A DNA stretch of 64,000 bases from a virus: IMG/VR virus record IMGVR_UViG_3300036715_000626, positions 1 to 64,000 of that record; one strand, given 5' to 3'. The notes under the pieces are model-generated. The model was not told where the DNA came from. It did not search any database and saw only the letters and a list, made by a program, of their open reading frames with translations. This document shows, piece by piece, positions 1 to 64,000 of this stretch. Position 1 is the stretch's first letter. Every line of letters starts with the position of its first letter. The translations under genes were made by a program, and so were the position numbers.

Positions 1-1538
1 ATTGCTTTTTCCAGTTGTGTTTCTGAGTCTGTGTTCCATATATTATGGTACATAAGCCGGATGGATTTAGCTTGCGCTAAACCACTAAACTCTTTAAAAA
101 TCGCATGTTTACACATACCATGATCAAGATCAGGTGAGTAATATAGTATATCGTTAAACAGTTTAACAAATCTGTCTTTAGCTATGTACATAGCTATTAC
201 CTCTTTGATAACCGTTTCTTCATTATGGATAACCTGCGGGTTAGGGACATACGGTTTTTGCTCTTGAGCTTTTTCAACACGTTGATGCGCTACAAGCATT
301 TGTAATCTTAGATGTAATTTTCGTATTGCTTCTTCTGTATGCATAGCAAGACTGGCATTATTTCTATACATTCCTAGCTGCATATTTAGATTTTTCAAAT
401 CGTTATTTACATTAGCGATTTCTATCGATATATCTGTAGACCCGTCAGATTGACGCGGTGACGTGCTAAAATAATCTTGTGGTGTGTATGGATGATATGT
501 GTATTGTGTCGTTTGCGGTGGGTATGGCGGCATACCATTGTAGTTACCAAAGTTTGGACCGGTATGATGTGGTTGTTGATACATTTGTTGCACCTCTTTT
601 TCATTATTTATATTTTGAAGATCGTTTAGCTCTTCCTGAGCTGGCCCTGTGTATTTATCTACCAGATAGTCTAGAAAATCTATACTATCTACATCATCAC
701 GATTGATATACAAGTGTGGATCCGATCGCACGCTCCTTACTATTTTGGTAACATAACCATCTTTGTAACCCATAAACCGATCACCAGTTAGACTACGGTC
801 AACAACGATTCCAGTGAAGTTATCTTCTTTAACACTGATTGAGTCAATCATACTAACTTGTATATCAAGTTTCGGCACTATATTATGAATTTCGGAAAAG
901 AACTCATTATATATTTCATATGCCGGGTATGGAGTAGGAGTTGGTAGAACTAGCACTACTAGTTTTTTACTAGACAGATTCCGTCTGTCAGATAATACAT
1001 GTTCAGAATCACCTGCTTCGGTAATAGAAAACGGTTCTGGTTCTGTATTTATACCGCCTATGTTATCCGTATCGTTTAATTCCGGAGTAGTATCTCCCGT
1101 ATATACTGTTTTAGACGACAGACGTTCAAAATACTCCTCGATAACTTTTAATAAAACACGGCTATCGCTGTGGTCTTCATTTTCACTTGTATACTTATGT
1201 TTACCACGACAATCATAACGTTGTGTACCATACACACCATCATTGAGTTCAATGTACTCAATTTCTTTATTATCAAGTAAGTTTTCTGGAGTATTACCGG
1301 ATAAAATCACCGATCCCTTACAAAACTTGACAATCAACCCATTAAAGGTTTCTTTTTGTTCCCGTGAAAGTATCAAATTCTTACAACGGATATCTGGTTT
1401 TACAAATGATAGCTTGTATCCGTCAATAGCGGCGATATGTGTTAAATAGCCATATGCCGCTTTTAAAAATGCCGTATAATCCGTAAGTGACCCATATGAC
1501 ACCGCTTTACTTAATACGATTACCTGTACTTCTTTCAT
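1..1538 (-). CDS. Unknown phage protein, 3' end outside window
   Basis: The frame runs from an ATG at 1538 with an AAGGAG site five bases upstream and is still open at base 1, so at least 512 residues are present and the C-terminus is missing. I do not recognise the protein. The first ~300 residues look globular; around residues 313-356 there is a low-complexity linker rich in Gln, Tyr, Pro and His, followed by a helical-looking stretch. It is the last visible member of a minus-strand block and the gene just upstream starts from its own ribosome-binding site 25 bp away. Similar Q/P/Y-rich tails occur in the products at 7111-8508 and 43451-44089. Confidence 0.85.
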   Translation of the reverse strand, partial: MKEVQVIVLSKAVSYGSLTDYTAFLKAAYGYLTHIAAIDGYKLSFVKPDIRCKNLILSREQKETFNGLIVKFCKGSVILSGNTPENLLDNKEIEYIELNDGVYGTQRYDCRGKHKYTSENEDHSDSRVLLKVIEEYFERLSSKTVYTGDTTPELNDTDNIGGINTEPEPFSITEAGDSEHVLSDRRNLSSKKLVVLVLPTPTPYPAYEIYNEFFSEIHNIVPKLDIQVSMIDSISVKEDNFTGIVVDRSLTGDRFMGYKDGYVTKIVRSVRSDPHLYINRDDVDSIDFLDYLVDKYTGPAQEELNDLQNINNEKEVQQMYQQPHHTGPNFGNYNGMPPYPPQTTQYTYHPYTPQDYFSTSPRQSDGSTDISIEIANVNNDLKNLNMQLGMYRNNASLAMHTEEAIRKLHLRLQMLVAHQRVEKAQEQKPYVPNPQVIHNEETVIKEVIAMYIAKDRFVKLFNDILYYSPDLDHGMCKHAIFKEFSGLAQAKSIRLMYHNIWNTDSETQLEKA

Positions 1539-1562
1539 ATTGACTCCTTAGTCTTAGTATGG

Positions 1563-2015
1563 TTACTTAATTTTATTTGCTAGACGTTTATCGAGTTGCT
1601 CATTCGTTTCTGGATAAAAATGTAAGACGCTAACACCTTTATTGTAAAACTCATTCCAGAACATACGAATACTGCCTACAGGATGTTTATATCCGACTAT
1701 CTCTGCAGCTTCTAACATATGCATATGAAAATGCAACGGCAATTCGTCGAAATGCTCAAAGTAACTTTTGATAACTTTATCCGAAGATCTTGTTACTGAT
1801 ACAGGCCCCATAAATGAGCCACCGCCAGCTTCGTACATATCGTTAATCGGATTACCTGTAAACGCTGACAATAATACGCATCTACGATACCAACGTATCG
1901 TCTCTCGTACTGAATGATTCTTACCCAAACCATCCGGACCACGGATAGCCGATAGTAATACCGTTTGTTGCATAAAGGGTAACTCCGTAACCCATTGTTG
2001 TAATACACTCTTCAT
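1563..2015 (-). CDS. Conserved phage protein of unknown function (150 aa)
   Basis: The protein has the features of a small protein I recall from many unrelated phages: an N-terminal LLSAIRGPDG segment, then RWYRRCVLLSAF, a GGGSFMGP loop, the HFHMHMLEAAEIVGYKHP block and a C-terminal ETNEQLDKRL. The conserved Arg, His and Glu residues could be catalytic or metal-binding but no function is established to my knowledge. It lies between an unknown long protein and a membrane-anchored protein in one minus-strand run. The family match is from memory of the pattern, not from a search. Confidence 0.85.
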   Translation of the reverse strand: MKSVLQQWVTELPFMQQTVLLSAIRGPDGLGKNHSVRETIRWYRRCVLLSAFTGNPINDMYEAGGGSFMGPVSVTRSSDKVIKSYFEHFDELPLHFHMHMLEAAEIVGYKHPVGSIRMFWNEFYNKGVSVLHFYPETNEQLDKRLANKIK

Positions 2016-2024
2016 TATGTTCCT

Positions 2025-2747
2025 TTAACTTATAATAGACATATCAAATGTCTGTGAGACTATTTCGTAATAGTATCGATCTGGATGATCTCCGACTGAC
2101 TCTCCGATTAATTTAGACTTAAATAACCGATAACCGACATCATTAGCAGTATCTTCACTAAGTGGTCTGAAATCTTCACGGGTTGTGCAGATAGTTCTTT
2201 CGTTAATGGTTTCGCGTGGAGCCATACTTCTTACTTTAACCTTCACTCCGTTAATTTTTACTTTAAATGGTTCATCTTGCATAACATCAGTCCTTTCTTT
2301 TGCGGTAGGTACTTTACTTGCTTCATACCCATCTACTAACGGGATCAATCTATTTAGAAACATTAACGTAGGAAATCCTAAATTAGAATCTTTATAAATT
2401 TCTTCCAACTCAGCGATATCTCTTTGAGATATCTCGAATACTTCTAGTTCTGGAACTTTTTTAAGAAGTCCTGCTAAAAACTTAGCAGGGTCAATATGGT
2501 TAAACTTACCCGTACCTTCTAAAGACATAGTGTCGTGAACGCTTGCGAGTATATTACCACCATCTTTAACCAATTGAACGTATTCGTTAAAGGTTATGTT
2601 TGGATTGTGCTTACCATTAATAGCAAGCCATTTTTTAACCTGTCCAATTATCTTTTTACGGGTTCTACTGCCTACAGTATCTTTAGGTATACCAAAGAAT
2701 AATGTAAATATTAGTGCACCGTATATGATTAACTTTTCGTTATTCAT
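2025..2747 (-). CDS. Unknown protein with N-terminal membrane segment
   Basis: I place the start at the ATG at 2747 because an AGAGAG run lies just upstream of it; the longer frame from 2762 has no ribosome-binding site. The product has about 240 residues. Residues ~5-20 form a hydrophobic stretch (LIIYGALIFTLFFGIP) that would serve as a signal anchor, so the rest may sit at the membrane. The remainder is soluble-looking with no motif I recognise. It follows the RNA polymerase gene in the same direction but is separated from it by a strong hairpin at 2801-2830, so it may have its own promoter or depend on read-through. Confidence 0.85.
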   Translation of the reverse strand: MNNEKLIIYGALIFTLFFGIPKDTVGSRTRKKIIGQVKKWLAINGKHNPNITFNEYVQLVKDGGNILASVHDTMSLEGTGKFNHIDPAKFLAGLLKKVPELEVFEISQRDIAELEEIYKDSNLGFPTLMFLNRLIPLVDGYEASKVPTAKERTDVMQDEPFKVKINGVKVKVRSMAPRETINERTICTTREDFRPLSEDTANDVGYRLFKSKLIGESVGDHPDRYYYEIVSQTFDMSIIS

Positions 2748-2800
2748 TGTTCTCTCTTTCATAAGGTTTTCCGATGATTCATTTCGGACAATTAAATGTT

Positions 2801-2830
2801 ACTACTAGCTATGATAACATAGCTAGTAGT
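2801..2830 (-). terminator. Hairpin terminator after the RNAP beta gene
   Basis: A 13-bp perfect stem with an ATAA loop lies immediately after the stop of the beta gene. The stem core ACTACTAGCTA is shared with the terminator at 24553-24582. The following T tract is weak, so termination may need phage-specific factors. Confidence 0.7.
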
Positions 2831-2831
2831 G

Positions 2832-5015
2832 TTAATGTTTTACAGGGTGAATCTTATCTTTATCATGCACATAGTCAATTTGAATACCAGATGCTTTAAA
2901 GATATTATCAACAATCTCAAGTGAACTATCATTCCCATACGGACACACCGATCTGTCAACAACTCTCTCTATGTTAGTAGGATGAGCTGCCGTTAAAACA
3001 TTGTGATAGATGTGTCTGTGTGTTTTAATAGAGTTACCTCTATCCTTAAGCTCGATCAGAGCTAACCGTGATGCATACGATACATATAATCGTGTTTCTG
3101 TTTCACTAAGTATTTTAACAGGGTTATTTCTAAACGGCATAAGATTACGCGCTTTGTTACTAACCCCAATTGGTAACCCGTAGTGATTGGTTTTAGCCGA
3201 CGACGTTGACAAATAGTTATCTGCTGTTTTAGCCAACAATATAAAATACATAGGAGCGATAAACATAGCATCCTTAGTAAGTTTAATACCATCTTCAGCG
3301 ATGTAAAGTAAACTACCCATCTCAGGTTCGTAGATAGTGCCTAACGAGTCTTTTACGATCTGATAAGGTTTCTTTTTACTACTTACCTTATAATAAAGAT
3401 AAAGCTCGTTATCGATAATGTCTTTTAATAAGTAGCGCATTGACTCTTGGTTATTAAGACATGCTTTGTAGGTATCATACTGTTCAGTTCCAATGATCTC
3501 TAATAACCCCAATACCAAATTAAAGCCAGTTAGAATATTTTCATCACTGTAAGCTTCGATTGGAGATATAGTACTACCATTGTGTCCATTTCTGATGAAA
3601 TGCTCGATAACCATTTTCTTAGTGTAACGTGACATTGAATTGAAGTATTGCTCATACAGACGTGCTACGTTCATACGAGAGGGGATCGAACTCGGATCCA
3701 TTATAATATCGGCTCGGTTACCCCATTGATCTACTGGCATCTGGTCGTTATCACGAACTTCAATAACAACACCTTTTGAACCTGATAAGTCAGTGATCTT
3801 AGCACCAGGTCCGATGGTTATAGTATATCTTATGGTAAATTCCAATCGTAAAATATCAAGTTGTTCGTTACGAAACGTATAACGAATTTTGTTATCATCA
3901 GGATTCACAACAGCATATGCATCCATTAGTAATCTATGGAACTTCTCACTTACGGCTAGATCGTTATTGTGATAACGACGGTAGTGATCTTTCTGTAGAT
4001 TTTCATAGGTCTCGATGATTGTTGCGTAGTAACGCTTTAATCCGTTAACGTACTTCATTACCGCATCAGAAGTGTTGGTATACACTTCTTTCTTAAAACG
4101 TGGACTGTGATATGCTTTAATATCAGTAACTACACCCGACTTAACCACATAACCATTTTCTAAAACATCCTTACCAGGTCCTTTTACATAAACTGCTTTA
4201 TCGAAAATTGGATTAAACTCTCTAACATCTTTACGAGATGTTAAAGCTGGTGATAGTTCTGGGTTATAATCGCGAAGAACCATAACTACCGAAGAATCAT
4301 TGATCTGCTCTCCGATTTCAGGAAACGGTTTATAAACAGTATCGTCTCCGTAGATGTTGAGCGGGAATGTATCAGATCCAAATTCGACAACTCTGGTTTC
4401 AAATAGTTCATAGGATAATCGTTCTGACATACTCTTACTGATAACAACGCCATCTTCAGATACTTCTGGAATAGTCATTAGCGCGATATTAGCGTTGATA
4501 CCAAACTTATATCCTTTATTCTTACCAACTGCAGGTGAGTCAGCAAGTATGGTACCAGCTTGAATAATGTCTCCATACATTAAGGAATCTAGTAACTCTG
4601 TATTCCATTTATATCTGAAACCAAAGTATTGATGTAGTGAAAAATGATATGGAACATCGATAATATCGATTTCCCCAGTAGCAATATCCTCCACTATAAT
4701 AAGTTGTGCAACTGTAGTTGTTACACTATTGGCTTCAACACCATCATATCTAGGTATGATTTTAAGTACGCGACAATCGTTTTCAGCTTTCTTAGAGAAC
4801 GTGTTATCTCCGAATTGATTATCGATACCAGTTTGAATAATGCGCTCTTCACCATTTTTCAATGTTAACGACTGTGACATATGCGATGATGACATATAAG
4901 AACGCGCTGAGCTATTGTTAGCTACGAATGGGTTAATACTGTGAATTGAAATAAGTTCTTCTCTAATTCGCAGATCGTCATCTACTGGGAATACTTCTTC
5001 TGTTGAGTTTAACAT
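2832..5015 (-). CDS. Phage multisubunit RNA polymerase, beta C-terminal half
   Basis: This 727-residue protein is the downstream half of a bacterial-type RNA polymerase beta subunit, as in phiKZ-like phages whose polymerases are assembled from split beta and beta' pieces. Residues ~29-62 (NPF...NNSSARSYMSSSHMSQSL) match the IPF..HDDANRALMGANMQRQ segment after the rifampicin region. Residues 187-198 (EDGVVISKSMSE) match the YEDS-type motif. Residues 404-415 (GAKITDLSGSKG) match GDKMAGRHGNKG, with both active-site lysines kept. Residues 425-458, including PSSIPSRMNVARLYEQ, match the NPLGVPSRMNIGQ block. The N-terminal beta half is not in the window. A matching beta' fragment is at 55916-57175. 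Sequence alone does not tell me whether this belongs to the virion or the non-virion enzyme. Confidence 0.93.
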   Translation of the reverse strand: MLNSTEEVFPVDDDLRIREELISIHSINPFVANNSSARSYMSSSHMSQSLTLKNGEERIIQTGIDNQFGDNTFSKKAENDCRVLKIIPRYDGVEANSVTTTVAQLIIVEDIATGEIDIIDVPYHFSLHQYFGFRYKWNTELLDSLMYGDIIQAGTILADSPAVGKNKGYKFGINANIALMTIPEVSEDGVVISKSMSERLSYELFETRVVEFGSDTFPLNIYGDDTVYKPFPEIGEQINDSSVVMVLRDYNPELSPALTSRKDVREFNPIFDKAVYVKGPGKDVLENGYVVKSGVVTDIKAYHSPRFKKEVYTNTSDAVMKYVNGLKRYYATIIETYENLQKDHYRRYHNNDLAVSEKFHRLLMDAYAVVNPDDNKIRYTFRNEQLDILRLEFTIRYTITIGPGAKITDLSGSKGVVIEVRDNDQMPVDQWGNRADIIMDPSSIPSRMNVARLYEQYFNSMSRYTKKMVIEHFIRNGHNGSTISPIEAYSDENILTGFNLVLGLLEIIGTEQYDTYKACLNNQESMRYLLKDIIDNELYLYYKVSSKKKPYQIVKDSLGTIYEPEMGSLLYIAEDGIKLTKDAMFIAPMYFILLAKTADNYLSTSSAKTNHYGLPIGVSNKARNLMPFRNNPVKILSETETRLYVSYASRLALIELKDRGNSIKTHRHIYHNVLTAAHPTNIERVVDRSVCPYGNDSSLEIVDNIFKASGIQIDYVHDKDKIHPVKH

Positions 5016-5050
5016 GTTACCTCTTTTCTCTTTGATTTGTTATTACTATT

Positions 5051-5064
5051 TTAATAATATGTGG
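5051..5064 (-). promoter_or_regulatory. Candidate phage promoter for the beta gene
   Basis: On the minus strand this reads CCACATATTATTAA, about 40 bases before the beta start codon. Nearly the same string occurs at 11626-11639 and 62807-62820, each in front of a minus-strand gene. The assignment rests on recurrence and position only. Confidence 0.4.
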
Positions 5065-5082
5065 TTAAACCCAGTTAGAATA

Positions 5083-5718
5083 TTAGTAACACATATCGAT
5101 AGATGATTTAATCTGTTCTAAATCTCTATCTGCTAACATATGGTTAAGGGAATATAAATCGTACTTACGGTTAAGTAACTTAAACAAATAAACTAAATAC
5201 TCGATAACATTTGGTTGTAGATTTTTAAGTGTTTTACAATAGATAACTTCACCTTTACGATCGGTTACCTCAGTATTACAAATATCTTCTACAATATATA
5301 CTCTAACGGTATCAGTTTCTAAACCATCGATACCAGTATCTAAGTAATAGGTAAACACATTGGTTTCCAGATTTGTTAATAATATGATCGTATTAATATA
5401 CCCATATATAAACGAATAATAGTTAACATTACCTTCTAATATCTTTTGTATGTTTGTATCTTCGATAGGTATCACAGTTAGTAATTCTGGATTAACATAT
5501 GAATTATCGAATAACTTATCAAAATTTTTACATAACATATGTTGTGGTGTTACACCCTTATTCATATCCATATTAAATATAGTTAGTTTAGTATCTAAGT
5601 ACTCGGGATCATCTTTCATTAGCCCGAATAATTTAATAGGTATATAGTGTACCGTAGAAATACCTGTAGTATAATCTAACTGTAATGGCTCGATATTTTT
5701 TGATCTTTTAGCACTCAT
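5083..5718 (-). CDS. Unknown protein (211 aa)
   Basis: Two ATGs lie two codons apart; I chose the one at 5718 because an AAGG site is about seven bases upstream, whereas the ATG at 5724 sits directly against it. The protein looks soluble with mixed helices and strands, and I see no motif I can name. It is the first gene of a minus-strand unit that continues into RNAP beta and is divergent from the cation transporter at 5808, with an AT-rich shared control region between them. Confidence 0.85.
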   Translation of the reverse strand: MSAKRSKNIEPLQLDYTTGISTVHYIPIKLFGLMKDDPEYLDTKLTIFNMDMNKGVTPQHMLCKNFDKLFDNSYVNPELLTVIPIEDTNIQKILEGNVNYYSFIYGYINTIILLTNLETNVFTYYLDTGIDGLETDTVRVYIVEDICNTEVTDRKGEVIYCKTLKNLQPNVIEYLVYLFKLLNRKYDLYSLNHMLADRDLEQIKSSIDMCY

Positions 5719-5763
5719 ATTCATACCTTTATACTATTAATGTTCTATACAAATCTGTTAGTT

Positions 5764-5779
5764 AAAAATATTATATAGT
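5764..5779. promoter_or_regulatory. Divergent AT-rich promoter region
   Basis: The 89-bp gap between divergent genes contains AAATATTATATAG, which reads as the ATATTAT core on the plus strand (5768-5774) and as TATAATATT on the minus strand. It is placed about 35-40 bases from both start codons, so it may serve both directions. Confidence 0.4.
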
Positions 5780-5807
5780 TGTTAATTGAACAACACAAGG
5801 AGATCAT

Positions 5808-6755
5808 GTGAGTACTAATATTTTAAAGAGAAGAGCCGCTCTTCTTTCGGTAATGTCAAATATGTTACTGGTAGTCGGTAAGATAACTATCGGTTTAGTA
5901 ATTGGGTCGGTGGGCGTATTGTCAGAAGGTATACATTCGTCTATCGATTTGATTGCGGCAGTCATAGCATTCTTTGCTATTAAACAAGCCAGTGTTCCAG
6001 CAGATAGTAATCATCGGTATGGACATGGTAAGATTGAAAACATATCTGGTGTCGTAGAAGGATTACTAATATTCGGTGCAGGGGTTTGGATTATTTACGA
6101 ATCTATCTCTAAATTTGTCCACCCCGGTAAAGTAGAATTTATTGGTTGGGGTATTGCAATTATGTCTGTGTCTTCTTTGGTAAATTTGTTTGTATCAAGA
6201 TACTTATATAAAATAGGTAACGAAACAGACTCTATCGCTTTAAAAGCAGATGCAGCTCATTTGAAAACGGATATCATTACTTCAGTAGGTGTAGCTATTG
6301 GGTTAGTAGGTGTGTACTTAACTGGTTACCAATGGATTGACCCGTTAGCAGCTATTATCGTAGCATGTATTATTATTTATACTTCTTATGAAATTATACA
6401 TGAAGCTATTGCTCCGCTATTGGATAGCAGCTTAGATAGTGCTACTGAAAATAAAATACTTAAAGTTATTGAGGAATTTAAAGGAGATTACTTATTTCAC
6501 CACAATCTTCGTACTAGAAAGTCTGGTAGTACTAAGTATATTGATTTTAGAATAACTCTTTGTAAGCATATGACTATGATTTACGTAGACCGGCTTACCT
6601 ACGCTATGACGTATAAACTACGTTTACATTACAATAATATAGATGCGTTAATACTTCCTGAAGCATGTAATAACGAATGTAATGGTTGTGACCGTGCATG
6701 TAAAGCCACCAAAGTAGAGGTAACTAACAATGACACCCTATGTGCAAACAAATAA
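5808..6755 (+). CDS. Cation diffusion facilitator (metal efflux) transporter
   Basis: The 315-residue product is a cation diffusion facilitator, a dimeric membrane antiporter that exports divalent metals such as Zn, Fe or Mn in exchange for protons. Both metal-site motifs are intact: HSSID at residues 43-47 in TM2 and HLKTD at 151-155 in TM5. The usual hydrophobic segments and a cytoplasmic C-terminal domain (from about residue 215) are present. The tail has an extra cysteine cluster, CNNECNGCDRAC, which could bind metal. The start is GTG, because the ATG two bases earlier runs straight into a TGA; AAGGAG precedes it. Such transporters belong normally to bacteria, so this looks like an acquired host gene that may alter metal balance during infection. 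It overlaps the next gene by 26 bp. The metal specificity cannot be told. Confidence 0.95.
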   Translation: MSTNILKRRAALLSVMSNMLLVVGKITIGLVIGSVGVLSEGIHSSIDLIAAVIAFFAIKQASVPADSNHRYGHGKIENISGVVEGLLIFGAGVWIIYESISKFVHPGKVEFIGWGIAIMSVSSLVNLFVSRYLYKIGNETDSIALKADAAHLKTDIITSVGVAIGLVGVYLTGYQWIDPLAAIIVACIIIYTSYEIIHEAIAPLLDSSLDSATENKILKVIEEFKGDYLFHHNLRTRKSGSTKYIDFRITLCKHMTMIYVDRLTYAMTYKLRLHYNNIDALILPEACNNECNGCDRACKATKVEVTNNDTLCANK

Positions 6756-7071
6756 TCTATCTAGAACTATAAACACTGGATTTACATTAACCAGTGAAAT
6801 AGTTACTTACTGGGAAAGTATGATAGATGTTTTAAAAGCTAAGCATACTAACGGAACAAAAGAAATAACCCCAGTAATGGCTGAGAAGTACCAATTTGAT
6901 ATGTATGGATTATTCTTAGAATTAGGAATACCTCAATCTCATATCTACCCGCATATACGGGTAAATGGTTATGCTTCTAGTAACGATTACTACGGAGAGA
7001 AGTTACGAATACTGATTCTTGATCCATACATTCTGGAACAATACATATCTCTTTTTCTACAAAAAAAATAA
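6730..7071 (+). CDS. Unknown protein co-transcribed with the CDF transporter
   Basis: A 113-residue frame starts inside the end of the transporter gene, with GAGG eight bases before the ATG, so the two are translated from one message. It is soluble and I recognise no domain. The overlap suggests a linked role or simply phage gene packing; nothing in the sequence ties it to metal handling. Confidence 0.8.
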   Translation: MTPYVQTNNLSRTINTGFTLTSEIVTYWESMIDVLKAKHTNGTKEITPVMAEKYQFDMYGLFLELGIPQSHIYPHIRVNGYASSNDYYGEKLRILILDPYILEQYISLFLQKK

Positions 7072-7072
7072 T

Positions 7073-7104
7073 ACATACAGATACGCAGTTGCGTATCTGT
7101 ATGT
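7073..7104. terminator. Bidirectional palindromic terminator
   Basis: A stem of about 15 bp with a 2-base centre fills the convergent gap between 6730-7071 and 7111-8508. It begins two bases after the plus-strand stop and has an A-run on the left and a T-rich flank on the right, so it can serve both strands. Confidence 0.75.
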
Positions 7105-7110
7105 TATTTA

Positions 7111-8508
7111 TCATCGATAACCATATCCGTTAGGGTTAATTGGTTGCATTTGCATCGGTTGAGGATAAACCGGTTGTTGATACATTTGTTGTGGATAGAT
7201 CGGTTGCTGTGGTTGTTGATACATATAGTTATTAGGTTGGCTGTTCACCATAGAACTAATACCTAGATTAACTGGTTGCTGATAGTTATTAACCATCATG
7301 TTTGGATTAGCATTATACTGCCCCATTTCATTCTTAGTAATAACATGTTGAACAGGAACACCGCCAAAACTACCATTACCATACAAGATCTTTTTAATAG
7401 GATCTTCGTCAAACTGCTGTTGTACTGGTTGGTACATCGTAGGTTGTACTGGTTGTTGGTATACCGGTTGTTGTACTGGTTGTTGATACAGTGTATTATC
7501 CTGTTGCTGAACTACTGGTAAATGACCAACACTTCTAGTCATAACACTATTGATGTCAGCTAACGGAATCTTCTTAGCCGCTTTTTGTCGCGTTAAATCG
7601 ATTTCATTAGGAATTGTTAACAGTTCCGATTTATAGACACCTAAGTTATTAAGTTCTTGATCGGTAACCGTAATATCGATAAACCCTGTGTCTGAGTATT
7701 CTTTATTAACGTAGTCCAGCTGTTTGATAACGCTCATTATTTTAGCAGCGGTATCTTTGTACAGTGTGAATAGTGATAAGAATCCTGGAGATTCTGAATC
7801 ATTAGAACCGTATGAGATAGTGCCATTTTCAATACCCGGAATGAGATATTCCAGCATGAGTTTGAAGATAGTAATATCTTTGTTACGAAGTTTAACTCCG
7901 TAGATAGGAGTTTCGTTATCAACCGTTAACAACTCATCGTATAGATTACACGCCATAGTAGCTAATCGATTATACTTAACACCATCTTTTACACCTGATT
8001 TTTTAAGGAAGATAGTTACAAATCCCTTATCAGATTTTAACGATGCTGCAAACATATTCTGCCAAAGCTCGATAGATCGATCATCTACAAACTTTTTGAT
8101 ACCAGGATTAGCTGCTTTGTTAAGAGACGCCAAGAATTCATTAATCTCGATCGATGTTTTCTTTTGGAGTTCTTTATTCGAAGCTAACGATAGTAGCAAG
8201 GCACCAGCTGACAATAGTGCATAACTCAAACGCACTTCAGCAACTGTTTTAGTACGTTTAAGACTGAGTGTATCGCCTTTGATAACATTCTCGTTCAAAG
8301 GATTGTATGGAATCTTGGTGATGATCAACTCGCCGTCATCATCTTTACTAAAAATAGTATTGATGTGATCATGTGTAGGTAGAACAAGCGGTTTACCATC
8401 CTCAGTAACCAAAATACCTGTAGGTTCCCCGGATGTTTTGATAAAATTATCTTCGGTAACAAAAAGCCCTAAACTAGCTAGAACCTTTTTATAGAATTCG
8501 TTTAACAT
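7111..8508 (-). CDS. Unknown phage protein with Q/P/Y-rich tail
   Basis: The 465-residue protein has a globular N-terminal ~330 residues, with one moderately hydrophobic helix around 95-108 (YALLSAGALLLSLA), and then a low-complexity tail of ~120 residues built on repeats such as QQPVYQQPVQ and ending NPNGYGYR. I do not recognise the N-terminal part. Such tails often act as flexible linkers or self-association regions. The gene follows 8517-9959 closely, whose stop codon overlaps its AAGGAAA ribosome-binding site, so the two are one operon with 9956-11557. Confidence 0.85.
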   Translation of the reverse strand: MLNEFYKKVLASLGLFVTEDNFIKTSGEPTGILVTEDGKPLVLPTHDHINTIFSKDDDGELIITKIPYNPLNENVIKGDTLSLKRTKTVAEVRLSYALLSAGALLLSLASNKELQKKTSIEINEFLASLNKAANPGIKKFVDDRSIELWQNMFAASLKSDKGFVTIFLKKSGVKDGVKYNRLATMACNLYDELLTVDNETPIYGVKLRNKDITIFKLMLEYLIPGIENGTISYGSNDSESPGFLSLFTLYKDTAAKIMSVIKQLDYVNKEYSDTGFIDITVTDQELNNLGVYKSELLTIPNEIDLTRQKAAKKIPLADINSVMTRSVGHLPVVQQQDNTLYQQPVQQPVYQQPVQPTMYQPVQQQFDEDPIKKILYGNGSFGGVPVQHVITKNEMGQYNANPNMMVNNYQQPVNLGISSMVNSQPNNYMYQQPQQPIYPQQMYQQPVYPQPMQMQPINPNGYGYR

Positions 8509-8516
8509 TGTTTTCC

Positions 8517-9959
8517 TTAATAGTGAGGTGTCGTGGATTGATTATAGGTTGCTTCTATAATATTTGCAAAGTCGTTGATTATCCCATTCTTATTGAGGTT
8601 ATCAGTAATAACAGGTACATACAAACTATCTGCGAAGGTAGGGAACCGGAATGGAATCATTGTGTTATAATTAACACTTACCGCAATACTAGTATCACCC
8701 AGTACATTAGCCGAGATATGCACTTCTACTTGTAACATGTTACCCTTAGTGATCTCAGGTAGTAGAATATTTTTGATTCTTGATACTGCTTTATTTACGT
8801 AAGCTTGAATATCAATACCTTCGATAAATGATTTAGCATCAGTTACTACTACAAGAGGTTGTCCTGATGTATTAGACATCGATAATGACATTACCGATAA
8901 CAAACACTCTGACATAATACTCGTCATCGTTTGCGATACTGTTGTTGAAATCATCGTTTCGATAGTTGGCTGCATCATAGGTGCGGTATGTTCCGTATCT
9001 AAGATTGTAGAGAAATTCTGCAAACCGATATCGTTAACATTGTCAAACATGGTAGTGTGTGTACTGAGACCTGGGTCGAGTATCTTTAACGTTGCTAATG
9101 TAAATGATGTTGGTGTAAACATACCTGTTATCGCGTACAACGAATAGATAAACGGCATATGCATAAGCGATTGCTCACTAAGTGCATAACCAGCAGTTTC
9201 ACAAATACCTGCAGTATCTTCGATTCTACCAGCGTTAGATCGTGCTTCCAAGAATGAATTCAAGGTCTTCGTAAAATATGTCATAGGATCGTTATTCATA
9301 CGATCTGATGTATTACTTTTACCATTGATACTTCCGGTGGTGTTAACTACGTTAGTATTGTTATCCCCGTGGAGTTCCAACGTACCGATCGTTTCAATAA
9401 CATCTTTCGGTCGAATAAGTTTAAGATCGCCAATAGATTCAACTTCTTCATATCGATTACCTCCAGCAAGATCTGTTACCACATTAAACGTACTATGCGG
9501 CGTAACATGCCAGTAACCGAAAGCATCCATAGTTCGTACTACGTTAGTAATACTATTGATGTAGAACATCATATTAGGATCTACGAAACCGGATATACTT
9601 GGATCATGATATTCTGAAAACCCTTGTATATAACTAACCATGATAGATCCACCTTGACCACCAAATGCTGATTCAACTTCTAACAAAAACCGAAGTCTTT
9701 GAGTACCCCACCCATTAGGAATAGTTGCCATGCCTACTGGCGATGAGCTTATCCCAATAATGTCCGGCATTGTATTCGAAAAATCCCAGTTATTGATAGG
9801 TGTGTTTCTCATAGCACCGCGTGTGTCGAAGTATGCTTCCAATCTCGATAAATCGTTATGGGTTCCTCTGACACTAAATGGTCTTTGATATACATCTTGA
9901 TAACTATTACGTGTAGCTATCAAAAGTAACTTATTAATTTTTATACCTGAATTGTTCAT
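8517..9959 (-). CDS. Probable conserved virion protein (480 aa)
   Basis: Segments such as VSYIQGFSEYHD, SGFVDPNMMFYINSITNVVRT and the glycine-rich FGGQGGSIMV around residues 90-140 resemble a long protein I recall from jumbo phages that is usually listed as a virion protein without known function; that memory is not firm. There are no membrane segments. The start codon overlaps the stop of 9956-11557 by four bases, so translation is coupled. A tail or baseplate role is possible but not shown. Confidence 0.8.
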   Translation of the reverse strand: MNNSGIKINKLLLIATRNSYQDVYQRPFSVRGTHNDLSRLEAYFDTRGAMRNTPINNWDFSNTMPDIIGISSSPVGMATIPNGWGTQRLRFLLEVESAFGGQGGSIMVSYIQGFSEYHDPSISGFVDPNMMFYINSITNVVRTMDAFGYWHVTPHSTFNVVTDLAGGNRYEEVESIGDLKLIRPKDVIETIGTLELHGDNNTNVVNTTGSINGKSNTSDRMNNDPMTYFTKTLNSFLEARSNAGRIEDTAGICETAGYALSEQSLMHMPFIYSLYAITGMFTPTSFTLATLKILDPGLSTHTTMFDNVNDIGLQNFSTILDTEHTAPMMQPTIETMISTTVSQTMTSIMSECLLSVMSLSMSNTSGQPLVVVTDAKSFIEGIDIQAYVNKAVSRIKNILLPEITKGNMLQVEVHISANVLGDTSIAVSVNYNTMIPFRFPTFADSLYVPVITDNLNKNGIINDFANIIEATYNQSTTPHY

Positions 9960-11557
9960 GCTATTCTTAACCTTTCGTGTTGAATAATAAATTCTGCAAG
10001 CTGTATCTTAAGATCGGAAGGAAGTATCTTGTTGATATTTTTATCTTCCCCTAGAACTTCAATAACGTAATTGTCGTAAGCCGTTGGTATCCAACGTTTT
10101 CCGAATAAATCATTTGTCATTTCGTTAATAGATTCTTCCACAAGATTAGCAGATGTTTCAGCATTAACAACTCTATTGTAAGGGAAGTAATAACCTAAAT
10201 CATCTTTAATGGTTTGTGATAGTCTAGAACGATTGACAGTAATGTTGATGTAATGAGCATTACTGCTAGAATTATCAACATACGCCGTTAATAACAAAGC
10301 CAGGTTCTTGTAACCCATACCCCATAAATAAATAAACCCTATTGATAATAGGTTAATGATACCTTCAATACGAATATAAGCCAATCCTCTTGGATCGATA
10401 ATATCCTTAAAGATAATTGCTAATAGGTTTATCTGTTGCTGGTGTATGTTACCCGTAAAGAAGTATCTACAGAATGCTAGTGCATCTATTAAAACCATAT
10501 TCGATACTGTTACTCTGCCTTGCATATCGATATCAAGAGAGATAGGCATTTGTGCCAATACCATATGTATATTAGAAACACTCCAGTCCATCTCTACCTC
10601 ATGACCAGGAGCAAGACTACTTGTCATACGATAACTTTCTAGAACCGATTCTTTATCACCCTCACCAGAGTCAGGATCTGATAAAACTGTCTTATCGCGT
10701 ATAGATTTTGAAACATCTCCGTTGTTACGAAGTTTGTTATTAATAAAGTTATACACCCGTGTGATTATGTTTTTTTCTTCATTATCATTAACGAGTGTAG
10801 CGATACTTATCTTTTGTATTACTACAATAGCCAAAATATACATAGACATTTCACTTTTAGGAATCTGTCTTTCGATAATACGGATAGCATCAGCTTCGTT
10901 ATCATTCGTAGGTGCCACTACTAACTTCTCTACCCAACCAAATAGTTTTAACATAGCTGGTGTCGCGAATAGTCTGTGTGAAGAGATAAAGTAGAATAAC
11001 AAATACTCTTTATGTGGACCAGAGAAATCTTTTTGCTTAACATACGCAAATTGACCTAATGGACCCATGACACTTTTAATAATAACCGCGAGTGCTGCGA
11101 ACTCTAGGTAATCATCTTTAAGATAGGTTTGTACTCGTGAACCTCTACCATCCTGTTCGATCAGCATATCGAACTCTTCTTTCAAATTGTTCGGAACTTT
11201 AAGACGATAGATATGCTTAATGTAATTAAACACATCTTCAATATCGAACATATCCAATATCGGATGAGCGATTTCGTATGGAAGAGGAGTTAGATCTTTA
11301 CGAGGAATACTGTTAACGATAGCATCATCAGCTTCTACATAAAGTTTAAAGAGTTCTTTCTTAAAGTCTTCACCTTTATAATCCACATAACTGTTCAATA
11401 ACATGAACTGGTGGTCTGGGTCTAACTCATCTTTGTTACGTTTGCTGATGATGCTACTAATAACAAATTCTACTACGTTACCACCATACTCTACAGCTAC
11501 AGTGATATCGCCGCGACTGCTAACGTTTAACAATCGATACATTTCGGTTCTTACCAT
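9956..11557 (-). CDS. Unknown jumbo-phage protein (533 aa)
   Basis: The open frame extends to a TTG at 11584, but CCAGGAGAAGAA sits right before the ATG at 11557, so I use that. The protein is acidic to neutral, mostly helical, with a conserved-looking segment around residue 310 (SDPDSGEGDKESVLESYRM). I cannot name a family. It heads a three-gene coupled operon down to 7111, driven from the candidate promoter at 11626-11639, with an 18-base palindrome in its leader. Confidence 0.85.
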   Translation of the reverse strand: MVRTEMYRLLNVSSRGDITVAVEYGGNVVEFVISSIISKRNKDELDPDHQFMLLNSYVDYKGEDFKKELFKLYVEADDAIVNSIPRKDLTPLPYEIAHPILDMFDIEDVFNYIKHIYRLKVPNNLKEEFDMLIEQDGRGSRVQTYLKDDYLEFAALAVIIKSVMGPLGQFAYVKQKDFSGPHKEYLLFYFISSHRLFATPAMLKLFGWVEKLVVAPTNDNEADAIRIIERQIPKSEMSMYILAIVVIQKISIATLVNDNEEKNIITRVYNFINNKLRNNGDVSKSIRDKTVLSDPDSGEGDKESVLESYRMTSSLAPGHEVEMDWSVSNIHMVLAQMPISLDIDMQGRVTVSNMVLIDALAFCRYFFTGNIHQQQINLLAIIFKDIIDPRGLAYIRIEGIINLLSIGFIYLWGMGYKNLALLLTAYVDNSSSNAHYINITVNRSRLSQTIKDDLGYYFPYNRVVNAETSANLVEESINEMTNDLFGKRWIPTAYDNYVIEVLGEDKNINKILPSDLKIQLAEFIIQHERLRIA

Positions 11558-11571
11558 TTCTTCTCCTGGTA

Positions 11572-11589
11572 ATGATTTGCGCAAATCAT
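11572..11589. promoter_or_regulatory. 18-base palindrome in the 11557 gene leader
   Basis: ATGATTTGCGCAAATCAT is a perfect palindrome a few bases upstream of the ribosome-binding site. It could be an operator for a dimeric regulator or an RNA hairpin controlling translation. Its core TTGCGCAA also occurs in the leader of the gene at 62091-62702. Confidence 0.4.
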
Positions 11590-11625
11590 CTTTTTGTGTT
11601 AATATACCATAACACCATGGTTATA

Positions 11626-11639
11626 TTAATAATATGTGG
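11626..11639 (-). promoter_or_regulatory. Candidate promoter for the 11557-7111 operon
   Basis: The minus strand reads CCCACATATTATTAATATAA here, about 70 bases before the start codon, almost the same as the strings at 5051-5064 and 62807-62820. Confidence 0.45.
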
Positions 11640-11656
11640 GTAAAAAAATATAGACA

Positions 11657-11677
11657 TAGTACCAGAAACTGGTACTA
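11657..11677 (-). terminator. Intrinsic terminator after 11675-12358
   Basis: A 9-bp stem with an AAA loop overlaps the stop codon and is followed on the minus strand by ATATTTTTTTA, the classic hairpin plus U-tract arrangement. Confidence 0.75.
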
Positions 11678-12358
11678 CAGCAATTCTTCAATTGAACTAG
11701 TAAAGTCTATGTTAGAGGCGTTACTAGTAGATGGTGGTGTAGTTTGACGAGCCGTTGCTACCGGAACCGGTGTATTTTGTTTCACCATATCTGTATAAGC
11801 TTCTTTGGACATGATAGATTTTAAAAGATCCAAGTAACTTTTAGCATAAAGTGTGCTGAGGATACGTTTATCGGTGATAATGTTATTTAAATCATCGTAA
11901 AACACGAACCATTTATCCGATGGCATTAAATAGAACTTAAGTTTACGTTTACCCTCTTCAATCGCAGCGATAAAGATAACGCCTTCTTTATCACGACCAA
12001 CGTGTACTTTAGCCTGTAGGTAGATGGTATTAGTTTTAACACCATTTTCAAACTTAACGTTATTACAATCGATACTGTATTTGATTTCGTCTTTACTCGC
12101 GATTACTTTCTCAATCCGATCCATAAGGATACCGAATGTAACGTAGTCAAATGGAGCTGTGATGAATGTATCATAATTGAACTTAGCATTGGGTTGTCTA
12201 TTACCATTAGAGGTATAAACATTGATACGTGGATAACCCGCACGAATACTCCATGCTAGTAAACCATAATCATCTTTGTCGTTGTTGTCCTTGTAATCTT
12301 TACGTAGACTCAGTGGTGTAAGTTTAATAAACTTAACTGCGGGTTTTTGATCTGCCAT
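11675..12358 (-). CDS. Conserved phage protein, possibly nucleic-acid binding
   Basis: The 227-residue protein contains GLLAWSIRAGYPRINVYT near residue 32 and a later VHVGRDKEGVIFIAAI strand pair, a pattern I associate with a widespread phage protein of unknown role. After a Pro/Thr/Ser linker (about residues 196-215) it ends in the short acidic-hydrophobic tail IDFTSSIEELL, like the protein-docking tails of single-stranded DNA-binding proteins. An SSB-like role is therefore a guess from shape only. A clear AGGAG precedes the ATG. Confidence 0.85.
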   Translation of the reverse strand: MADQKPAVKFIKLTPLSLRKDYKDNNDKDDYGLLAWSIRAGYPRINVYTSNGNRQPNAKFNYDTFITAPFDYVTFGILMDRIEKVIASKDEIKYSIDCNNVKFENGVKTNTIYLQAKVHVGRDKEGVIFIAAIEEGKRKLKFYLMPSDKWFVFYDDLNNIITDKRILSTLYAKSYLDLLKSIMSKEAYTDMVKQNTPVPVATARQTTPPSTSNASNIDFTSSIEELL

Positions 12359-12367
12359 TTCATTCTC

Positions 12368-13207
12368 CTAAAATAATTTTCTGTAACCAGCGATCAACTC
12401 TTTGAGTAGAGAAGATTTAGACGTATCGTAGATAACTTTATCTCTGGTAGTTTTACCAGTCCAGTTATTGTCATGCGCGATATTGAACAGCTCTATACGA
12501 GTTGATAACTTCAGCGGTTTTGTTATGGTATTATCACCAAGTATATAGAGTAACTCTTCCATAAACGGAAATAGATCTAAAGGTTTGGCTCCGATAGAGT
12601 GATACTTTGTATTCCAATCTATCTTTTCTTTTAACTTTCCGGTATGTGATTCTAATAACGCAAGCTGTTTAACATTTTTAATGTTAAGCAAATCAGTAAC
12701 CATACTTGTTGTTATAAGAACCTTTCCTTCAGTAGGAACTAATTTGAAATCTGTTATTACTGGAAGCACAGATAACTTTGGTAACAGTTTTAATACCGTA
12801 CGAAGTTTTGATATTTCATCATACAGTTTACCATTACCAGGTCCTTTACCTGTGTTTAGAACTTGTGTTACCTTTAAGTAATCCGGCATGTAGATAAGCG
12901 GTTTACATTTAGTCCCATTGTACAATCCGGCTATAACACTTATCTCTTCGAGAACAGCTTCTATAAATGTCTTGTTATAGATAATGAGATCACGGTTTTT
13001 AACGTTAGTAGCTGAGATAATATTTCTAGCGAGTGTATAAACACTAAACACATGAAATTTATAATCATCAACTTTTAACTTGTTAGGTATCACGCGATCT
13101 TTATCGTACTTATCTATGGTATTCTCAAAAAGACTTTCAAGAGCCAATCCAGTACCAATAGATAATGGAAATGAACTAAACGTTCGGTCTAGAAAGATGT
13201 TATCCAT
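12368..13207 (-). CDS. Conserved jumbo-phage protein of unknown function
   Basis: I take the ATG at 13207, which has AGGAG seven bases before it; the longer frame to 13246 runs into the preceding gene without a ribosome-binding site. The ~279-residue product starts with a segment FPLSIGTGLALESLF and then IDKYDKDRVIP, a pattern I recall from proteins in other large phages but with no assigned role. No membrane segments are seen. It overlaps the small membrane protein 13200-13391 by eight bases, so the two are coupled. Confidence 0.85.
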   Translation of the reverse strand: MDNIFLDRTFSSFPLSIGTGLALESLFENTIDKYDKDRVIPNKLKVDDYKFHVFSVYTLARNIISATNVKNRDLIIYNKTFIEAVLEEISVIAGLYNGTKCKPLIYMPDYLKVTQVLNTGKGPGNGKLYDEISKLRTVLKLLPKLSVLPVITDFKLVPTEGKVLITTSMVTDLLNIKNVKQLALLESHTGKLKEKIDWNTKYHSIGAKPLDLFPFMEELLYILGDNTITKPLKLSTRIELFNIAHDNNWTGKTTRDKVIYDTSKSSLLKELIAGYRKLF

Positions 13208-13391
13208 AGTAATTCTCCTCTTCATCGTAGATACATTCTTCAGCACATAAATAATCTTGTTTACCTATAAGTAAAAGATAGATATAAGCTACGCAAAAAG
13301 CGATACTACCAATTATAGACATTACAATCACTGCGGTCCATCCTAAAATAAGCGCACCAGCAGTTAGTATAAAATTCTTCACACCATTCAT
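13200..13391 (-). CDS. Small membrane protein (63 aa)
   Basis: The start is the ATG at 13391 with AAGGAG seven bases upstream; the TTG two codons before is not needed. One long or two short transmembrane helices cover residues ~8-42 (ILTAGALILGWTAVIVMSII and following), and the C-terminus is acidic with two cysteines (CAEECIYDEEENYYG). It is probably an inner-membrane peptide of the infected cell; its role is unknown. Confidence 0.75.
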   Translation of the reverse strand: MNGVKNFILTAGALILGWTAVIVMSIIGSIAFCVAYIYLLLIGKQDYLCAEECIYDEEENYYG

Positions 13392-13414
13392 ATTCAACTC
13401 CTTAATAGTATACT

Positions 13415-13424
13415 TTAATAATAT
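13415..13424 (-). promoter_or_regulatory. Candidate promoter core
   Basis: ATATTATTAA on the minus strand, about 25-30 bases before the small membrane protein gene, matches the core found at other unit starts. Confidence 0.35.
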
Positions 13425-13446
13425 ATCTTTAACATGTATTAAAAAC

Positions 13447-14580
13447 TTATGCTATTTTTTCTAGGATCAAATTGAACTCAGAACGGGCTACTGAAATAAG
13501 CGTGTTGTCTAGGTTATGTTTTTCTAATTCTTTAAATAGCAGCTCGTGAATATTATCTTTAGTTATATGGAAACTTTCTTCAATATTCTTAACCGTGAGC
13601 AGATCACTTGTATTAGAAACGTCTTCTTTATTACTGGTTTCTACTTTAATATTGTATCCGAGATACTTTTCACGCATTGCACGTATACTTTTATTAAGAT
13701 ATACTTCTTTAGGCACTATACACCGAACACTGCTACCCATAGGTAGCTTGTAAATCTTCTTATCCACATCATTAAGAATAGCTTCTATGTCCGTATCAGT
13801 ATACGTATAGGTTTTAAACAACATAGCGTGTTTATTTCTTACGAAAATAAACTCAGATTCGCGATCTTTAATAAGTTTTACAAAGATACCGCCTTTATCT
13901 TCTTCCTCGTTATGTGCAAGTCTATCAAAACTACCTTGAGCAAGTATACGATCAAATATTGAGGGAGTATGTATGTGCCCTATATGTATGTAGTACTTAA
14001 CTATATCTAGATAAAGACTCTCGTCGTGAGATGATTTAAGTTTTACCATTGGTAACTGATAGTTAAACTGCCCGTGCATGATAGCTATATCAACTTGAAC
14101 TAAATTATTCTCGATAAGAAGCTTTTTGACATCTTCATAAGTATCATGCGCGTCATGTTTATACTCATCTGGTATATATAACACATTAAGATTGTATTCT
14201 GGTATATTCTCGATATGGATTGTATCTATATACTTAAAATCTATATCTATACTTAACTTGGTTATTAAACTATTAATTAATTTAGATTGTCTCCAATCGT
14301 GAGACGGAGTACCTTCTAATATACGCAGTTTAATATTATTTGTACTGCAGTATAGTACCAATTCGGTTAACCATTCCATAGCTAACAAGTATTCTTTACT
14401 GTTATTAGTAAGTAACTTATCGAATATATCTCCCGCTAAGAAAATGATATTCAGTTGTTTAAATAACTTATGATTTTCTACCAAGTATTTTTTAAGATTC
14501 TCTATAATTTGTTCTGTTTTATTAGTATTATGTCCCAGATGAATATCACTAAGAACAAGATAGTTTATTATACTTTTCAT
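13447..14580 (-). CDS. SbcD/Mre11-like metallophosphoesterase (nuclease)
   Basis: The start is the ATG at 14580 with AAAGGG upstream, giving 377 residues. All calcineurin-type metal-binding motifs are visible: DIHLGHN (D12, H14), GDIFD near residue 47, a TPSHDW block in place of the usual GNHD, IMHGQFN, and GHIHTP followed by GSFDR. This is the nuclease subunit type of SbcCD, Mre11-Rad50 or T4 gp47-gp46, which processes DNA ends and hairpins during replication and recombination. The expected SbcC/gp46 ATPase is not in this window and may be elsewhere. GNHD changed to GTPSHD is a small oddity, but His and Asp remain. It is divergent from the terminase gene. Confidence 0.9.
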   Translation of the reverse strand: MKSIINYLVLSDIHLGHNTNKTEQIIENLKKYLVENHKLFKQLNIIFLAGDIFDKLLTNNSKEYLLAMEWLTELVLYCSTNNIKLRILEGTPSHDWRQSKLINSLITKLSIDIDFKYIDTIHIENIPEYNLNVLYIPDEYKHDAHDTYEDVKKLLIENNLVQVDIAIMHGQFNYQLPMVKLKSSHDESLYLDIVKYYIHIGHIHTPSIFDRILAQGSFDRLAHNEEEDKGGIFVKLIKDRESEFIFVRNKHAMLFKTYTYTDTDIEAILNDVDKKIYKLPMGSSVRCIVPKEVYLNKSIRAMREKYLGYNIKVETSNKEDVSNTSDLLTVKNIEESFHITKDNIHELLFKELEKHNLDNTLISVARSEFNLILEKIA

Positions 14581-14620
14581 ATACACCCTTTGATTAATCA
14601 GATATAAACTTTATTTTAAA

Positions 14621-14627
14621 ATATTAT
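14621..14627 (+). promoter_or_regulatory. Candidate promoter core between nuclease and terminase genes
   Basis: TTTTAAAATATTATACGG lies between the divergent genes; the plus strand gives ATATTAT and the minus strand TATAATATT, about 50 bases from each start. Confidence 0.4.
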
Positions 14628-14679
14628 ACGGTAATCGAAAAAACTGCTTATAATTGACTAAATGACGCAAGGAGCGCGT

Positions 14680-16809
14680 ATGATACTTTTTAAATCCAAT
14701 TGGGAAAATTACCCTGAAGCTATTATAGATTTAAAAACTTCTAATCCAACCTTTATACGCATAGCTGGGTTATACAAATCAATGGGTATTGAGAATGCTG
14801 AATTTTGTTTAGCGCTACACGATGTAACACTAGTAGGAGTTGACCCATACTCTACTGAATTAACTATGGAACAAAAACAACGTATTGCTATAGAATGTAA
14901 AATTAACCCGTGGTACTTTTTTAGAGAAGTCGTTAGAGTACCTGCTGTTGCTGGTCCCGATAATAAACCGTTAAGAGCTAATCGCCTTAACATCTCTTTA
15001 TTTTGGTTATTCTTTAACCACATAACCACTATGGCTATCGCACCACGTCAAACAGGTAAGAGTATTTCTACCGATAGTCTTATGATTTACTTATTCGCAG
15101 TAGCTACTCTTAATACGGATATAAATCTTCTTACTAAAGATGATAACCTTCGTATGAAAAATATACAACGTTTAAAAGATCTTAGAGATGGTTTACCACC
15201 ATATCTTAATCTTAAAACAAGAGCTGACACTAATAATACTGAAAAACTAACTATGTCTGCTTTAGGTAATACCTACCATTCTAACGTAGGGCAACCTTCT
15301 GATAAAGCAGCTCTTAACCTTGGTCGTGGTATGACCATTCCTATTAACCAAGTGGATGAGATTGCGTTTATTCGTAATATACAAATAACATTACCAGCTA
15401 TGCTCGCAGCTACTGGTGCTGCGCGTGACTCTGCTGAGGAAGCTGGTGCTCCATACGGCAATATTTTTACAACTACTCCTGGTTACTTAAGTAGTGAATC
15501 TGGTAAGTTCGCTTATAACATTTATAGCACTAGTTTCAGATGGACAGAAAAACTATTTGACTGCAGTGGTCTTCCTGAACTTAAAGATACTATTATTAAA
15601 AATACTCCTGGTAAAAATTACCGTGTACTGTTAGAATATAACCATCGTCAATTAGGGTTTACCGATGATTGGTTACGTGGTAAAATACAAGATGCTATGT
15701 CTTCTGGTGAAGATGCCGGAGCTGACTTCTTGAATCTATGGGCTGAAGGTAGTGAGGTATCTCCTATACCTAAACATTTACTTAAAGCTATTAAAGCTTC
15801 TGTTATTAAAGAACCGTATATCGAGATATCTAAATACGGATATATTACTCGTTGGTATATTAAAGAAGAGATTGTTAATAACAATATAGATAACCGTAAA
15901 GTAGTATTGTCTTTGGATACTTCTGATGCTGTTGGTAACGATGATATTGGTATGGTGTTAAGAGATGTTAGCACCGGAGAAGTATTAGCAGTTGGTGTTT
16001 ATAACGAAACTAACTTAATCACATTCTCAGAATGGATAGCGTATCTAATAGAACGCTTTCCTAACATGACAACTATTATAGAACGTCGCAGTAGTGGTGT
16101 TGCTATTATCGATAACTTATTGAAAATATTACCTACTATGGGAATCGATCCGTTTAGACGATTGTTTAACTGGGTTACTAACGATGCAGATGTTAACTTA
16201 CGTTATCGTGAGGAGGTGATAGATGTACCTATGGGTCGTAGAGATCTTAATGTGTATGTCAGATACCGAAAAGAGTTTGGATATGCTACATCAGGCTCTG
16301 GTAGAGCTGCTCGTGATAACCTATATGGTACTGCGTTTATGCCATCTATCAAATACACTGGTACTAGTGTTCGTGATAGAACACTTATCGATCAAATCTC
16401 CGGACTTACAAGACGTAATGACAGAATTGACCATGCTGTAGGTGAACACGATGACTTAGTTATCGCTTGGTTGCTTGGTTACTGGTTCTTATTAGAAGGT
16501 AAGAATAAACAATATTATGGTTTACCTAACAGTATTGTATTGTCCAATGTTATCATGACTATGATAAACGAAGAAGGCGGTCAAGAAGCTGTTGATAACA
16601 AGAATAGACAACTTAGAATAAAATCTGAGTTAGATGCTATGCTAGAACAATTACGTAGTGAACGTAATCCTATGAAATTACTTGTGTTACAGAATAGAAT
16701 AAAACACAAGTATAAAGATATTGATACTACGATTATACAATCGTTTAACATCGAATCTTTGTTAGAGAATATTATGTTAGAGAAAAAACGAAACATGAAC
16801 AGAAGATAA
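14680..16809 (+). CDS. terL: Terminase large subunit (DNA-packaging ATPase and nuclease)
   Basis: The motor protein that cuts and pumps phage DNA into the prohead. Starting at 14680, where AAGGAG precedes the ATG (an in-frame ATG at 14662 has no such site), it has 709 residues. The ATPase shows a Walker A APRQTGKS near residue 121, Walker B QVDEIAF near 224 and a motif III TTPG. The RNase H-like nuclease shows LSLDTSDAVGNDD, then IIERRSSG, then GEHDDLVIAW, giving the expected acidic triad. The length and motif spacing fit large myovirus terminases. It stands alone as a plus-strand gene, closed by a 16-bp hairpin. Confidence 0.95.
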   Translation: MILFKSNWENYPEAIIDLKTSNPTFIRIAGLYKSMGIENAEFCLALHDVTLVGVDPYSTELTMEQKQRIAIECKINPWYFFREVVRVPAVAGPDNKPLRANRLNISLFWLFFNHITTMAIAPRQTGKSISTDSLMIYLFAVATLNTDINLLTKDDNLRMKNIQRLKDLRDGLPPYLNLKTRADTNNTEKLTMSALGNTYHSNVGQPSDKAALNLGRGMTIPINQVDEIAFIRNIQITLPAMLAATGAARDSAEEAGAPYGNIFTTTPGYLSSESGKFAYNIYSTSFRWTEKLFDCSGLPELKDTIIKNTPGKNYRVLLEYNHRQLGFTDDWLRGKIQDAMSSGEDAGADFLNLWAEGSEVSPIPKHLLKAIKASVIKEPYIEISKYGYITRWYIKEEIVNNNIDNRKVVLSLDTSDAVGNDDIGMVLRDVSTGEVLAVGVYNETNLITFSEWIAYLIERFPNMTTIIERRSSGVAIIDNLLKILPTMGIDPFRRLFNWVTNDADVNLRYREEVIDVPMGRRDLNVYVRYRKEFGYATSGSGRAARDNLYGTAFMPSIKYTGTSVRDRTLIDQISGLTRRNDRIDHAVGEHDDLVIAWLLGYWFLLEGKNKQYYGLPNSIVLSNVIMTMINEEGGQEAVDNKNRQLRIKSELDAMLEQLRSERNPMKLLVLQNRIKHKYKDIDTTIIQSFNIESLLENIMLEKKRNMNRR

Positions 16810-16838
16810 CTACTACGGTAACCCGTAGTAGTTATCTT
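16803..16838. terminator. Bidirectional terminator after terminase
   Basis: A 16-bp perfect stem with a TAAC loop overlaps the terminase stop codon and ends just before the stop of the convergent fibre gene. Confidence 0.75.
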
Positions 16839-16839
16839 G

Positions 16840-19032
16840 TTATGTCGAGAATGTTAAGGTATTGTCAAGAAGCAGCGTTATACTGTCCCACTTCTTATCT
16901 CCTGTAGCTTCACTAATGTTTCTATCGCGAGTAAGGATCAGATCTCTAAACGTATATGTTCTTAAGAGGTTACCATCTATCCAATGCAAAGTTCCGCTAT
17001 CCGCATACGTAGTACCTTCAATAGTAATACTATTATACATATAAGGATTTTCAATAGTAATCAATTGTCCTGCGTTAACTACAAGATCGGTAGTAGCATC
17101 TACGGTAGCAATATCGACAGTAGTAGTATACGTATTTGAAACATAAGTATAGACTTTCTGCGGGTCTTTTACATTAGAAGATACTCTTAGGATATCGCCA
17201 TTACGTAAGACAATACTATTTAAATACTCCATAGAGTCTGCGTGGTCGTTATCATTGTGTACTATAGTGTAATCCGTAGTGTCCAATAATATTGTACGCT
17301 GATTACTTACTTCAGGACCAACTTCACTAGCATTAAAGATTACTACTTTATAATCTCTTCTGGTATAAAGTTGGAAATTATAAATATACTTAGATATGTC
17401 AATAGGTAATGTTCCTACGTTAGTCCATGTGTCTGTAGAAATCTTATATTTCCAAATATCGTTATTAGTTCTCGTAAATACATTAACATCATTAAGTGTT
17501 TCAAACGTATTACTTCCGCCAATAGCTAATATGGTGTCCGTATCGACTGATACTAAGCTTACGTATCTGGTAGCGTTAAATGGTAGCGGTTTTACAATGG
17601 TTATTTCCATAGTTTCGGTATTAAGTTTCTTAAGAGACAGATTGATTTCGTTACCTTGTGAATCAAGCTCTAAGGTAGGTACATAATAAACTTCGTTATG
17701 ATTAACTACTGCTGCTGATGTAGACATACCCGTAGAGTAACGTTCATTTTCACGTATAACAGTATTTATCTCAGTGAGTTCATGTGTTATAGTATTGTAA
17801 TCATAAAGTGTAAAACGGCTTTTCTTATATTTATTGTGATTAACATCTAAACTATAGTCTACTAATAGTCTACCTGAATTCAGAGGTATGAAATTAAAGA
17901 ATGGTATATCCAAAGGATCTTTAGTTCCTACAATAGATAATAATGTACCGACTTCAAGAAGCTGTTTATTACTAATAACATATCGATAGATATTTGTATC
18001 GTTATTTTTAACACCGAAGATAGTTCCGTTATAGAATTGACTTGTAGATTGAATAACGGTGCTATTTAACACTAACGGTTGTGTGTAAGTATATGCATCA
18101 AGATAACTTATATTATCGCTAAACTCTATAAGTTGGTTATTTTTAATAACTGATTTAAAGACAGTTCTATATTTGGTAACAGAACCATCGATAAGTTTAA
18201 TGCGCGCTTGTACCGTATACTTAATGTTAGGGCGTAACACACCGGTGTATATGCGAGGTGTTTTAGAAGTTTGATCGTAGTTGCTTGCTACGATATCTCC
18301 TAGATCATCCCTTATAATAATATCTACTGTTTTGAACTTACTTGTAAATACCTTAAGTACAAAATATAACCATTGTTCTGGTACTAATGGAAATGGAGTA
18401 GTGATATCGAAAATACCACTATCATTGTTATAAATAGTAAATGAAGTAATACCAAAATTAGAACTATTCTTATTCGTAGAGTTATACTGTACTTTTATTA
18501 GATAAATCTTGTTAAGAGACATCTCCCCTAGATCTACAGTAAACGAAGTAAGATTATCCTTATCGTTTTTACGTTCATAAACAACTTTACCATCGGTATC
18601 TGTAATTATCCATGTTGTAGACTCGTGGTTTCCAACACCTGTAAACAATTGAAATTTACTAGCATTAATTACTAAATGACCTTCAATATTACCATCGTAG
18701 TCAAGTTCGTACGAAACTTTTGGTGTAGAGATAGCCGAACTAGAAACCTTAAGCCCTATCTGTAATGAATCAAAAGGAACAATATTACTCCAACCGGATG
18801 TACTACTATCGCTAAAATGATACATCGTTCTTACGTATAATGTACCGACAATGCTATTGTCGATACTAACATCATATGATGTCAGATTTATAACGTCGTT
18901 TAAAGAATTCGCTATAAGTAGATTATCGGTAAAAGCATCATCCTTGGATACTTGCCAAGATGTTCCGGTGTGTAGTATTGGTAATGCTGAATTAATGTTT
19001 GGTGTTTCTACATGTAATCTTATTGTTCTCAT
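16840..19032 (-). CDS. Probable tail fibre / receptor-binding protein with Kelch-like repeats
   Basis: The 730-residue protein is beta-rich and Asn/Thr/Ser-rich, typical of fibre proteins. Residues ~20-85 (TSWQVSKDDAFTD through WSNIVPF) form a domain repeated in the neighbour at 19041-19388. Middle parts look like fibronectin-III-type strands. Residues ~370-580 contain Kelch-like blades, for example DTILAIGGSNTF followed by NDIWKYKISTDTWTNVG, which suggests a propeller. Such proteins recognise host surface sugars or proteins at the tail tip. The nine-base spacing from the upstream gene and its AGGAG site point to one operon. Confidence 0.85.
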   Translation of the reverse strand: MRTIRLHVETPNINSALPILHTGTSWQVSKDDAFTDNLLIANSLNDVINLTSYDVSIDNSIVGTLYVRTMYHFSDSSTSGWSNIVPFDSLQIGLKVSSSAISTPKVSYELDYDGNIEGHLVINASKFQLFTGVGNHESTTWIITDTDGKVVYERKNDKDNLTSFTVDLGEMSLNKIYLIKVQYNSTNKNSSNFGITSFTIYNNDSGIFDITTPFPLVPEQWLYFVLKVFTSKFKTVDIIIRDDLGDIVASNYDQTSKTPRIYTGVLRPNIKYTVQARIKLIDGSVTKYRTVFKSVIKNNQLIEFSDNISYLDAYTYTQPLVLNSTVIQSTSQFYNGTIFGVKNNDTNIYRYVISNKQLLEVGTLLSIVGTKDPLDIPFFNFIPLNSGRLLVDYSLDVNHNKYKKSRFTLYDYNTITHELTEINTVIRENERYSTGMSTSAAVVNHNEVYYVPTLELDSQGNEINLSLKKLNTETMEITIVKPLPFNATRYVSLVSVDTDTILAIGGSNTFETLNDVNVFTRTNNDIWKYKISTDTWTNVGTLPIDISKYIYNFQLYTRRDYKVVIFNASEVGPEVSNQRTILLDTTDYTIVHNDNDHADSMEYLNSIVLRNGDILRVSSNVKDPQKVYTYVSNTYTTTVDIATVDATTDLVVNAGQLITIENPYMYNSITIEGTTYADSGTLHWIDGNLLRTYTFRDLILTRDRNISEATGDKKWDSITLLLDNTLTFST

Positions 19033-19040
19033 TGGTTCTC

Positions 19041-19388
19041 CTAATGCATATTAATAGCGACACTAGTTGTGACGATATCTGGTTTATTTTTTTCCGTAAT
19101 TGTAACTGCTTGTATGTTTTGGTTAGCTACTGGTAATACAAACCATTCTGAAACTGCATCATCGACATGTACTTTAACTCTAGCGTAAAGTTGATCTAAA
19201 TCAGCATAATATCCGTTACCCGTTATAAACGGTAATGGGGAATGCCACTCTTTAACATTAACGGTATCGTTTATAGATTCGTCGATGATCTGTGTGAAGC
19301 CAGAATCAAGTGCTATTTGCCAAGTAGTAGCATTATGAACACCATCTGACGAAATATCAATATAATCTTGTATTATTAAGCGTGCCAT
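19041..19388 (-). CDS. Small fibre-associated domain protein (115 aa)
   Basis: This protein consists of essentially one domain, with TTWQIALDSGFTQIIDESIN followed by a YYADLDQLYARVKV strand and SEWFVLP. The same arrangement opens the large fibre protein next to it, so the two are probably paralogous or partner pieces of one tail structure. It has AAGGA upstream of the ATG and is the first gene of the two-gene unit. Confidence 0.8.
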   Translation of the reverse strand: MARLIIQDYIDISSDGVHNATTWQIALDSGFTQIIDESINDTVNVKEWHSPLPFITGNGYYADLDQLYARVKVHVDDAVSEWFVLPVANQNIQAVTITEKNKPDIVTTSVAINMH

Positions 19389-19435
19389 ATCATTCCTTAT
19401 ATATTCTCATTATCAGAAAAAGTACTCGTAGAATT

Positions 19436-19445
19436 ATAATATTAG
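19436..19445 (+). promoter_or_regulatory. Candidate promoter core before 19468
   Basis: TATAATATTAG lies about 23-32 bases before the start codon of the 652-residue protein and resembles the recurring ATATTA core. Confidence 0.35.
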
Positions 19446-19467
19446 TGAATAAACCCTAAGGAATACC

Positions 19468-21426
19468 ATGACAAACACTCTATTGACTATCGCTGGTAGT
19501 GAAAAATTAGATTATAGTTTCGATCGTAAGATAGAAGTCGTTCCTGTAGGTAAGCTAAGAACAAAGATTAAAGCAGCCATTTATACCAACTTAAAACCTT
19601 TTTTTAAACAAGATAATTGCTTTTTCGAGGGATTAAAGAAATTTGGTATTAGAGAAGCTAATTCTTCAGGTACTAATGACGAAATAATTACTGCGTTCTT
19701 CAACGGTATTCGTAGCGTTGTTAAGTTTGAAATTGCTGTTAAACGCTTAGAATCTAACGGGGATTACCTAATATTCTTCTTCGTAAATACTTCACAACTT
19801 TTAAACTTAGTATTAGAATTCAATTTTGAGAATAATGGTTATTACCTTTATAATGCTTACGAGCGTTATTTATCAAAATACCCTGAACTTTTAACTACTA
19901 ATACAACGGTTGATGAGTTTTATGTAAATGAAAACGATATTCCTTTTTTAAAATCGGATAACAGTGTTGAGACATCTGTTATTAACGATTATGACGATAT
20001 TGATTTTGAACCGCGGTTACCTGTAGATTACGAAGTACCTACAATTCTTAACCTAGGTAGAACTTACCCTACGAGTACTAGAGACTATTTAGAAGAGGTT
20101 TCTGCTAGTGATAATATACTATTACACCATAACAAAGTGAATGGTAGAATCTATCTAACATATACTGATGTTGCTGAAGAAGAATTACGTAATATTATTT
20201 TTACATGTTTAAGTAACTATATAAACGATATTAAAGGTGTTGACAAGCACAACTTTACTTTTTATCGTTTAACTCATAATGAGATTAAATTCTTAAGTAG
20301 TAACTATGTTATGTATATTTTGAGTTTTACTTTATACGATGGCGACAAACCAATCTTAATGAAGTATGGTATAACACACGATGTCGCTAATAAAGCTATC
20401 TATTTATCAGAGTATAACTTCACCTCTTTAAACACTGAAGAATTCACTATGAAAGATAACCACAATATGAAAAACGGAATCATTGCTAATCCATACGATA
20501 CTACTTACGGTAAAATGTTTAACATTACTAATACTGAGAAAGCGCTTCTTAAGTATTATACCGGAACGTCTGATAAGAATTTGAATTATGAATACGGTCA
20601 TGATATCCCAGTCGGGTTGTTAGTTATCACTGGATACTGTGAAGATGAGAAAAACTTACCTGTATTTGAACATCCTATTATCTTTAAAGATATTCGTAAT
20701 AATTTAATCGTAGCGGTTGATATGCGTAAATACGTTCGTCAAACTACAGAACAACCTATGAGTCTGAGAGAGATCGCTAAAGATACTGCTAGTCTTGATT
20801 GTATTATGCTTAGAGCTATGTTAACGGCTCAGTTCTTGAATGGTGATACTGGAATTATGCGTAACCTAGATAAAAACTTTGCTTCTGGTTATACATTGTT
20901 ATTATCATGGTTATTGAATATTATGGGTAACTTCAATCCTATTGATAAAGTAAGTATTGAAATCGTTATTGCTCATTATTACTACAGTATGATGATCGAA
21001 GAACACGACCTACCGGATATGCAAGTTAACTTACACGCGCGTATTGCAAAGACGCCGCTATCATTACCTATCACTATTAAGAATGTTGAAAACACTCTTA
21101 GAAATATTCGCCCTGAAGTACGAACTATTGATGGGTTGATCGAGAATATTAAACTTGTGATTAGTGATGATAAACGTATGTTTATCAATACTGATGCATT
21201 GGTTAATCTGTTATCTTCTATGTGGTATGGTCCTGGTGGAGCTGAAGCAATGATTATGTCATTGGAACACCTACCTACTTGGATGGCGTTGATGTACAGC
21301 GCCACGGTTGATAAGACCTATAAGCGTTCGCGTTTGGCAAGTACTCTTGACAAATATGGTGCAAAAGTTAAACCTTCTGAAATTGAGAAGGGCGTTGAAC
21401 TTTATTTTAAAGAACATACCATGTAG
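19468..21426 (+). CDS. Large unknown phage protein (652 aa), possibly virion
   Basis: TAAGGA precedes the ATG. The protein has no membrane helices and a block around residues 410-430 (FEHPIIFKDIRNNLIVAVDM) that I loosely associate with structural proteins of large phages. The second half is helical. It stands alone between two hairpins with its own promoter-like sequence, suggesting independent control and perhaps abundant expression. I cannot assign a function; a nucleus-shell protein was considered because of the similar length but no sequence feature supports it. Confidence 0.85.
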   Translation: MTNTLLTIAGSEKLDYSFDRKIEVVPVGKLRTKIKAAIYTNLKPFFKQDNCFFEGLKKFGIREANSSGTNDEIITAFFNGIRSVVKFEIAVKRLESNGDYLIFFFVNTSQLLNLVLEFNFENNGYYLYNAYERYLSKYPELLTTNTTVDEFYVNENDIPFLKSDNSVETSVINDYDDIDFEPRLPVDYEVPTILNLGRTYPTSTRDYLEEVSASDNILLHHNKVNGRIYLTYTDVAEEELRNIIFTCLSNYINDIKGVDKHNFTFYRLTHNEIKFLSSNYVMYILSFTLYDGDKPILMKYGITHDVANKAIYLSEYNFTSLNTEEFTMKDNHNMKNGIIANPYDTTYGKMFNITNTEKALLKYYTGTSDKNLNYEYGHDIPVGLLVITGYCEDEKNLPVFEHPIIFKDIRNNLIVAVDMRKYVRQTTEQPMSLREIAKDTASLDCIMLRAMLTAQFLNGDTGIMRNLDKNFASGYTLLLSWLLNIMGNFNPIDKVSIEIVIAHYYYSMMIEEHDLPDMQVNLHARIAKTPLSLPITIKNVENTLRNIRPEVRTIDGLIENIKLVISDDKRMFINTDALVNLLSSMWYGPGGAEAMIMSLEHLPTWMALMYSATVDKTYKRSRLASTLDKYGAKVKPSEIEKGVELYFKEHTM

Positions 21427-21449
21427 TACTCCTGACGGAGTACTACATG
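21420..21449 (+). terminator. Intrinsic terminator after 19468-21426
   Basis: A 13-bp stem with a TGAC loop overlaps the stop codon and is followed by TTCCATTTTTTT. Its stem shares CATGTAGTACT with the terminator at 46929-46962. Confidence 0.8.
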
Positions 21450-21469
21450 TTCCATTTTTTTATAAATCT

Positions 21470-21476
21470 ATATTAT
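21470..21476 (+). promoter_or_regulatory. Candidate promoter core before 21510
   Basis: CTATATTATAAC lies about 35-40 bases before the small membrane protein gene and carries the ATATTAT core. Confidence 0.35.
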
Positions 21477-21509
21477 AACTGTAGATTAAACTAGAAAGAA
21501 GGCTATGTA

Positions 21510-21698
21510 ATGATTTATTTATTAGTTGTGTTACTTCTAATCGTGGTGCTGATTAGAAGTAAGTTGATTAACCCTGTACCTGGGTTAATTATTGTTGGGT
21601 GTGTAAGCCTAATCTCCGGAATTAATTATGTGTCCGGGGCAGTGTTGTTGTTAACACTGCTCTATATATTTACAACTAGAGCTATTCCAAGTAAGTAG
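21510..21698 (+). CDS. Small two-helix membrane protein (62 aa)
   Basis: Two hydrophobic helices (residues ~2-15 and ~25-54, the second possibly split) are separated by a short basic turn RSKLINP. AGAAGG precedes the ATG and a strong hairpin follows, so it is a genuine single-gene unit. It could be a holin-like or other membrane peptide, but nothing beyond hydrophobicity supports that. Confidence 0.8.
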   Translation: MIYLLVVLLLIVVLIRSKLINPVPGLIIVGCVSLISGINYVSGAVLLLTLLYIFTTRAIPSK

Positions 21699-21717
21699 GT
21701 TATTCCTACTTACTTGG
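21687..21717 (+). terminator. Intrinsic terminator after the small membrane protein
   Basis: A 13-bp stem (CCAAGTAAGTAGG) with a five-base loop starts inside the last codons and is followed by GTTATTTTTTT. Confidence 0.8.
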
Positions 21718-21762
21718 GTTATTTTTTTCTTTATTGAATAAATAATAAAAAAAGGATTACCT

Positions 21763-23097
21763 ATGCCATTGTTTACACGCGTATCGACCGAAGATTTAGA
21801 GACTGAAATTTCAGGCACTCTTACACCAGAAGATGTAGCTGATCATACCGAAGCTCATGAAGACGTTGCTTCTGAAATGGAAGAAATTCAAGGTGCGTTT
21901 ACAGCTATCGATGATGCTGAAGAAGTTAAACAAAATCTTGAAGAAAAAGTAGTTGCTCTTGAAGCACTTGCTACTATTGAACTAACTGCGTATCATGTTA
22001 ACGATGCTAAGAAAACATATAATGATGCATGTAAACGTCTTGGGTTAGATCCCGTAGCTATTTCTACGGAAGATATTGACAACGGCGTTAATTTGTCAGT
22101 AGAAGGCATGAAAGAAGTCATTACTAAAATCGTAGAAGCGATTAAAGCTATTATTGCTAAAATCGTACTTGCGGTTAAGAAACTTTATATTAAGATTCAA
22201 GTAGCATTTAACAATGATAAAAAAGTCGCTACTAAACTGATGAACGAAATTGAAGAAAAAGCTAAAAAATATAATACCCAAGATGATATGATCGTTGATC
22301 TCAAAGCGGTATTCCGACCGGATAGTGATTTGAGTAATAGTTTATATAAATCAGTCTCTGGGTTAATGACGCTATTTGATGGTGAAAAACCTTTTAGCGA
22401 TATCATCGGACACGCACTACAGGATTATAGTAGAGATTCTGGCCGAGTTATTAAAATAACAGGCGTTAATGCAGAAGGGACCGTGTTATTCGATGTTAAT
22501 CCTGTAGATGGAATTAATGGTGATGAAACTATGGCACCTTCGTGGATAGAAGAAGTAACCGATCAAAAATTATCCCATGGAATATATGGCGAAGCAATTT
22601 CTGTAAGGATTTTATCTACAAAAGCGAATATTTTTTATGCTGTGATAAAATATATACATGAAGAAACTAACCATTTCGTCTATAAAGCTCTTACTATTAA
22701 AGGTGTTCTTGGTGGTAATAAAGTATCTTCTGATTATAAAGTAACTGCGTACGGTAGTTCTGAAAAAATTACTTTTAAGATATTACCTAAAGTTGATTTA
22801 TCAGACATTAAATGGATTGGAAAACTTGTCGGAGACCTTAGTGGTAATATTGGAAAACAATATTCCGCTATGCTAGAAACACTTAAGACCCTTGATAGCG
22901 ATGTAGCTAGAACTGAAAAAGATCTGGCTAGTCTTGGAGATGATAAAGCCGCCGATGTGAAAGAAAGTTTATCTGTATTAAAAGAGATGTCAACTATCAT
23001 ACCACGTGCTTATGTGGATCGTATGTCGGCTATTTTGTATCTTAACAAAGCCTGTATTAAACTGTTAGCAGCTGCTAATCGTGGATTAAAAGGGTAA
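21763..23097 (+). CDS. Head-interior protein paralogue, protease-processed (copy 1)
   Basis: One of five related proteins of 420-460 residues in this window. The N-terminal ~110 residues are acidic and coiled-coil-like. Then comes ISTEDIDNG and the site LSVE at residues 111-114, followed by an amphipathic helix KEVITKIVEAIKAIIAKI and KKLYIK. Family knowledge: phiKZ packs paralogous internal-head proteins whose propeptides are removed by the prohead protease after S-x-E-type sites, which fits LSVE here. The mature part would be about 330 residues inside the capsid. Closest to the copy at 26575-27930. It has AAAGG upstream and a strong terminator downstream. Confidence 0.85.
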   Translation: MPLFTRVSTEDLETEISGTLTPEDVADHTEAHEDVASEMEEIQGAFTAIDDAEEVKQNLEEKVVALEALATIELTAYHVNDAKKTYNDACKRLGLDPVAISTEDIDNGVNLSVEGMKEVITKIVEAIKAIIAKIVLAVKKLYIKIQVAFNNDKKVATKLMNEIEEKAKKYNTQDDMIVDLKAVFRPDSDLSNSLYKSVSGLMTLFDGEKPFSDIIGHALQDYSRDSGRVIKITGVNAEGTVLFDVNPVDGINGDETMAPSWIEEVTDQKLSHGIYGEAISVRILSTKANIFYAVIKYIHEETNHFVYKALTIKGVLGGNKVSSDYKVTAYGSSEKITFKILPKVDLSDIKWIGKLVGDLSGNIGKQYSAMLETLKTLDSDVARTEKDLASLGDDKAADVKESLSVLKEMSTIIPRAYVDRMSAILYLNKACIKLLAAANRGLKG

Positions 23098-23101
23098 CCA
23101 T

Positions 23102-23130
23102 ATACATAGGTAGCGATGCTACCTATGTAT
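23102..23130 (+). terminator. Intrinsic terminator after head paralogue 1
   Basis: A 13-bp stem ATACATAGGTAGC with a GAT loop is followed by TCTTTTTTTATTT. Confidence 0.8.
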
Positions 23131-23172
23131 TCTTTTTTTATTTATATGAAATTTAACCTATAGGAATATACT

Positions 23173-24552
23173 ATGCGCCACTCATTATTCGCAACTCTCA
23201 GTAGAGAAGATTTTGTTGATCCTAACACCGAAACAGACCTTACCACCATTGAACCAGAACAAGTTATCGACGATACCGAAGCTACTGATGAACTTAACGA
23301 AATCCATGCTGAAGTTAAACAAGATATCCTTACTGCTGACGATTCAGAAGAAGTAATTTATGAACTCCAAGATAAAATCGTAGAAAACGAAAAACTTCTT
23401 GAGACTCCTGAAGTTGTTTCTAGCGGATCTGTTGTTGTAGCGCAGGAATCTCTCAAACGCAGTGCTCGCATTCTAGGTGTTTCTGTTGCTGCGGTTTCTG
23501 GATTATTTCCTTCCAACGAAGCTGTTAATGAAGATCCGGTATTCGCTCTTAAGATCTCTAATGAATCGGCACGAGAGTTTATACAAGGTATCGTAGAAAA
23601 ACTTAAAGTTCTTTTTGAACGTATCAAACTCGCTATTAAGAAACTCTATACTAAGCTAGTCGTTATTACCTCGTTCGCTGAAAAGAAAGCTATCAGTCTT
23701 AAATCGGTTGTTAAAAATGTAAAAGGTACTCCTACAGATCTAACAGCACAAGATATCAAATACATTAGTAATATCCTAGGTGTTGTTATTGCAGTTAACC
23801 ATGGTAACTTTAGTGGTGATGTTTCTGGTATCGTAGGGCAATATCTGTCTACTGTAACTAATAGTAACACTATTAACAAAATGACTGCTAATACAGCAGC
23901 TGTCATCAAGTCGATCACAGATCTCAATGCTAAGCCTACTATTGATATTAAAGATATCTATACTGTAGATGATATGATCTTGAAAACATGTGATGGTAAA
24001 ACATATGCCAATGCTATGTTAGAGAAACTTACTAATAGCCTTATGGAAAACAAAATGTTTAACATTGAAGGTGATAAAACTAATAGTGCACTTGTAAGTG
24101 TAATACCTATTCGTTTTGATGGTATTACTATTGATGGTATTGGTATTATATCTAATACTAAAATTGATGTTAAAGATGCTAAAGACCTTATGACCTCTAC
24201 AAGCATACGTATCGTTAAAGCTACTTTATCTCCGGTCATTATAGATAAGTTCAGTATCCATGCTCCTACTAAGGAAGTGTTGAGTAAAGTACTTGATAAC
24301 GTTATCAATGCTTCTAAACAAACTAAGTCATTCTCTACTAACATGTTAGCTAACATTGACAAAATCGATCACGATATTAGTAAGTTATATAACTTAGAGC
24401 TTACACCAGAACTTAAAGATATTACTCGTCGCACTATTACTACAACTCGTTTAGTAGCTACCCATGCTGTATTGAACGGTGTTCTTGGTCAAGTTGCTGC
24501 GACTAAAGCAGTACTAAGTTATTGTAACCTTTGTGTTAAAAAATTCGCTTAA
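23173..24552 (+). CDS. Head-interior protein paralogue (copy 2)
   Basis: The 459-residue protein has the same plan as copy 1: an acidic N-terminal region, then ISNE at residues 128-131 as the predicted prohead-protease site, then a helix with FIQGIVEKLKVLFERIKLAI and KKLYTK. It belongs to a closer pair with 38574-39911: both carry VVAQESLK near residue 90 and end with an ILGQVAATK segment and two cysteines (YCNLC here, YCGVC there). The first residues (MRHSLFATLSREDF) match the start of the others. Its role is inferred as capsid-interior or ejected protein. Confidence 0.85.
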   Translation: MRHSLFATLSREDFVDPNTETDLTTIEPEQVIDDTEATDELNEIHAEVKQDILTADDSEEVIYELQDKIVENEKLLETPEVVSSGSVVVAQESLKRSARILGVSVAAVSGLFPSNEAVNEDPVFALKISNESAREFIQGIVEKLKVLFERIKLAIKKLYTKLVVITSFAEKKAISLKSVVKNVKGTPTDLTAQDIKYISNILGVVIAVNHGNFSGDVSGIVGQYLSTVTNSNTINKMTANTAAVIKSITDLNAKPTIDIKDIYTVDDMILKTCDGKTYANAMLEKLTNSLMENKMFNIEGDKTNSALVSVIPIRFDGITIDGIGIISNTKIDVKDAKDLMTSTSIRIVKATLSPVIIDKFSIHAPTKEVLSKVLDNVINASKQTKSFSTNMLANIDKIDHDISKLYNLELTPELKDITRRTITTTRLVATHAVLNGVLGQVAATKAVLSYCNLCVKKFA

Positions 24553-24582
24553 CTACTAGCTAGGGATATCCCTAGCTAGTAG
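24553..24582. terminator. Bidirectional palindromic terminator, head gene / polymerase
   Basis: A 30-base perfect palindrome joins the convergent ends of 23173-24552 and 24572-26497 and overlaps the polymerase stop region. It shares ACTAGCTA with the hairpin at 2801-2830. Confidence 0.75.
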
Positions 24583-26497
24583 CTTTTAATTCTTCATTTG
24601 CTTTTTGACTTAGTTCTTCCAGTGTAGGAAAATTAAACATAGACGTACAATAATCTATAGAATTTACTTTACCAAACATAAGATTAATGTTTTGTAATTT
24701 GAAATCATCTTTATCAATACCTTTAATATCAATAACTTCTCTAACAGTAGTTTCCTTACTAACATTAGCCGCTTGGGTATCTGAGGGGTACCCAGAAACC
24801 TGATCTGCATCAAAAACAAAACCTCTTACGTTAGTGATTAAATTAGGATTTTCCTCAACTACTTTCATGCCATTTTCTTTAATCCTAGAAGAAGGAAGTA
24901 ACACGATCCAATTATCTAATCCTAAAGAAACATCGCTATCTAAAGACTTAGGTTTACTACCTAATACTCTTCCACGTTCTAAATAAAAGAAATGCATAGC
25001 ATCAATTATTTTCTTAGGACCACTATTAAATATATCAAAAGAAGATACACCAGATAACATAGCCATAACATGCGAAAGGTCTTTAGTCTTCTCATCAAGA
25101 TGCAACATAGAGATAACGTCCCATTGGTTATAGATAATATACTCAAGAGGTTTATTAGCAGACATGTATCTATGCCAATCGATACCACCTAGATGCATAC
25201 CTTTCTTCTCAATAACCTGATAACTGTAATTAGTTTCATAAGATTCTAATTGAATATCGTCTTCATTAGTAAACCCACACTCGCAAACACATTCTTTATT
25301 AGTTAACAAAGTACCATAATCATCATACTCATACTTAACATGGATATCTTTACCACACTCTGGACATTTAACTCGTTCTATTTTCGTATAGGTTTTTACA
25401 TCTAACGGAACTGTTGTTGTATAATGTAAAACTATTTTAGCTTGTCCAAGTTCTTCTTTAAATTTAAGTTTACCAAGTTTATCACCAAGTTCTTTTTTAA
25501 GGATGTTATCAAGACTATACCCCCCAGGAACTGTTTTACCGCCTACACGGACATAACGGTGCGCTGACATAGCATCGACCCAGTAGAACGTAGCTGGGCA
25601 GTCTATGACGTGCCATTGCTCTTCTGGTGAAATAGGTTTAAACTTACCTGAATCCGTCATCTTACTGATAGAACCCATTTTGAATTTGAAATGTCTAAGT
25701 TCTTTAGGTAATCTAGGATCGCTAAATACATCTTTAGGGTCTATATTATGTTTCTCTAGAACATCGAGTATCATTCCGATATCGAAAGTGATATTCCATA
25801 TCGCTATGATATCAGGTTGCCATTCATGAGCTTTCTTAAGAACTTCTAAGACACATTCTAACTCATTTTCAAAAGTATGGTACTCTGTTTTAATATTTTC
25901 GGTAATAGAAGTTTTAGGAATATACTTAGTGAACAGATATTCTAGTTGACTAACAACACCTTGTCTGGATTGTATAAACTTCCTAGTAAAGACTGTATAG
26001 ATCTTATCTTTCATAGTTAGTGATATAACCGTTATCTCACCTGTTTCAATATTGATCTCGATGTCGAGAGCAGCTTCTTTGTATTCTGAAATAGTATCTG
26101 GGTATTTATCAAGATATAACTTCTTAATGGTTACTTTAGAATCAACATCTAGACCATAAACAAAAGGTGAATCTTGTACGTCTCTAAGACTTGTTTTACC
26201 GATATATCGGTTACCTAGACGCATAGCTACATTTTTACCTAACTCAGATTGAGTAGAGGTATATTTATTAAGGTTCTCGATGTATTCAGATTCTTTCTTA
26301 TCTTTATGCTGCTGTAGATGTGGCTTGGTTATCCAAAATGGTCGTTTAAAATTAGATAGTACTTTTAAATTATTTTCTTTTGTTCCATCTTTATAATGGA
26401 TAACTTCTTTTATAACATGCGTGTCCTCACGAACATCCGGTATAGCCGGTAACCAGAATATAAACTTACATTCTTTACCTAGTATTTCCTTTTGCAT
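24572..26497 (-). CDS. Family-B DNA polymerase, proofreading and partial palm region
   Basis: The 641-residue protein has the three family-B exonuclease motifs: ALDIEI (D145, E147), WNITFDIGM (N235, F238-D239) and YNQWD (Y456, D460). Motif A of the polymerase palm is VFDADQVSGYPS at residues 562-571. Between exonuclease motifs II and III a four-cysteine zinc ribbon is inserted (CPECGK at 378 and CVCECGF at 403). The protein ends only ~70 residues after motif A, and I see neither a K..NS.YG motif B nor a DTDS motif C, so the rest of the active site must be highly diverged or encoded by another gene. It is a single-gene minus unit with AAAGGG before the ATG. Role: genome replication, likely one part of a split polymerase. 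Confidence 0.9.
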   Translation of the reverse strand: MQKEILGKECKFIFWLPAIPDVREDTHVIKEVIHYKDGTKENNLKVLSNFKRPFWITKPHLQQHKDKKESEYIENLNKYTSTQSELGKNVAMRLGNRYIGKTSLRDVQDSPFVYGLDVDSKVTIKKLYLDKYPDTISEYKEAALDIEINIETGEITVISLTMKDKIYTVFTRKFIQSRQGVVSQLEYLFTKYIPKTSITENIKTEYHTFENELECVLEVLKKAHEWQPDIIAIWNITFDIGMILDVLEKHNIDPKDVFSDPRLPKELRHFKFKMGSISKMTDSGKFKPISPEEQWHVIDCPATFYWVDAMSAHRYVRVGGKTVPGGYSLDNILKKELGDKLGKLKFKEELGQAKIVLHYTTTVPLDVKTYTKIERVKCPECGKDIHVKYEYDDYGTLLTNKECVCECGFTNEDDIQLESYETNYSYQVIEKKGMHLGGIDWHRYMSANKPLEYIIYNQWDVISMLHLDEKTKDLSHVMAMLSGVSSFDIFNSGPKKIIDAMHFFYLERGRVLGSKPKSLDSDVSLGLDNWIVLLPSSRIKENGMKVVEENPNLITNVRGFVFDADQVSGYPSDTQAANVSKETTVREVIDIKGIDKDDFKLQNINLMFGKVNSIDYCTSMFNFPTLEELSQKANEELKATS

Positions 26498-26539
26498 ATT
26501 TGCCCTTTATGATTATTCAGTTATAAATCTCTGTTTAAA

Positions 26540-26546
26540 ATATTAT
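26540..26546 (+). promoter_or_regulatory. Candidate promoter core between polymerase and head gene
   Basis: TTTAAAATATTATC lies about 30-35 bases before 26575 on the plus strand; its complement gives GATAATATTTTAA about 43-49 bases before the polymerase start, so it could serve both. Confidence 0.4.
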
Positions 26547-26574
26547 CTTACTTGATAAAAAAAAAGGATATATT

Positions 26575-27930
26575 ATGGCACTATTTAAACGACTCTCTCG
26601 AGAAGACGTGGATCTTCTAGAAGAAGATCAAGAACCTCTAGACTTATCTCAAGTTATCGAAGATAACGATGACTTCCAAGCATCTCTAGAAGAGTATAAT
26701 GATATGTTAGAAGATCTTGATGAAGCTACTGAAGTAGCTGAAGAAGCTCAAGAGAAGGTAGAAGAACTAGAGACTCTGTCTCCAGAGGAGTACTCTCCTT
26801 ACGTAGTAAGAGACTCTATCAAGTTCTATGTTAACCTCTGTAAAAGAGTGGGTATCGAACCAGAACATATCTCTACTGAAGATATTGATAATGGCATCAA
26901 GTTATCTGTAGAGAGTATCAAAGAGACTATAATCAAAATTATAGAAGCTATCAAAGCATTCATAGCTAAAGTATGGAATGCTCTTAAGTCCCTGTTCGTA
27001 AAAGCACAAGTAGTTGTTAATAACGACGAGAAAATAGCTAAAGAGGAAACTCAAAAACTACTTGCTAAAATAAAAGAGAAAAATGTAACTCAACATGATA
27101 TAGATATGTGTCTAAAAGATACATCATTATCTATTGAAGATAACGACGATAAAATTAATAATACTAATATCTTAAAACCTATGTTAATCGAAATATCAAG
27201 ACGAATATCTGGATTCACTATGCTTCATCACAATGGATACGCTATGTTAAAAATATATGGTAAGTCCTTTCAGGAAGATAGTCTATTTAAATTAGTCCAT
27301 TTAACAGGTGATAATATAGATTTCTTTAATGGAACAGCTTCCTATGGTGCGGAACATATGATAAAATTTATACGTAACCACGAGCTAAAACTATTAAGTC
27401 ACAGTAGATTATTACCTACAGATTACGGTCACGATATTAAAACAGACCATATTATTGTGACTCCTGTTACATCCACTGGGACTAAGTTAACAATTCTTGT
27501 AAGAGTAACAAGAAAAGAAAGTGATTATGCTGGAAGAGGAACATATTCAGTAGATGATATAGAATATCTTGACTGTAAAGTTACCGATAGTTTTATATCT
27601 GATAATTGGGATACTCTTAGTGATATAAATAATTACACTATAAACACGCTAACAGATATTTCTAGAAATATAGATTTTAATAAAAATAAAATTAAAGCTA
27701 TAATGAGCATAACTAATAAGATAATAACAGAAAATGAAAAAATTCTTTCTGAAATAAATAAAGAAGCAAGCGATTATAAAAAGAAAGAAAATTTAGACTA
27801 TTATCAAAAAGTTATAAAAATACAACCTAGAATATGTTATGATATGATAAAATCTTTAATTTATCTTAATAGAACTAATCTAAAAATTATTTCATTTTTA
27901 GATAAAGTAGTAGATGTTGCTAAAAAATAA
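26575..27930 (+). CDS. Head-interior protein paralogue (copy 3)
   Basis: At 451 residues it shares with copy 1 the ordered blocks MALFKRLSREDV, an acidic coiled coil to residue ~75, HISTEDIDNG at 99-108 and LSVE at 110-113 as the predicted processing site, then KETIIKIIEAIKAFIAKV. The C-terminal half (from about residue 150) is Asn/Ile/Lys-rich and the gene becomes markedly more AT-rich from about 27600 onward, unlike its paralogues. A terminator follows at 27940-27967. Confidence 0.85.
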   Translation: MALFKRLSREDVDLLEEDQEPLDLSQVIEDNDDFQASLEEYNDMLEDLDEATEVAEEAQEKVEELETLSPEEYSPYVVRDSIKFYVNLCKRVGIEPEHISTEDIDNGIKLSVESIKETIIKIIEAIKAFIAKVWNALKSLFVKAQVVVNNDEKIAKEETQKLLAKIKEKNVTQHDIDMCLKDTSLSIEDNDDKINNTNILKPMLIEISRRISGFTMLHHNGYAMLKIYGKSFQEDSLFKLVHLTGDNIDFFNGTASYGAEHMIKFIRNHELKLLSHSRLLPTDYGHDIKTDHIIVTPVTSTGTKLTILVRVTRKESDYAGRGTYSVDDIEYLDCKVTDSFISDNWDTLSDINNYTINTLTDISRNIDFNKNKIKAIMSITNKIITENEKILSEINKEASDYKKKENLDYYQKVIKIQPRICYDMIKSLIYLNRTNLKIISFLDKVVDVAKK

Positions 27931-27939
27931 CTACGCAAT

Positions 27940-27967
27940 GTATCAGATAACACATGTTATCTGATAC
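27940..27967 (+). terminator. Hairpin terminator after head paralogue 3
   Basis: A 12-bp stem GTATCAGATAAC with an ACAT loop, followed by a modest TGTATTTATAT tract. Confidence 0.7.
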
Positions 27968-28025
27968 TGTATTTATATCCATTTATCTAATGTTTTAAAT
28001 TAATGATAATAACTAAGGAAATAGC

Positions 28026-29471
28026 ATGAAACTGTTTGACACTCTTGACCATAAACCGAAAACCTCTAACTCGACACTTTCTACTGAAATGATCGATATC
28101 CAAAAGAACGATTATGTGGTTCCTTTGCTAGAATCAGCTATCGGCGATCTTCGCGATAAGATGACGGAATTTAGTATCAATTCTACCAAAGAAGCTTTTA
28201 ACCATAAAACAATCTATCCAATAATTCAACGTATCGATGCTATCCTTAAAAAACGTTTTGGCTTTACTACCAGACATGTAAGTACTGATACAAGCAACTA
28301 CGCTATCTTTCCGGTTCCTCCTAAATCGTTTAACGTCCTTAATGATAATGTAGAGGAGTTATACACTAACATTTCAGAACATTTAGAAGATACTAATGTT
28401 AAAACAATTGAAGTTAAGCATGATTACCAAATCAATAACATACTTTCAGATTGGAAGCAGTCTATCGATTCATTAGAGAAAACTATGAACACTAAAGGTG
28501 TTTATATTGACTTACACCATGCTACTATTTCTGGATTACCAGATGATTATGTTCTCTATATGTTTGGAGACTTTAATTTCTTACTTAACGGTATTAACCT
28601 TTCTAATCGTGAAGTAGTGGCGGTTATGATGCATGAGATCGGTCATGGGTTTACGCATCTTGAATACAGCTATCGCTCGGTTAAAAATACGGGTGTTCTT
28701 GTGGATACTATGAAAGACAATTTGTTAAACAAAAACAAATCGTATCGTGAATCGTTAGTTCTCGCTTATGAAGAAACATTTCACGAGAAACTTACTGAAA
28801 CTGAAAAGAAAAATGCATTATCGGCTACTATAGCAGTAATGAATAAGTATGTTGCTAACAGTACCTATATGGGTGATTCAATTCACGCTTATACCGATTC
28901 GGAACAAGCAGCAGATCAGTTCTCTGGTAGATTCGGATTAGGAGCTGAGTTAGTTTCAGCGCTTAAAGCGATTACTGATAAGTACGGTAGTTTTGGTTTC
29001 TTAGCTGGACAGTTTGCATTACCATTAGTAGCAATCTTAACTTACTATGCTGTACTAGTACTTATTACAGGTGGATTAGCTGTTCTAGGTAATATAGCAA
29101 TTGTTACGATAGGTGTTATAACATTACTCAACTTGATTGTAGCTATCTTTACTAAAGGCGGTACAACTATACCTGAAACATATGATGAAAACAAGCGTAG
29201 AGCTATTCGATCTCGTAATGAGCTAGTTCGTCAATTACGTTTATCACAATTGAATAAAACTGAGCTTACTGCTATGTTAGGCCAGATAGAATTGACAGAT
29301 AAGTTAATATCTAAAATACCTGCTGATAAAGTGGGTATTTTTAATAGACTAGTTATAGCTATGTCTAAAGATGCTAAATTACACCGTGATTCTAAATACA
29401 CTGAACAACTTATCGAAGATCTTATGGAAAATGATCTTTACGTAGCTGCTGGTAAACTTAAAGCACTCTAG
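28026..29471 (+). CDS. Membrane-anchored zinc metalloprotease (M48-like)
   Basis: Residues 203-207 are HEIGH within MMHEIGHGFTHLE, the zinc-binding HExxH helix. A downstream DSEQAADQF at 291-299 supplies the third-ligand glutamate plus the aspartate typical of M48-like gluzincins. Residues ~326-376 hold two or three transmembrane helices. The protein begins MKLFDTLD, like the head-interior proteins on both sides, and has STLSTE at 16-21, a possible processing site. Lying between head paralogues 3 and 4, it may be packaged in the capsid and delivered to the host, or act on the host membrane; that is inference. The known phiKZ prohead protease is not, to my knowledge, of this zinc type, so it should not be assumed to be that enzyme. 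Confidence 0.88.
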   Translation: MKLFDTLDHKPKTSNSTLSTEMIDIQKNDYVVPLLESAIGDLRDKMTEFSINSTKEAFNHKTIYPIIQRIDAILKKRFGFTTRHVSTDTSNYAIFPVPPKSFNVLNDNVEELYTNISEHLEDTNVKTIEVKHDYQINNILSDWKQSIDSLEKTMNTKGVYIDLHHATISGLPDDYVLYMFGDFNFLLNGINLSNREVVAVMMHEIGHGFTHLEYSYRSVKNTGVLVDTMKDNLLNKNKSYRESLVLAYEETFHEKLTETEKKNALSATIAVMNKYVANSTYMGDSIHAYTDSEQAADQFSGRFGLGAELVSALKAITDKYGSFGFLAGQFALPLVAILTYYAVLVLITGGLAVLGNIAIVTIGVITLLNLIVAIFTKGGTTIPETYDENKRRAIRSRNELVRQLRLSQLNKTELTAMLGQIELTDKLISKIPADKVGIFNRLVIAMSKDAKLHRDSKYTEQLIEDLMENDLYVAAGKLKAL

Positions 29472-29501
29472 ATAGATATCGGGATTCCCGATATCTATCT
29501 A
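29471..29501 (+). terminator. Hairpin after the metalloprotease gene
   Basis: A 14-bp stem AGATAGATATCGGG with an ATT loop begins at the stop codon; the right arm runs into a short CTAT tandem array instead of a T tract. Confidence 0.6.
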
Positions 29502-29519
29502 TCTATCTACCTATCTATA
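29491..29519. repeat. CTAT microsatellite
   Basis: About six near-perfect CTAT units follow the hairpin. It may have grown by slippage from the hairpin arm, which itself contains TAGATAGATA. Confidence 0.6.
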
Positions 29520-29546
29520 TTATTGAATATAAAAACAGGAGTTCGT

Positions 29547-30818
29547 ATGAGAAAATTATTCGACATCAGCACAACAGGTCTTTCAATCGAAGAGTTAGAA
29601 CCACTGGTTCCGGAAGAAGGTAGCGATATCTTAGACGTAGCTGTAGACAGTAGCGATGATGAGATTGCATCTGAAAACAGCCAAATGCAAGCGACCCTTA
29701 CAGAGATCGAAACAGCTAACAACGTTGTTGAAGCTATCGATGGTATGATCGCTCAAGATAAAGCAGCTATTGAAGCTGGCGAACCAAGTGATACTTATGT
29801 TAAAATGTCTGTTGAGAACTTCCGTACCGTTCTTTCAGTTGTTGGTTTTAATGTTTCAGTACTTCAAGTCAGTTCTGAGTCATTTACAACTATGACTGCG
29901 TTACAGGTTCTTAACCTCTCTATCGAGGAAAAAGAAGAAGTTAAAAAAGGTATTCTCGGTAAAATCGGAGAAAAAGTTAAAGAAGTCGGTGAACGTTTCA
30001 TGAACACTATGCGACTTATTCGTATCGCTAACATGAATACGCTTAACGTTATTAAAGAAGTACGTTCTCGTATTGCAGCTTCTTCTAAAACACCTAGTAA
30101 GCCGATTAACAATCCTACCAAGAAAACAACTAACCGTTTGTTGTTCTCATTTGCATATCTCAATCTTAAAAAGCTTGATGATGAAAACTATATGAAACTT
30201 TGTAATGGTATCTTTGACTTTATGTTCCAAGTCGATAACATCAAAACAACCAGAGAGAACTTACAAAAACTTGTTACTGGTAACTATATCGATGTCAAGT
30301 TGGCTAGACCGGCTGCTAAAACAGATCTTGATAAAGATATCCTCGAAGCTCTTGATGAAAAACTTACCAAAAAAGGTATCGGCGAAGATAAACTTATCGG
30401 TTACTTCACTACACAATACTGGGACGTCGCTTACTTTAGTAATAAGTACATTGCACAACCTACCGGTATTTGTTTGTACAGCAAAAATCAAAAACCTACA
30501 TTCTTTAAAGGTGCTACGGGTTATCTTGAATTCAACGCTACACATTCATTTGATGCTCTTAAAGAACTTGATGATGTTGAATTACCTAGTATCGAAACGT
30601 TGACTAAAATTGTTAATCGTGTTGAGAAAGCAGTTCACGAATTCGATACTATCCTAGGAGAAATAAATGGTATTCAACGCTCTGTTAATGCTATCGGCGA
30701 CATTTCCCCAATCATCTACTTAAATATTCTTATCCAGCATTTAAGCAGTGCGCGTATGTACTACACCAAAGGTCTGCTACATATGGTCAACACTATGTTG
30801 AAACATTACAAGGCGTAA
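29547..30818 (+). CDS. Head-interior protein paralogue (copy 4, divergent)
   Basis: The true start is ATG 29547 with AGGAG five bases upstream; a TTG further up at 29523 merely extends the frame. The 423-residue product has the family plan, an acidic N-terminal part and two candidate processing sites, MSVE at 87-90 and LSIE at 124-127, then a lysine-rich amphipathic helix (EVKKGILGKIGEKVKEVGER). It is the most divergent copy, and the ISTEDIDNG block is absent. Inferred location is the capsid interior. Confidence 0.8.
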   Translation: MRKLFDISTTGLSIEELEPLVPEEGSDILDVAVDSSDDEIASENSQMQATLTEIETANNVVEAIDGMIAQDKAAIEAGEPSDTYVKMSVENFRTVLSVVGFNVSVLQVSSESFTTMTALQVLNLSIEEKEEVKKGILGKIGEKVKEVGERFMNTMRLIRIANMNTLNVIKEVRSRIAASSKTPSKPINNPTKKTTNRLLFSFAYLNLKKLDDENYMKLCNGIFDFMFQVDNIKTTRENLQKLVTGNYIDVKLARPAAKTDLDKDILEALDEKLTKKGIGEDKLIGYFTTQYWDVAYFSNKYIAQPTGICLYSKNQKPTFFKGATGYLEFNATHSFDALKELDDVELPSIETLTKIVNRVEKAVHEFDTILGEINGIQRSVNAIGDISPIIYLNILIQHLSSARMYYTKGLLHMVNTMLKHYKA

Positions 30819-30828
30819 TTCACGTTAT

Positions 30829-30855
30829 ACACTACCTACCACTGGTAGGTAGTGT
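30829..30855 (+). terminator. Hairpin terminator after head paralogue 4
   Basis: A 12-bp stem ACACTACCTACC with an ACT loop, followed by TAGCTTTATTA. Confidence 0.7.
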
Positions 30856-30900
30856 TAGCTTTATTACTAATTCTTTGATAAATACCTATAAGGAAATACC

Positions 30901-31353
30901 ATGATCCCTCTCCAAAAAGAATCTGTAAACAATCTTAAAAAAGTATTAGTAGTTCCCTCTACAGAAGAACGTGTTGTTGTGTATAACGGAATTGCTACTG
31001 TTGTTACCGCGCAAATTATACAACGCGGACTTATTGAAGGTAAAGATGGGTTAACTAGAGCTAAAATTTATATCAAAGAGTTCGTATTCGCTCTTAATGA
31101 AGTTACTATCGTAGACCGTACTCTTCTAGAGAAAACTATTCTTTGTCATCTTATGTACCGTGTTAACTATCTTAAACCGGATGAAGTATTTGAAAAAGCA
31201 AATACTCTTTCTGATTTCATGGATGTTTTCAAAGTCGATGATTACTTTAGTAAAAGCGAAATCGAACTTATCAATAACAATATCCCGTTGTTTAAACAAA
31301 GTTTGAACTATACTCAAATGGCTATCAACGACATCCTACCTGATATGGACTAA
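30901..31353 (+). CDS. Unknown small phage protein (150 aa)
   Basis: AAGGAAATACC precedes the ATG. The protein is helical and soluble with no recognised motif. It is followed two bases later by the start of 31356-32291, so the two are one transcription and translation unit, closed by the palindrome at 32294-32327. Confidence 0.8.
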   Translation: MIPLQKESVNNLKKVLVVPSTEERVVVYNGIATVVTAQIIQRGLIEGKDGLTRAKIYIKEFVFALNEVTIVDRTLLEKTILCHLMYRVNYLKPDEVFEKANTLSDFMDVFKVDDYFSKSEIELINNNIPLFKQSLNYTQMAINDILPDMD

Positions 31354-31355
31354 AT

Positions 31356-32291
31356 ATGTTACCTAAAAATGAACCTAGTTTGGATAAAACCAAACTTGCA
31401 GACCACAACATCATAACAAGACTAAAAGATTTTAACGAACAGATCACCGCTAGTGGTGTAGTATCTAGAGAAGATATTTTATCTCTTGAGGAATTTATCG
31501 GGGCAAGCATTATTACTGCTAAATCGCCTATCAATCTCTTTACCGCTACTAAATCTAGTATCGGTCTAAATGTAGTACGTGAAGTTGTTGAATGTGAACT
31601 AGCTGGATCTATCTCAGCTGGTAAAATCACCTATAACGATCTGTATGTAGTTACATCTGAAGTATATGGTAAACTTGATCACATACTTAAGCACCTTGTA
31701 TACCTTAAAAGCGTACCTTCTGAAATTATGGCTCGTTTTCTTAATGAAAAATATATTTGGTCATATGTAAACGAACATGGTATCGAAGGTAATGATATGA
31801 TAGACATAAGTAGTACTCTTCCTGTAATGAGTCTATTCCTGTATCGTAATGATTACCTTAGCGGGATTACTAGCATGATTGATACCTCTAATAGAACATT
31901 TGATAACATTAAACATTTAGCAAATGATTTATTACTTAAACATACTAATGAAGTAAGTACTGATTATACTCCATTGTTATCAGCGATTTACAGTAAATCT
32001 CTTTGGAAACTATTCTATAATGAAGCATATACCTTAGATATCATTACGGTTAGAAATATCGTAGAGATCTATAACGATATCGATTCGGTTATCGAACATT
32101 TTAATGGATTCATCGGAATGGTTAAAACAGACTATGATGATTTAACTGCTAACTACAGTGAATATATGTATAATGATAATAAATGGTTAATGCGTACATA
32201 TAACCATTATCGTAACATAGCGTCAGTTATCAACGATGAAGTGTCAGAAACGATTCTCGATATCCTCAAACAGTTTAAACAAGAATACTAA
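31356..32291 (+). CDS. Unknown phage protein (311 aa)
   Basis: The start codon lies two bases after the previous stop and has only a weak GGA six bases upstream, so its translation is probably coupled. The product is predicted helical and acidic. I see no catalytic motif or membrane segment. Its place at the end of the head-interior gene cluster suggests a structural or assembly role without proving it. Confidence 0.8.
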   Translation: MLPKNEPSLDKTKLADHNIITRLKDFNEQITASGVVSREDILSLEEFIGASIITAKSPINLFTATKSSIGLNVVREVVECELAGSISAGKITYNDLYVVTSEVYGKLDHILKHLVYLKSVPSEIMARFLNEKYIWSYVNEHGIEGNDMIDISSTLPVMSLFLYRNDYLSGITSMIDTSNRTFDNIKHLANDLLLKHTNEVSTDYTPLLSAIYSKSLWKLFYNEAYTLDIITVRNIVEIYNDIDSVIEHFNGFIGMVKTDYDDLTANYSEYMYNDNKWLMRTYNHYRNIASVINDEVSETILDILKQFKQEY

Positions 32292-32293
32292 AT

Positions 32294-32327
32294 ACATATA
32301 CTACTGGGGTACCCCAGTAGTATATGT
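32294..32327. terminator. Bidirectional palindromic terminator
   Basis: A 34-base perfect palindrome fills the convergent gap and touches the stop of the baseplate gene. Confidence 0.75.
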
Positions 32328-35182
32328 TATATTGTTTGTATTGTTAAGTTGATATCGTACTTAACGATTAACTCGTTATTCTTGTTTAACTCAAGTATCT
32401 TAGCAACTACTAACCGCGCAGTCTTATCGTTAATGATAAACGTTTCCATATCTCCGAATTCATCGATACCAGTAACCTTTACACCAACTACTGTAGAACC
32501 TAAGGTAGAAATAATCTCTGCTTTAATATCTGTAAGACTAATGGTTATCCCGTCAAGATGTTTATGAAGAATCCCGCCAATAGTGTTTTTCATATCATCG
32601 ATTTCTGTAGCAGTAAATGATGCTTTAGTTGTATATATAACTATTTTAGGATGTACCACATATTTCATACTTTTAACGATACTGTTAAGTTTAACATTAA
32701 CATCACGTGCTGTTTTATAAGACTTAAGTAGTATCTCTGTATTTTCAATCATCTTATCATTAAGAAGTGGTAGGTCAGCTACTAACCAGTTATCCATAAG
32801 ATCTAGTGTTGTAGCTAAGTAATTAATATGTGGAGTAGAGTTAGCTAATTTATACTCATACTCTAACATACAGATATCGATATAACGAATAACACCGCCA
32901 GTAGTATCGATTTTCGGTAACATATTGTCGTCGAGAATAATATCGCCTTTCTTATACTTATAAACTTGATCACCATTAGCATCTAGAACCGGAGCACCTT
33001 TATGGTGGGTTATATTATAAGCTATGTTACCAGCATTATCACAAGATATTGCGGTTCCTGTAACCGGATCAAGTTCAAATACATCCGTATCGTAATATAA
33101 CGGCATGTCATGTGTGTATGTCTGATATTTACGCTCGGTATACGCATTATACATACGGTTCCATAAGTAATTTAACTGCGTGCCAAGTTTAAGAGTAATG
33201 TTCTCTTTACTTAGAACAGTTAACGCTGAACTGTTAGTAACTGTGATATCGGATGTTAGATAATTTGTACTATCGACTAAAGACGAGTCTAAAGTATACA
33301 AATAAATGGTGGCGTCCGTTGTTATGTTAATTAACTTAGTATAGATATTAGAGACCCCGTTAGTTATCTCAAGATAGTTATCTTTGTTAATGTAAAGATT
33401 CGTAGAAATATCAAATGTCATATACTCAGTAAGTACGTCATAAACGCCAGGAATACTTACATATGTAGTACCACCAAATAACGGTATGGTTAACTGTGCT
33501 CCAAACATACCGATATCTAAATTCTTAAAGTTATCATCGCTAACAACTGTTAGATAGATTCTATAACAATCAGTTAGTTTAACTACGGTAAACTTATCGA
33601 CATTACAACTAGGCGCTACATTAGGGTTCTTACCAGAGATCTTCAAATTACTGATCATTGGTCTATCCATATCATACACACGTGTTTTAATAGCGGAATC
33701 GGTTTTATCTATAATATAATAATACGGCGTATAGAAATACTGTTTAGTATTAAAATACTGTATGATATCATTATTGGTCATAAGTTTAATTAAGGCTAAT
33801 TCATTATCTGTAAGAATAGTTACAATATTGTTTTCTTCTTTAAATACTGTCCCGGATTTAATAATAAAAATATCATTAACGTCGTCGATATACACTTGTG
33901 AATTAGCCGTTAATAGACCTAACTCTACTGTGGTTGTGTTAAAGAATATATCTTGTCTAGCAAGAATAAGTTTAGAGGTTAATTCCGGAGTATTCTTAGT
34001 AGCTATAAACAAACGGTCAGTGATAATATCAGCTGCTTTAAAGATATCAAAGCTATTGAAGTTAGTAAGTCTGTTAATAGCATCAAAGGTAATCGGTGTA
34101 TCAATAGCACCTGTAGCATTGTTTATGATAGAACTACGCAGAGCTTCAAGTGTAATACTGTTAGATCCACCTTCTACAATTGACGAACTGTTTGCTAATA
34201 TAGAAATAGACGTTACTGTTGACGCAGCGTTACTACCGGTAGAATCTCCAAAATTGATTTTGAAATCTTGAAGTGTGTATTTGTTAATCGGTAGATAAAG
34301 ATAGCCTTCTGTTTCATAGGTCTCGATAATAATTACGCCTGAGACGTTACCATCCACAATGTATACATCCGGAACACGATACAGGATCTCTTTTCCATTA
34401 ATCGAAATAAACACTGATGGTGTTGTAGGATCTACGTATTCTTCATTGTGAGACTTAACTAACTTAGCTTCAGTGTTATTAGTATAAGCATTCTTATAAG
34501 TCACATTAGAATAAAAATAATCATTCGTAATAGATGCGTTATAACTGAAACCTTCACCTCTGATAATACTTTCACTGTAGATGTTTCGTTTAACTTGACG
34601 CATACGGGTTTCAAAGATTATCCAAGAAATCTGAGTAGTATCGTTTGTAATAGCATTAGATAAAATACCTAAATCATTTACAGCAATATCTGAACCATTA
34701 GCGAATTGCTCTACAAAGACGCCGCCGGTATCGTATAGTTTAATACTGATATCATTAAGTAACGTAAAGGTGGTATTTAAGATAACGACCTCTGTATATT
34801 TAGGAATAATTGTTTCTACATAGTCTGTTCCAGACTTTCGATAACCTTTGTTTCTTAAATCTAAGACATTAATATAAAATACAATATTAGTTTCAGAAGG
34901 TACTGCAAACATATTTGTTAATTCAGCGTCTGAAAGATGGTGTACTAGATCGGTAGCTGATAACGCTAATTTAGGATATTTCTTACGAATGATGGCTCTG
35001 CCTTCAGCAGAAGCACTAGCTGATAACACAGCTGTGGATTCCAACAACATAGAGAATGGGTTCGTAGGATCGCTTATAGCTAGCGTATTATCACTAGCTT
35101 GGTCGATATACTCCAAAATCGTTTGTTGCACTTTGGTTGGATCGTATACGTATTGTAACATATCAGTTTTTGAAAGAGACAT
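32327..35182 (-). CDS. Baseplate wedge protein, T4 gp6 / Baseplate-J type
   Basis: At 951 residues it has the features of the large wedge protein that forms the inner ring of myovirus baseplates. Residues ~40-90 (DPTNPFSMLLESTAVLSA, then IRRKYP-like IIRKKYPKLA and HHLSDAE) match the N-terminal pattern I recall for gp6-like proteins. The C-terminal ~120 residues form alternating strands and helices (HKHLDGITISLTDIKAEIIS, VVGVKVTGIDEFGD) like the J-protein C-terminal domains. The middle is beta-rich. AAAGGA lies before the ATG, and 35246-36319 is upstream in the same direction. Confidence 0.75.
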   Translation of the reverse strand: MSLSKTDMLQYVYDPTKVQQTILEYIDQASDNTLAISDPTNPFSMLLESTAVLSASASAEGRAIIRKKYPKLALSATDLVHHLSDAELTNMFAVPSETNIVFYINVLDLRNKGYRKSGTDYVETIIPKYTEVVILNTTFTLLNDISIKLYDTGGVFVEQFANGSDIAVNDLGILSNAITNDTTQISWIIFETRMRQVKRNIYSESIIRGEGFSYNASITNDYFYSNVTYKNAYTNNTEAKLVKSHNEEYVDPTTPSVFISINGKEILYRVPDVYIVDGNVSGVIIIETYETEGYLYLPINKYTLQDFKINFGDSTGSNAASTVTSISILANSSSIVEGGSNSITLEALRSSIINNATGAIDTPITFDAINRLTNFNSFDIFKAADIITDRLFIATKNTPELTSKLILARQDIFFNTTTVELGLLTANSQVYIDDVNDIFIIKSGTVFKEENNIVTILTDNELALIKLMTNNDIIQYFNTKQYFYTPYYYIIDKTDSAIKTRVYDMDRPMISNLKISGKNPNVAPSCNVDKFTVVKLTDCYRIYLTVVSDDNFKNLDIGMFGAQLTIPLFGGTTYVSIPGVYDVLTEYMTFDISTNLYINKDNYLEITNGVSNIYTKLINITTDATIYLYTLDSSLVDSTNYLTSDITVTNSSALTVLSKENITLKLGTQLNYLWNRMYNAYTERKYQTYTHDMPLYYDTDVFELDPVTGTAISCDNAGNIAYNITHHKGAPVLDANGDQVYKYKKGDIILDDNMLPKIDTTGGVIRYIDICMLEYEYKLANSTPHINYLATTLDLMDNWLVADLPLLNDKMIENTEILLKSYKTARDVNVKLNSIVKSMKYVVHPKIVIYTTKASFTATEIDDMKNTIGGILHKHLDGITISLTDIKAEIISTLGSTVVGVKVTGIDEFGDMETFIINDKTARLVVAKILELNKNNELIVKYDINLTIQTI

Positions 35183-35245
35183 AGTATTCCTTTATTTATT
35201 TTTTATACTAACACGATATTCCGTCTAATGGTTACCTTGTCTTAA

Positions 35246-36319
35246 TTAGTTCATAATGTTTTTATACGTCTGACTGTCAGATCTAACATACCACTCTAAC
35301 TGAAGATATTTTGGATTGATATACGGATATCCTCGGTTATTGAATAATGATAATAACTCAAGCGGTATCTCTACCATATTACCACTGTATGGTTTACCAT
35401 TAGCCTTAGCATTAACAAGGTCCCGCATATCCTTATTGAAGATACCGGTAGTTCGATTGAACTCGTCAATTAGTATATCATCATTGTACATAGCACCCAT
35501 GCATTTGAAACGAATGTTGATATCTTTGTTCTGGTCGTTATAGTTCTGAGAATCTGAAAAGTCAAACATTCTACCGGTAGGAACATTCACTGGAAAACTC
35601 GCACCAGTGGCAGCTATCTTTTTAACGAAACGTTTAGACTCATCTAGTATAACTCGGTAGATACGAGTGTTGTAATCAATTTCATTTTCACGTATCATAT
35701 CTAAATAAGGCGACATCATACCTTCAAATACTTCTGATATATATTTAACCCATGTTTCCATCATTAACACGATTGGCTCGTCACGAACATTTCTAAACGT
35801 ACAGTCCATATCAAACGCATCTAAAACTTCAGTATAACCATCTCCAATAGACCACTGCTGTCCTCTGACACCTTGTTTAGAAGTAAAGGTTGGTAATACT
35901 ATGTCTGGCCATCCAGACATGTTCTTGATAGTGTTTGTTAGAATTGGAATAAACGCCATTTCGTTATCCACCAATAATGATCTAATTGGTTTTGTATCAT
36001 GGGTATATAATCTAGGATCTAACATATTACGTACGTACATATGAATACTTTGTTTATTACTAGAGAGCAATGAATACATTGTTCGGATATTACGTATATT
36101 AACAGTAGTCAGGTTTAACTGTGGTCTTGTAAAAAATGCTAACCCGAAACTATCTTTATTATCTTGGATCATAGGTTTAATAGTTTGATGGTTAATACCG
36201 TATAGATTATTCGATAGAGCTTTATCTAAACTACCTATATACTGGGTTTTAGCGAAAAAATCATCTAATGATTCTATCTTCGACAGATCGTATGTATCTG
36301 ATTTACCATTTAGCGCCAT
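35246..36319 (-). CDS. Conserved virion-type protein (357 aa)
   Basis: AGAGGA precedes the ATG at 36319; the frame otherwise runs back to a TTG at 36349 with no site. The DNKDSFGLAFFTRPQLNLT segment near residue 55 and the end segment RGYPYINPKYLQLEWYV are features I associate with a tail-associated virion protein of large phages. The gene precedes the baseplate wedge gene on the same strand, which supports a tail or baseplate role, though this is not shown. Confidence 0.8.
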   Translation of the reverse strand: MALNGKSDTYDLSKIESLDDFFAKTQYIGSLDKALSNNLYGINHQTIKPMIQDNKDSFGLAFFTRPQLNLTTVNIRNIRTMYSLLSSNKQSIHMYVRNMLDPRLYTHDTKPIRSLLVDNEMAFIPILTNTIKNMSGWPDIVLPTFTSKQGVRGQQWSIGDGYTEVLDAFDMDCTFRNVRDEPIVLMMETWVKYISEVFEGMMSPYLDMIRENEIDYNTRIYRVILDESKRFVKKIAATGASFPVNVPTGRMFDFSDSQNYNDQNKDINIRFKCMGAMYNDDILIDEFNRTTGIFNKDMRDLVNAKANGKPYSGNMVEIPLELLSLFNNRGYPYINPKYLQLEWYVRSDSQTYKNIMN

Positions 36320-36372
36320 AAAAAATCCTCTTATAATTATCTTAATCAAAGATATCTATCAATATTAATGAT

Positions 36373-36380
36373 TATATTAC
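36373..36380 (+). promoter_or_regulatory. TATATTAC promoter-like element
   Basis: GATTATATTACG lies ~20-28 bases before the start codon of the 36401-38497 unit. TATATTAC is the early-promoter core I recall for phiKZ, and it agrees with the ATATTAT cores elsewhere in this window. Confidence 0.5.
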
Positions 36381-36400
36381 GATAAAAGGGGAATACTAAG

Positions 36401-37606
36401 ATGGGAATTATGGCCGGCTTAGGATTAATAAAAACAATTTTAGATGTCAAACGCGATTTAGATAGTTCAACCCCTCCAGGAGAAGTAGCTAAACGTATAA
36501 ACGAAGCTACTAAACATATAGGTCTGGTGATGACAGATGGTTCTATTACAAAACTTGTAAGCCAAACAATTATCGAACCTATTGCTATCGTTAGTAAAGA
36601 CTTACGTCAAGAAGATATCATTCAGAAAGTACTTGAACTTAATACGGATATCTTTACTGGTTTCTATATGCAAGCATATGAAATTCTTAAAAATCTTTAT
36701 GGGGTAAACTCACAAACGGTTGTAAAGTTGCTTGGTACTGATAACAGTTCTTTAGTAGGGCTGTTGGTAACAAAAGGTGGCGGGTATATCGCTGGTAAAG
36801 CAGTTCCTTCTGCAGAGGAACTCATGACTGAAGAATTTGATTTCTTCTCTGATTTACAAAATGGTCTTAAGTTTACTATGTCTATAGAAGCTAAAGGTGA
36901 CAACGATAATAACATGAAAACGTCACGACCTTCTTTAGACTCTAAAAGTACTTCAGATGATAACCTATCTGGTATACTTCAGCGTCAAGTTGAGCTGGTT
37001 ATTGATGTTGGTAGTGATGGCGATACCCATAAAATAATTCTACCTATGACTATCAAAACGCATGTCATCTTTACCGATGTTGACAGCATTATTCGTTTAC
37101 TAACTCCAAATGCTTATGATAAATCATTTGGGTATCGTTTAGACGAGTATCGTTCTGGCGCTATCTCTTTAACAGATCTTGTATTTGCCACTGATTTGAT
37201 TAAAGAGTATAAACAAAATAAACTTGCTGATAAAGATGGTTTAATTACCTTGTTAAACAGACGTACTGAATCCGGCAACAGTAAGATGGTCGCCACTAAA
37301 GGTATTGCTGGTTTTGAAAAGAATTACAACATGTTTGTAATCACAGCCTACGATCAAGTTAAAATTGAAAAACAATTACATGGTAAACTCGCTAACGAAG
37401 TTTACAAACAAAAGTTCTTGGAACAAGGCGGCGGGTTACTTGTAACAATCATCGATCAAGACCATGAGCGTATTCTTATGTATACCCGTGACATACGCGG
37501 AACATCAGATCTTTCATTTAGAGCATTACAAAAACGTAATGCTAAATCAAATGACTTTGAAGAGATTATCAAAGCCATTCTTACAAACAGACCACCCGTT
37601 TTTTAA
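36401..37606 (+). CDS. Probable virion structural protein (401 aa)
   Basis: An AGGGG run nine bases before the ATG supports this start, although an ATG three codons later is possible. The protein has an N-terminal helical region, a charged low-complexity linker near residues 165-190 (rich in Asp, Ser, Lys) and a C-terminal half with IVIDV-type strands. It is followed 15 bases on by 37622-38497. I recognise no family; it belongs to a run of plus-strand genes that looks structural. Confidence 0.8.
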   Translation: MGIMAGLGLIKTILDVKRDLDSSTPPGEVAKRINEATKHIGLVMTDGSITKLVSQTIIEPIAIVSKDLRQEDIIQKVLELNTDIFTGFYMQAYEILKNLYGVNSQTVVKLLGTDNSSLVGLLVTKGGGYIAGKAVPSAEELMTEEFDFFSDLQNGLKFTMSIEAKGDNDNNMKTSRPSLDSKSTSDDNLSGILQRQVELVIDVGSDGDTHKIILPMTIKTHVIFTDVDSIIRLLTPNAYDKSFGYRLDEYRSGAISLTDLVFATDLIKEYKQNKLADKDGLITLLNRRTESGNSKMVATKGIAGFEKNYNMFVITAYDQVKIEKQLHGKLANEVYKQKFLEQGGGLLVTIIDQDHERILMYTRDIRGTSDLSFRALQKRNAKSNDFEEIIKAILTNRPPVF

Positions 37607-37621
37607 TATAAAGGAATAAAC

Positions 37622-38497
37622 ATGTTTAACGTTAACGGCATTCTAACATACATTAAAAATATGTTTCACACAGTAAATAAAGATGATGTTCTTAAAACAG
37701 CTGAGTTTGTATTTACCAATCTAAACAAAGATGTTATTCCTGCGATAGACGAGATGATTGCTAATGGTGATATCAAAGCTATCAAGGATAGTAACATACT
37801 TAACCTAGTTGCTATCAACTCTGGTCTTAAGTTTAAAGATAACAAAGACTTCTTGATTAAACTAAAAGCAGTATTGGTAAGCATTAACTCTACATATAAA
37901 CTATTCGTAGATACTATTCAAAATGAGCTTAGTGAAGTTATTACCGATACTGCCGCTTCTCCAAAAGATGCTGCGATTCTTAAGATCCTTAATGATATCG
38001 GCGGTATGAATATATTTATTCTTGATCTTTCATACTACATTATTATGGAAAAAGATTCTGGCGGTATGTCTAAGAAAAAGATCGCTATGATCCAAGAGAC
38101 GGCTTACGATTTTGCTATCAGTGTCAAAGCTTATAGTGTTAATTTTGAGAAGCTTATTAAAGACTTACCTAAGGTATCTAACACTACTATCAATATTAGT
38201 GATGGTAAAGATAGTATGTTACAGAGCTTGATCGCGCATACTGGGATATCTTTATCGTTACCTTTTACGAAAGGTTTTGTAAATAACCCTATTTACCATA
38301 TCCGTATGTGGATGGTGGATCGAGAGATCGCTAAATACGAATCTCTAAAAGAGCGTAAGAAACTTATCGAACTTCGTTTGATGGAACTTAAGCTTGAAGA
38401 AGAAGGGCAAGCCGATCCTAAACTTCGAAAACAGATTGAGTATTACGAGGAACGTCTTAGTAAGCTTGATTATGAAATCGATAAACTTGAAAAATAG
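37622..38497 (+). CDS. Unknown protein with C-terminal coiled coil (291 aa)
   Basis: Nearly all helical. The last ~60 residues (from MVDREIAKYESLKERKKLIE onward) form a strongly charged coiled coil ending in LDYEIDKLEK. AAAGGA lies upstream of the ATG. It shares a unit with 36401-37606 and is closed by a terminator at 38506. An assembly or scaffold-like role is possible from the coiled coil but not established. Confidence 0.8.
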   Translation: MFNVNGILTYIKNMFHTVNKDDVLKTAEFVFTNLNKDVIPAIDEMIANGDIKAIKDSNILNLVAINSGLKFKDNKDFLIKLKAVLVSINSTYKLFVDTIQNELSEVITDTAASPKDAAILKILNDIGGMNIFILDLSYYIIMEKDSGGMSKKKIAMIQETAYDFAISVKAYSVNFEKLIKDLPKVSNTTINISDGKDSMLQSLIAHTGISLSLPFTKGFVNNPIYHIRMWMVDREIAKYESLKERKKLIELRLMELKLEEEGQADPKLRKQIEYYEERLSKLDYEIDKLEK

Positions 38498-38505
38498 CGG
38501 CGTTT

Positions 38506-38527
38506 ACTAACCGCACGCACGGTTAGT
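38506..38527 (+). terminator. Intrinsic terminator after 37622-38497
   Basis: An 8-bp stem ACTAACCG with a CACGCA loop is followed directly by TATTTTTTG. Confidence 0.75.
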
Positions 38528-38573
38528 TATTTTTTGCAAAAAATAAACCAAAACAAAAAAACGGAGAATTACC

Positions 38574-39911
38574 ATGGCACGACCAACATTATTCGGATCA
38601 CTTTCGGCAGAAGACCTAGATTCAGAAATCGGCGGAGTAGGTGAAGCACCTGCGATTGACGTAGAAGACGCACTTGAAGGCGATGAAGCGGCTGATGAAG
38701 CAGCTGAAATCACTGCTGAAATTCAACAAGACCAAGCATCTATGGAAGATGCAATGGAAGTTGCTGAAGAACTCGAAGAAAAAGTTGAAGAGAATGAAGC
38801 TCTTCTCGAAAAACCAGAAGAAATCACTGAGACGGCAGTTGTCGTAGCTCAAGAGTCTTTGAAAACTGCTATGCGTCTTCTTGGTGCTCCTTCTGATATG
38901 ATCACGGTTCCATCTATGGAAGCGGTTAAAGAAAACCCAGCATCTTCACTTCGTTTGTCTAATGAAAGTATGAAAGAGTTCGTTGTTAAAATCGCTGAAA
39001 CCATCAAAGCAATCTTTGCTAAAATTATCAACTCGATCAAAAAACTTTGGACCAAACTTGTTGTCGTTACTAACAGATCTACCAAGCTTGCTGTTGCAAT
39101 GCGCGCCGGTCTTAAAAACTACGATGACAAAGATGCCAAATTTGACGAAGCAGCTGTAAAAGCAGCTATCGGTAAAATCGGTGTTGTTGCATTCGCTAAC
39201 GGCGGATCACTTGAAGGTGGTGCTATTGTTACCGCTATCAATGAGTACTTGAAAGAAACTACCGATGTGGCTGCGGTTAAAAAATACGCTACTTCTCTTG
39301 CTGGTATGCACAAAGATATCGAAGGTTTTATCACTTCTGGTAAAGCTATTACCGAACAGGGTCTTGTTGATTCACTCATAGGCGTATTCAAACCAAATGG
39401 TAAACTTGCTTCTGTTCTCGGAGAACATATTGCTAAAGGTGTGAAAGATTTAGCCGCACTACCAGTTAAATTTAATGGTACTTCTATTAAGTATATAAAA
39501 TTCTCTGGATTTGACAGTTTGAAAACACTTTCTATCGGAACAGGTTCATATAGCCTTTCTAAAGAAGAGCAAGCTGGTCTTAAAATCGGTTGCGCGTCTG
39601 CTAAAGATGTTGCTATTATCCTTAACGGTGTTAAGAAAGCCAGTGATTCTTCAAAAGGCTATGCTGATGAAGCTATTAAACTTCTTAATACTGAAACTTC
39701 GTTCATCGATACTGTCGCTAAGAAAGGATTCTCTTCTGATGATGCTGAACTCCGTATCGCTGTTACTAAATCGCTTAACGCATGTAAAACAATTGCTACT
39801 ACTGCTGCTCTCGATGGTATCCTCGGTCAAGTTGCTGCAACTAAAGACGTTCTCGGATACTGCGGTGTCTGTATGAAAGCTTATACTAAAAAAGGCGCGA
39901 AAGCTGCTTAA
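38574..39911 (+). CDS. Head-interior protein paralogue (copy 5)
   Basis: The 445-residue protein begins MARPTLFGSLSAEDL, has a very acidic Ala/Glu-rich coiled coil (residues ~25-85), VVAQESLK at ~90 and the predicted processing site LSNE at 128-131, then KEFVVKIAETIKAIFAKI and KKLWTK. The end has ILGQVAATKDVLGYCGVC, very close to copy 2 at 23173, so these two are recent duplicates. Its higher Ala content and strong AACGGAG ribosome-binding site suggest the highest expression of the five. Inferred to be a capsid-interior protein trimmed during maturation. Confidence 0.85.
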   Translation: MARPTLFGSLSAEDLDSEIGGVGEAPAIDVEDALEGDEAADEAAEITAEIQQDQASMEDAMEVAEELEEKVEENEALLEKPEEITETAVVVAQESLKTAMRLLGAPSDMITVPSMEAVKENPASSLRLSNESMKEFVVKIAETIKAIFAKIINSIKKLWTKLVVVTNRSTKLAVAMRAGLKNYDDKDAKFDEAAVKAAIGKIGVVAFANGGSLEGGAIVTAINEYLKETTDVAAVKKYATSLAGMHKDIEGFITSGKAITEQGLVDSLIGVFKPNGKLASVLGEHIAKGVKDLAALPVKFNGTSIKYIKFSGFDSLKTLSIGTGSYSLSKEEQAGLKIGCASAKDVAIILNGVKKASDSSKGYADEAIKLLNTETSFIDTVAKKGFSSDDAELRIAVTKSLNACKTIATTAALDGILGQVAATKDVLGYCGVCMKAYTKKGAKAA

Positions 39912-39920
39912 CTAAACACT

Positions 39921-39956
39921 CTATAACACTAACTGGATATCCAGTTAGTGTTATAG
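39921..39956 (+). terminator. Palindromic terminator after head paralogue 5
   Basis: A perfect 36-base palindrome, the longest in the window, followed by TTTATATTCTTCTTT. Confidence 0.75.
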
Positions 39957-40001
39957 TTTATATTCTTCTTTGATAAGCAAAACCTATTATGAGGAATACC
40001 T

Positions 40002-40469
40002 ATGCCATTAAGCGACACAACAACTAAAGATGCTTTAGATACACTTACGTTACTAGAGGAAGAATATCGTACAGGAGCTTACCGTAAAAATCCTAGTATG
40101 TTTATTCGTAAACTTGTAAAAGTATACAAAATGATCGTAGGTGAATTTGATCCTAGTAACAAAGTTAACATTACTTCTGTTATTAACAAACTGAAAGATC
40201 GTGACTACAAAGTAGAACCTATTGATAACCTGTTCTTACAGGATCTAATACGTTTCCTTTACACGGACGAAGATGTTTCGTTTACCAAGTATATTGTTGT
40301 AGGACCAGCTACTAAACGAGTACCGATTAAAATCGTATACCCTAAAACAAACAAAGCTTATACTAAGATCTATAGCGAGTTAGATTATATCTTTAGTAAG
40401 GGCGGTACTGAAACTGCATTACTGATTGCTAAATTCTTATTTAAAGTATTTGCGGATGATCAAAACTAA
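40002..40469 (+). CDS. Unknown small phage protein (155 aa)
   Basis: GAGGAATACC precedes the ATG. The protein is small, charged and soluble with no recognised motif. Its last 14 bases overlap the start of 40456-42054, so the two are translationally coupled and probably act in one tail or baseplate assembly. Confidence 0.8.
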   Translation: MPLSDTTTKDALDTLTLLEEEYRTGAYRKNPSMFIRKLVKVYKMIVGEFDPSNKVNITSVINKLKDRDYKVEPIDNLFLQDLIRFLYTDEDVSFTKYIVVGPATKRVPIKIVYPKTNKAYTKIYSELDYIFSKGGTETALLIAKFLFKVFADDQN

Positions 40470-42054
40470 CTTAGGTTTATACAGTGTTGAAGAGACCGTA
40501 GTACGACCTGTCTTAGTACAGGTCGTATCGGATATCAAATCTCTCTTAGGGTTAACTAATGAGATATTCACCATATACGATCCAAAAGATGCTGCGTATA
40601 AACAACAAAACAAAACTGGTAATATAACAGGACAGACTGGCGCATACGATGAAGTAATCAAAATAGACTTTCAAGATCTTAGCGAAGATGGGACTGAGTT
40701 ATCATTAGTTACTGTCAACCCTGATTACGAGAAAGTCTATATCGATAATGAGCTTAAGTCCTATGCGGTACCAATCTATCAACGACGTCGGTTCACTATG
40801 AACTTTACATATAGTTCTAAATCTGGTAGTAAAGTAGATACCATTATTAACAAACTACGTTTAATGGTAGCTGGTGATAGGATGTACAAAACTCATAACC
40901 TTGAGTATCATTTTATACTACCACCTATCTTCTTAAAATTTCTTATAGAAGTTGTTCGGCTTAAGAATATACGATTAAACCCACAAATTACTTTAGAAGA
41001 ATATATTAATGGTACTTTTGATAATCGTGTAGATTTTTCAGAAACCTTGGATGGTAATGGATTTAAAAGCGATGTGGTTATCAGAGAACGGCAGTTAGGT
41101 ATTATTGGTTACATTACCGAAGACCTACATAACATAGCTAAGGAAATCGATGATACCAGTGGTATGACGAATGTTACCTTTGGTTATGAGCTAATCTTTG
41201 AGAAACCGGTTGTACTCAGAATGCAATATCCTATCTTAATCTATAATACGCTTATTGATCCTGCGTTTAGAGATATCGTTTATGAAAAAGGTACTCCTAA
41301 GACTGGTATTCGTACTATGGGTACTAGCGGAATGTTTGATATTACAGCTAGAAACATATCCTGTTTAGCAATACCTAAAGATAAGTATTATATAGCGATA
41401 CCGAGTATCGATACATTTGTATTAGATAAACCACCTAGCTACTTTGCTAGATTAGTGTCTGTTATGGTGACTGTGGATCCTAATAATCTAAAGGATCTGT
41501 TCAATATCCGTACAGACTTAGAAGTTGTAGCTAATATTAAGTTTAAGGATAGTATTCTTGACTTGATGATAAACTACTTTAGAGATACTATCGCTGAGAT
41601 GTATGGATCGGTATTCTACTTTGAATTGTATAAAAACGAACAGCTCGATGGTAGTAATCCTATCGTACTGGATATAGATGGTAACTTAACCACAACCAAT
41701 GATATGGATATTAAAGCTATTTATAGAGTAGTTATTAATATGGTTACAGATATGAGTGTTTTAAATTCGCAAGCAGCTCTTATACTTAAACGGTACTTAG
41801 AAGCAGAGATGACGATACTTAACATCAAAAAGAGTAACTACACGACATTCTTAGAGTATTATGCGATACTCTTTAATATACCTCAAGAAGAGGTACTAGC
41901 ATGTGTAGCAAAGAATCAGTATAAGAATACTTTGTTCAAGATCACCGAGCCGGTATGGATTAAATTCTTTACCAAAGAACTGGTTATTAACTTAACTGGT
42001 ATTATGGATGAAAAGATGACATCGTTAAATCAATTCTCTCCTATAGCAGAATAA
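40456..42054 (+). CDS. Probable baseplate/tail structural protein (532 aa)
   Basis: The frame reaches back to a TTG at 40426, but the ATG at 40456 (protein start MIKTNLGLYSVEE) is the likely start, overlapping the end of the previous gene. The product is a mixed alpha/beta protein without membrane segments or catalytic motifs. It opens a series of tail-type genes (42136, 43451, 44099, 45281, 46606) and is closed by its own hairpin. The functional call is from position only. Confidence 0.75.
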   Translation: MIKTNLGLYSVEETVVRPVLVQVVSDIKSLLGLTNEIFTIYDPKDAAYKQQNKTGNITGQTGAYDEVIKIDFQDLSEDGTELSLVTVNPDYEKVYIDNELKSYAVPIYQRRRFTMNFTYSSKSGSKVDTIINKLRLMVAGDRMYKTHNLEYHFILPPIFLKFLIEVVRLKNIRLNPQITLEEYINGTFDNRVDFSETLDGNGFKSDVVIRERQLGIIGYITEDLHNIAKEIDDTSGMTNVTFGYELIFEKPVVLRMQYPILIYNTLIDPAFRDIVYEKGTPKTGIRTMGTSGMFDITARNISCLAIPKDKYYIAIPSIDTFVLDKPPSYFARLVSVMVTVDPNNLKDLFNIRTDLEVVANIKFKDSILDLMINYFRDTIAEMYGSVFYFELYKNEQLDGSNPIVLDIDGNLTTTNDMDIKAIYRVVINMVTDMSVLNSQAALILKRYLEAEMTILNIKKSNYTTFLEYYAILFNIPQEEVLACVAKNQYKNTLFKITEPVWIKFFTKELVINLTGIMDEKMTSLNQFSPIAE

Positions 42055-42057
42055 CTA

Positions 42058-42085
42058 AGACACTATTCCTTAAGGAATAGTGTCT
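42058..42085 (+). terminator. Palindromic terminator after 40456-42054
   Basis: A 28-base perfect palindrome starts three bases after the stop, followed by ATGTACCTATTTTTTG. Confidence 0.75.
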
Positions 42086-42135
42086 ATGTACCTATTTTTT
42101 GATTATTAAGCGTTTAACTAATAAAAGGATCAGAT

Positions 42136-43440
42136 ATGCCGATACTTAAAGATTCCGACACACCTATAACTGAATCTGGTGTTCCGGTAAATACACCCAA
42201 CGTTAATGGTGAAAAACCTTTTTTAACTAATGAAGATTTAAAGACTTCTACTATCTTTAACAAAGAACGTAACTTAGATAGCATCGTTCAATACGTTAAA
42301 GGTATGAAATGGACAGTTAACTATTTTCTACAAATTAAAAATATAAACGATCCTGTAAGACCTCCTGATATAAGTTTGCCTGTTACCGTACAAAAGTATC
42401 ATCGTATCGATAAACTAGTATTAGTATTACAAGATGCGGTTAACCAAGAAGACTTCAATAACGTTACCGGTAGTGCTACTATTAACTGTGGTTTCTTACC
42501 ATACATCGGCGATGCGTTCATCGCTACCTTAGTAGGTGGTAGAGAAGCGATATTTGTATTAACGAATGTTGAGATAAAAACCTATAACTTACATCCAGTC
42601 TATAATGTTGAATTCAAATTACTATTCCTATTGGATAACGGTAATGCCGAGATCTATAACGACTTAGTTATGAAGACTATTCAAACTTATGTCTATGATA
42701 AAGAACACTTGTTAGATTACAGTGCTCCTATCATACTCGCAGCTGATTATACTCGTAAAATAAACCTTAAGAATATAATTCCAGAAATAGCAGATTATTA
42801 TCTTAGAACGTTTACTACTAATGAAAAGAACGTATTGGCGTTACCTACGTCATCAAGTATCTATATCGATACTATGTTAGCAGACTTCGTATATAAGATT
42901 ATATCTCCGTCTGATAGTAACTTGATGACTAGAGTTACGCGTATCGATGTTGACTTAAAAGAAGATATACGGTATACTGTCTGGGATGCTATCGTTAACC
43001 GTAATAAATCGTTACTAAAACTCTGTACTAAAAATATAGATTTTAAATATACTCCCTATACACAATCTAATGTGTTATTGAGAAATGTATCCTATCTAGG
43101 CATATCGTTTATGGCTAATGTTATAAACGAAGGAGATACTCCTGTAGTACCTGTTGCTATTGATATTAGTATACCTACTGTTAGTTATACTAATCCTTTG
43201 AGTAATGGCATTAAAGAATATGTCTTAACCGATAAATTCTATACCCTAGATACCGCTAATTGTGGTTTGTTAGAACAAATGTTGATATCTTACTTAAACA
43301 GTGAGAACTTAAATACGGATTCTTTATACGTTCTTATTGATGAATACCCGTATTGGTCAACACGAGAACAATTTTATTTAATACCTATTTTAATTGCTTT
43401 AATACGCGATAGTATATCTAGAACCTATTCATCTTTATAG
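42136..43440 (+). CDS. Probable baseplate/tail structural protein (434 aa)
   Basis: AAAAGGATCAGAT precedes the ATG. The N-terminal ~35 residues are Pro/Thr-rich and flexible; the rest is beta-rich with segments such as GSATINCGFLPYIGDAFIAT and VLTNVEIKTYNLHPVYNVEF that look like a small-barrel tail protein. It is the first of five closely spaced plus-strand genes to 46929. No family is recognised with confidence. Confidence 0.75.
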   Translation: MPILKDSDTPITESGVPVNTPNVNGEKPFLTNEDLKTSTIFNKERNLDSIVQYVKGMKWTVNYFLQIKNINDPVRPPDISLPVTVQKYHRIDKLVLVLQDAVNQEDFNNVTGSATINCGFLPYIGDAFIATLVGGREAIFVLTNVEIKTYNLHPVYNVEFKLLFLLDNGNAEIYNDLVMKTIQTYVYDKEHLLDYSAPIILAADYTRKINLKNIIPEIADYYLRTFTTNEKNVLALPTSSSIYIDTMLADFVYKIISPSDSNLMTRVTRIDVDLKEDIRYTVWDAIVNRNKSLLKLCTKNIDFKYTPYTQSNVLLRNVSYLGISFMANVINEGDTPVVPVAIDISIPTVSYTNPLSNGIKEYVLTDKFYTLDTANCGLLEQMLISYLNSENLNTDSLYVLIDEYPYWSTREQFYLIPILIALIRDSISRTYSSL

Positions 43441-43450
43441 GGAGTGTCTT

Positions 43451-44089
43451 ATGGAATTACGAAATGAATTACCGAGTAAACTATACCGTGTAAGAGTTCC
43501 TGAAATAGCAACATATTCAGAAGCTGAATTAGAGATACTAGGTGTACCTATAAGTATCTACGATGGGTATAATAGAAAGCACCACTATACTGAAACAGTA
43601 GTAGTTATGTTACCCATATCTCGATTAGTGGATATTTACTCTAGTGGATACTCTATAGAAATTATGAGTAGAGATGATGTAACGGAAGTCTATAATACTC
43701 TTGAACGATATGTTAATAACAGTTTAGAAATTCTTAACTTCTCTCCTAACAGAGCTGCGGTAATAGAAGATCGACATGAAGAGATTGAAAAGATGTTAGA
43801 AGAGATGTTTGGTTATAATAAACGAACTATCGTAAAAGAAACTCTTAAAGATCAAACTAGTTTCGGTGGGTTGAATATAAACCTTTTCCACGATAACTAT
43901 AGACCGCCAGTTAGAAACAACCAACCTGTTAATGCTATGGCAGGATATGGTTATGATGAACCGATTAACAACCAACAACCAACAACTTTTATAGACCCCT
44001 ATAAAAACCTACCTGCCTTAGATATAGATAAGGTACAAAGAGTCTCTCGCCGTAGAGGGATAACGATACATGAAATTAATAAATTATAA
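43451..44089 (+). CDS. Unknown protein with N/Q/P-rich C-terminal region (212 aa)
   Basis: The first ~145 residues look folded and end in a charged helix (EEIEKMLEEMFGYNK). Residues ~150-185 form an Asn/Gln/Pro/Tyr-rich linker (YRPPVRNNQPVN, INNQQPTTF), and the end is basic (VSRRRGITIHEINKL). It starts ten bases after the previous stop with GGGAG upstream, in the baseplate-type operon. The function is unknown. Confidence 0.78.
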   Translation: MELRNELPSKLYRVRVPEIATYSEAELEILGVPISIYDGYNRKHHYTETVVVMLPISRLVDIYSSGYSIEIMSRDDVTEVYNTLERYVNNSLEILNFSPNRAAVIEDRHEEIEKMLEEMFGYNKRTIVKETLKDQTSFGGLNINLFHDNYRPPVRNNQPVNAMAGYGYDEPINNQQPTTFIDPYKNLPALDIDKVQRVSRRRGITIHEINKL

Positions 44090-44098
44090 GGATTACTT

Positions 44099-45268
44099 AT
44101 GGAAAACATCTCTACACACTTGATCGAAGAAACAAAAGAAATTCGTGGTATGATAGCTAACTACTTAACATTGTCTATCATATTGAGTAACTTTGTAACA
44201 GACCCTGTAGCTGAAGCTACTAAAATTGCTAATGGTGAATATGCTTTCTTACACGAAGATGAAGAAGAAGGTGGTATTAAAAACTTAGAAAGTGATTTCC
44301 AAGAGATTCTAAAAGGTCTTAATGGTGCATTTACACAGTCACGTGCTGTAGAAATCGGTATCCAAAAGTTAGCTACGTATATCGATGAATTAAGAGCTGA
44401 GATTATTTCTGAGACTAATGAAGTCAAAGACCTTATCAAAATGCCAGAAACAACCCTTAACAGCAATATCACCGCACTAAGCGCCCAACCATACGATATT
44501 GACTCATTACGTCGTCGTCGCGATTTCTATAACTCTTCGTTAGCGACTAAAGAATACATGACTAAGAAAACTATCATAGCGTTGCAGAAAATCTATAACG
44601 TTGAAGTACTTACTGAGAGCATGGCTAAGAATATACTATTCACCGTGGCTACACAAATCGGAAACACTAGTGCTTCGGCTATTCTTGAAAAGCTCGAAAC
44701 CGGAATTAAAATATATAACTCCAAACTCGAATTGTTAAATATGAAGAGCGTTAATCCAAATATATCTTTTCCTGAATTCGATAAGTTGTTTGCTTACGAT
44801 GAAGCTGCGTTGGGAGATAATAACCTTTATCTTGGTTTACCATCATTACTTGGAGAAATCGATACCGGACCTATTGATGGTGCTGATAAATCGATTATCG
44901 ACTTTGTGTCAGACCTTATTGAAAGTCTCCCTGGAATGTTTGACTACGTCGGTGAAACCATTGGTTCGTTTAAAGAAATTGTTTCTAAAGTATCTGATAT
45001 TAACACACCAATTATCGATGTGGTAACAGACTTTAAAACAAACTGTATTGAAACATTTACAAATGGAACCATTACTAAAGATGAATTCACCCAGAGTATT
45101 GCTAGTAAAGGTGAATTAATGCGTGGTTATAATTCGGTTACGAATAACCTTGCTGTAACAATAACTGAAGCAGCTATCGGTGTTAACAAACTTATTTCTA
45201 CATATGATGTAGTAGGTAACTTACTCGATGAGTTAACCTTATACGGAACAATTGAATCTCCTAAATAA
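44099..45268 (+). CDS. Unknown helical protein in the baseplate-type operon (389 aa)
   Basis: Mostly helical with coiled-coil character in residues 60-130 (LESDFQEILKGLNGAF, IDELRAEIISETNEVKDLI) and a C-terminal half rich in Ile/Val/Thr helices. A hub-associated or tail-length role is possible, but no signature is visible. AAGGATTACTT precedes the ATG, and the next gene starts 12 bases after its stop. Confidence 0.75.
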   Translation: MENISTHLIEETKEIRGMIANYLTLSIILSNFVTDPVAEATKIANGEYAFLHEDEEEGGIKNLESDFQEILKGLNGAFTQSRAVEIGIQKLATYIDELRAEIISETNEVKDLIKMPETTLNSNITALSAQPYDIDSLRRRRDFYNSSLATKEYMTKKTIIALQKIYNVEVLTESMAKNILFTVATQIGNTSASAILEKLETGIKIYNSKLELLNMKSVNPNISFPEFDKLFAYDEAALGDNNLYLGLPSLLGEIDTGPIDGADKSIIDFVSDLIESLPGMFDYVGETIGSFKEIVSKVSDINTPIIDVVTDFKTNCIETFTNGTITKDEFTQSIASKGELMRGYNSVTNNLAVTITEAAIGVNKLISTYDVVGNLLDELTLYGTIESPK

Positions 45269-45280
45269 ACAAGGATCATT

Positions 45281-46609
45281 ATGGTATCTAAACTCGGTGA
45301 AGGCGCATTAGAACTTGACATACAGTCAATTCTAGACGCTAAAGGAACGAATCCTACTAAACCAGAATATTCAGTGTTTTTAAATACCGTTGATAAAGAT
45401 ATGCCGATTAAGTTATTAGACTCTGTTGAACTATTAAGAGATTATAATACTTATGTAGGTGATTATATTTTAGCTACTTTTCATATAGGTATGGGGGATT
45501 ACATTTCAGATGTCCTCCCGTATCGTGATAACTTAGAAGCTACTATTATTAAGAAAGACAGTAAGTCACAATCATCAACTCGTTATAAGTTTGCGATTGT
45601 TAACAATCAAAACTATACAGCTGGTGATGTATATGATAAAATGTCTAAAGAAGATCTTAACAAATCTCAATTGATAACCATAGAAGGACAATGTCTTGAT
45701 AGACATATTGAAACCTTACGAACTATTCCCGTTGACGGTATCTTTAAATTTAGCACTATCTTAGATGTGTTTAGATATAACATCGATGCGGCTTTAAGTG
45801 GTATTAAAATAGGTAGTAAAACTCCGGATATAGATATTAACATTATCACGCCTAACAATGATCGCTCCTACGATCACATAGAGGTACCTACAGGGACTAA
45901 AGTACTAGATTTGGCTACCTATCTACAACAAAGTAATTACGGCGTTTATAATGGCGCTGTAGGAACATATTTTCAATTGTACGGTCCTACCTTAAGAAAC
46001 ACTTTGTTTATCTATCCTTTGTATACCAATGCTCTTTTTAAAACCGCTACTAAAAAACTTATTATCTATAAAGCAAGTACAAGTAAATTCGATGTGATTG
46101 AAAGCACTTACTTCATAGACGGCGATATTGTTAAAATCATTGCTGGTAGTAATACAAAGAGTATAAATAAAGGCGAGAATGAATTACTGAATACTGGTTA
46201 TTCTATTGTAGCTAGTGATCCTAACACCATGTTAGAACGTAATGCGTTAGTAGATGACGATTCAGTTGTTGTTAGTAAAGATAGTAACTTAACTGGGTTG
46301 TTATTTAAAACACCTTCTGATGGAAATCCTAATCCTAACTATGTTGGTATGACGGATAATCTTTATAAATATCGTAGTGAGATTATGAAGAAGTCTATGT
46401 CAATATTCCAAGTACAATGGAATCATAGTGATCCAGATTTAATATACCCCGGAATGCCGGTGATGTATGTTTTTGCAGACGATGTTAATGGTATACGTAA
46501 AATGACCGGTACGGTACAATCTACTTACAGTAAGTATTTGAAATCTACTAATGAACGCGCTAGTCTTATAAACATAGCCGTGTCTGAAGTTGTAAAAGGA
46601 CAGGAATGA
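45281..46609 (+). CDS. Probable baseplate hub protein (gp27/gpD-like)
   Basis: The 442-residue protein has strands typical of hub proteins: YILATFHIGMGDYISD near residue 60, and near the end DLIYPGMPVMYVFADD followed by GTVQSTYSKY, which resembles the outer barrel turn of T4 gp27/VgrG hubs where the needle docks. AAGGATCATT precedes the ATG, and the stop overlaps the start of 46606-46929. The assignment is structural analogy, not a firm family match. Confidence 0.7.
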   Translation: MVSKLGEGALELDIQSILDAKGTNPTKPEYSVFLNTVDKDMPIKLLDSVELLRDYNTYVGDYILATFHIGMGDYISDVLPYRDNLEATIIKKDSKSQSSTRYKFAIVNNQNYTAGDVYDKMSKEDLNKSQLITIEGQCLDRHIETLRTIPVDGIFKFSTILDVFRYNIDAALSGIKIGSKTPDIDINIITPNNDRSYDHIEVPTGTKVLDLATYLQQSNYGVYNGAVGTYFQLYGPTLRNTLFIYPLYTNALFKTATKKLIIYKASTSKFDVIESTYFIDGDIVKIIAGSNTKSINKGENELLNTGYSIVASDPNTMLERNALVDDDSVVVSKDSNLTGLLFKTPSDGNPNPNYVGMTDNLYKYRSEIMKKSMSIFQVQWNHSDPDLIYPGMPVMYVFADDVNGIRKMTGTVQSTYSKYLKSTNERASLINIAVSEVVKGQE

Positions 46610-46929
46610 AGATTGATAAAATAAACAATAACACATATCGTGTGGTAGATAGCTCTGAAATAGAACTATTGGTTAATGAGATGGTTAATACGTTATCTCT
46701 GAATTCGGTAATGGATTTTGAAACTATAATTACAGATCAGCTTAAAGATAGTATGGTGTCACGGCTAGTAGCTGCACACTTTACTAAGATGAATCCTACG
46801 GTATTTAACGATGGTAATATGTATGTGATAATCAAAGTTGGTTTTGAAAATAGAGAAATCAATGTCAGTGTTGGTAATCTAACCCTTGAAAATAAAACAC
46901 GAACTCTAAACGGAGTTTTATATAAATAA
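46606..46929 (+). CDS. Unknown small tail-operon protein (107 aa)
   Basis: It starts at the GAATGA overlap with the hub gene and has AGGACAGGA before the ATG. A small alpha/beta protein ending in beta strands (MYVIIKVGFENREINVSVGN). Possibly a hub or sheath-initiator accessory given its place at the end of the operon; no motif is recognised. Confidence 0.78.
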   Translation: MKIDKINNNTYRVVDSSEIELLVNEMVNTLSLNSVMDFETIITDQLKDSMVSRLVAAHFTKMNPTVFNDGNMYVIIKVGFENREINVSVGNLTLENKTRTLNGVLYK

Positions 46930-46962
46930 CAGTACTACATGGCATATGCCATGTAGTACTGT
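46929..46962. terminator. Bidirectional palindromic terminator
   Basis: A 34-base perfect palindrome fills the convergent gap between 46606-46929 and 46969-47538. It is flanked by TATTCTTTT on the plus strand and shares AGTACTACATG with 21420-21449. Confidence 0.8.
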
Positions 46963-46968
46963 ATTCTT

Positions 46969-47538
46969 TTACCAATTAAACATATTCTCATCAAGAGTAC
47001 TCTTCTTTAGCTTATCGATAACCGTACCTGTTTTCACAGGAGGGTAGTAATAATCAAAGATAGCTTTCCAGCGTGCTATCGTAGTAATATCTGGTTTAGA
47101 GAAACTAGCCGGTACCGATTGTAATTCCATATTCAGGTAGTTAATACCATCAGCATGAAAACGATTAAGTTTAAGATTGAAGTTAGCAGCTATGTTACTA
47201 AAATCTTTCTTATTCATATCATCAAAGTCGATATTAGGACGCTCGTAAAGCGCAGGTACTGTCATAATGTAAGCGCCATTATTATCGATAATATCTACCT
47301 CTCTAAACGGGCCACCTGATAACTCTAACCATTTATAAATCAACACTTGGTTTATTTCGATCTTACCTATATTGAAAAAGAAATCTAAGAAATATTCTTT
47401 AAAGATAATTTCAAGAACAGCATTATTAGAAACGATAGCTAACTCATTGTGCAACCCATCGATTAGATTCGTCAACTTAGATGTTTCCATATCTTTCATG
47501 GATTTAGCTAAATCTTCAAGTGATTTTTGTGGTGTCAT
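46969..47538 (-). CDS. Unknown phage protein (189 aa)
   Basis: GAGGAGCACTCA precedes the ATG. Helical N-terminal third, then a segment with aromatic residues (FREVDIIDNNGAYIMTVPAL). It overlaps the upstream gene 47535-47951 by four bases. A tail accessory is possible, but nothing specific is visible. Confidence 0.8.
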   Translation of the reverse strand: MTPQKSLEDLAKSMKDMETSKLTNLIDGLHNELAIVSNNAVLEIIFKEYFLDFFFNIGKIEINQVLIYKWLELSGGPFREVDIIDNNGAYIMTVPALYERPNIDFDDMNKKDFSNIAANFNLKLNRFHADGINYLNMELQSVPASFSKPDITTIARWKAIFDYYYPPVKTGTVIDKLKKSTLDENMFNW

Positions 47539-47951
47539 TGAGTGCTCCTCATTCCTCTTATATTTGCAATTGTAGTATCTATATCTAATAACGTGCCACC
47601 AGTTTCCGAAATGGTCTGGCTGAGAACATAACTGTTATTATCAGCATCAACACACGCAATATCAATCGTATATGTAATAACGCTTGTAGCAGGGTCATCT
47701 ACCATAGTAGCACTAACAACAGTATTTTTAAAATAGTTATTATACATAAATGTTAATGACGAAATGATATTAGTTCTGAGTTCATTTTTATCTGTATACA
47801 TAGCTACTAAATATTTTAAACTTTGAACTTTACCTTTAAAGGTATTGCTTTGTCCGTAATCGGAAGTAATAAAGTATTCGAATAACTTTATCATTATAGC
47901 TTTTCTGTTAGTTTCCCAGCCGGTGACGGCTAGAACTGGAACTCCTGTCAT
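47535..47951 (-). CDS. Unknown small protein, possibly baseplate-related (138 aa)
   Basis: CCGGAGTAACAG precedes the ATG. The arrangement of a helical N-terminal half with KLFEYFITSDYGQSN followed by strands (VITYTIDIACVDADNNSYVL) is reminiscent of small wedge proteins such as the gp25 type, but key residues of that family are not evident. It sits directly downstream of the RecJ-like gene with three bases between, and upstream of 46969. Confidence 0.75.
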   Translation of the reverse strand: MTGVPVLAVTGWETNRKAIMIKLFEYFITSDYGQSNTFKGKVQSLKYLVAMYTDKNELRTNIISSLTFMYNNYFKNTVVSATMVDDPATSVITYTIDIACVDADNNSYVLSQTISETGGTLLDIDTTIANIRGMRSTQ

Positions 47952-47954
47952 CTG

Positions 47955-49760
47955 TTACTCCGGTAGTGGTTTAATGTATACTATGTTTAGATTTAACTCT
48001 AACATGTTTCTGAAATTATCAAGATTGATACTATAACTAACTAAAGCTTTAGTACTGCGTTTTAAAACATCTTTAACATTGTTAATATTGATATCGTGTT
48101 GAGTTCTAAAGAAATGTGTTCCTTGTAACTCTCTACCGCTAGGTGTTTCAAAAATGATCTTTGCTATGGTACCCATAGTATAGACTTTAGTTATGTTTAA
48201 CACTGATAAGAAAACAGGTTCAGCCCAGTCTTTTCCGTACGGACCCATACTTTCAATAGGTTTAACTAAACCGGGTGTTAACTTGTGCTCTGGTAAAAAC
48301 ATATCTACTTCTATCATATCTTTATTAAGATTAGTAGGAGTAAGTTCTTCACAATACTTATCAAAGAGTCGTTTAAACTCTTCTAATTTTTCTTTATGAA
48401 TACTACAACCTGCGGCACCTTCATGACCACCAAACTTAATAAATATAGAATCATCTTCGTTAGCGATATTCTTAAAAACTTGGACAATGTTCAAATCCTT
48501 AATGATTGCTCTCGTACTACCTACATAAGCATCTTGATCGGGAGTATTTAAGAAGCATACTGTTGGTAGTCCTTTACTTTCTCCGATATTACTAGCAACA
48601 ATACCACTGATAGATAACTCTGAATCTATTAATAATACAATACTGTGTTTATAAGGATTGTTAATGAGCGTACTTTTCTCTTTGTTAATGACAGTCTTCT
48701 GCACTGTCTTACGAAAGTTATTAAGTTTGTTTAACTCTTCCCCATATATAAGTACGTCTTCCGGAGTATCAGCTGATAATAGTTTAAAAGCTAAATCTTC
48801 GGCATCTATTCTATTAGCAGTATTAATAAGCGGAGCTATCTTAAACCCGATTTCTTTATAAGTGATCTTACCCGTAATGTTAAGAATTTTCTTAATAGCA
48901 TACCATGCTTTGTTACGGAATGAGTTTATCTCGTTCAGACCTGTCTTAACAATATGTCTATTGATCGGTAACTTTAAAGACATAACGTCACTTATCGTAG
49001 ATATAGCCACATATGGGATAATAGGATTAAAGATATCTAATCTATTATTAGGATACATTTTCTTATAGGTATTGACCATAACTAAGAAAGCTACAAAGCA
49101 ACCAGAAACATCTTTATAATAAGTACTGTCACTACGTTGGTTGTTAATAAACACATCGCAGTTATCTGGATTTATGTCATTAGGGATCTGATGATGGTCT
49201 GTTATAACCATAGTAATACCAAGATCTTTAAATTCTTTAAACGCATCATTATCTACTGATCCGTGGTCGGCGCTGATAATTAAATCAATTTTCTTTTTAT
49301 TATGCAGTTTTTTAACACGATTAACAAGTACTTGATTAAACCCGTTTCCGTCACGTCGTTTGTTTATAATAACACTAACCGTAGTAGGATCAACATTAAA
49401 CACTTGTAATAACGATCGATAGAGTACTGTAGCTGAGTTAACACCATCACAGTCATAGTCTGTGACAATAGCGATATGTCGCTTATTAACAATGTTATCT
49501 CTTACGATTTCTGATGCCAACTCGATATCTTTAAGTTGTTTAATATTTTGATCTATCCGAAGACAATTAAAGTAATACGATACGATATCTTGTTTATAGA
49601 ATTCATAATCTTTATCTTCTAGCCGGTTAGCGATTAACGATGCCTGAAACTCGGTTATGTTGTTTTTAATTAATTCTGCATATATTTTTGTACTGGGTTT
49701 TTTGTATATAAATCCGTGTTCTTCTATATGATCACTGATCTTTCCTTGTTTGATTTTCAT
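47955..49760 (-). CDS. RecJ-like DHH-family single-strand exonuclease
   Basis: The 601-residue protein has all DHH phosphoesterase motifs: DYDCDG at 101-106, ISADHG at 162-167, TDHH at 187-190, then a GCFVAF helix in the place of the RecJ SGxxxAF helix. The DHHA1 domain has FGGHEGAAGCS near residue 435, matching GGHxxAAG, and a C-terminal OB-like part follows. Family role: 5'-to-3' degradation of single-stranded DNA in recombination, repair or end processing. AAAGGTATAACT precedes the ATG. With the SbcD-like nuclease at 13447 it gives the phage two end-processing enzymes. Confidence 0.93.
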   Translation of the reverse strand: MKIKQGKISDHIEEHGFIYKKPSTKIYAELIKNNITEFQASLIANRLEDKDYEFYKQDIVSYYFNCLRIDQNIKQLKDIELASEIVRDNIVNKRHIAIVTDYDCDGVNSATVLYRSLLQVFNVDPTTVSVIINKRRDGNGFNQVLVNRVKKLHNKKKIDLIISADHGSVDNDAFKEFKDLGITMVITDHHQIPNDINPDNCDVFINNQRSDSTYYKDVSGCFVAFLVMVNTYKKMYPNNRLDIFNPIIPYVAISTISDVMSLKLPINRHIVKTGLNEINSFRNKAWYAIKKILNITGKITYKEIGFKIAPLINTANRIDAEDLAFKLLSADTPEDVLIYGEELNKLNNFRKTVQKTVINKEKSTLINNPYKHSIVLLIDSELSISGIVASNIGESKGLPTVCFLNTPDQDAYVGSTRAIIKDLNIVQVFKNIANEDDSIFIKFGGHEGAAGCSIHKEKLEEFKRLFDKYCEELTPTNLNKDMIEVDMFLPEHKLTPGLVKPIESMGPYGKDWAEPVFLSVLNITKVYTMGTIAKIIFETPSGRELQGTHFFRTQHDININNVKDVLKRSTKALVSYSINLDNFRNMLELNLNIVYIKPLPE

Positions 49761-49849
49761 AGTTATACCTTTAGTATTATCAATTATTATCGAAATATAG
49801 ATATTTTATATAAAACTTTATTTGATATTAATCGTTAAAGGTATAAGTT

Positions 49850-50449
49850 ATGAAAATGTTAAAGTTAACTGGGTTACGTGTTATGCCGGTATATGCCAGT
49901 GTTTATATTGGTAAACGAACACAGGTTAGATATTTCAATATCATGCATGGTAGTAGAGATTTCTCAGTATGGTCTTGTGGTATGAATAAACGATTATTCA
50001 ATCCGGATAATTATGGTCGTGATGTTGATAAGATTGAGCTAACTGATAACAACTATACGTTGGTTCCTGTAGAAACCGCTAAGAACCCTAACAATACACA
50101 ATTTTACGCAGTCTATAGTGATGGTGTAGAATCACACACTACCGATATTATTTTGTTCTGGGAAATTCCTAATAAACGATATACCGAAGTTACTTATAGC
50201 ATCTCCGGGTCATGTCGTGAATTGGGTAGTGGTGTCACAGGTATGACGAGAGATGGTATCGAATACCGCTCACCAGCACCAGTACTTGAAATATATGGTG
50301 ACGTTACTTTATCATGGAGTGGAAAAGATATGATTGGTCAATCATTATCACAAACAATATCTTACGATTACGCAACTGCTTCGTGGAAAATACCACCTAT
50401 GGAAGTAACAGAAAATATTAAAGGAGGAGAAGATGTCGAACAATCTTGA
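49850..50449 (+). CDS. Unknown beta-rich protein (199 aa)
   Basis: AAAGGTATAAGTT precedes the ATG. Beta-strand-rich with no membrane segment, and a segment TEVTYSISGSCRELGSG that looks like an Ig- or carbohydrate-binding-like fold. It overlaps the small gene 50433-50630 by 17 bases. Possibly a decoration or fibre-type protein; not recognised. Confidence 0.78.
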   Translation: MKMLKLTGLRVMPVYASVYIGKRTQVRYFNIMHGSRDFSVWSCGMNKRLFNPDNYGRDVDKIELTDNNYTLVPVETAKNPNNTQFYAVYSDGVESHTTDIILFWEIPNKRYTEVTYSISGSCRELGSGVTGMTRDGIEYRSPAPVLEIYGDVTLSWSGKDMIGQSLSQTISYDYATASWKIPPMEVTENIKGGEDVEQS

Positions 50450-50630
50450 CAATGGTGGAAGCACCGTTAGCATAACACGCTCTAATGCTAATAATGACCG
50501 AATAGCATTACAAATAAATAACCAAAATCTTGGAACCAATAAAAAATCAGGTGGTTACACAGCGAGTGATAAACCAATAGCTACAAGTATAGCAGAGGAA
50601 CTACGAAAACAGTATCCTAAAAAGGATTAA
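50433..50630 (+). CDS. Small unknown protein (65 aa)
   Basis: GGAGGAGAAG lies directly before the ATG, inside the end of 49850-50449, which argues for a real coding gene despite its size. The product is Asn/Ser/Lys-rich and probably disordered. It is followed one base later by 50632-52287, so the three form one unit. Confidence 0.7.
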   Translation: MSNNLDNGGSTVSITRSNANNDRIALQINNQNLGTNKKSGGYTASDKPIATSIAEELRKQYPKKD

Positions 50631-50631
50631 T

Positions 50632-52287
50632 ATGTTATCTAAAAGAATAACTGATAACGAAACTACACTTAAAGCTATTGGTCTTCTTTTAAAACATTTT
50701 GAAAAAGAAGAAAACAAATCTCTTATAAAAGTAAATACAAATAAATGTTTAGGAATATGTCGCCATAAATCTACTGAATTGACTATAGATATTCTCGATG
50801 ACTTCATGTCACAGTACGGGTTAACATTTATGGAAGGTCTCGGTAGTGTAGGAATTGTACTTCTAACATTTTCAGATTATTTAACAGGTCACCAAGTTAG
50901 TATTACGTATTGGGCGTATTACAGTTACGATATTAATAATGATAAGTACTTAGTTTATCTAGTTGATAATGATGAACCTGTAAGTATGACTTACAAACAA
51001 TTAAATCTACTGAACCATGGTACTAAAATAAACGGGAACTCTGTTGATATAAATGGTTACCACGCGGTGATTGTAAAGAAACATATGTTAGATATTAAGG
51101 ATGTGTTTCACTATCATCTTGATGCTATACAGTTTGATAAACAACTCTATACTAAACTAAATTTATTTCGTTTAGCATGGGCACAGAAAGATGATGATTA
51201 TATTGAATTCTTAGGAAGTAATCTATTAGGAGTTCATAAGGTTAGCTTTAGCGATAATGACGATAACATGTTATTGATAGATATTCTAAAGGTTGATAAA
51301 AACATTCTTAAAACGGATCTATTTAATCTTCCTGGTATTGACCCTAACTGGAAGATATCGTCTAACACAACCTATCTAACTCTTGTATATCTTATGCATG
51401 GATTTATTGTAGGTAGTCTTGACAATAAGACTAAAGAAGAAGCTTTACGAGAATGTTATTATATTTTTGCTTATAAAGTTATGGGTAGTTTGATATCTCA
51501 TTATTTTAACTACATGGACATAGCTACAGCTAAAGCAGTATTTGAACGATTATCGAATCGTTACCTTATTAAGAAATATGGTACATGGCAGGGAGTATTT
51601 GAATTTAGAGCTAATGATATATTGTTTGGTGGTATACATTACAACCGTATTAAAGATTTGACTACAGATGATGCCACAAGAGTTATTGCTGACCTACAAG
51701 GCCGGTTAAGAGAGCTTGTTAAAAACATCTACGCAGAGCTTGTCGAGGTACGTAACTCTAATGAAAAGATACACTCGACCTCAATGATCGAGTCTAATGA
51801 CGAGGGTGAATCTATTCGTGAAAATAGTGTACGTCCTGATTTATACATCAATTACGTACGTAGTGTGTTCAATACCCCTAATGACTTCATCAATGACGAT
51901 TTAGTGTATCTTATCGCGACTATCAATCCTAAACTAGATGTAGATAAATTTGTAGATACTCTTAAATATCTTAGTAATAACATTAAACCTAAGATAAATG
52001 ACAAAGACGATATTATAGAACACACCATAAATACAACAATAACATACCTTAGAACTAAAAATATTGTTAGCGACTATAACGCTAACGCTTATAACATATT
52101 AGTGCTTATGAAGGGTTACTGGAGTAGTTCTAGCGTTAAGGATCCTATAGTTAAACATCTTAAGGATTATATATTTAATATTGCTAAAATAGCCACTAAG
52201 AAAAAAACAACTTGGTTGTTGGCTTCTATAACAATATCCGTATTGTTATACATATTTTTACGCAGCTTGTATAAGAACAAAAAATAA
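50632..52287 (+). CDS. Large C-terminally membrane-anchored protein (551 aa)
   Basis: Residues ~1-515 look soluble and mostly helical, with a charged linker near 385-400 (MIESNDEGESIREN). The final ~25 residues are one hydrophobic helix (TTWLLASITISVLLYIF) followed by the basic end LRSLYKNKK, a tail-anchor arrangement. AAAAAGGATTAAT precedes the ATG. It converges on two minus-strand genes that also have C-terminal anchors. The role is unknown. Confidence 0.82.
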   Translation: MLSKRITDNETTLKAIGLLLKHFEKEENKSLIKVNTNKCLGICRHKSTELTIDILDDFMSQYGLTFMEGLGSVGIVLLTFSDYLTGHQVSITYWAYYSYDINNDKYLVYLVDNDEPVSMTYKQLNLLNHGTKINGNSVDINGYHAVIVKKHMLDIKDVFHYHLDAIQFDKQLYTKLNLFRLAWAQKDDDYIEFLGSNLLGVHKVSFSDNDDNMLLIDILKVDKNILKTDLFNLPGIDPNWKISSNTTYLTLVYLMHGFIVGSLDNKTKEEALRECYYIFAYKVMGSLISHYFNYMDIATAKAVFERLSNRYLIKKYGTWQGVFEFRANDILFGGIHYNRIKDLTTDDATRVIADLQGRLRELVKNIYAELVEVRNSNEKIHSTSMIESNDEGESIRENSVRPDLYINYVRSVFNTPNDFINDDLVYLIATINPKLDVDKFVDTLKYLSNNIKPKINDKDDIIEHTINTTITYLRTKNIVSDYNANAYNILVLMKGYWSSSSVKDPIVKHLKDYIFNIAKIATKKKTTWLLASITISVLLYIFLRSLYKNKK

Positions 52288-52291
52288 AGAT

Positions 52292-52322
52292 AGTTAGATA
52301 CAGGCTACGCCTGTATCTAACT
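52292..52322. terminator. Bidirectional terminator
   Basis: A 14-bp perfect stem AGTTAGATACAGGC with a TAC loop separates the convergent genes 50632-52287 and 52322-52633. Confidence 0.75.
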
Positions 52323-52633
52323 TAATCTTTTTTAAACAACCCGGCAATTAGCAGTGTTGTCACAGCACCGATAACTGCTCCGATAGCTATCCCAGTTGCT
52401 AATTTTTTTGTATTGTGTTGTTTATCGTACCAACCAGATAACATATCGAGATAGGAGTTATTAACAACTGGCTCGTCCGATTTCGGGTCAGATACTGACC
52501 CGGATTCTTTTGTTTCCTCTTTCATTTCTGACTCCTCTTTCATTTCTGACTCCTCTTTCATTTTTGTTTCCTCTTTCATTTTTGTTTCCTCTTTCATTTT
52601 TGTTTCCTCTTTCATTTTTGTTTCCTCTTTCAT
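52322..52633 (-). CDS. Tail-anchored protein with MKEETK repeats (103 aa)
   Basis: The N-terminal 42 residues are seven tandem hexapeptides, MKEETK or MKEESE, a highly charged helix. After a short linker comes LSGWYDKQ, also present in 52661-53314, and then a C-terminal membrane helix (ATGIAIGAVIGAVTTLLIAG) ending FKKD. Every repeat starts with ATG and carries its own GAGG site eight bases ahead, so translation could begin at any of seven in-frame points and give products of different length. GAGGAG lies before the first ATG. Confidence 0.8.
   Translation of the reverse strand: MKEETKMKEETKMKEETKMKEETKMKEESEMKEESEMKEETKESGSVSDPKSDEPVVNNSYLDMLSGWYDKQHNTKKLATGIAIGAVIGAVTTLLIAGLFKKD
52508..52633 (-). 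repeat. Seven tandem 18-base units containing RBS and ATG
   Basis: Units read ATGAAAGAGGAAACAAAA on the minus strand, with two units carrying the AGTCAGAA ending instead. The true leader just upstream (GAGGAGACAAAAA before the first ATG) resembles the unit, suggesting the array grew from the initiation region. Confidence 0.85.
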
Positions 52634-52660
52634 TTTTTGTCTCCTCAGACTTTGATTTAA

Positions 52661-53314
52661 TTACTCAGAAATGATGACATCGCTGTCGTCATTACCGAAA
52701 TATCTAGCCACAAATTTTGCTGTGAAATAAATCGCAGCAATTATGGCCACAGTACTACCAGCCACAACCGCAACCTTTACAGGTGTTGGTTGTTTGTCGT
52801 ACCAACCAGATAAAATTTTCTGGAAGGATTTATTTTCTGGTTTACTTTCATCAATCACTTTGTTCGTGACTGATGAAACTTGGTCGATCATTTGTTCGAA
52901 CACACCCAATGGGTCATCCGGCTTTTCCGCATGATCTTGAACCATAGGTTCAATTTTCTCACGCCATATGCTATCGACATCGATAAATTCGCCGTTAACG
53001 ACGGCTTCATCGAGAGCCGCTTTGAAGTCTTCTATAAGACCGCTAACAGCCACTTTTTCACTAACCATAAGTTTGGCTAGTGATAAGTACCCAAAGCCAT
53101 CACTAATAACTAACGCGATCTCGCGTAATGTATCGTCACTAGCAGTGGAACAAAACACTGTTAGTTTGTTAAGATAGGATATCATCGGAGTAATATCCGA
53201 TTCTACTGTGCATTGTTTTAATACACTTACTAACTCTGCAAAAGTCTTTTTTGCGAGTGGGAAATCTTTAGCTGTTTCAGCAACGTATGGACCATCTATA
53301 GTGTTAACGCCCAT
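52661..53314 (-). CDS. Tail-anchored protein, paralogous C-terminus (217 aa)
   Basis: The first ~165 residues are a helical soluble domain. Then LSGWYDKQ (near 171-178), shared with the neighbour at 52322, leads into a membrane helix (VKVAVVAGSTVAIIAAIYF) and a charged end GNDDSDVIISE. The two genes therefore look like an anchor module duplicated with different N-terminal parts. AAAAGGAGAATACCACC precedes the ATG. The function is unknown; location at the host inner membrane is inferred. Confidence 0.82.
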   Translation of the reverse strand: MGVNTIDGPYVAETAKDFPLAKKTFAELVSVLKQCTVESDITPMISYLNKLTVFCSTASDDTLREIALVISDGFGYLSLAKLMVSEKVAVSGLIEDFKAALDEAVVNGEFIDVDSIWREKIEPMVQDHAEKPDDPLGVFEQMIDQVSSVTNKVIDESKPENKSFQKILSGWYDKQPTPVKVAVVAGSTVAIIAAIYFTAKFVARYFGNDDSDVIISE

Positions 53315-53346
53315 GGTGGTATTCTCCTTTTATTTTATCTGTTATT

Positions 53347-53353
53347 ATAATAT
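53347..53353 (-). promoter_or_regulatory. Candidate promoter core before 53314
   Basis: The minus strand reads TTCTATATTATAATAAC, ~33-40 bases before the start codon, with the recurring ATATTAT core. Confidence 0.4.
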
Positions 53354-53392
53354 AGAACTATAAAATATTGGAAATAACATAAAAAAGAACTA

Positions 53393-53420
53393 CTACACTA
53401 ACCCAATTGGGTTAGTGTAG
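53393..53420 (-). terminator. Palindromic terminator after the repeat protein
   Basis: A 28-base perfect palindrome lies just after the stop of 53425-55059, followed on the minus strand by TAGTTCTTTTTTATG. Confidence 0.8.
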
Positions 53421-53424
53421 GTAA

Positions 53425-55059
53425 TTACAATGTGTAGTATTTGATAAGGTTAGCGATCGATGTATCGTTAAGAAGAGTACGATCTTTAGAGAACGCATGT
53501 TTGAAATTTACTTTCGCAGAATTCGCTTTACGTGTAGTTTTGTTAGCAAGTAACGCAATGACCGTTACTAATGCTTGATACGTTTTCAAACGTTCTGCAC
53601 CGAATGTCCACAAGTTATCAAAACGATGAAGTTTGATTTCATGGAATGCGTCTGTTGCATAGTGATGGAATACCATATTGACGAGATCAAATTTAACACG
53701 GAATGCTTGATAAACCGGAGTATCGACAACTGATGTCAATACGTTGTAAAGATCATAGTTACGCCCAGCACAAACTTGATCAGGAAGCATAGGTGTAGAA
53801 TTACCCATATCAGCATTATAACTAATAAGCTTACTAACCAATGTACGGAATTCGAGTGTACCTTCAGCAAGAATCTTATCAAGTTTGTCTTCAAATGACA
53901 TTTTGCTATCGTGAATAATAGCGTGTACATCATCAAGTGACAACTGTGGTTTCTCAGGTGCTGTATCAGCTGCTGATAACGGAGCGACTGTTGGTGCTGG
54001 TGTAACTTCAGGAGCTGCCGGAACATCAGATACTACTGGTACATCTACAACAGGAGCTGCTGGTTCAGATACTACTGGTGCGTCTACAACAGGTGTTACT
54101 GGAACAACGGTGTCAGCGATAACTGTAGCTGTTGCTACGTCTGGTGTAACTTCAGGAGTTGGAACATTTTCTACCGGAGCTGTTACTGGTGTATCGTCTA
54201 CAGGAGTAGTAGCGGTTGCATCAACAGGAGTTGGAACTTCAGAAACAGTAGCAGGTGTTGTTGTGTCAACAACTGTGGCGGTGTCTAACGCTGGTGCGTC
54301 TACAACAGCCGTGGTGCCAGGCGCTACGGCGTCTACAGGTACCACGACCGTATCAACTGCTGGTGTGTCTGCAGCAGTTGTATCAACTGCTGGAGTAGTT
54401 GCAGCAGTTGTATCAACTGCTGGAGTAGTTGCAGCAGTTGTATCAACTGCTGTTGTGTCTGTAGCAACTGTATCTACAGTTGCAGTAGTTGCAGCAGTTG
54501 TGTCAACTGCTGATGTGTCTGCAGCAGTTGTATCAACTGCTGGTGTATCTACAGCAGTTGTGTCAACTGCTGATGTGTCTGCAGCAGTTGTGTCAACTGC
54601 TGATGTGTCTGCAGCAGTTGTATCAACTGCTGGTGTATCTACAGCAGTTGTATCAACTGCTGGTGTAGTTGTAGCAGTTGTATCAACTGCTGGTGTATCT
54701 ACAGCAGTTGTATCAACTGCTGGTGTATCTACAGCAGTTGTATCAACTGCTGGTGTATCTACAGCAGTTGTATCAACTGCTGGTGTGTCTGTAGCAGTTG
54801 TATCAACTGCTGGAGTAGTTGCAGCAGTTGTATCAACTGCTGTTGTGTCTGTAGCAACTGTATCTACAGTTGCAGTAGTTGCAGCAGTTGTATCAACTGC
54901 TGTTGTGTCTGTAGCAGTTGTATCAACTGCTGATGTGTCTGTAGCAGTTGTATCAACTGCTGATGTGTCTGTAGCAGTTGTATCAACTGCTGTTGTATCT
55001 ACAGTTGAGGTATCGCTACCAGTTGACGTCGGAGTGGTATATTGTTTTGTCTTAGCCAT
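53425..55059 (-). CDS. DTTAV-repeat protein with C-terminal globular domain (544 aa)
   Basis: The start is the ATG at 55059 (AGGAG upstream); the frame to 55125 is an artefact of openness. Residues ~15-240 are a tandem low-complexity array of five-residue steps such as AVDTT, ATDTS and PAVDT, in larger ten-residue units. A Pro/Val/Ala-rich region follows to ~365. The last ~180 residues (from APEKPQLSLDDVHAII) form a helical globular domain ending IANLIKYYTL. Such Thr/Asp/Ala arrays often form extended stalks or are disordered. No signal peptide is seen. The role is unknown, possibly a virion or surface-exposed protein. The gene ends in a strong terminator. Confidence 0.85.
   Translation of the reverse strand: MAKTKQYTTPTSTGSDTSTVDTTAVDTTATDTSAVDTTATDTSAVDTTATDTTAVDTTAATTATVDTVATDTTAVDTTAATTPAVDTTATDTPAVDTTAVDTPAVDTTAVDTPAVDTTAVDTPAVDTTATTTPAVDTTAVDTPAVDTTAADTSAVDTTAADTSAVDTTAVDTPAVDTTAADTSAVDTTAATTATVDTVATDTTAVDTTAATTPAVDTTAATTPAVDTTAADTPAVDTVVVPVDAVAPGTTAVVDAPALDTATVVDTTTPATVSEVPTPVDATATTPVDDTPVTAPVENVPTPEVTPDVATATVIADTVVPVTPVVDAPVVSEPAAPVVDVPVVSDVPAAPEVTPAPTVAPLSAADTAPEKPQLSLDDVHAIIHDSKMSFEDKLDKILAEGTLEFRTLVSKLISYNADMGNSTPMLPDQVCAGRNYDLYNVLTSVVDTPVYQAFRVKFDLVNMVFHHYATDAFHEIKLHRFDNLWTFGAERLKTYQALVTVIALLANKTTRKANSAKVNFKHAFSKDRTLLNDTSIANLIKYYTL
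54350..55011 (-). repeat. Tandem 15/30-base coding repeat array
   Basis: Units of 30 bases (two 15-base halves, e.g. GCAGTTGTATCAACT on the plus strand) repeat about 22 times with small changes. Because no frame collects stops, the opposite strand also stays open from 54110 to 55153. Confidence 0.9.
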
Positions 55060-55114
55060 GATCGAATCTCCTAAATTTATATTCATTAATACTGTTAATC
55101 GGGTCATAAACACG

Positions 55115-55137
55115 ACACTAAGCAATATGCTTAGTGT
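55115..55137 (-). terminator. Hairpin after 55131-55868
   Basis: A 10-bp stem ACACTAAGCA with an ATA loop overlaps the stop codon; there is no strong T tract. Confidence 0.6.
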
Positions 55138-55868
55138 TCAGTATGTGCTTTAATAAACTCGATCAAACGCTGGGTACTGTTATCTGTTTTGAGATTGAAT
55201 ACTGGAATATCTGACTCACCAGTGACTCGCAACACAAAGGTAGTATTACCTTGTTGTTTGTAATCGGTCTTTTTATCAACGGTCTCACTACCATCGAGAT
55301 TATAGATAAGCGCAATGTTTAATGGATCATTACAATCTTTACCAAGCATGACGTGAATATCGCGTGATAAAATAGCTCTTACACTCGGAGGTAATTTCAT
55401 AAACCGACCATGTGAATTGAAAGCGATTCCGTACGCCTTTTCACTAGGGCTCATTATAACCGGATTCATAAACTCTTCGTTGTATTTTTTCCAAGGAAGA
55501 TAACAATCGACTTTTGAATTCGGAAGCGCGACGATCTTAAGAGCGAGTTGATCACTCTTATCACCGTTATAACGGAAGGTATACCCTTTAGTAAACAATG
55601 CTTTAGCAAAGTTAATAAACCGTTCTTCCATTTCAGGAGAAAGCGGTTCTTTAACGCTGTGTAAGAAGACACCAAATGTCTTTTTACTACGGCTCATATC
55701 ACTTACAGAAATTTTAACCGGTTTAATATCTTCACTATCCCAAAGACTTACTTTTTTAGGTTTGTTAAAGTTATTCGTATAGGTATTTTTTGTTTCTTGT
55801 GGTGTTTGAGCAGCTGGTTGTTGGAATGCTTTTTCATCGCTTTCTAACATATCAAAAATATCGTCCAT
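55131..55868 (-). CDS. Unknown phage protein (245 aa)
   Basis: An acidic N-terminus (MDDIFDMLESDEKAF), then a Gln/Pro linker, then a beta-rich domain with YLPWKKYN, AFNSHGRFMKLPPSVRAIL and RDIHVMLGKD. ACAAGGAAATTACC precedes the ATG. The pattern seems familiar from jumbo phages but I cannot assign a role. It lies next to RNAP beta', with 47 bases between, so a link to transcription or replication is conceivable. Confidence 0.82.
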   Translation of the reverse strand: MDDIFDMLESDEKAFQQPAAQTPQETKNTYTNNFNKPKKVSLWDSEDIKPVKISVSDMSRSKKTFGVFLHSVKEPLSPEMEERFINFAKALFTKGYTFRYNGDKSDQLALKIVALPNSKVDCYLPWKKYNEEFMNPVIMSPSEKAYGIAFNSHGRFMKLPPSVRAILSRDIHVMLGKDCNDPLNIALIYNLDGSETVDKKTDYKQQGNTTFVLRVTGESDIPVFNLKTDNSTQRLIEFIKAHTEH

Positions 55869-55915
55869 GGTAATTTCCTTGTGTAATGTTCACTAATAAC
55901 GGGGATTTAAAAAAA

Positions 55916-57175
55916 TTATTTAATAGCGTCAGCTATGTTAAATTCTAATGTCTGTATAGGTTTAAAGTGCATTGCTGACATTGATGTTGCTAGCATAATA
56001 CTACTTATATCTGTAACAAGAATAGCAATACCTGTTTTATAGTTAGCAATTGACTTACTAGCACAAATAGCGCAAAACTTATTTCCTTTTTCTCTACAAT
56101 ATTGCGGAGATCGTATGGTAATAACTTTACCTAAATACTGTTCAGGTTCTGTTATTAATTCACTTGTTTTATTTGGTAGGATTATATACCGATCTAGTAA
56201 GTTACTAACATTATTAACGGTAACTATTACTGTTTTACCTACACTAGTACCACAATCTCCATCAGAGATAGTAAGGCTTGATACCGCTCTAAGAATATCT
56301 TTAGCGGCTGATCCACCTTTCTGTGTTTCTTTACCGCGATCATAAGATCCAGAACGTGATGTGTTAAACATGTTAGTAAGTAATTGCTTATCTTTAGGGA
56401 ATCCTTCTAATAGAGAATTCTCTACTAATGCAGCTTGTCCTGATTTCTTATCAAACCCTACTTCAGAGCCAAAAGTGAGATACAGTTTACTACGCGCAGA
56501 ACTTGCTTTACCAGATGTCATTTTACCCATCGTAGGATCATCTTTTAACCACTCGGCATCATATGCTTTAAGAGCTGTTTCAAATTCTACAATCTTGGAT
56601 TGGTCTTTTACCCAGTCTTCACCATACTTAGTTAGCATCTCTTTAACAAGTTTCTTTTTAAACTCGGTTATCCCTTTAGGAGGTAACATAGTTCTTTCAG
56701 TACTAGCATATGTAGTTATACGAGATAACCCATGTAAATAACTACACGCATTTATGAACTCAAGATACTGTGGTACAGTTATTATATCATTAGACATATG
56801 TTTAGCAATGATTGTTTCTAGATCGCCCATTCTAATTCGTTTATCTATAAACGGAATAACATTACCAAAAATATCTGCTAGCATAATCTTATTAACAAGA
56901 ACTCTACCCAACTGTGTTGTTATGTCTTTATCAGCATTAGGTAAATATTCTTTACTAACCGTTACTGTATCAGCCATAGTCAAAGCAGGAGTTTTACCGT
57001 CAACTCCATCTAGGACAGTAAATACATCATCAATATTAACGTAGTATTTATTATCTTCTATTTTACAATAATCTAACTTTGGGTTAACCGCTACTACAAA
57101 CAAGGTATAAAACCATTCTAACTTACGGTGTAATCGTTTTTTAAATACATAATTTATATATTCTGACTTAGTCAT
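55916..57175 (-). CDS. Phage multisubunit RNA polymerase, beta' C-terminal part
   Basis: The ATG at 57175 with AAGG seven bases ahead gives 419 residues. Near residues 270-310 the segment FNTSRSGSYDRGKET, then SAAKDILRAVSSLTISDGDCGT, matches the bacterial trigger-loop region through the EDCGT motif. A cysteine set CREKGNKFCAICASKSI near 360 matches the second beta' zinc site. GIAILVTDISSIMLATSMSAMHF corresponds to [21 protein letters not shown]. The catalytic NADFDGD motif lies in the other beta' half, which is not in this window. With the beta half at 2832-5015 this fits the split polymerases of phiKZ-like phages. Confidence 0.92.
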   Translation of the reverse strand: MTKSEYINYVFKKRLHRKLEWFYTLFVVAVNPKLDYCKIEDNKYYVNIDDVFTVLDGVDGKTPALTMADTVTVSKEYLPNADKDITTQLGRVLVNKIMLADIFGNVIPFIDKRIRMGDLETIIAKHMSNDIITVPQYLEFINACSYLHGLSRITTYASTERTMLPPKGITEFKKKLVKEMLTKYGEDWVKDQSKIVEFETALKAYDAEWLKDDPTMGKMTSGKASSARSKLYLTFGSEVGFDKKSGQAALVENSLLEGFPKDKQLLTNMFNTSRSGSYDRGKETQKGGSAAKDILRAVSSLTISDGDCGTSVGKTVIVTVNNVSNLLDRYIILPNKTSELITEPEQYLGKVITIRSPQYCREKGNKFCAICASKSIANYKTGIAILVTDISSIMLATSMSAMHFKPIQTLEFNIADAIK

Positions 57176-57177
57176 GG

Positions 57178-58068
57178 TCAAACCTTATTTTCAATTTCTA
57201 TCATATATTGGTTAGCATTACGTGCTAATATACCATGATCAAACGCTGGATTCGTAATAGCATCAATATTGAAATACAAATCAAAATAGTCAAACATAGA
57301 ATACCGTGAATCTATACCCATATAGAAAGTAGCCGCTATTTCTAAAGCAGCTAAATTAACATCGTTTATTGTGTTTACTGTAGCATACATTTTTTCTATA
57401 TATTCGATAACAGGTTGATCGTGATAACCTTCCTTACGAATGGTAGAAACTATGACTGTGTTATCATAATCTTTATTTATGTTACTAATGAAATTTACAA
57501 TACTCATATCATCGTTATCAAGAACTATTGTTTCTTTTAGATTATCAATTAGTAATCCTAATCGAGTATAAAAATCAATATCTACATCTTCTATAATCTC
57601 AAAGTATTGATGCTCTGGAACCGTAGTGTAAAGTGACAACATATACGATAATTTATTAGTAATATCGCGCTCATCGTCAGTGATAATCGTTTCTATTTCA
57701 TATGTAACTTCTGGGGATAATGTATGTATAATGTAAATCCCGTTCACTACTTCACTAAGTAACTTAAAGGTTGTAGCTTGGTTTAGGAATACTCCTATAT
57801 GTTCAAGATACTCCATAACTACAGATGATATAACTTTCTCCATAACCAATACTGTGTTATCACCAAGATTTTCATCATTCTCAGCAACATCTATTAAGTC
57901 ACCTTCTAACTCAGTTATGTCTAAAAAATAGACACTGGACATCAATCGATTCATATTATCAACAGTAGTCAATAACCCAATTATCGTAGTATATCGTTCT
58001 AAAGAAACTTTGTTTGCGATATAATCTTTTAAGTACGTAGACACAGAATATGCTGCTGTATTCATCAT
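57178..58068 (-). CDS. Unknown protein upstream of RNAP beta' (296 aa)
   Basis: AAAGGATGT precedes the ATG pair at 58068. A helical acidic protein with no recognised motif. Its TGA is two bases before the beta' start codon, so the two are translated together. It could be an extra polymerase subunit of the kind phiKZ-type enzymes carry, but that is only suggested by position. Confidence 0.8.
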   Translation of the reverse strand: MMNTAAYSVSTYLKDYIANKVSLERYTTIIGLLTTVDNMNRLMSSVYFLDITELEGDLIDVAENDENLGDNTVLVMEKVISSVVMEYLEHIGVFLNQATTFKLLSEVVNGIYIIHTLSPEVTYEIETIITDDERDITNKLSYMLSLYTTVPEHQYFEIIEDVDIDFYTRLGLLIDNLKETIVLDNDDMSIVNFISNINKDYDNTVIVSTIRKEGYHDQPVIEYIEKMYATVNTINDVNLAALEIAATFYMGIDSRYSMFDYFDLYFNIDAITNPAFDHGILARNANQYMIEIENKV

Positions 58069-58155
58069 ACATCCTTTTATTTTTTATTCATGGAACTATA
58101 AAGATTAATTTTATAGTTAAATAATGTATGATACACACTATATAAGGGAATTATT

Positions 58156-58701
58156 ATGGCAAAGAAAAAAACACCTAAACCAGAGGTTGTTGTGGCGGAT
58201 GGAACTAACACAGGAGAAGAGTTTACACGTAACCAAAAATTAAATTGGGAAGACATCGCATTGGCTCGCAGTGAAGCATGTAAGTCACTGATCGCGCAAC
58301 AAAGTTTGACACTTGAATTAACTAAAACTTATTCTGATATAATCGAATCAGATATTGAATTAAAAGAAACCATTCTTGGAATTTCAAACTCGTACGATGA
58401 TATCGTTGATGAAATCGTCGGTATCGACGAAGCTTACAAAATGCGTACCGGTGAAGTAGCCAATGGCGATGAAGAACTTGAGTATCTACAAATCGCAGAG
58501 CGCTATATCGCTATGCAAGAAAAAGTAGCTAACATTTCAAGTTCTGGTTTTATGGACGTCTTTGTTACCTTGAAAATTAAGGGTGTCGCAGGAATTGACA
58601 CAACTGACCTAAACGCTATCGCAGAGGCTGTAGTTGATGGTAAAAAAGATATTATCAATACTATTAAAGAAGCAGAAGCTTCTACTGAAAAGGAGAGTTA
58701 A
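58156..58701 (+). CDS. Unknown helical tail-operon protein (181 aa)
   Basis: AAGGGAATTATT precedes the ATG. A basic start (MAKKKTPKPE) is followed by an acidic all-helical body. Its stop overlaps the start of the next gene by one base. It heads a four-gene plus-strand group that I take to be hub or tail-assembly related. Confidence 0.8.
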   Translation: MAKKKTPKPEVVVADGTNTGEEFTRNQKLNWEDIALARSEACKSLIAQQSLTLELTKTYSDIIESDIELKETILGISNSYDDIVDEIVGIDEAYKMRTGEVANGDEELEYLQIAERYIAMQEKVANISSSGFMDVFVTLKIKGVAGIDTTDLNAIAEAVVDGKKDIINTIKEAEASTEKES

Positions 58702-60281
58702 TGGCTGATGATGTAAATACACCGGAAAGTGATGTTAGTCAGGAAGCACCTGTTAATACAGAACCACAACCCGAAACAAAAGAAGAACCAACACAGGTTC
58801 CTGTGCATGATGAGCCAGTTCCTAAGTATAGTGACAACCATCAAGCTACGTCGCCATATACGGATGAGAAAGCTTATGAAAAAAATAAAGGCTCGGATCT
58901 TGGTGTTGGTATGCCGGTAGCAGTAGCAAGTAAGATCATGCAGTTTTTAGATGTTTTGGAAAAACTTACTGAAGATGAAGTACAAGCGCGCTACACGCCG
59001 GAAGCTCTTGTGGCTGGCGGTATCGGTATTAATTCTATTAACCAAACTACGCACAAGGATATCTATGCTAGCGAGCTTAATGAAGATACCGATAAATTTG
59101 TAAACGGTATTAAGTTTATGGATCAAGATCTTAATTTACGACCGTTACCACTTAAAACAAATGCAGGTAAAGTTACTGGTGATATGGCTAAAGCCAGATT
59201 CACATCTATCCTTGGTATTGGTGAAGTTGTACAGATCCCGTTACATCATAGCGGTATTTGGATTGCTATTAGTCCTCCTAAGGATAACGAACTTATCAAT
59301 CTCGAAAACGCGTTATCGTCTAATCAGATTTTGTTAGGTCGTTTAACAAGTACGCTTGTATACTCTAACTACTCAGTTGTGTTTAATCGTATTCTTGTTG
59401 ATTTCATTTTAGATCATATGGTCGCTACGAGTCTTAAACTTACTGAAGAGGATGATATTCGTAACTATATCTTAATACAAGATCTCTACCCGTTAGTATT
59501 AGGTCTTATTACATCAATGTATCCTGATGGGTATAATATTACTCGTTCGTGCGCTAACACTATCGTAGAAGACGAGAATGGAGTTCCTGTATGTACATTT
59601 GTTTCTACTGCTAAAGTAGATCCTAAAAAATTACTTTGGTTAAACAGAACATCTCTTAACAAAGAGATGATGATGCATATGTCAAAACGCACGCCTAGCA
59701 GCGTTACGGTAGAAGACGTTAAATATTACCAATCTACTATTAACAAACTTGCTGACCAAGAAATCATCGTCACTGCTACCAATGGAACTATTATTAATAT
59801 TACCCTCACATCACCTACCTTGTTCGATTATATTACAAACGGTGAGTTATGGGTACAAAATGTTATTAAGAAAGCTGAAGATATCTTTGTAACTACTGAT
59901 ACTGCGGAAATTAAGAACGGTAAAGTATCTGATGTATTGTCAGCTGTATTACTTGGTATTTACAACGTATACGTCAAACGTATCGAAAGTGATGGAGCGG
60001 AAGTTGATGACCGTTACAGTATCGATGAAATTCTTGACACCATCTCGAGTGATGAGAAAATTCTTGATGAGTTTATCGAAAAAGTCCGTGCGTACATTAA
60101 TGGTGCGGTAATTGCGATTGTTGCTACACCTGACTTCGTTTGTCCTAATTGCCGTTCAAACCAACCAACACATGAACTCAAAGCGTTTAAAGATCTTGTT
60201 CCTCTTAATGTGGTAGAGAATTTTTTCGCCCTAAGCGCTCTCAGAATCAACAAAATTCGAAACCGAAACATCACGTCTTAG
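58701..60281 (+). CDS. Probable hub/tail-assembly protein with CxxC motif, frameshift donor
   Basis: The 526-residue protein has a Pro/Glu-rich disordered start (to ~70), a large folded middle, and near the end FVCPNCRSNQP followed by PLNVVENFFALSALRI. A CxxC element just before a hydrophobic helix resembles the gp26-type hub or chaperone proteins of T4-like phages (from memory). Codons 507-509 are AAT TTT TTC, forming the slippery heptamer T TTT TTC at 60221-60227, and the normal frame stops 17 codons later, while the -1 frame is open for 159 more codons. AAAAGGAGAGTTA precedes the ATG. Confidence 0.82.
   Translation: MADDVNTPESDVSQEAPVNTEPQPETKEEPTQVPVHDEPVPKYSDNHQATSPYTDEKAYEKNKGSDLGVGMPVAVASKIMQFLDVLEKLTEDEVQARYTPEALVAGGIGINSINQTTHKDIYASELNEDTDKFVNGIKFMDQDLNLRPLPLKTNAGKVTGDMAKARFTSILGIGEVVQIPLHHSGIWIAISPPKDNELINLENALSSNQILLGRLTSTLVYSNYSVVFNRILVDFILDHMVATSLKLTEEDDIRNYILIQDLYPLVLGLITSMYPDGYNITRSCANTIVEDENGVPVCTFVSTAKVDPKKLLWLNRTSLNKEMMMHMSKRTPSSVTVEDVKYYQSTINKLADQEIIVTATNGTIINITLTSPTLFDYITNGELWVQNVIKKAEDIFVTTDTAEIKNGKVSDVLSAVLLGIYNVYVKRIESDGAEVDDRYSIDEILDTISSDEKILDEFIEKVRAYINGAVIAIVATPDFVCPNCRSNQPTHELKAFKDLVPLNVVENFFALSALRINKIRNRNITS
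60221..60227 (+). promoter_or_regulatory. -1 ribosomal frameshift slippery heptamer
   Basis: T TTT TTC in the frame of 58701-60281, the canonical X XXX XXY arrangement in which both tRNAs can re-pair after a one-base backward slip. The overlap and the lack of a start site for the downstream frame support use. Confidence 0.7.
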
Positions 60282-60706
60282 ATATTGATTTCTTTAATTT
60301 AACCAATACCACAAAATACATCGACGATGTTTTGTACTTGTTAGACAGATGTCTAACAAGTCCTGAGAGCGCATTATTATTAGCCGATCTATATGATGCT
60401 GAATATGTAGTTGATAAACGATTTGATCGTAAATTAGATGTTAACGAAGGTATATTTGGACCTGTGCTACATAGAGAGAGTGAGAGTCTTTATGAGTTTA
60501 ATCAACTTGATATTATTCTAGATGAGTACATACAATTTGACATACTGAAAATGTACGGGTTATCCATTGATAAATATATGGAACTAACACGGTACGAACG
60601 TAGTGTATTAACGAAGAAAGCTTTGGACGCTATGCAAAAAATAAACGAAGAAGCTGAACGTTTAAGACGTGACAAGAATAACATGATGGGAGACTTAGAT
60701 AGATAA
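60227..60706 (+). CDS. -1 frame extension, gp26-like tail chaperone half
   Basis: This frame is open from inside the end of 58701-60281 to the TAA at 60706. The first start-like codon is a TTG at 60332 with no Shine-Dalgarno site, whereas residues before it (HHVLDIDFFNLTNTTKYIDDVLYLLDR) look like real coding sequence. Read by frameshift, it would add 159 residues to give a product of about 668. Its end (LKMYGLSIDKYMELTRYE followed by a charged helix) resembles the C-terminal halves of tail-assembly chaperones and gp26-type hub proteins. Independent translation from the TTG is the alternative. Confidence 0.75.
   Translation, partial: RPKRSQNQQNSKPKHHVLDIDFFNLTNTTKYIDDVLYLLDRCLTSPESALLLADLYDAEYVVDKRFDRKLDVNEGIFGPVLHRESESLYEFNQLDIILDEYIQFDILKMYGLSIDKYMELTRYERSVLTKKALDAMQKINEEAERLRRDKNNMMGDLDR
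60337..60360 (+). other. Perfect hairpin inside the frameshift extension
   Basis: CTTGTTAGAC pairs perfectly with GTCTAACAAG around a four-base centre, 110 bases after the slippery site, with a second small palindrome ACATCGACGATGT at 60318-60330. It might influence frameshifting at a distance, or may be incidental. Confidence 0.4.
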
Positions 60707-61395
60707 TGGGAAAACCTATTTCAATATTAATCGATCTAGATAGTTTATTAGATACTCGGTTACCAGTAGTGTATACACTCGATCCGGTATTAGCTTCTAC
60801 CATTATCGATAATGGAGAATACTCTAAGCGTAGAAAGGATATCTTTGGTAATATATCAAATGATATCTTTAAACCTATGTATAATGCTCGTAATAAGGGA
60901 GTACTATCGTTAGCTACACCCACTGGTATAATGAGATTCTTATTACCTTACGTAGCTGAGACTAAGATGGATCTTAAAAATAGTGACGGTCTAAACGATT
61001 TTTATATTTATATCAATGTCTATCCGTATAGTTTAGATATGACTGAACTTATCGAACTTGAGGGTGCGTTTACTCCTGTATTTGGAGATAACCGTATTAA
61101 GTTTGTTCATATGGATTTCGATGAATTATCGCCTAAATGGATTGATAACAATCTTGAAACATTGATATTATATAATGCTATCGATTGGGTTGAATATCAT
61201 ACAGCTAATACTAATATCATAAGAACACCACTTATAAGTAAGATACTTGTAGGTCCAGCTATAGCTGAAGGTAGTATTAAGACCGAAGATATAAACAAAG
61301 AGTTTTTTAAAGACATCTCTATATCATTAGGTAGTCTTATAAATTATCAAGCTATCGATGCCTCTTGTTTCTGTAGTTTACTTGTTGAAATTTAA
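60706..61395 (+). CDS. Unknown protein in the hub/tail-assembly group (229 aa)
   Basis: It starts at a TAATG overlap with the previous stop. It opens ISILIDLDSLLDTRLP, superficially like a HAD phosphatase motif I, but the pattern is not completed and this N-terminus is probably structural. The rest is mixed alpha/beta. Coupling to the frameshift gene suggests the same assembly pathway. The function is unknown. Confidence 0.8.
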   Translation: MGKPISILIDLDSLLDTRLPVVYTLDPVLASTIIDNGEYSKRRKDIFGNISNDIFKPMYNARNKGVLSLATPTGIMRFLLPYVAETKMDLKNSDGLNDFYIYINVYPYSLDMTELIELEGAFTPVFGDNRIKFVHMDFDELSPKWIDNNLETLILYNAIDWVEYHTANTNIIRTPLISKILVGPAIAEGSIKTEDINKEFFKDISISLGSLINYQAIDASCFCSLLVEI

Positions 61396-61417
61396 AAAAA
61401 AATGAGACTAAATAAAT

Positions 61418-61447
61418 ACATATACATACCCTAGGGTATGTATATGT
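61418..61447. terminator. Bidirectional palindromic terminator
   Basis: A 30-base perfect palindrome sits between the convergent genes 60706-61395 and 61447-62052, touching the latter's stop. Confidence 0.75.
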
Positions 61448-62052
61448 TATACTAATCTATCGAAATAGATACCTTCTTTACGACCCCAGTCTTTTAAGAC
61501 CTTAGTACGTAGTGCGATATCCTCTGCGTAACAATTTCCTTTAGTGGATCTTGCACCATAACCGCCACAATTATAACTCGCTACCATGTATTTATATGTG
61601 TTTGATACATGTTTACTTTCCCAATGTGCTTTCCACATAGAAAGATGGTTAAGAGCTATTTCACTAGCAAACTTATCATCGTATAATAGTCGGTATTTAA
61701 CTTGTGAAGCAGTATATTTATGTTTTATTTCGGGGAGCTTCATAGCCTCCGATAACATCTGTTGAAACGTTCCGAAAGAACCTGGATAAGCGGTATGACT
61801 ACCATCGCGCATATTGATTTTGTTTTGTCCAAAATCTGATTCTTTCCAACCCATACTCGCTAGTGTATATCCTAAGTTATGTTTAGCGCCGGTACGGAAT
61901 GATTGGATTAGTACTGCCTTTTGTTTAGGACTCAATGAGTCCAGCTCTTTCATATAGGTTGCTTGCTTTTCAGCATACTCCATATTTTTATTCTGGTGTA
62001 CGCTAGCACTTAAGCTCGCTATTAGAGCTATTATCAAAAGTAGAGTTTTCAT
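61447..62052 (-). CDS. Secreted lytic transglycosylase (SLT/lysozyme-like)
   Basis: With the start at 62052 (GAAGGATGACC upstream; the frame otherwise runs to 62070) the 201-residue protein opens with a signal peptide or signal anchor, MKTLLLIIALIASLSASV. The catalytic glutamate is E71 in GWKESDFG, followed by SFGTFQQM at 92-99 and a C-terminal ASYNCGGYG, the ES.FG / G.FQ / YN.G pattern of family-1 transglycosylases. It would cleave peptidoglycan from the periplasm, most likely in lysis, although a virion role cannot be excluded. No holin is identifiable beside it. Confidence 0.88.
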   Translation of the reverse strand: MKTLLLIIALIASLSASVHQNKNMEYAEKQATYMKELDSLSPKQKAVLIQSFRTGAKHNLGYTLASMGWKESDFGQNKINMRDGSHTAYPGSFGTFQQMLSEAMKLPEIKHKYTASQVKYRLLYDDKFASEIALNHLSMWKAHWESKHVSNTYKYMVASYNCGGYGARSTKGNCYAEDIALRTKVLKDWGRKEGIYFDRLV

Positions 62053-62090
62053 GGTCATCCTTCGTATCATGATTTAGAATCTCTGTATTA

Positions 62091-62702
62091 TTACAGCGAT
62101 CCTCCGTCTGGGTCAGTTGGGTCGATTCCTCCGGCGATCAACCTTTCTACATTTTCCCAGGTATCAAGAACACTCAATTTATCGAATACGTCGAGTTCAT
62201 TGTCCTTGTCACTATGATGGTAAGAGTAATGCATAGCATACCCTTCGCCATTACCATCAAACTGCAATACCCCATCCATTACCTGCATATATTCCACACT
62301 CTCTTTTCCATGTTGTGGGTTATTATTTATATACGTGTCTTGAAATCCGTAACACATGTTACGTTGGTAGAGTTTATCTACCTCTGGATGTGCCATGATG
62401 TATTGTTGCATAATTAGATTAGCGCTTGCAAATGCATCGTAGGCGACGGGATATATTACCGTTTGGTTCATATGTGAACCAGTTTTGAACAGCAACGCTT
62501 TTGAAGCGTTTATAATGCTGCTGTCATTGAATCTGTTATACATAGTTTTCACAGTATCTACAAATCTACTACCGATGGCTGTTGTATTATCAATAGCTGA
62601 TTGTATATTGTTCTGTAAATAGTTTAACAGATTACTATCAGGTTGTTTGTATAACATAGCGTTTAGTGCTAATTCTCCGCCCTTGATAGTATTTACATAC
62701 AT
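62091..62702 (-). CDS. Conserved unknown phage protein (203 aa)
   Basis: AAGGAGGTTAATATT precedes the ATG. A helical first half, then AYDAFASANLIMQQYIMAHPEVDKLY and CYGFQDTYINNNPQHGKESVEY, a block I recall loosely from other large phages, then an acidic end with a glycine-rich GGIDPTDPDGGSL. It lies just upstream of the transglycosylase with 38 bases between. Its leader is long and structured, with a promoter-like element. Confidence 0.82.
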   Translation of the reverse strand: MYVNTIKGGELALNAMLYKQPDSNLLNYLQNNIQSAIDNTTAIGSRFVDTVKTMYNRFNDSSIINASKALLFKTGSHMNQTVIYPVAYDAFASANLIMQQYIMAHPEVDKLYQRNMCYGFQDTYINNNPQHGKESVEYMQVMDGVLQFDGNGEGYAMHYSYHHSDKDNELDVFDKLSVLDTWENVERLIAGGIDPTDPDGGSL

Positions 62703-62806
62703 AATATTAACCTCCTTGTGGTCATTTATAACCTTTCTACAAAAAAATTGTAGAGCTTTATTTAATAAGTCCGTTGCGCAACAGGCTTAGGATGGTTAGT
62801 CCTATA
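62703..62806 (-). promoter_or_regulatory. Structured leader of the 62702 gene
   Basis: About 100 untranslated bases between the promoter-like element and the ATG contain three small hairpins on the minus strand: TAGGA-TCCTA, GTTGCGCAAC, and CTACAA-TTGTAG. This may control translation. Confidence 0.35.
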
Positions 62807-62820
62807 TTAATAATATATGG
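62807..62820 (-). promoter_or_regulatory. Candidate promoter for the 62702-61447 unit
   Basis: The minus strand reads AACCATATATTATTAATATAG, close to the elements at 5051-5064 and 11626-11639. Confidence 0.45.
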
Positions 62821-62847
62821 TTATAATAAAATAAAAAAATATACACA

Positions 62848-62872
62848 TAGCTACTGGTATTACCAGTAGCTA
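62848..62872 (-). terminator. Intrinsic terminator after 62898-63353
   Basis: An 11-bp stem TAGCTACTGGT with a small loop, followed on the minus strand by GTGTATATTTTTTTATTTT. Confidence 0.8.
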
Positions 62873-62897
62873 CATCTTTTATCAGTACATGGTGTAA

Positions 62898-63353
62898 TTA
62901 TACCTTAGTCACATTAAGCAAAGTGAGTAGTTTAGTAACCATGTCCGGAGCTTGTTTTCTAAGCTGGTTGTTCTTATTAAAAACTCCAGCTACGCCATTC
63001 TTAACAAACTTATGTTTTTTGTCCTTAGGTATTCTATATGGTAAATTATCCACTTGTTGATAGACTCCCCAAACAGGACTATCCGTAACTTCAGAACACT
63101 TTTTAAAAGTACCAGTTTCTAAATTAACTACAATGCAACCTCTTTCACGTACCAACATCAAAGCTTTCTCTCTAGTAAAATTATCATCACCTGTAGTATT
63201 GATAACGTTCACTACGTCATTAACCATAACCTCACTATTACCAACTGAATCGGACCCATTTGTTGCATATAAAACATCTGCTTTACTACCGTATCTTGAG
63301 TGCAGTGTTATCTTTTTATTCTCAGTAAGCCTGTTGACTAATGCTGGTTTCAT
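62898..63353 (-). CDS. Unknown phage protein (151 aa)
   Basis: AAAGGAAAGTT precedes the ATG. Basic, soluble, with a central RERGCIVVNLETGTFK segment; no recognised family. It has its own terminators on both sides (62848 and 63378), so it is a single-gene unit or part of a read-through unit with the two frames upstream. Confidence 0.82.
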   Translation of the reverse strand: MKPALVNRLTENKKITLHSRYGSKADVLYATNGSDSVGNSEVMVNDVVNVINTTGDDNFTREKALMLVRERGCIVVNLETGTFKKCSEVTDSPVWGVYQQVDNLPYRIPKDKKHKFVKNGVAGVFNKNNQLRKQAPDMVTKLLTLLNVTKV

Positions 63354-63377
63354 AACTTTCCTTTATTAAAAAATACT

Positions 63378-63411
63378 GTAACTACTGGCAGGAAATCCTG
63401 CCAGTAGTTAC
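63378..63411 (-). terminator. Hairpin terminator after 63408-63641
   Basis: A 16-bp stem with a two-base centre overlaps the stop codon of the 77-residue frame; followed on the minus strand by AGTATTTTTTAAT. Confidence 0.8.
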
Positions 63412-63641
63412 ATGTTAACTGTATTTAACAGTTTTGATATTGTATCATCTACTAGATTCTCCGAATCGTCGCTAAGATAATTAGATAAAATACTATTAGC
63501 AGGAGCTAATAAAGTTAAGTTACCTGATACGCTATATGGTTTGGATAAATCTGGGATATTGTAAAACGGTCTAAGTGTTTTAAACTCTTCTGTTAGAAGA
63601 TTATCTAACAAGATAGTGAAGTTTAATTCTCTCTTATTCAC
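63408..63641 (-). CDS. 77-residue frame without ribosome-binding site
   Basis: The frame begins at GTG 63641 with no Shine-Dalgarno site, unlike nearly every other gene here, and its start abuts the five-hairpin element. The protein (with DNLLTEEFKTLRPFYNIPDL) looks genuinely coding and has a terminator at its end. It is in the same frame as the gene at 63738-64000, with stops between. It may be reinitiated, be the end of a split gene, or be a decayed remnant. Confidence 0.55.
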   Translation of the reverse strand: MNKRELNFTILLDNLLTEEFKTLRPFYNIPDLSKPYSVSGNLTLLAPANSILSNYLSDDSENLVDDTISKLLNTVNM

Positions 63642-63730
63642 ATAATACGTTACTATTACGTCGCGGCTTTACCCGCTGCTCGATCTTTCGACCGATGACT
63701 GTGTTTTACACAGAAAACCCTCTTAAGGGT
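63641..63730 (-). ncRNA. Five-hairpin structured RNA element
   Basis: Five consecutive hairpins fill 90 bases: 63717-63730 (5 bp), 63699-63713 (6 bp), 63681-63694 (5 bp, GAAA loop), 63663-63676 (4 bp) and 63641-63660 (7 bp). The two imperfect pairs are G-U on the minus strand but A-C on the plus strand, so the structure belongs to minus-strand RNA. The tract is visibly more GC-rich than its surroundings. Known riboswitch or ribozyme cores were not recognised. Confidence 0.6.
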
Positions 63731-63737
63731 GAGTAGA

Positions 63738-64000
63738 CTATATCTTATTTTTGATTGTTTTGTGTTCAAGTCTTCTGATCTTAATATGGGGGTGATCAGA
63801 AAGACTCACTAATTCTTCTAAACTGTGTCTAAGTAAGTACGAGTTTATGTTTGATCTTGGATTACCAGCATCTTTAAATACTCCTAAATACATAGCTAAT
63901 CTGAAGTTACCAAATACATAAAATACTTGTTTACCTTCTTCTCTATTACTATCAATGACTTCATATGTAGCAGCACTAATATCTACATTGTATCTACTGT
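63738..64000 (-). CDS. Unknown protein, 5' end outside window
   Basis: A minus-strand frame is open from the right edge to a TAG at 63738-63740, giving the last 87 residues of a protein that ends IRRLEHKTIKNKI. It includes NFRLAMYLGVFKDAGNPRSN and a helix RHSLEELVSL. No family is recognised. The five-hairpin element begins eight bases after its stop. Confidence 0.8.
   Translation of the reverse strand, partial: SRYNVDISAATYEVIDSNREEGKQVFYVFGNFRLAMYLGVFKDAGNPRSNINSYLLRHSLEELVSLSDHPHIKIRRLEHKTIKNKI

Follow-up and report, generated by a model that had tools for sequence, protein, structure and literature searches.

Family-wide conservation supports a programmed -1 frameshift in the probable tail assembly chaperone gene of phiKZ-like jumbo phages

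The DNA analyzed here (hereafter the window) is a stretch of 64,000 nucleotides that forms part of a 205-kb viral record, IMG/VR IMGVR_UViG_3300036715_000626. It carries phiKZ-type virion RNA polymerase subunits (RNA polymerase beta families) together with the PhiKZ_VTX vertex and phiKZ_IP inner-head families, and its source is a phiKZ-like jumbo phage. The gene order at the locus is that of phiKZ: RNA polymerase beta and an uncharacterized gene (opposite strand), a small gene of 181 amino acids (58156-58701, + strand), and then an open reading frame (ORF) of 526 amino acids (58701-60281, +), whose ATG overlaps the small gene by one base and whose phiKZ homologue is gp077. A small gene also lies directly upstream of the homologue in the relatives that were fetched. 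The 526-amino-acid product matches phrog_4585 (E=2.8e-89) and contains a near-invariant region with a first conserved cysteine pair (C284 and C298; 59550-59594, +) and, close to its end, a CPNC motif (C481 and C484; 60141-60152, +). Next downstream lies a gene (60706-61395, +) that matches phrog_3328, a family of no assigned function. No tape measure gene was recognized beside the 526-amino-acid ORF, where the neighbors are the virion RNA polymerase and genes of no assigned function; T4 gp26 also departs from the rule that a G/GT-type chaperone gene sits just upstream of the tape measure gene. The record of phiKZ gp077 holds no structural note, and several of its neighbors have one.

Near its end the ORF reads AAT TTT TTC (60219-60227, +; AAT at 60219-60221), and since these codons are in frame, the heptamer T TTT TTC at 60221-60227 stands in the canonical slippery phase. 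The 0 frame continues as a coda of 17 codons plus stop (60228-60281, +) that overlaps the -1 frame; its stop codon occupies 60279-60281, the slip site lying 60 nt ahead of it. In the window the -1 frame is open from 60209 to 60706, and the putative extension (60227-60706, +), a helical tail domain present once in the genome, comprises 159 codons and a stop that the ATG of the phrog_3328 gene overlaps by one base. The first possible start in this frame is TTG at 60332, with no Shine-Dalgarno sequence ahead of it and 35 codons without any start before it. The predicted products are thus 526 residues from the 0 frame and approximately 668 residues (509+159) from the frameshifted reading. An initial annotation, made from the letters of the window, had described this arrangement; the coordinates and phase of the heptamer proved exact, as did the 17 remaining codons of the normal frame, the uninterrupted -1 frame to 60706, its want of a start preceded by a ribosome-binding site, and the sizes of the two parts. 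The heptamer by itself was discarded as evidence of frameshifting, in-frame heptamers being common in this AT-rich window: 44 of the form X XXY YYZ occur, three T TTT TTY sites lie in frame among 19,049 codons, and TTTTTTC is found 15 times, compared with 19.6 expected, i.e. without excess.

Conservation was judged from the relatives, which are distant. Direct searching of the phage collection found no similarity to the window at the DNA level, and a tblastn search with the 526-amino-acid protein matched 202 phage records, each at less than 60% identity. Scanning IMG/VR with the window protein alone returned no relatives, and the full 21-row alignment was too diverse to serve as a query; sub-alignments used as queries recovered them. 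Two sets were assembled. The annotated set holds 21 loci (L002-L022; approximately 18-27% identity to the window) from phages of Xanthomonas, Erwinia, Klebsiella, Burkholderia, Vibrio, Proteus, Pseudomonas, Serratia, Shewanella, Salmonella and Escherichia. The larger set holds 91 distinct IMG/VR loci, and statistics were computed on 76 non-redundant loci, the window included.

In all 21 annotated loci the two phenylalanines at the slip site are kept, and they are among only five invariant columns of the alignment. The nucleotides read T TTT TTY in 18 of these loci and have A or G before TTT TTY in the other 3, and a long -1 extension follows in every one. An automatic scan of the larger set located TTT TTY at 82 of 91 loci, each time followed by a -1 tail of 150-192 codons. 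The -1 frame is open in the remaining nine as well; four of them have TTT TTY with the end of the match mis-set past the stop, and five have a run of five T only (CTT TTT ATT and GTT TTT TCC/ATC/ACC). These five (L190, L203, L217, L218 and L219) retain the conserved -1 tail and are candidate natural variants for single-tRNA slippage.

Codon choice at the slip site is equally constrained. The first of the two phenylalanine codons is TTT in 76/76 non-redundant loci, where codon use in the individual genes predicts 28.6, and TTT is kept even in GC-rich phages whose genes elsewhere use TTC only. The nominal log10 P is -43.7 when loci are treated as independent; this value overstates the case because the loci are related by descent, although their divergence is large. 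Elsewhere in the same genes TTT TTY occurs once in 40,002 codons. A or G replaces the first T in 13/76 loci, and four non-redundant loci have five T only. By this comparison, conservation of the slip site is far beyond chance. The initial annotation had called for an alignment of related phages to see whether the heptamer is kept; what the alignment reveals is a T run retained across large divergence, reduced to five T in only 5/91 loci.

The -1 frame itself behaves as a coding part without a start of its own. It is open for 150-192 codons in all 76 loci, compared with a median of 12 codons for the +1 frame, and its translation forms one conserved tail domain whose alignment begins right after the slip site. 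The junction is FF|YP in most members and is followed by RPKRSQ in the nearest relatives of the window. The suggestion that the -1 frame is protein-like well before TTG 60332 is thus upheld, conserved sequence starting at the slip site. An ATG, GTG or TTG within the first 10 tail codons is found in only 2/76 loci, a start codon between the preceding -1 stop and the slip site in 6/76, and in 44/76 no start preceded by a Shine-Dalgarno-like sequence exists anywhere in the tail. When the window is compared with its closest relatives, substitutions fall unevenly on the -1 codon positions (e.g. 67/44/94), fewest at the second and most at the third, with dN of about 0.46. Profile searches of five genomes found both parts in single copy and thus turned up no second, fused long version in any of the five. 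Judged from comparative sequence, a conserved programmed -1 frameshift yielding products of 526 and approximately 668 amino acids is almost certain, and family-wide conservation gives strong support to the original proposal of such a frameshift in a tail chaperone gene. Public annotations do not reflect it: a frameshift join is recorded in none of the 21 loci examined in detail, a separate downstream ORF is annotated in many relatives, and in the public records examined the downstream part is missed or mis-started. In the SPN3US record (L020, 501-2478), the annotated features SPN3US_0036 and SPN3US_0037 share a long stretch, 2095-2207.

A -1 site can be stimulated by a downstream structure or an upstream Shine-Dalgarno sequence, neither of which is obligatory for low-level slippage. 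In the window, the 100 nt downstream of the heptamer fold no better than shuffled sequences (z +0.5), which bears out the initial remark that no strong stem lies directly past it. A conserved stimulatory stem was not found in the family either (mean z -0.9 over 100 nt, compared with -0.4 for a 60-nt upstream control), and an upstream Shine-Dalgarno-like motif is not enriched (3/70). A remote hairpin had been put forward as a stimulator instead. The hairpin is real in the window: 11 bp at 60336-60361 (+), inside the -1 frame about 110 nt past the heptamer, with a folding energy of -14.3 kcal/mol and z -4.3. However, the three closest relatives lack it at the equivalent position, which makes it an unlikely stimulator.

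Searches of Pfam, NCBIfam and PDB sequences with either half recovered no family. At E<=10 the PF12322 HMM hit neither the window nor the other phiKZ-like genomes searched, compared with two hits in T4 itself; since no score exceeds the cut-off, the 526-amino-acid protein would be a distant relative of PF12322 and not a member. Comparison of single sequences with T4 gp26 and gp51 was weak, and family profiles were required. With hhalign, the 0-frame profile matched the T4 gp26 family with probability 93 and score 59, against a maximum of 25 for 60 column-shuffled profiles and 15 for the reversed profile. The alignment pairs both cysteine regions, setting C284 and C298 against the first T4 gp26 cysteine pair and CPNC against CPEC, and continues through the terminal FF. 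A Foldseek search with the AlphaFold model of the 0-frame part (pLDDT 86.7) placed other phiKZ-like relatives first, T4-like baseplate hub proteins next (E 8e-4 and 1.7e-3), and then non-significant matches named tape measure or tail assembly chaperone; the predicted structure had no significant match in a fold search of the PDB. Profile and model-based structure comparison together indicate that the 0-frame part is distantly homologous to T4 gp26. T4 gp26 and gp51 both belong to PF12322, and gp51 carries in addition, at its C-terminus, a stretch of phrog_634, the family of the cyanophage -1 tail. The -1 tail matched the gp51-type tail with probability 51 and score 25.7 (control maximum 15), which is suggestive, not proof, of a relationship to the gp51 C-terminal tail. 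These matches reverse the halves of the initial annotation, in which a CxxC protein was fused to a gp26-like half: it is the CxxC-containing 0-frame part that resembles gp26, and the -1 part resembles the extension that separates gp51 from gp26.

Other explanations of the junction can be weighed against these data. An independent downstream gene, translated from a separate start codon or through termination-reinitiation where the two frames overlap, would need no frameshifting, and would agree with the separate ORF that annotators list in many relatives and with the possible start at TTG 60332. Yet the conserved -1 protein sequence begins ahead of any start, early start codons are as scarce as described above, 44/76 loci have no tail start preceded by a Shine-Dalgarno-like sequence, and the T run would be left unexplained; we regard such a gene as very improbable. 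Slightly less improbable, and still quite unlikely, is transcriptional slippage, by which a T added in the run would bring the downstream frame into register. The run at the junction is homopolymeric, and the phage encodes its own multisubunit RNA polymerases. However, the runs are short (T5 to T7), often closed by C and preceded by A or G in many members, and the constraint fits the codon phase; in bacteria, transcriptional slippage usually requires longer runs. An indel artefact or a recently broken single ORF might also account for a lone -1 shift in a homopolymer. However, the same arrangement recurs across about 100 genomes of varied origin, each of which has a long tail past the 0-frame stop. 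The comparative data refute this explanation, and its probability is practically nil.

A further alternative accepts the frameshift and disputes the role, taking the protein for a baseplate hub component or another assembly factor and not a tape-measure chaperone. Some records do name relatives baseplate or baseplate hub protein, and T4 gp26 appears in PMC3004832 as a chaperone of hub assembly that is possibly also part of the hub. On the other side, expression in two forms with a C-terminal extension is a hallmark of tail assembly chaperones, and T4-like phages have been assigned short and long tail assembly chaperone genes (Vladimirov, Gautam and Davidson 2022, as far as cited in PMC10885494). 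We consider a hub or other role improbable, if less so than the alternatives to the frameshift. We infer that the gene most likely encodes the tail assembly chaperone pair of phiKZ-like phages, and the overall reading, in which such a phage makes its tail assembly (tape-measure) chaperone in two forms by -1 frameshifting, seems to us highly probable.

According to this reading, most ribosomes would read to 60281 and produce the short form of 526 residues, which can be likened to T4 gp26 or lambda gpG. The remaining, smaller share would shift back by one base at T TTT TTC, presumably by re-pairing of Phe-tRNA on the T run and at a low to moderate frequency, and would read the -1 frame to 60706. 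The resulting form of approximately 668 residues would end in a helical tail, as a counterpart to T4 gp51 or lambda gpGT. If lambda is a guide, the tape measure protein may be coated by numerous short copies and a few long ones, the tails of the long copies may recruit tube subunits, and both forms would leave before the virion is completed. In lambda the two forms are made at about 30:1, from a heptamer that differs from T TTT TTC. The lambda gpG/gpGT pair and the predicted 526/668-residue pair would be alike in their mode of expression, gpG and gpGT also being two forms of one gene made by a -1 frameshift near its end, the long form with a C-terminal domain (PMC5009743). In the jumbo Bacillus phage G, the tail chaperonins gp181 and gp182 were annotated by their signature frameshift and went undetected in the virion (PMC8570332). 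Phage G belongs to a different lineage and has these genes in a tail cluster ahead of the tape measure gene.

T4 offers a further comparison. Its gp26 and gp51 (PF12322, phrog_150/634) are likewise a short and a long form, the long one adding a C-terminal tail that resembles the -1 tail, and gp26 shares the CxxC and the FF end of the distantly homologous short part. However, the T4 forms come from two separate paralogous genes, and there is no slip site (gp26 ends in TTC TTT, with no tail). The phiKZ-like protein exceeds T4 gp26/gp51 more than twofold in length, has a tail of 150-192 compared with about 45-65 residues, and lies below Pfam detection. Vladimirov and co-workers (2022, as cited in PMC10885494) describe short and fused long chaperone genes in T4-like phages in place of frameshifting; that work may already describe frameshifting in other T4-like phages. 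Within the T4 superfamily, gp26 of P-SSM5 (Prochlorococcus), VmeM-32 (Vibrio), S13 (Cronobacter) and LG08 (Rhizobium) is a single gene with a terminal T TTT TTC/T and a gp51-like -1 tail. Among cyanophage-type gp26 loci (L041-L120), T TTT TTC lies 12 nt before the gp26 stop in 80/80, with an upstream Shine-Dalgarno-like GAGGG/AAAGGA in 77/80, and P-SSM5 has a stem-loop past the slip site (z -3.7). In frameshift-type gp26 of the superfamily the slip site thus lies 12-15 nt before the stop, compared with 60 nt in the window, which has neither the Shine-Dalgarno sequence nor the stem. The public records of the cyanophage type that were examined list gp26 separately from a short gp51.

The slip-site FF of the phiKZ-like and T4-superfamily proteins falls at the same place in the profile alignment. 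We tentatively suggest, at somewhat less than even confidence, that the frameshift was ancestral to both groups of chaperones and that T4 later substituted gene duplication for it, with phiKZ-like phages running without a classical stimulator, some of them on a bare T5 by single-tRNA slippage. Such stimulator-free slippage, if true, would be unusually economical among bacterial -1 sites, and the phiKZ-like site is a case of slippage with no obvious stimulator. phiKZ and its relatives serve as the models for nucleus-forming jumbo phages. The literature searched, which lay largely outside subscription journals, reported no tail assembly chaperone for them and no frameshift in a phiKZ-family tail chaperone. 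The present reading would name that chaperone, phiKZ gp077 plus a -1 tail containing ORF 76.4, and would link the tail-building machineries of T4 and phiKZ through the gp26/gp51 likeness. Its interest lies in a frameshift that appears to be general among phiKZ-like phages and goes unrecorded in the annotations examined.

Several minor features were observed elsewhere in the window. A 730-amino-acid protein encoded at 16840-19032 (-) scores above the cut-off for the Kelch motif PF13964. In ORF 53425-55125 (-), a 30-bp tandem repeat of about 22 copies (54350-55004) belongs to a long protein rich in Thr, Ala, Val and Asp, and the strand opposite this ORF is also open, for 347 codons. An 18-bp tandem repeat (52508-52646) encodes MKEETK repeats at the start of the 103-amino-acid protein of ORF 52322-52633 (-), and the end of that protein resembles the end of the neighboring 217-amino-acid ORF 52661-53314.
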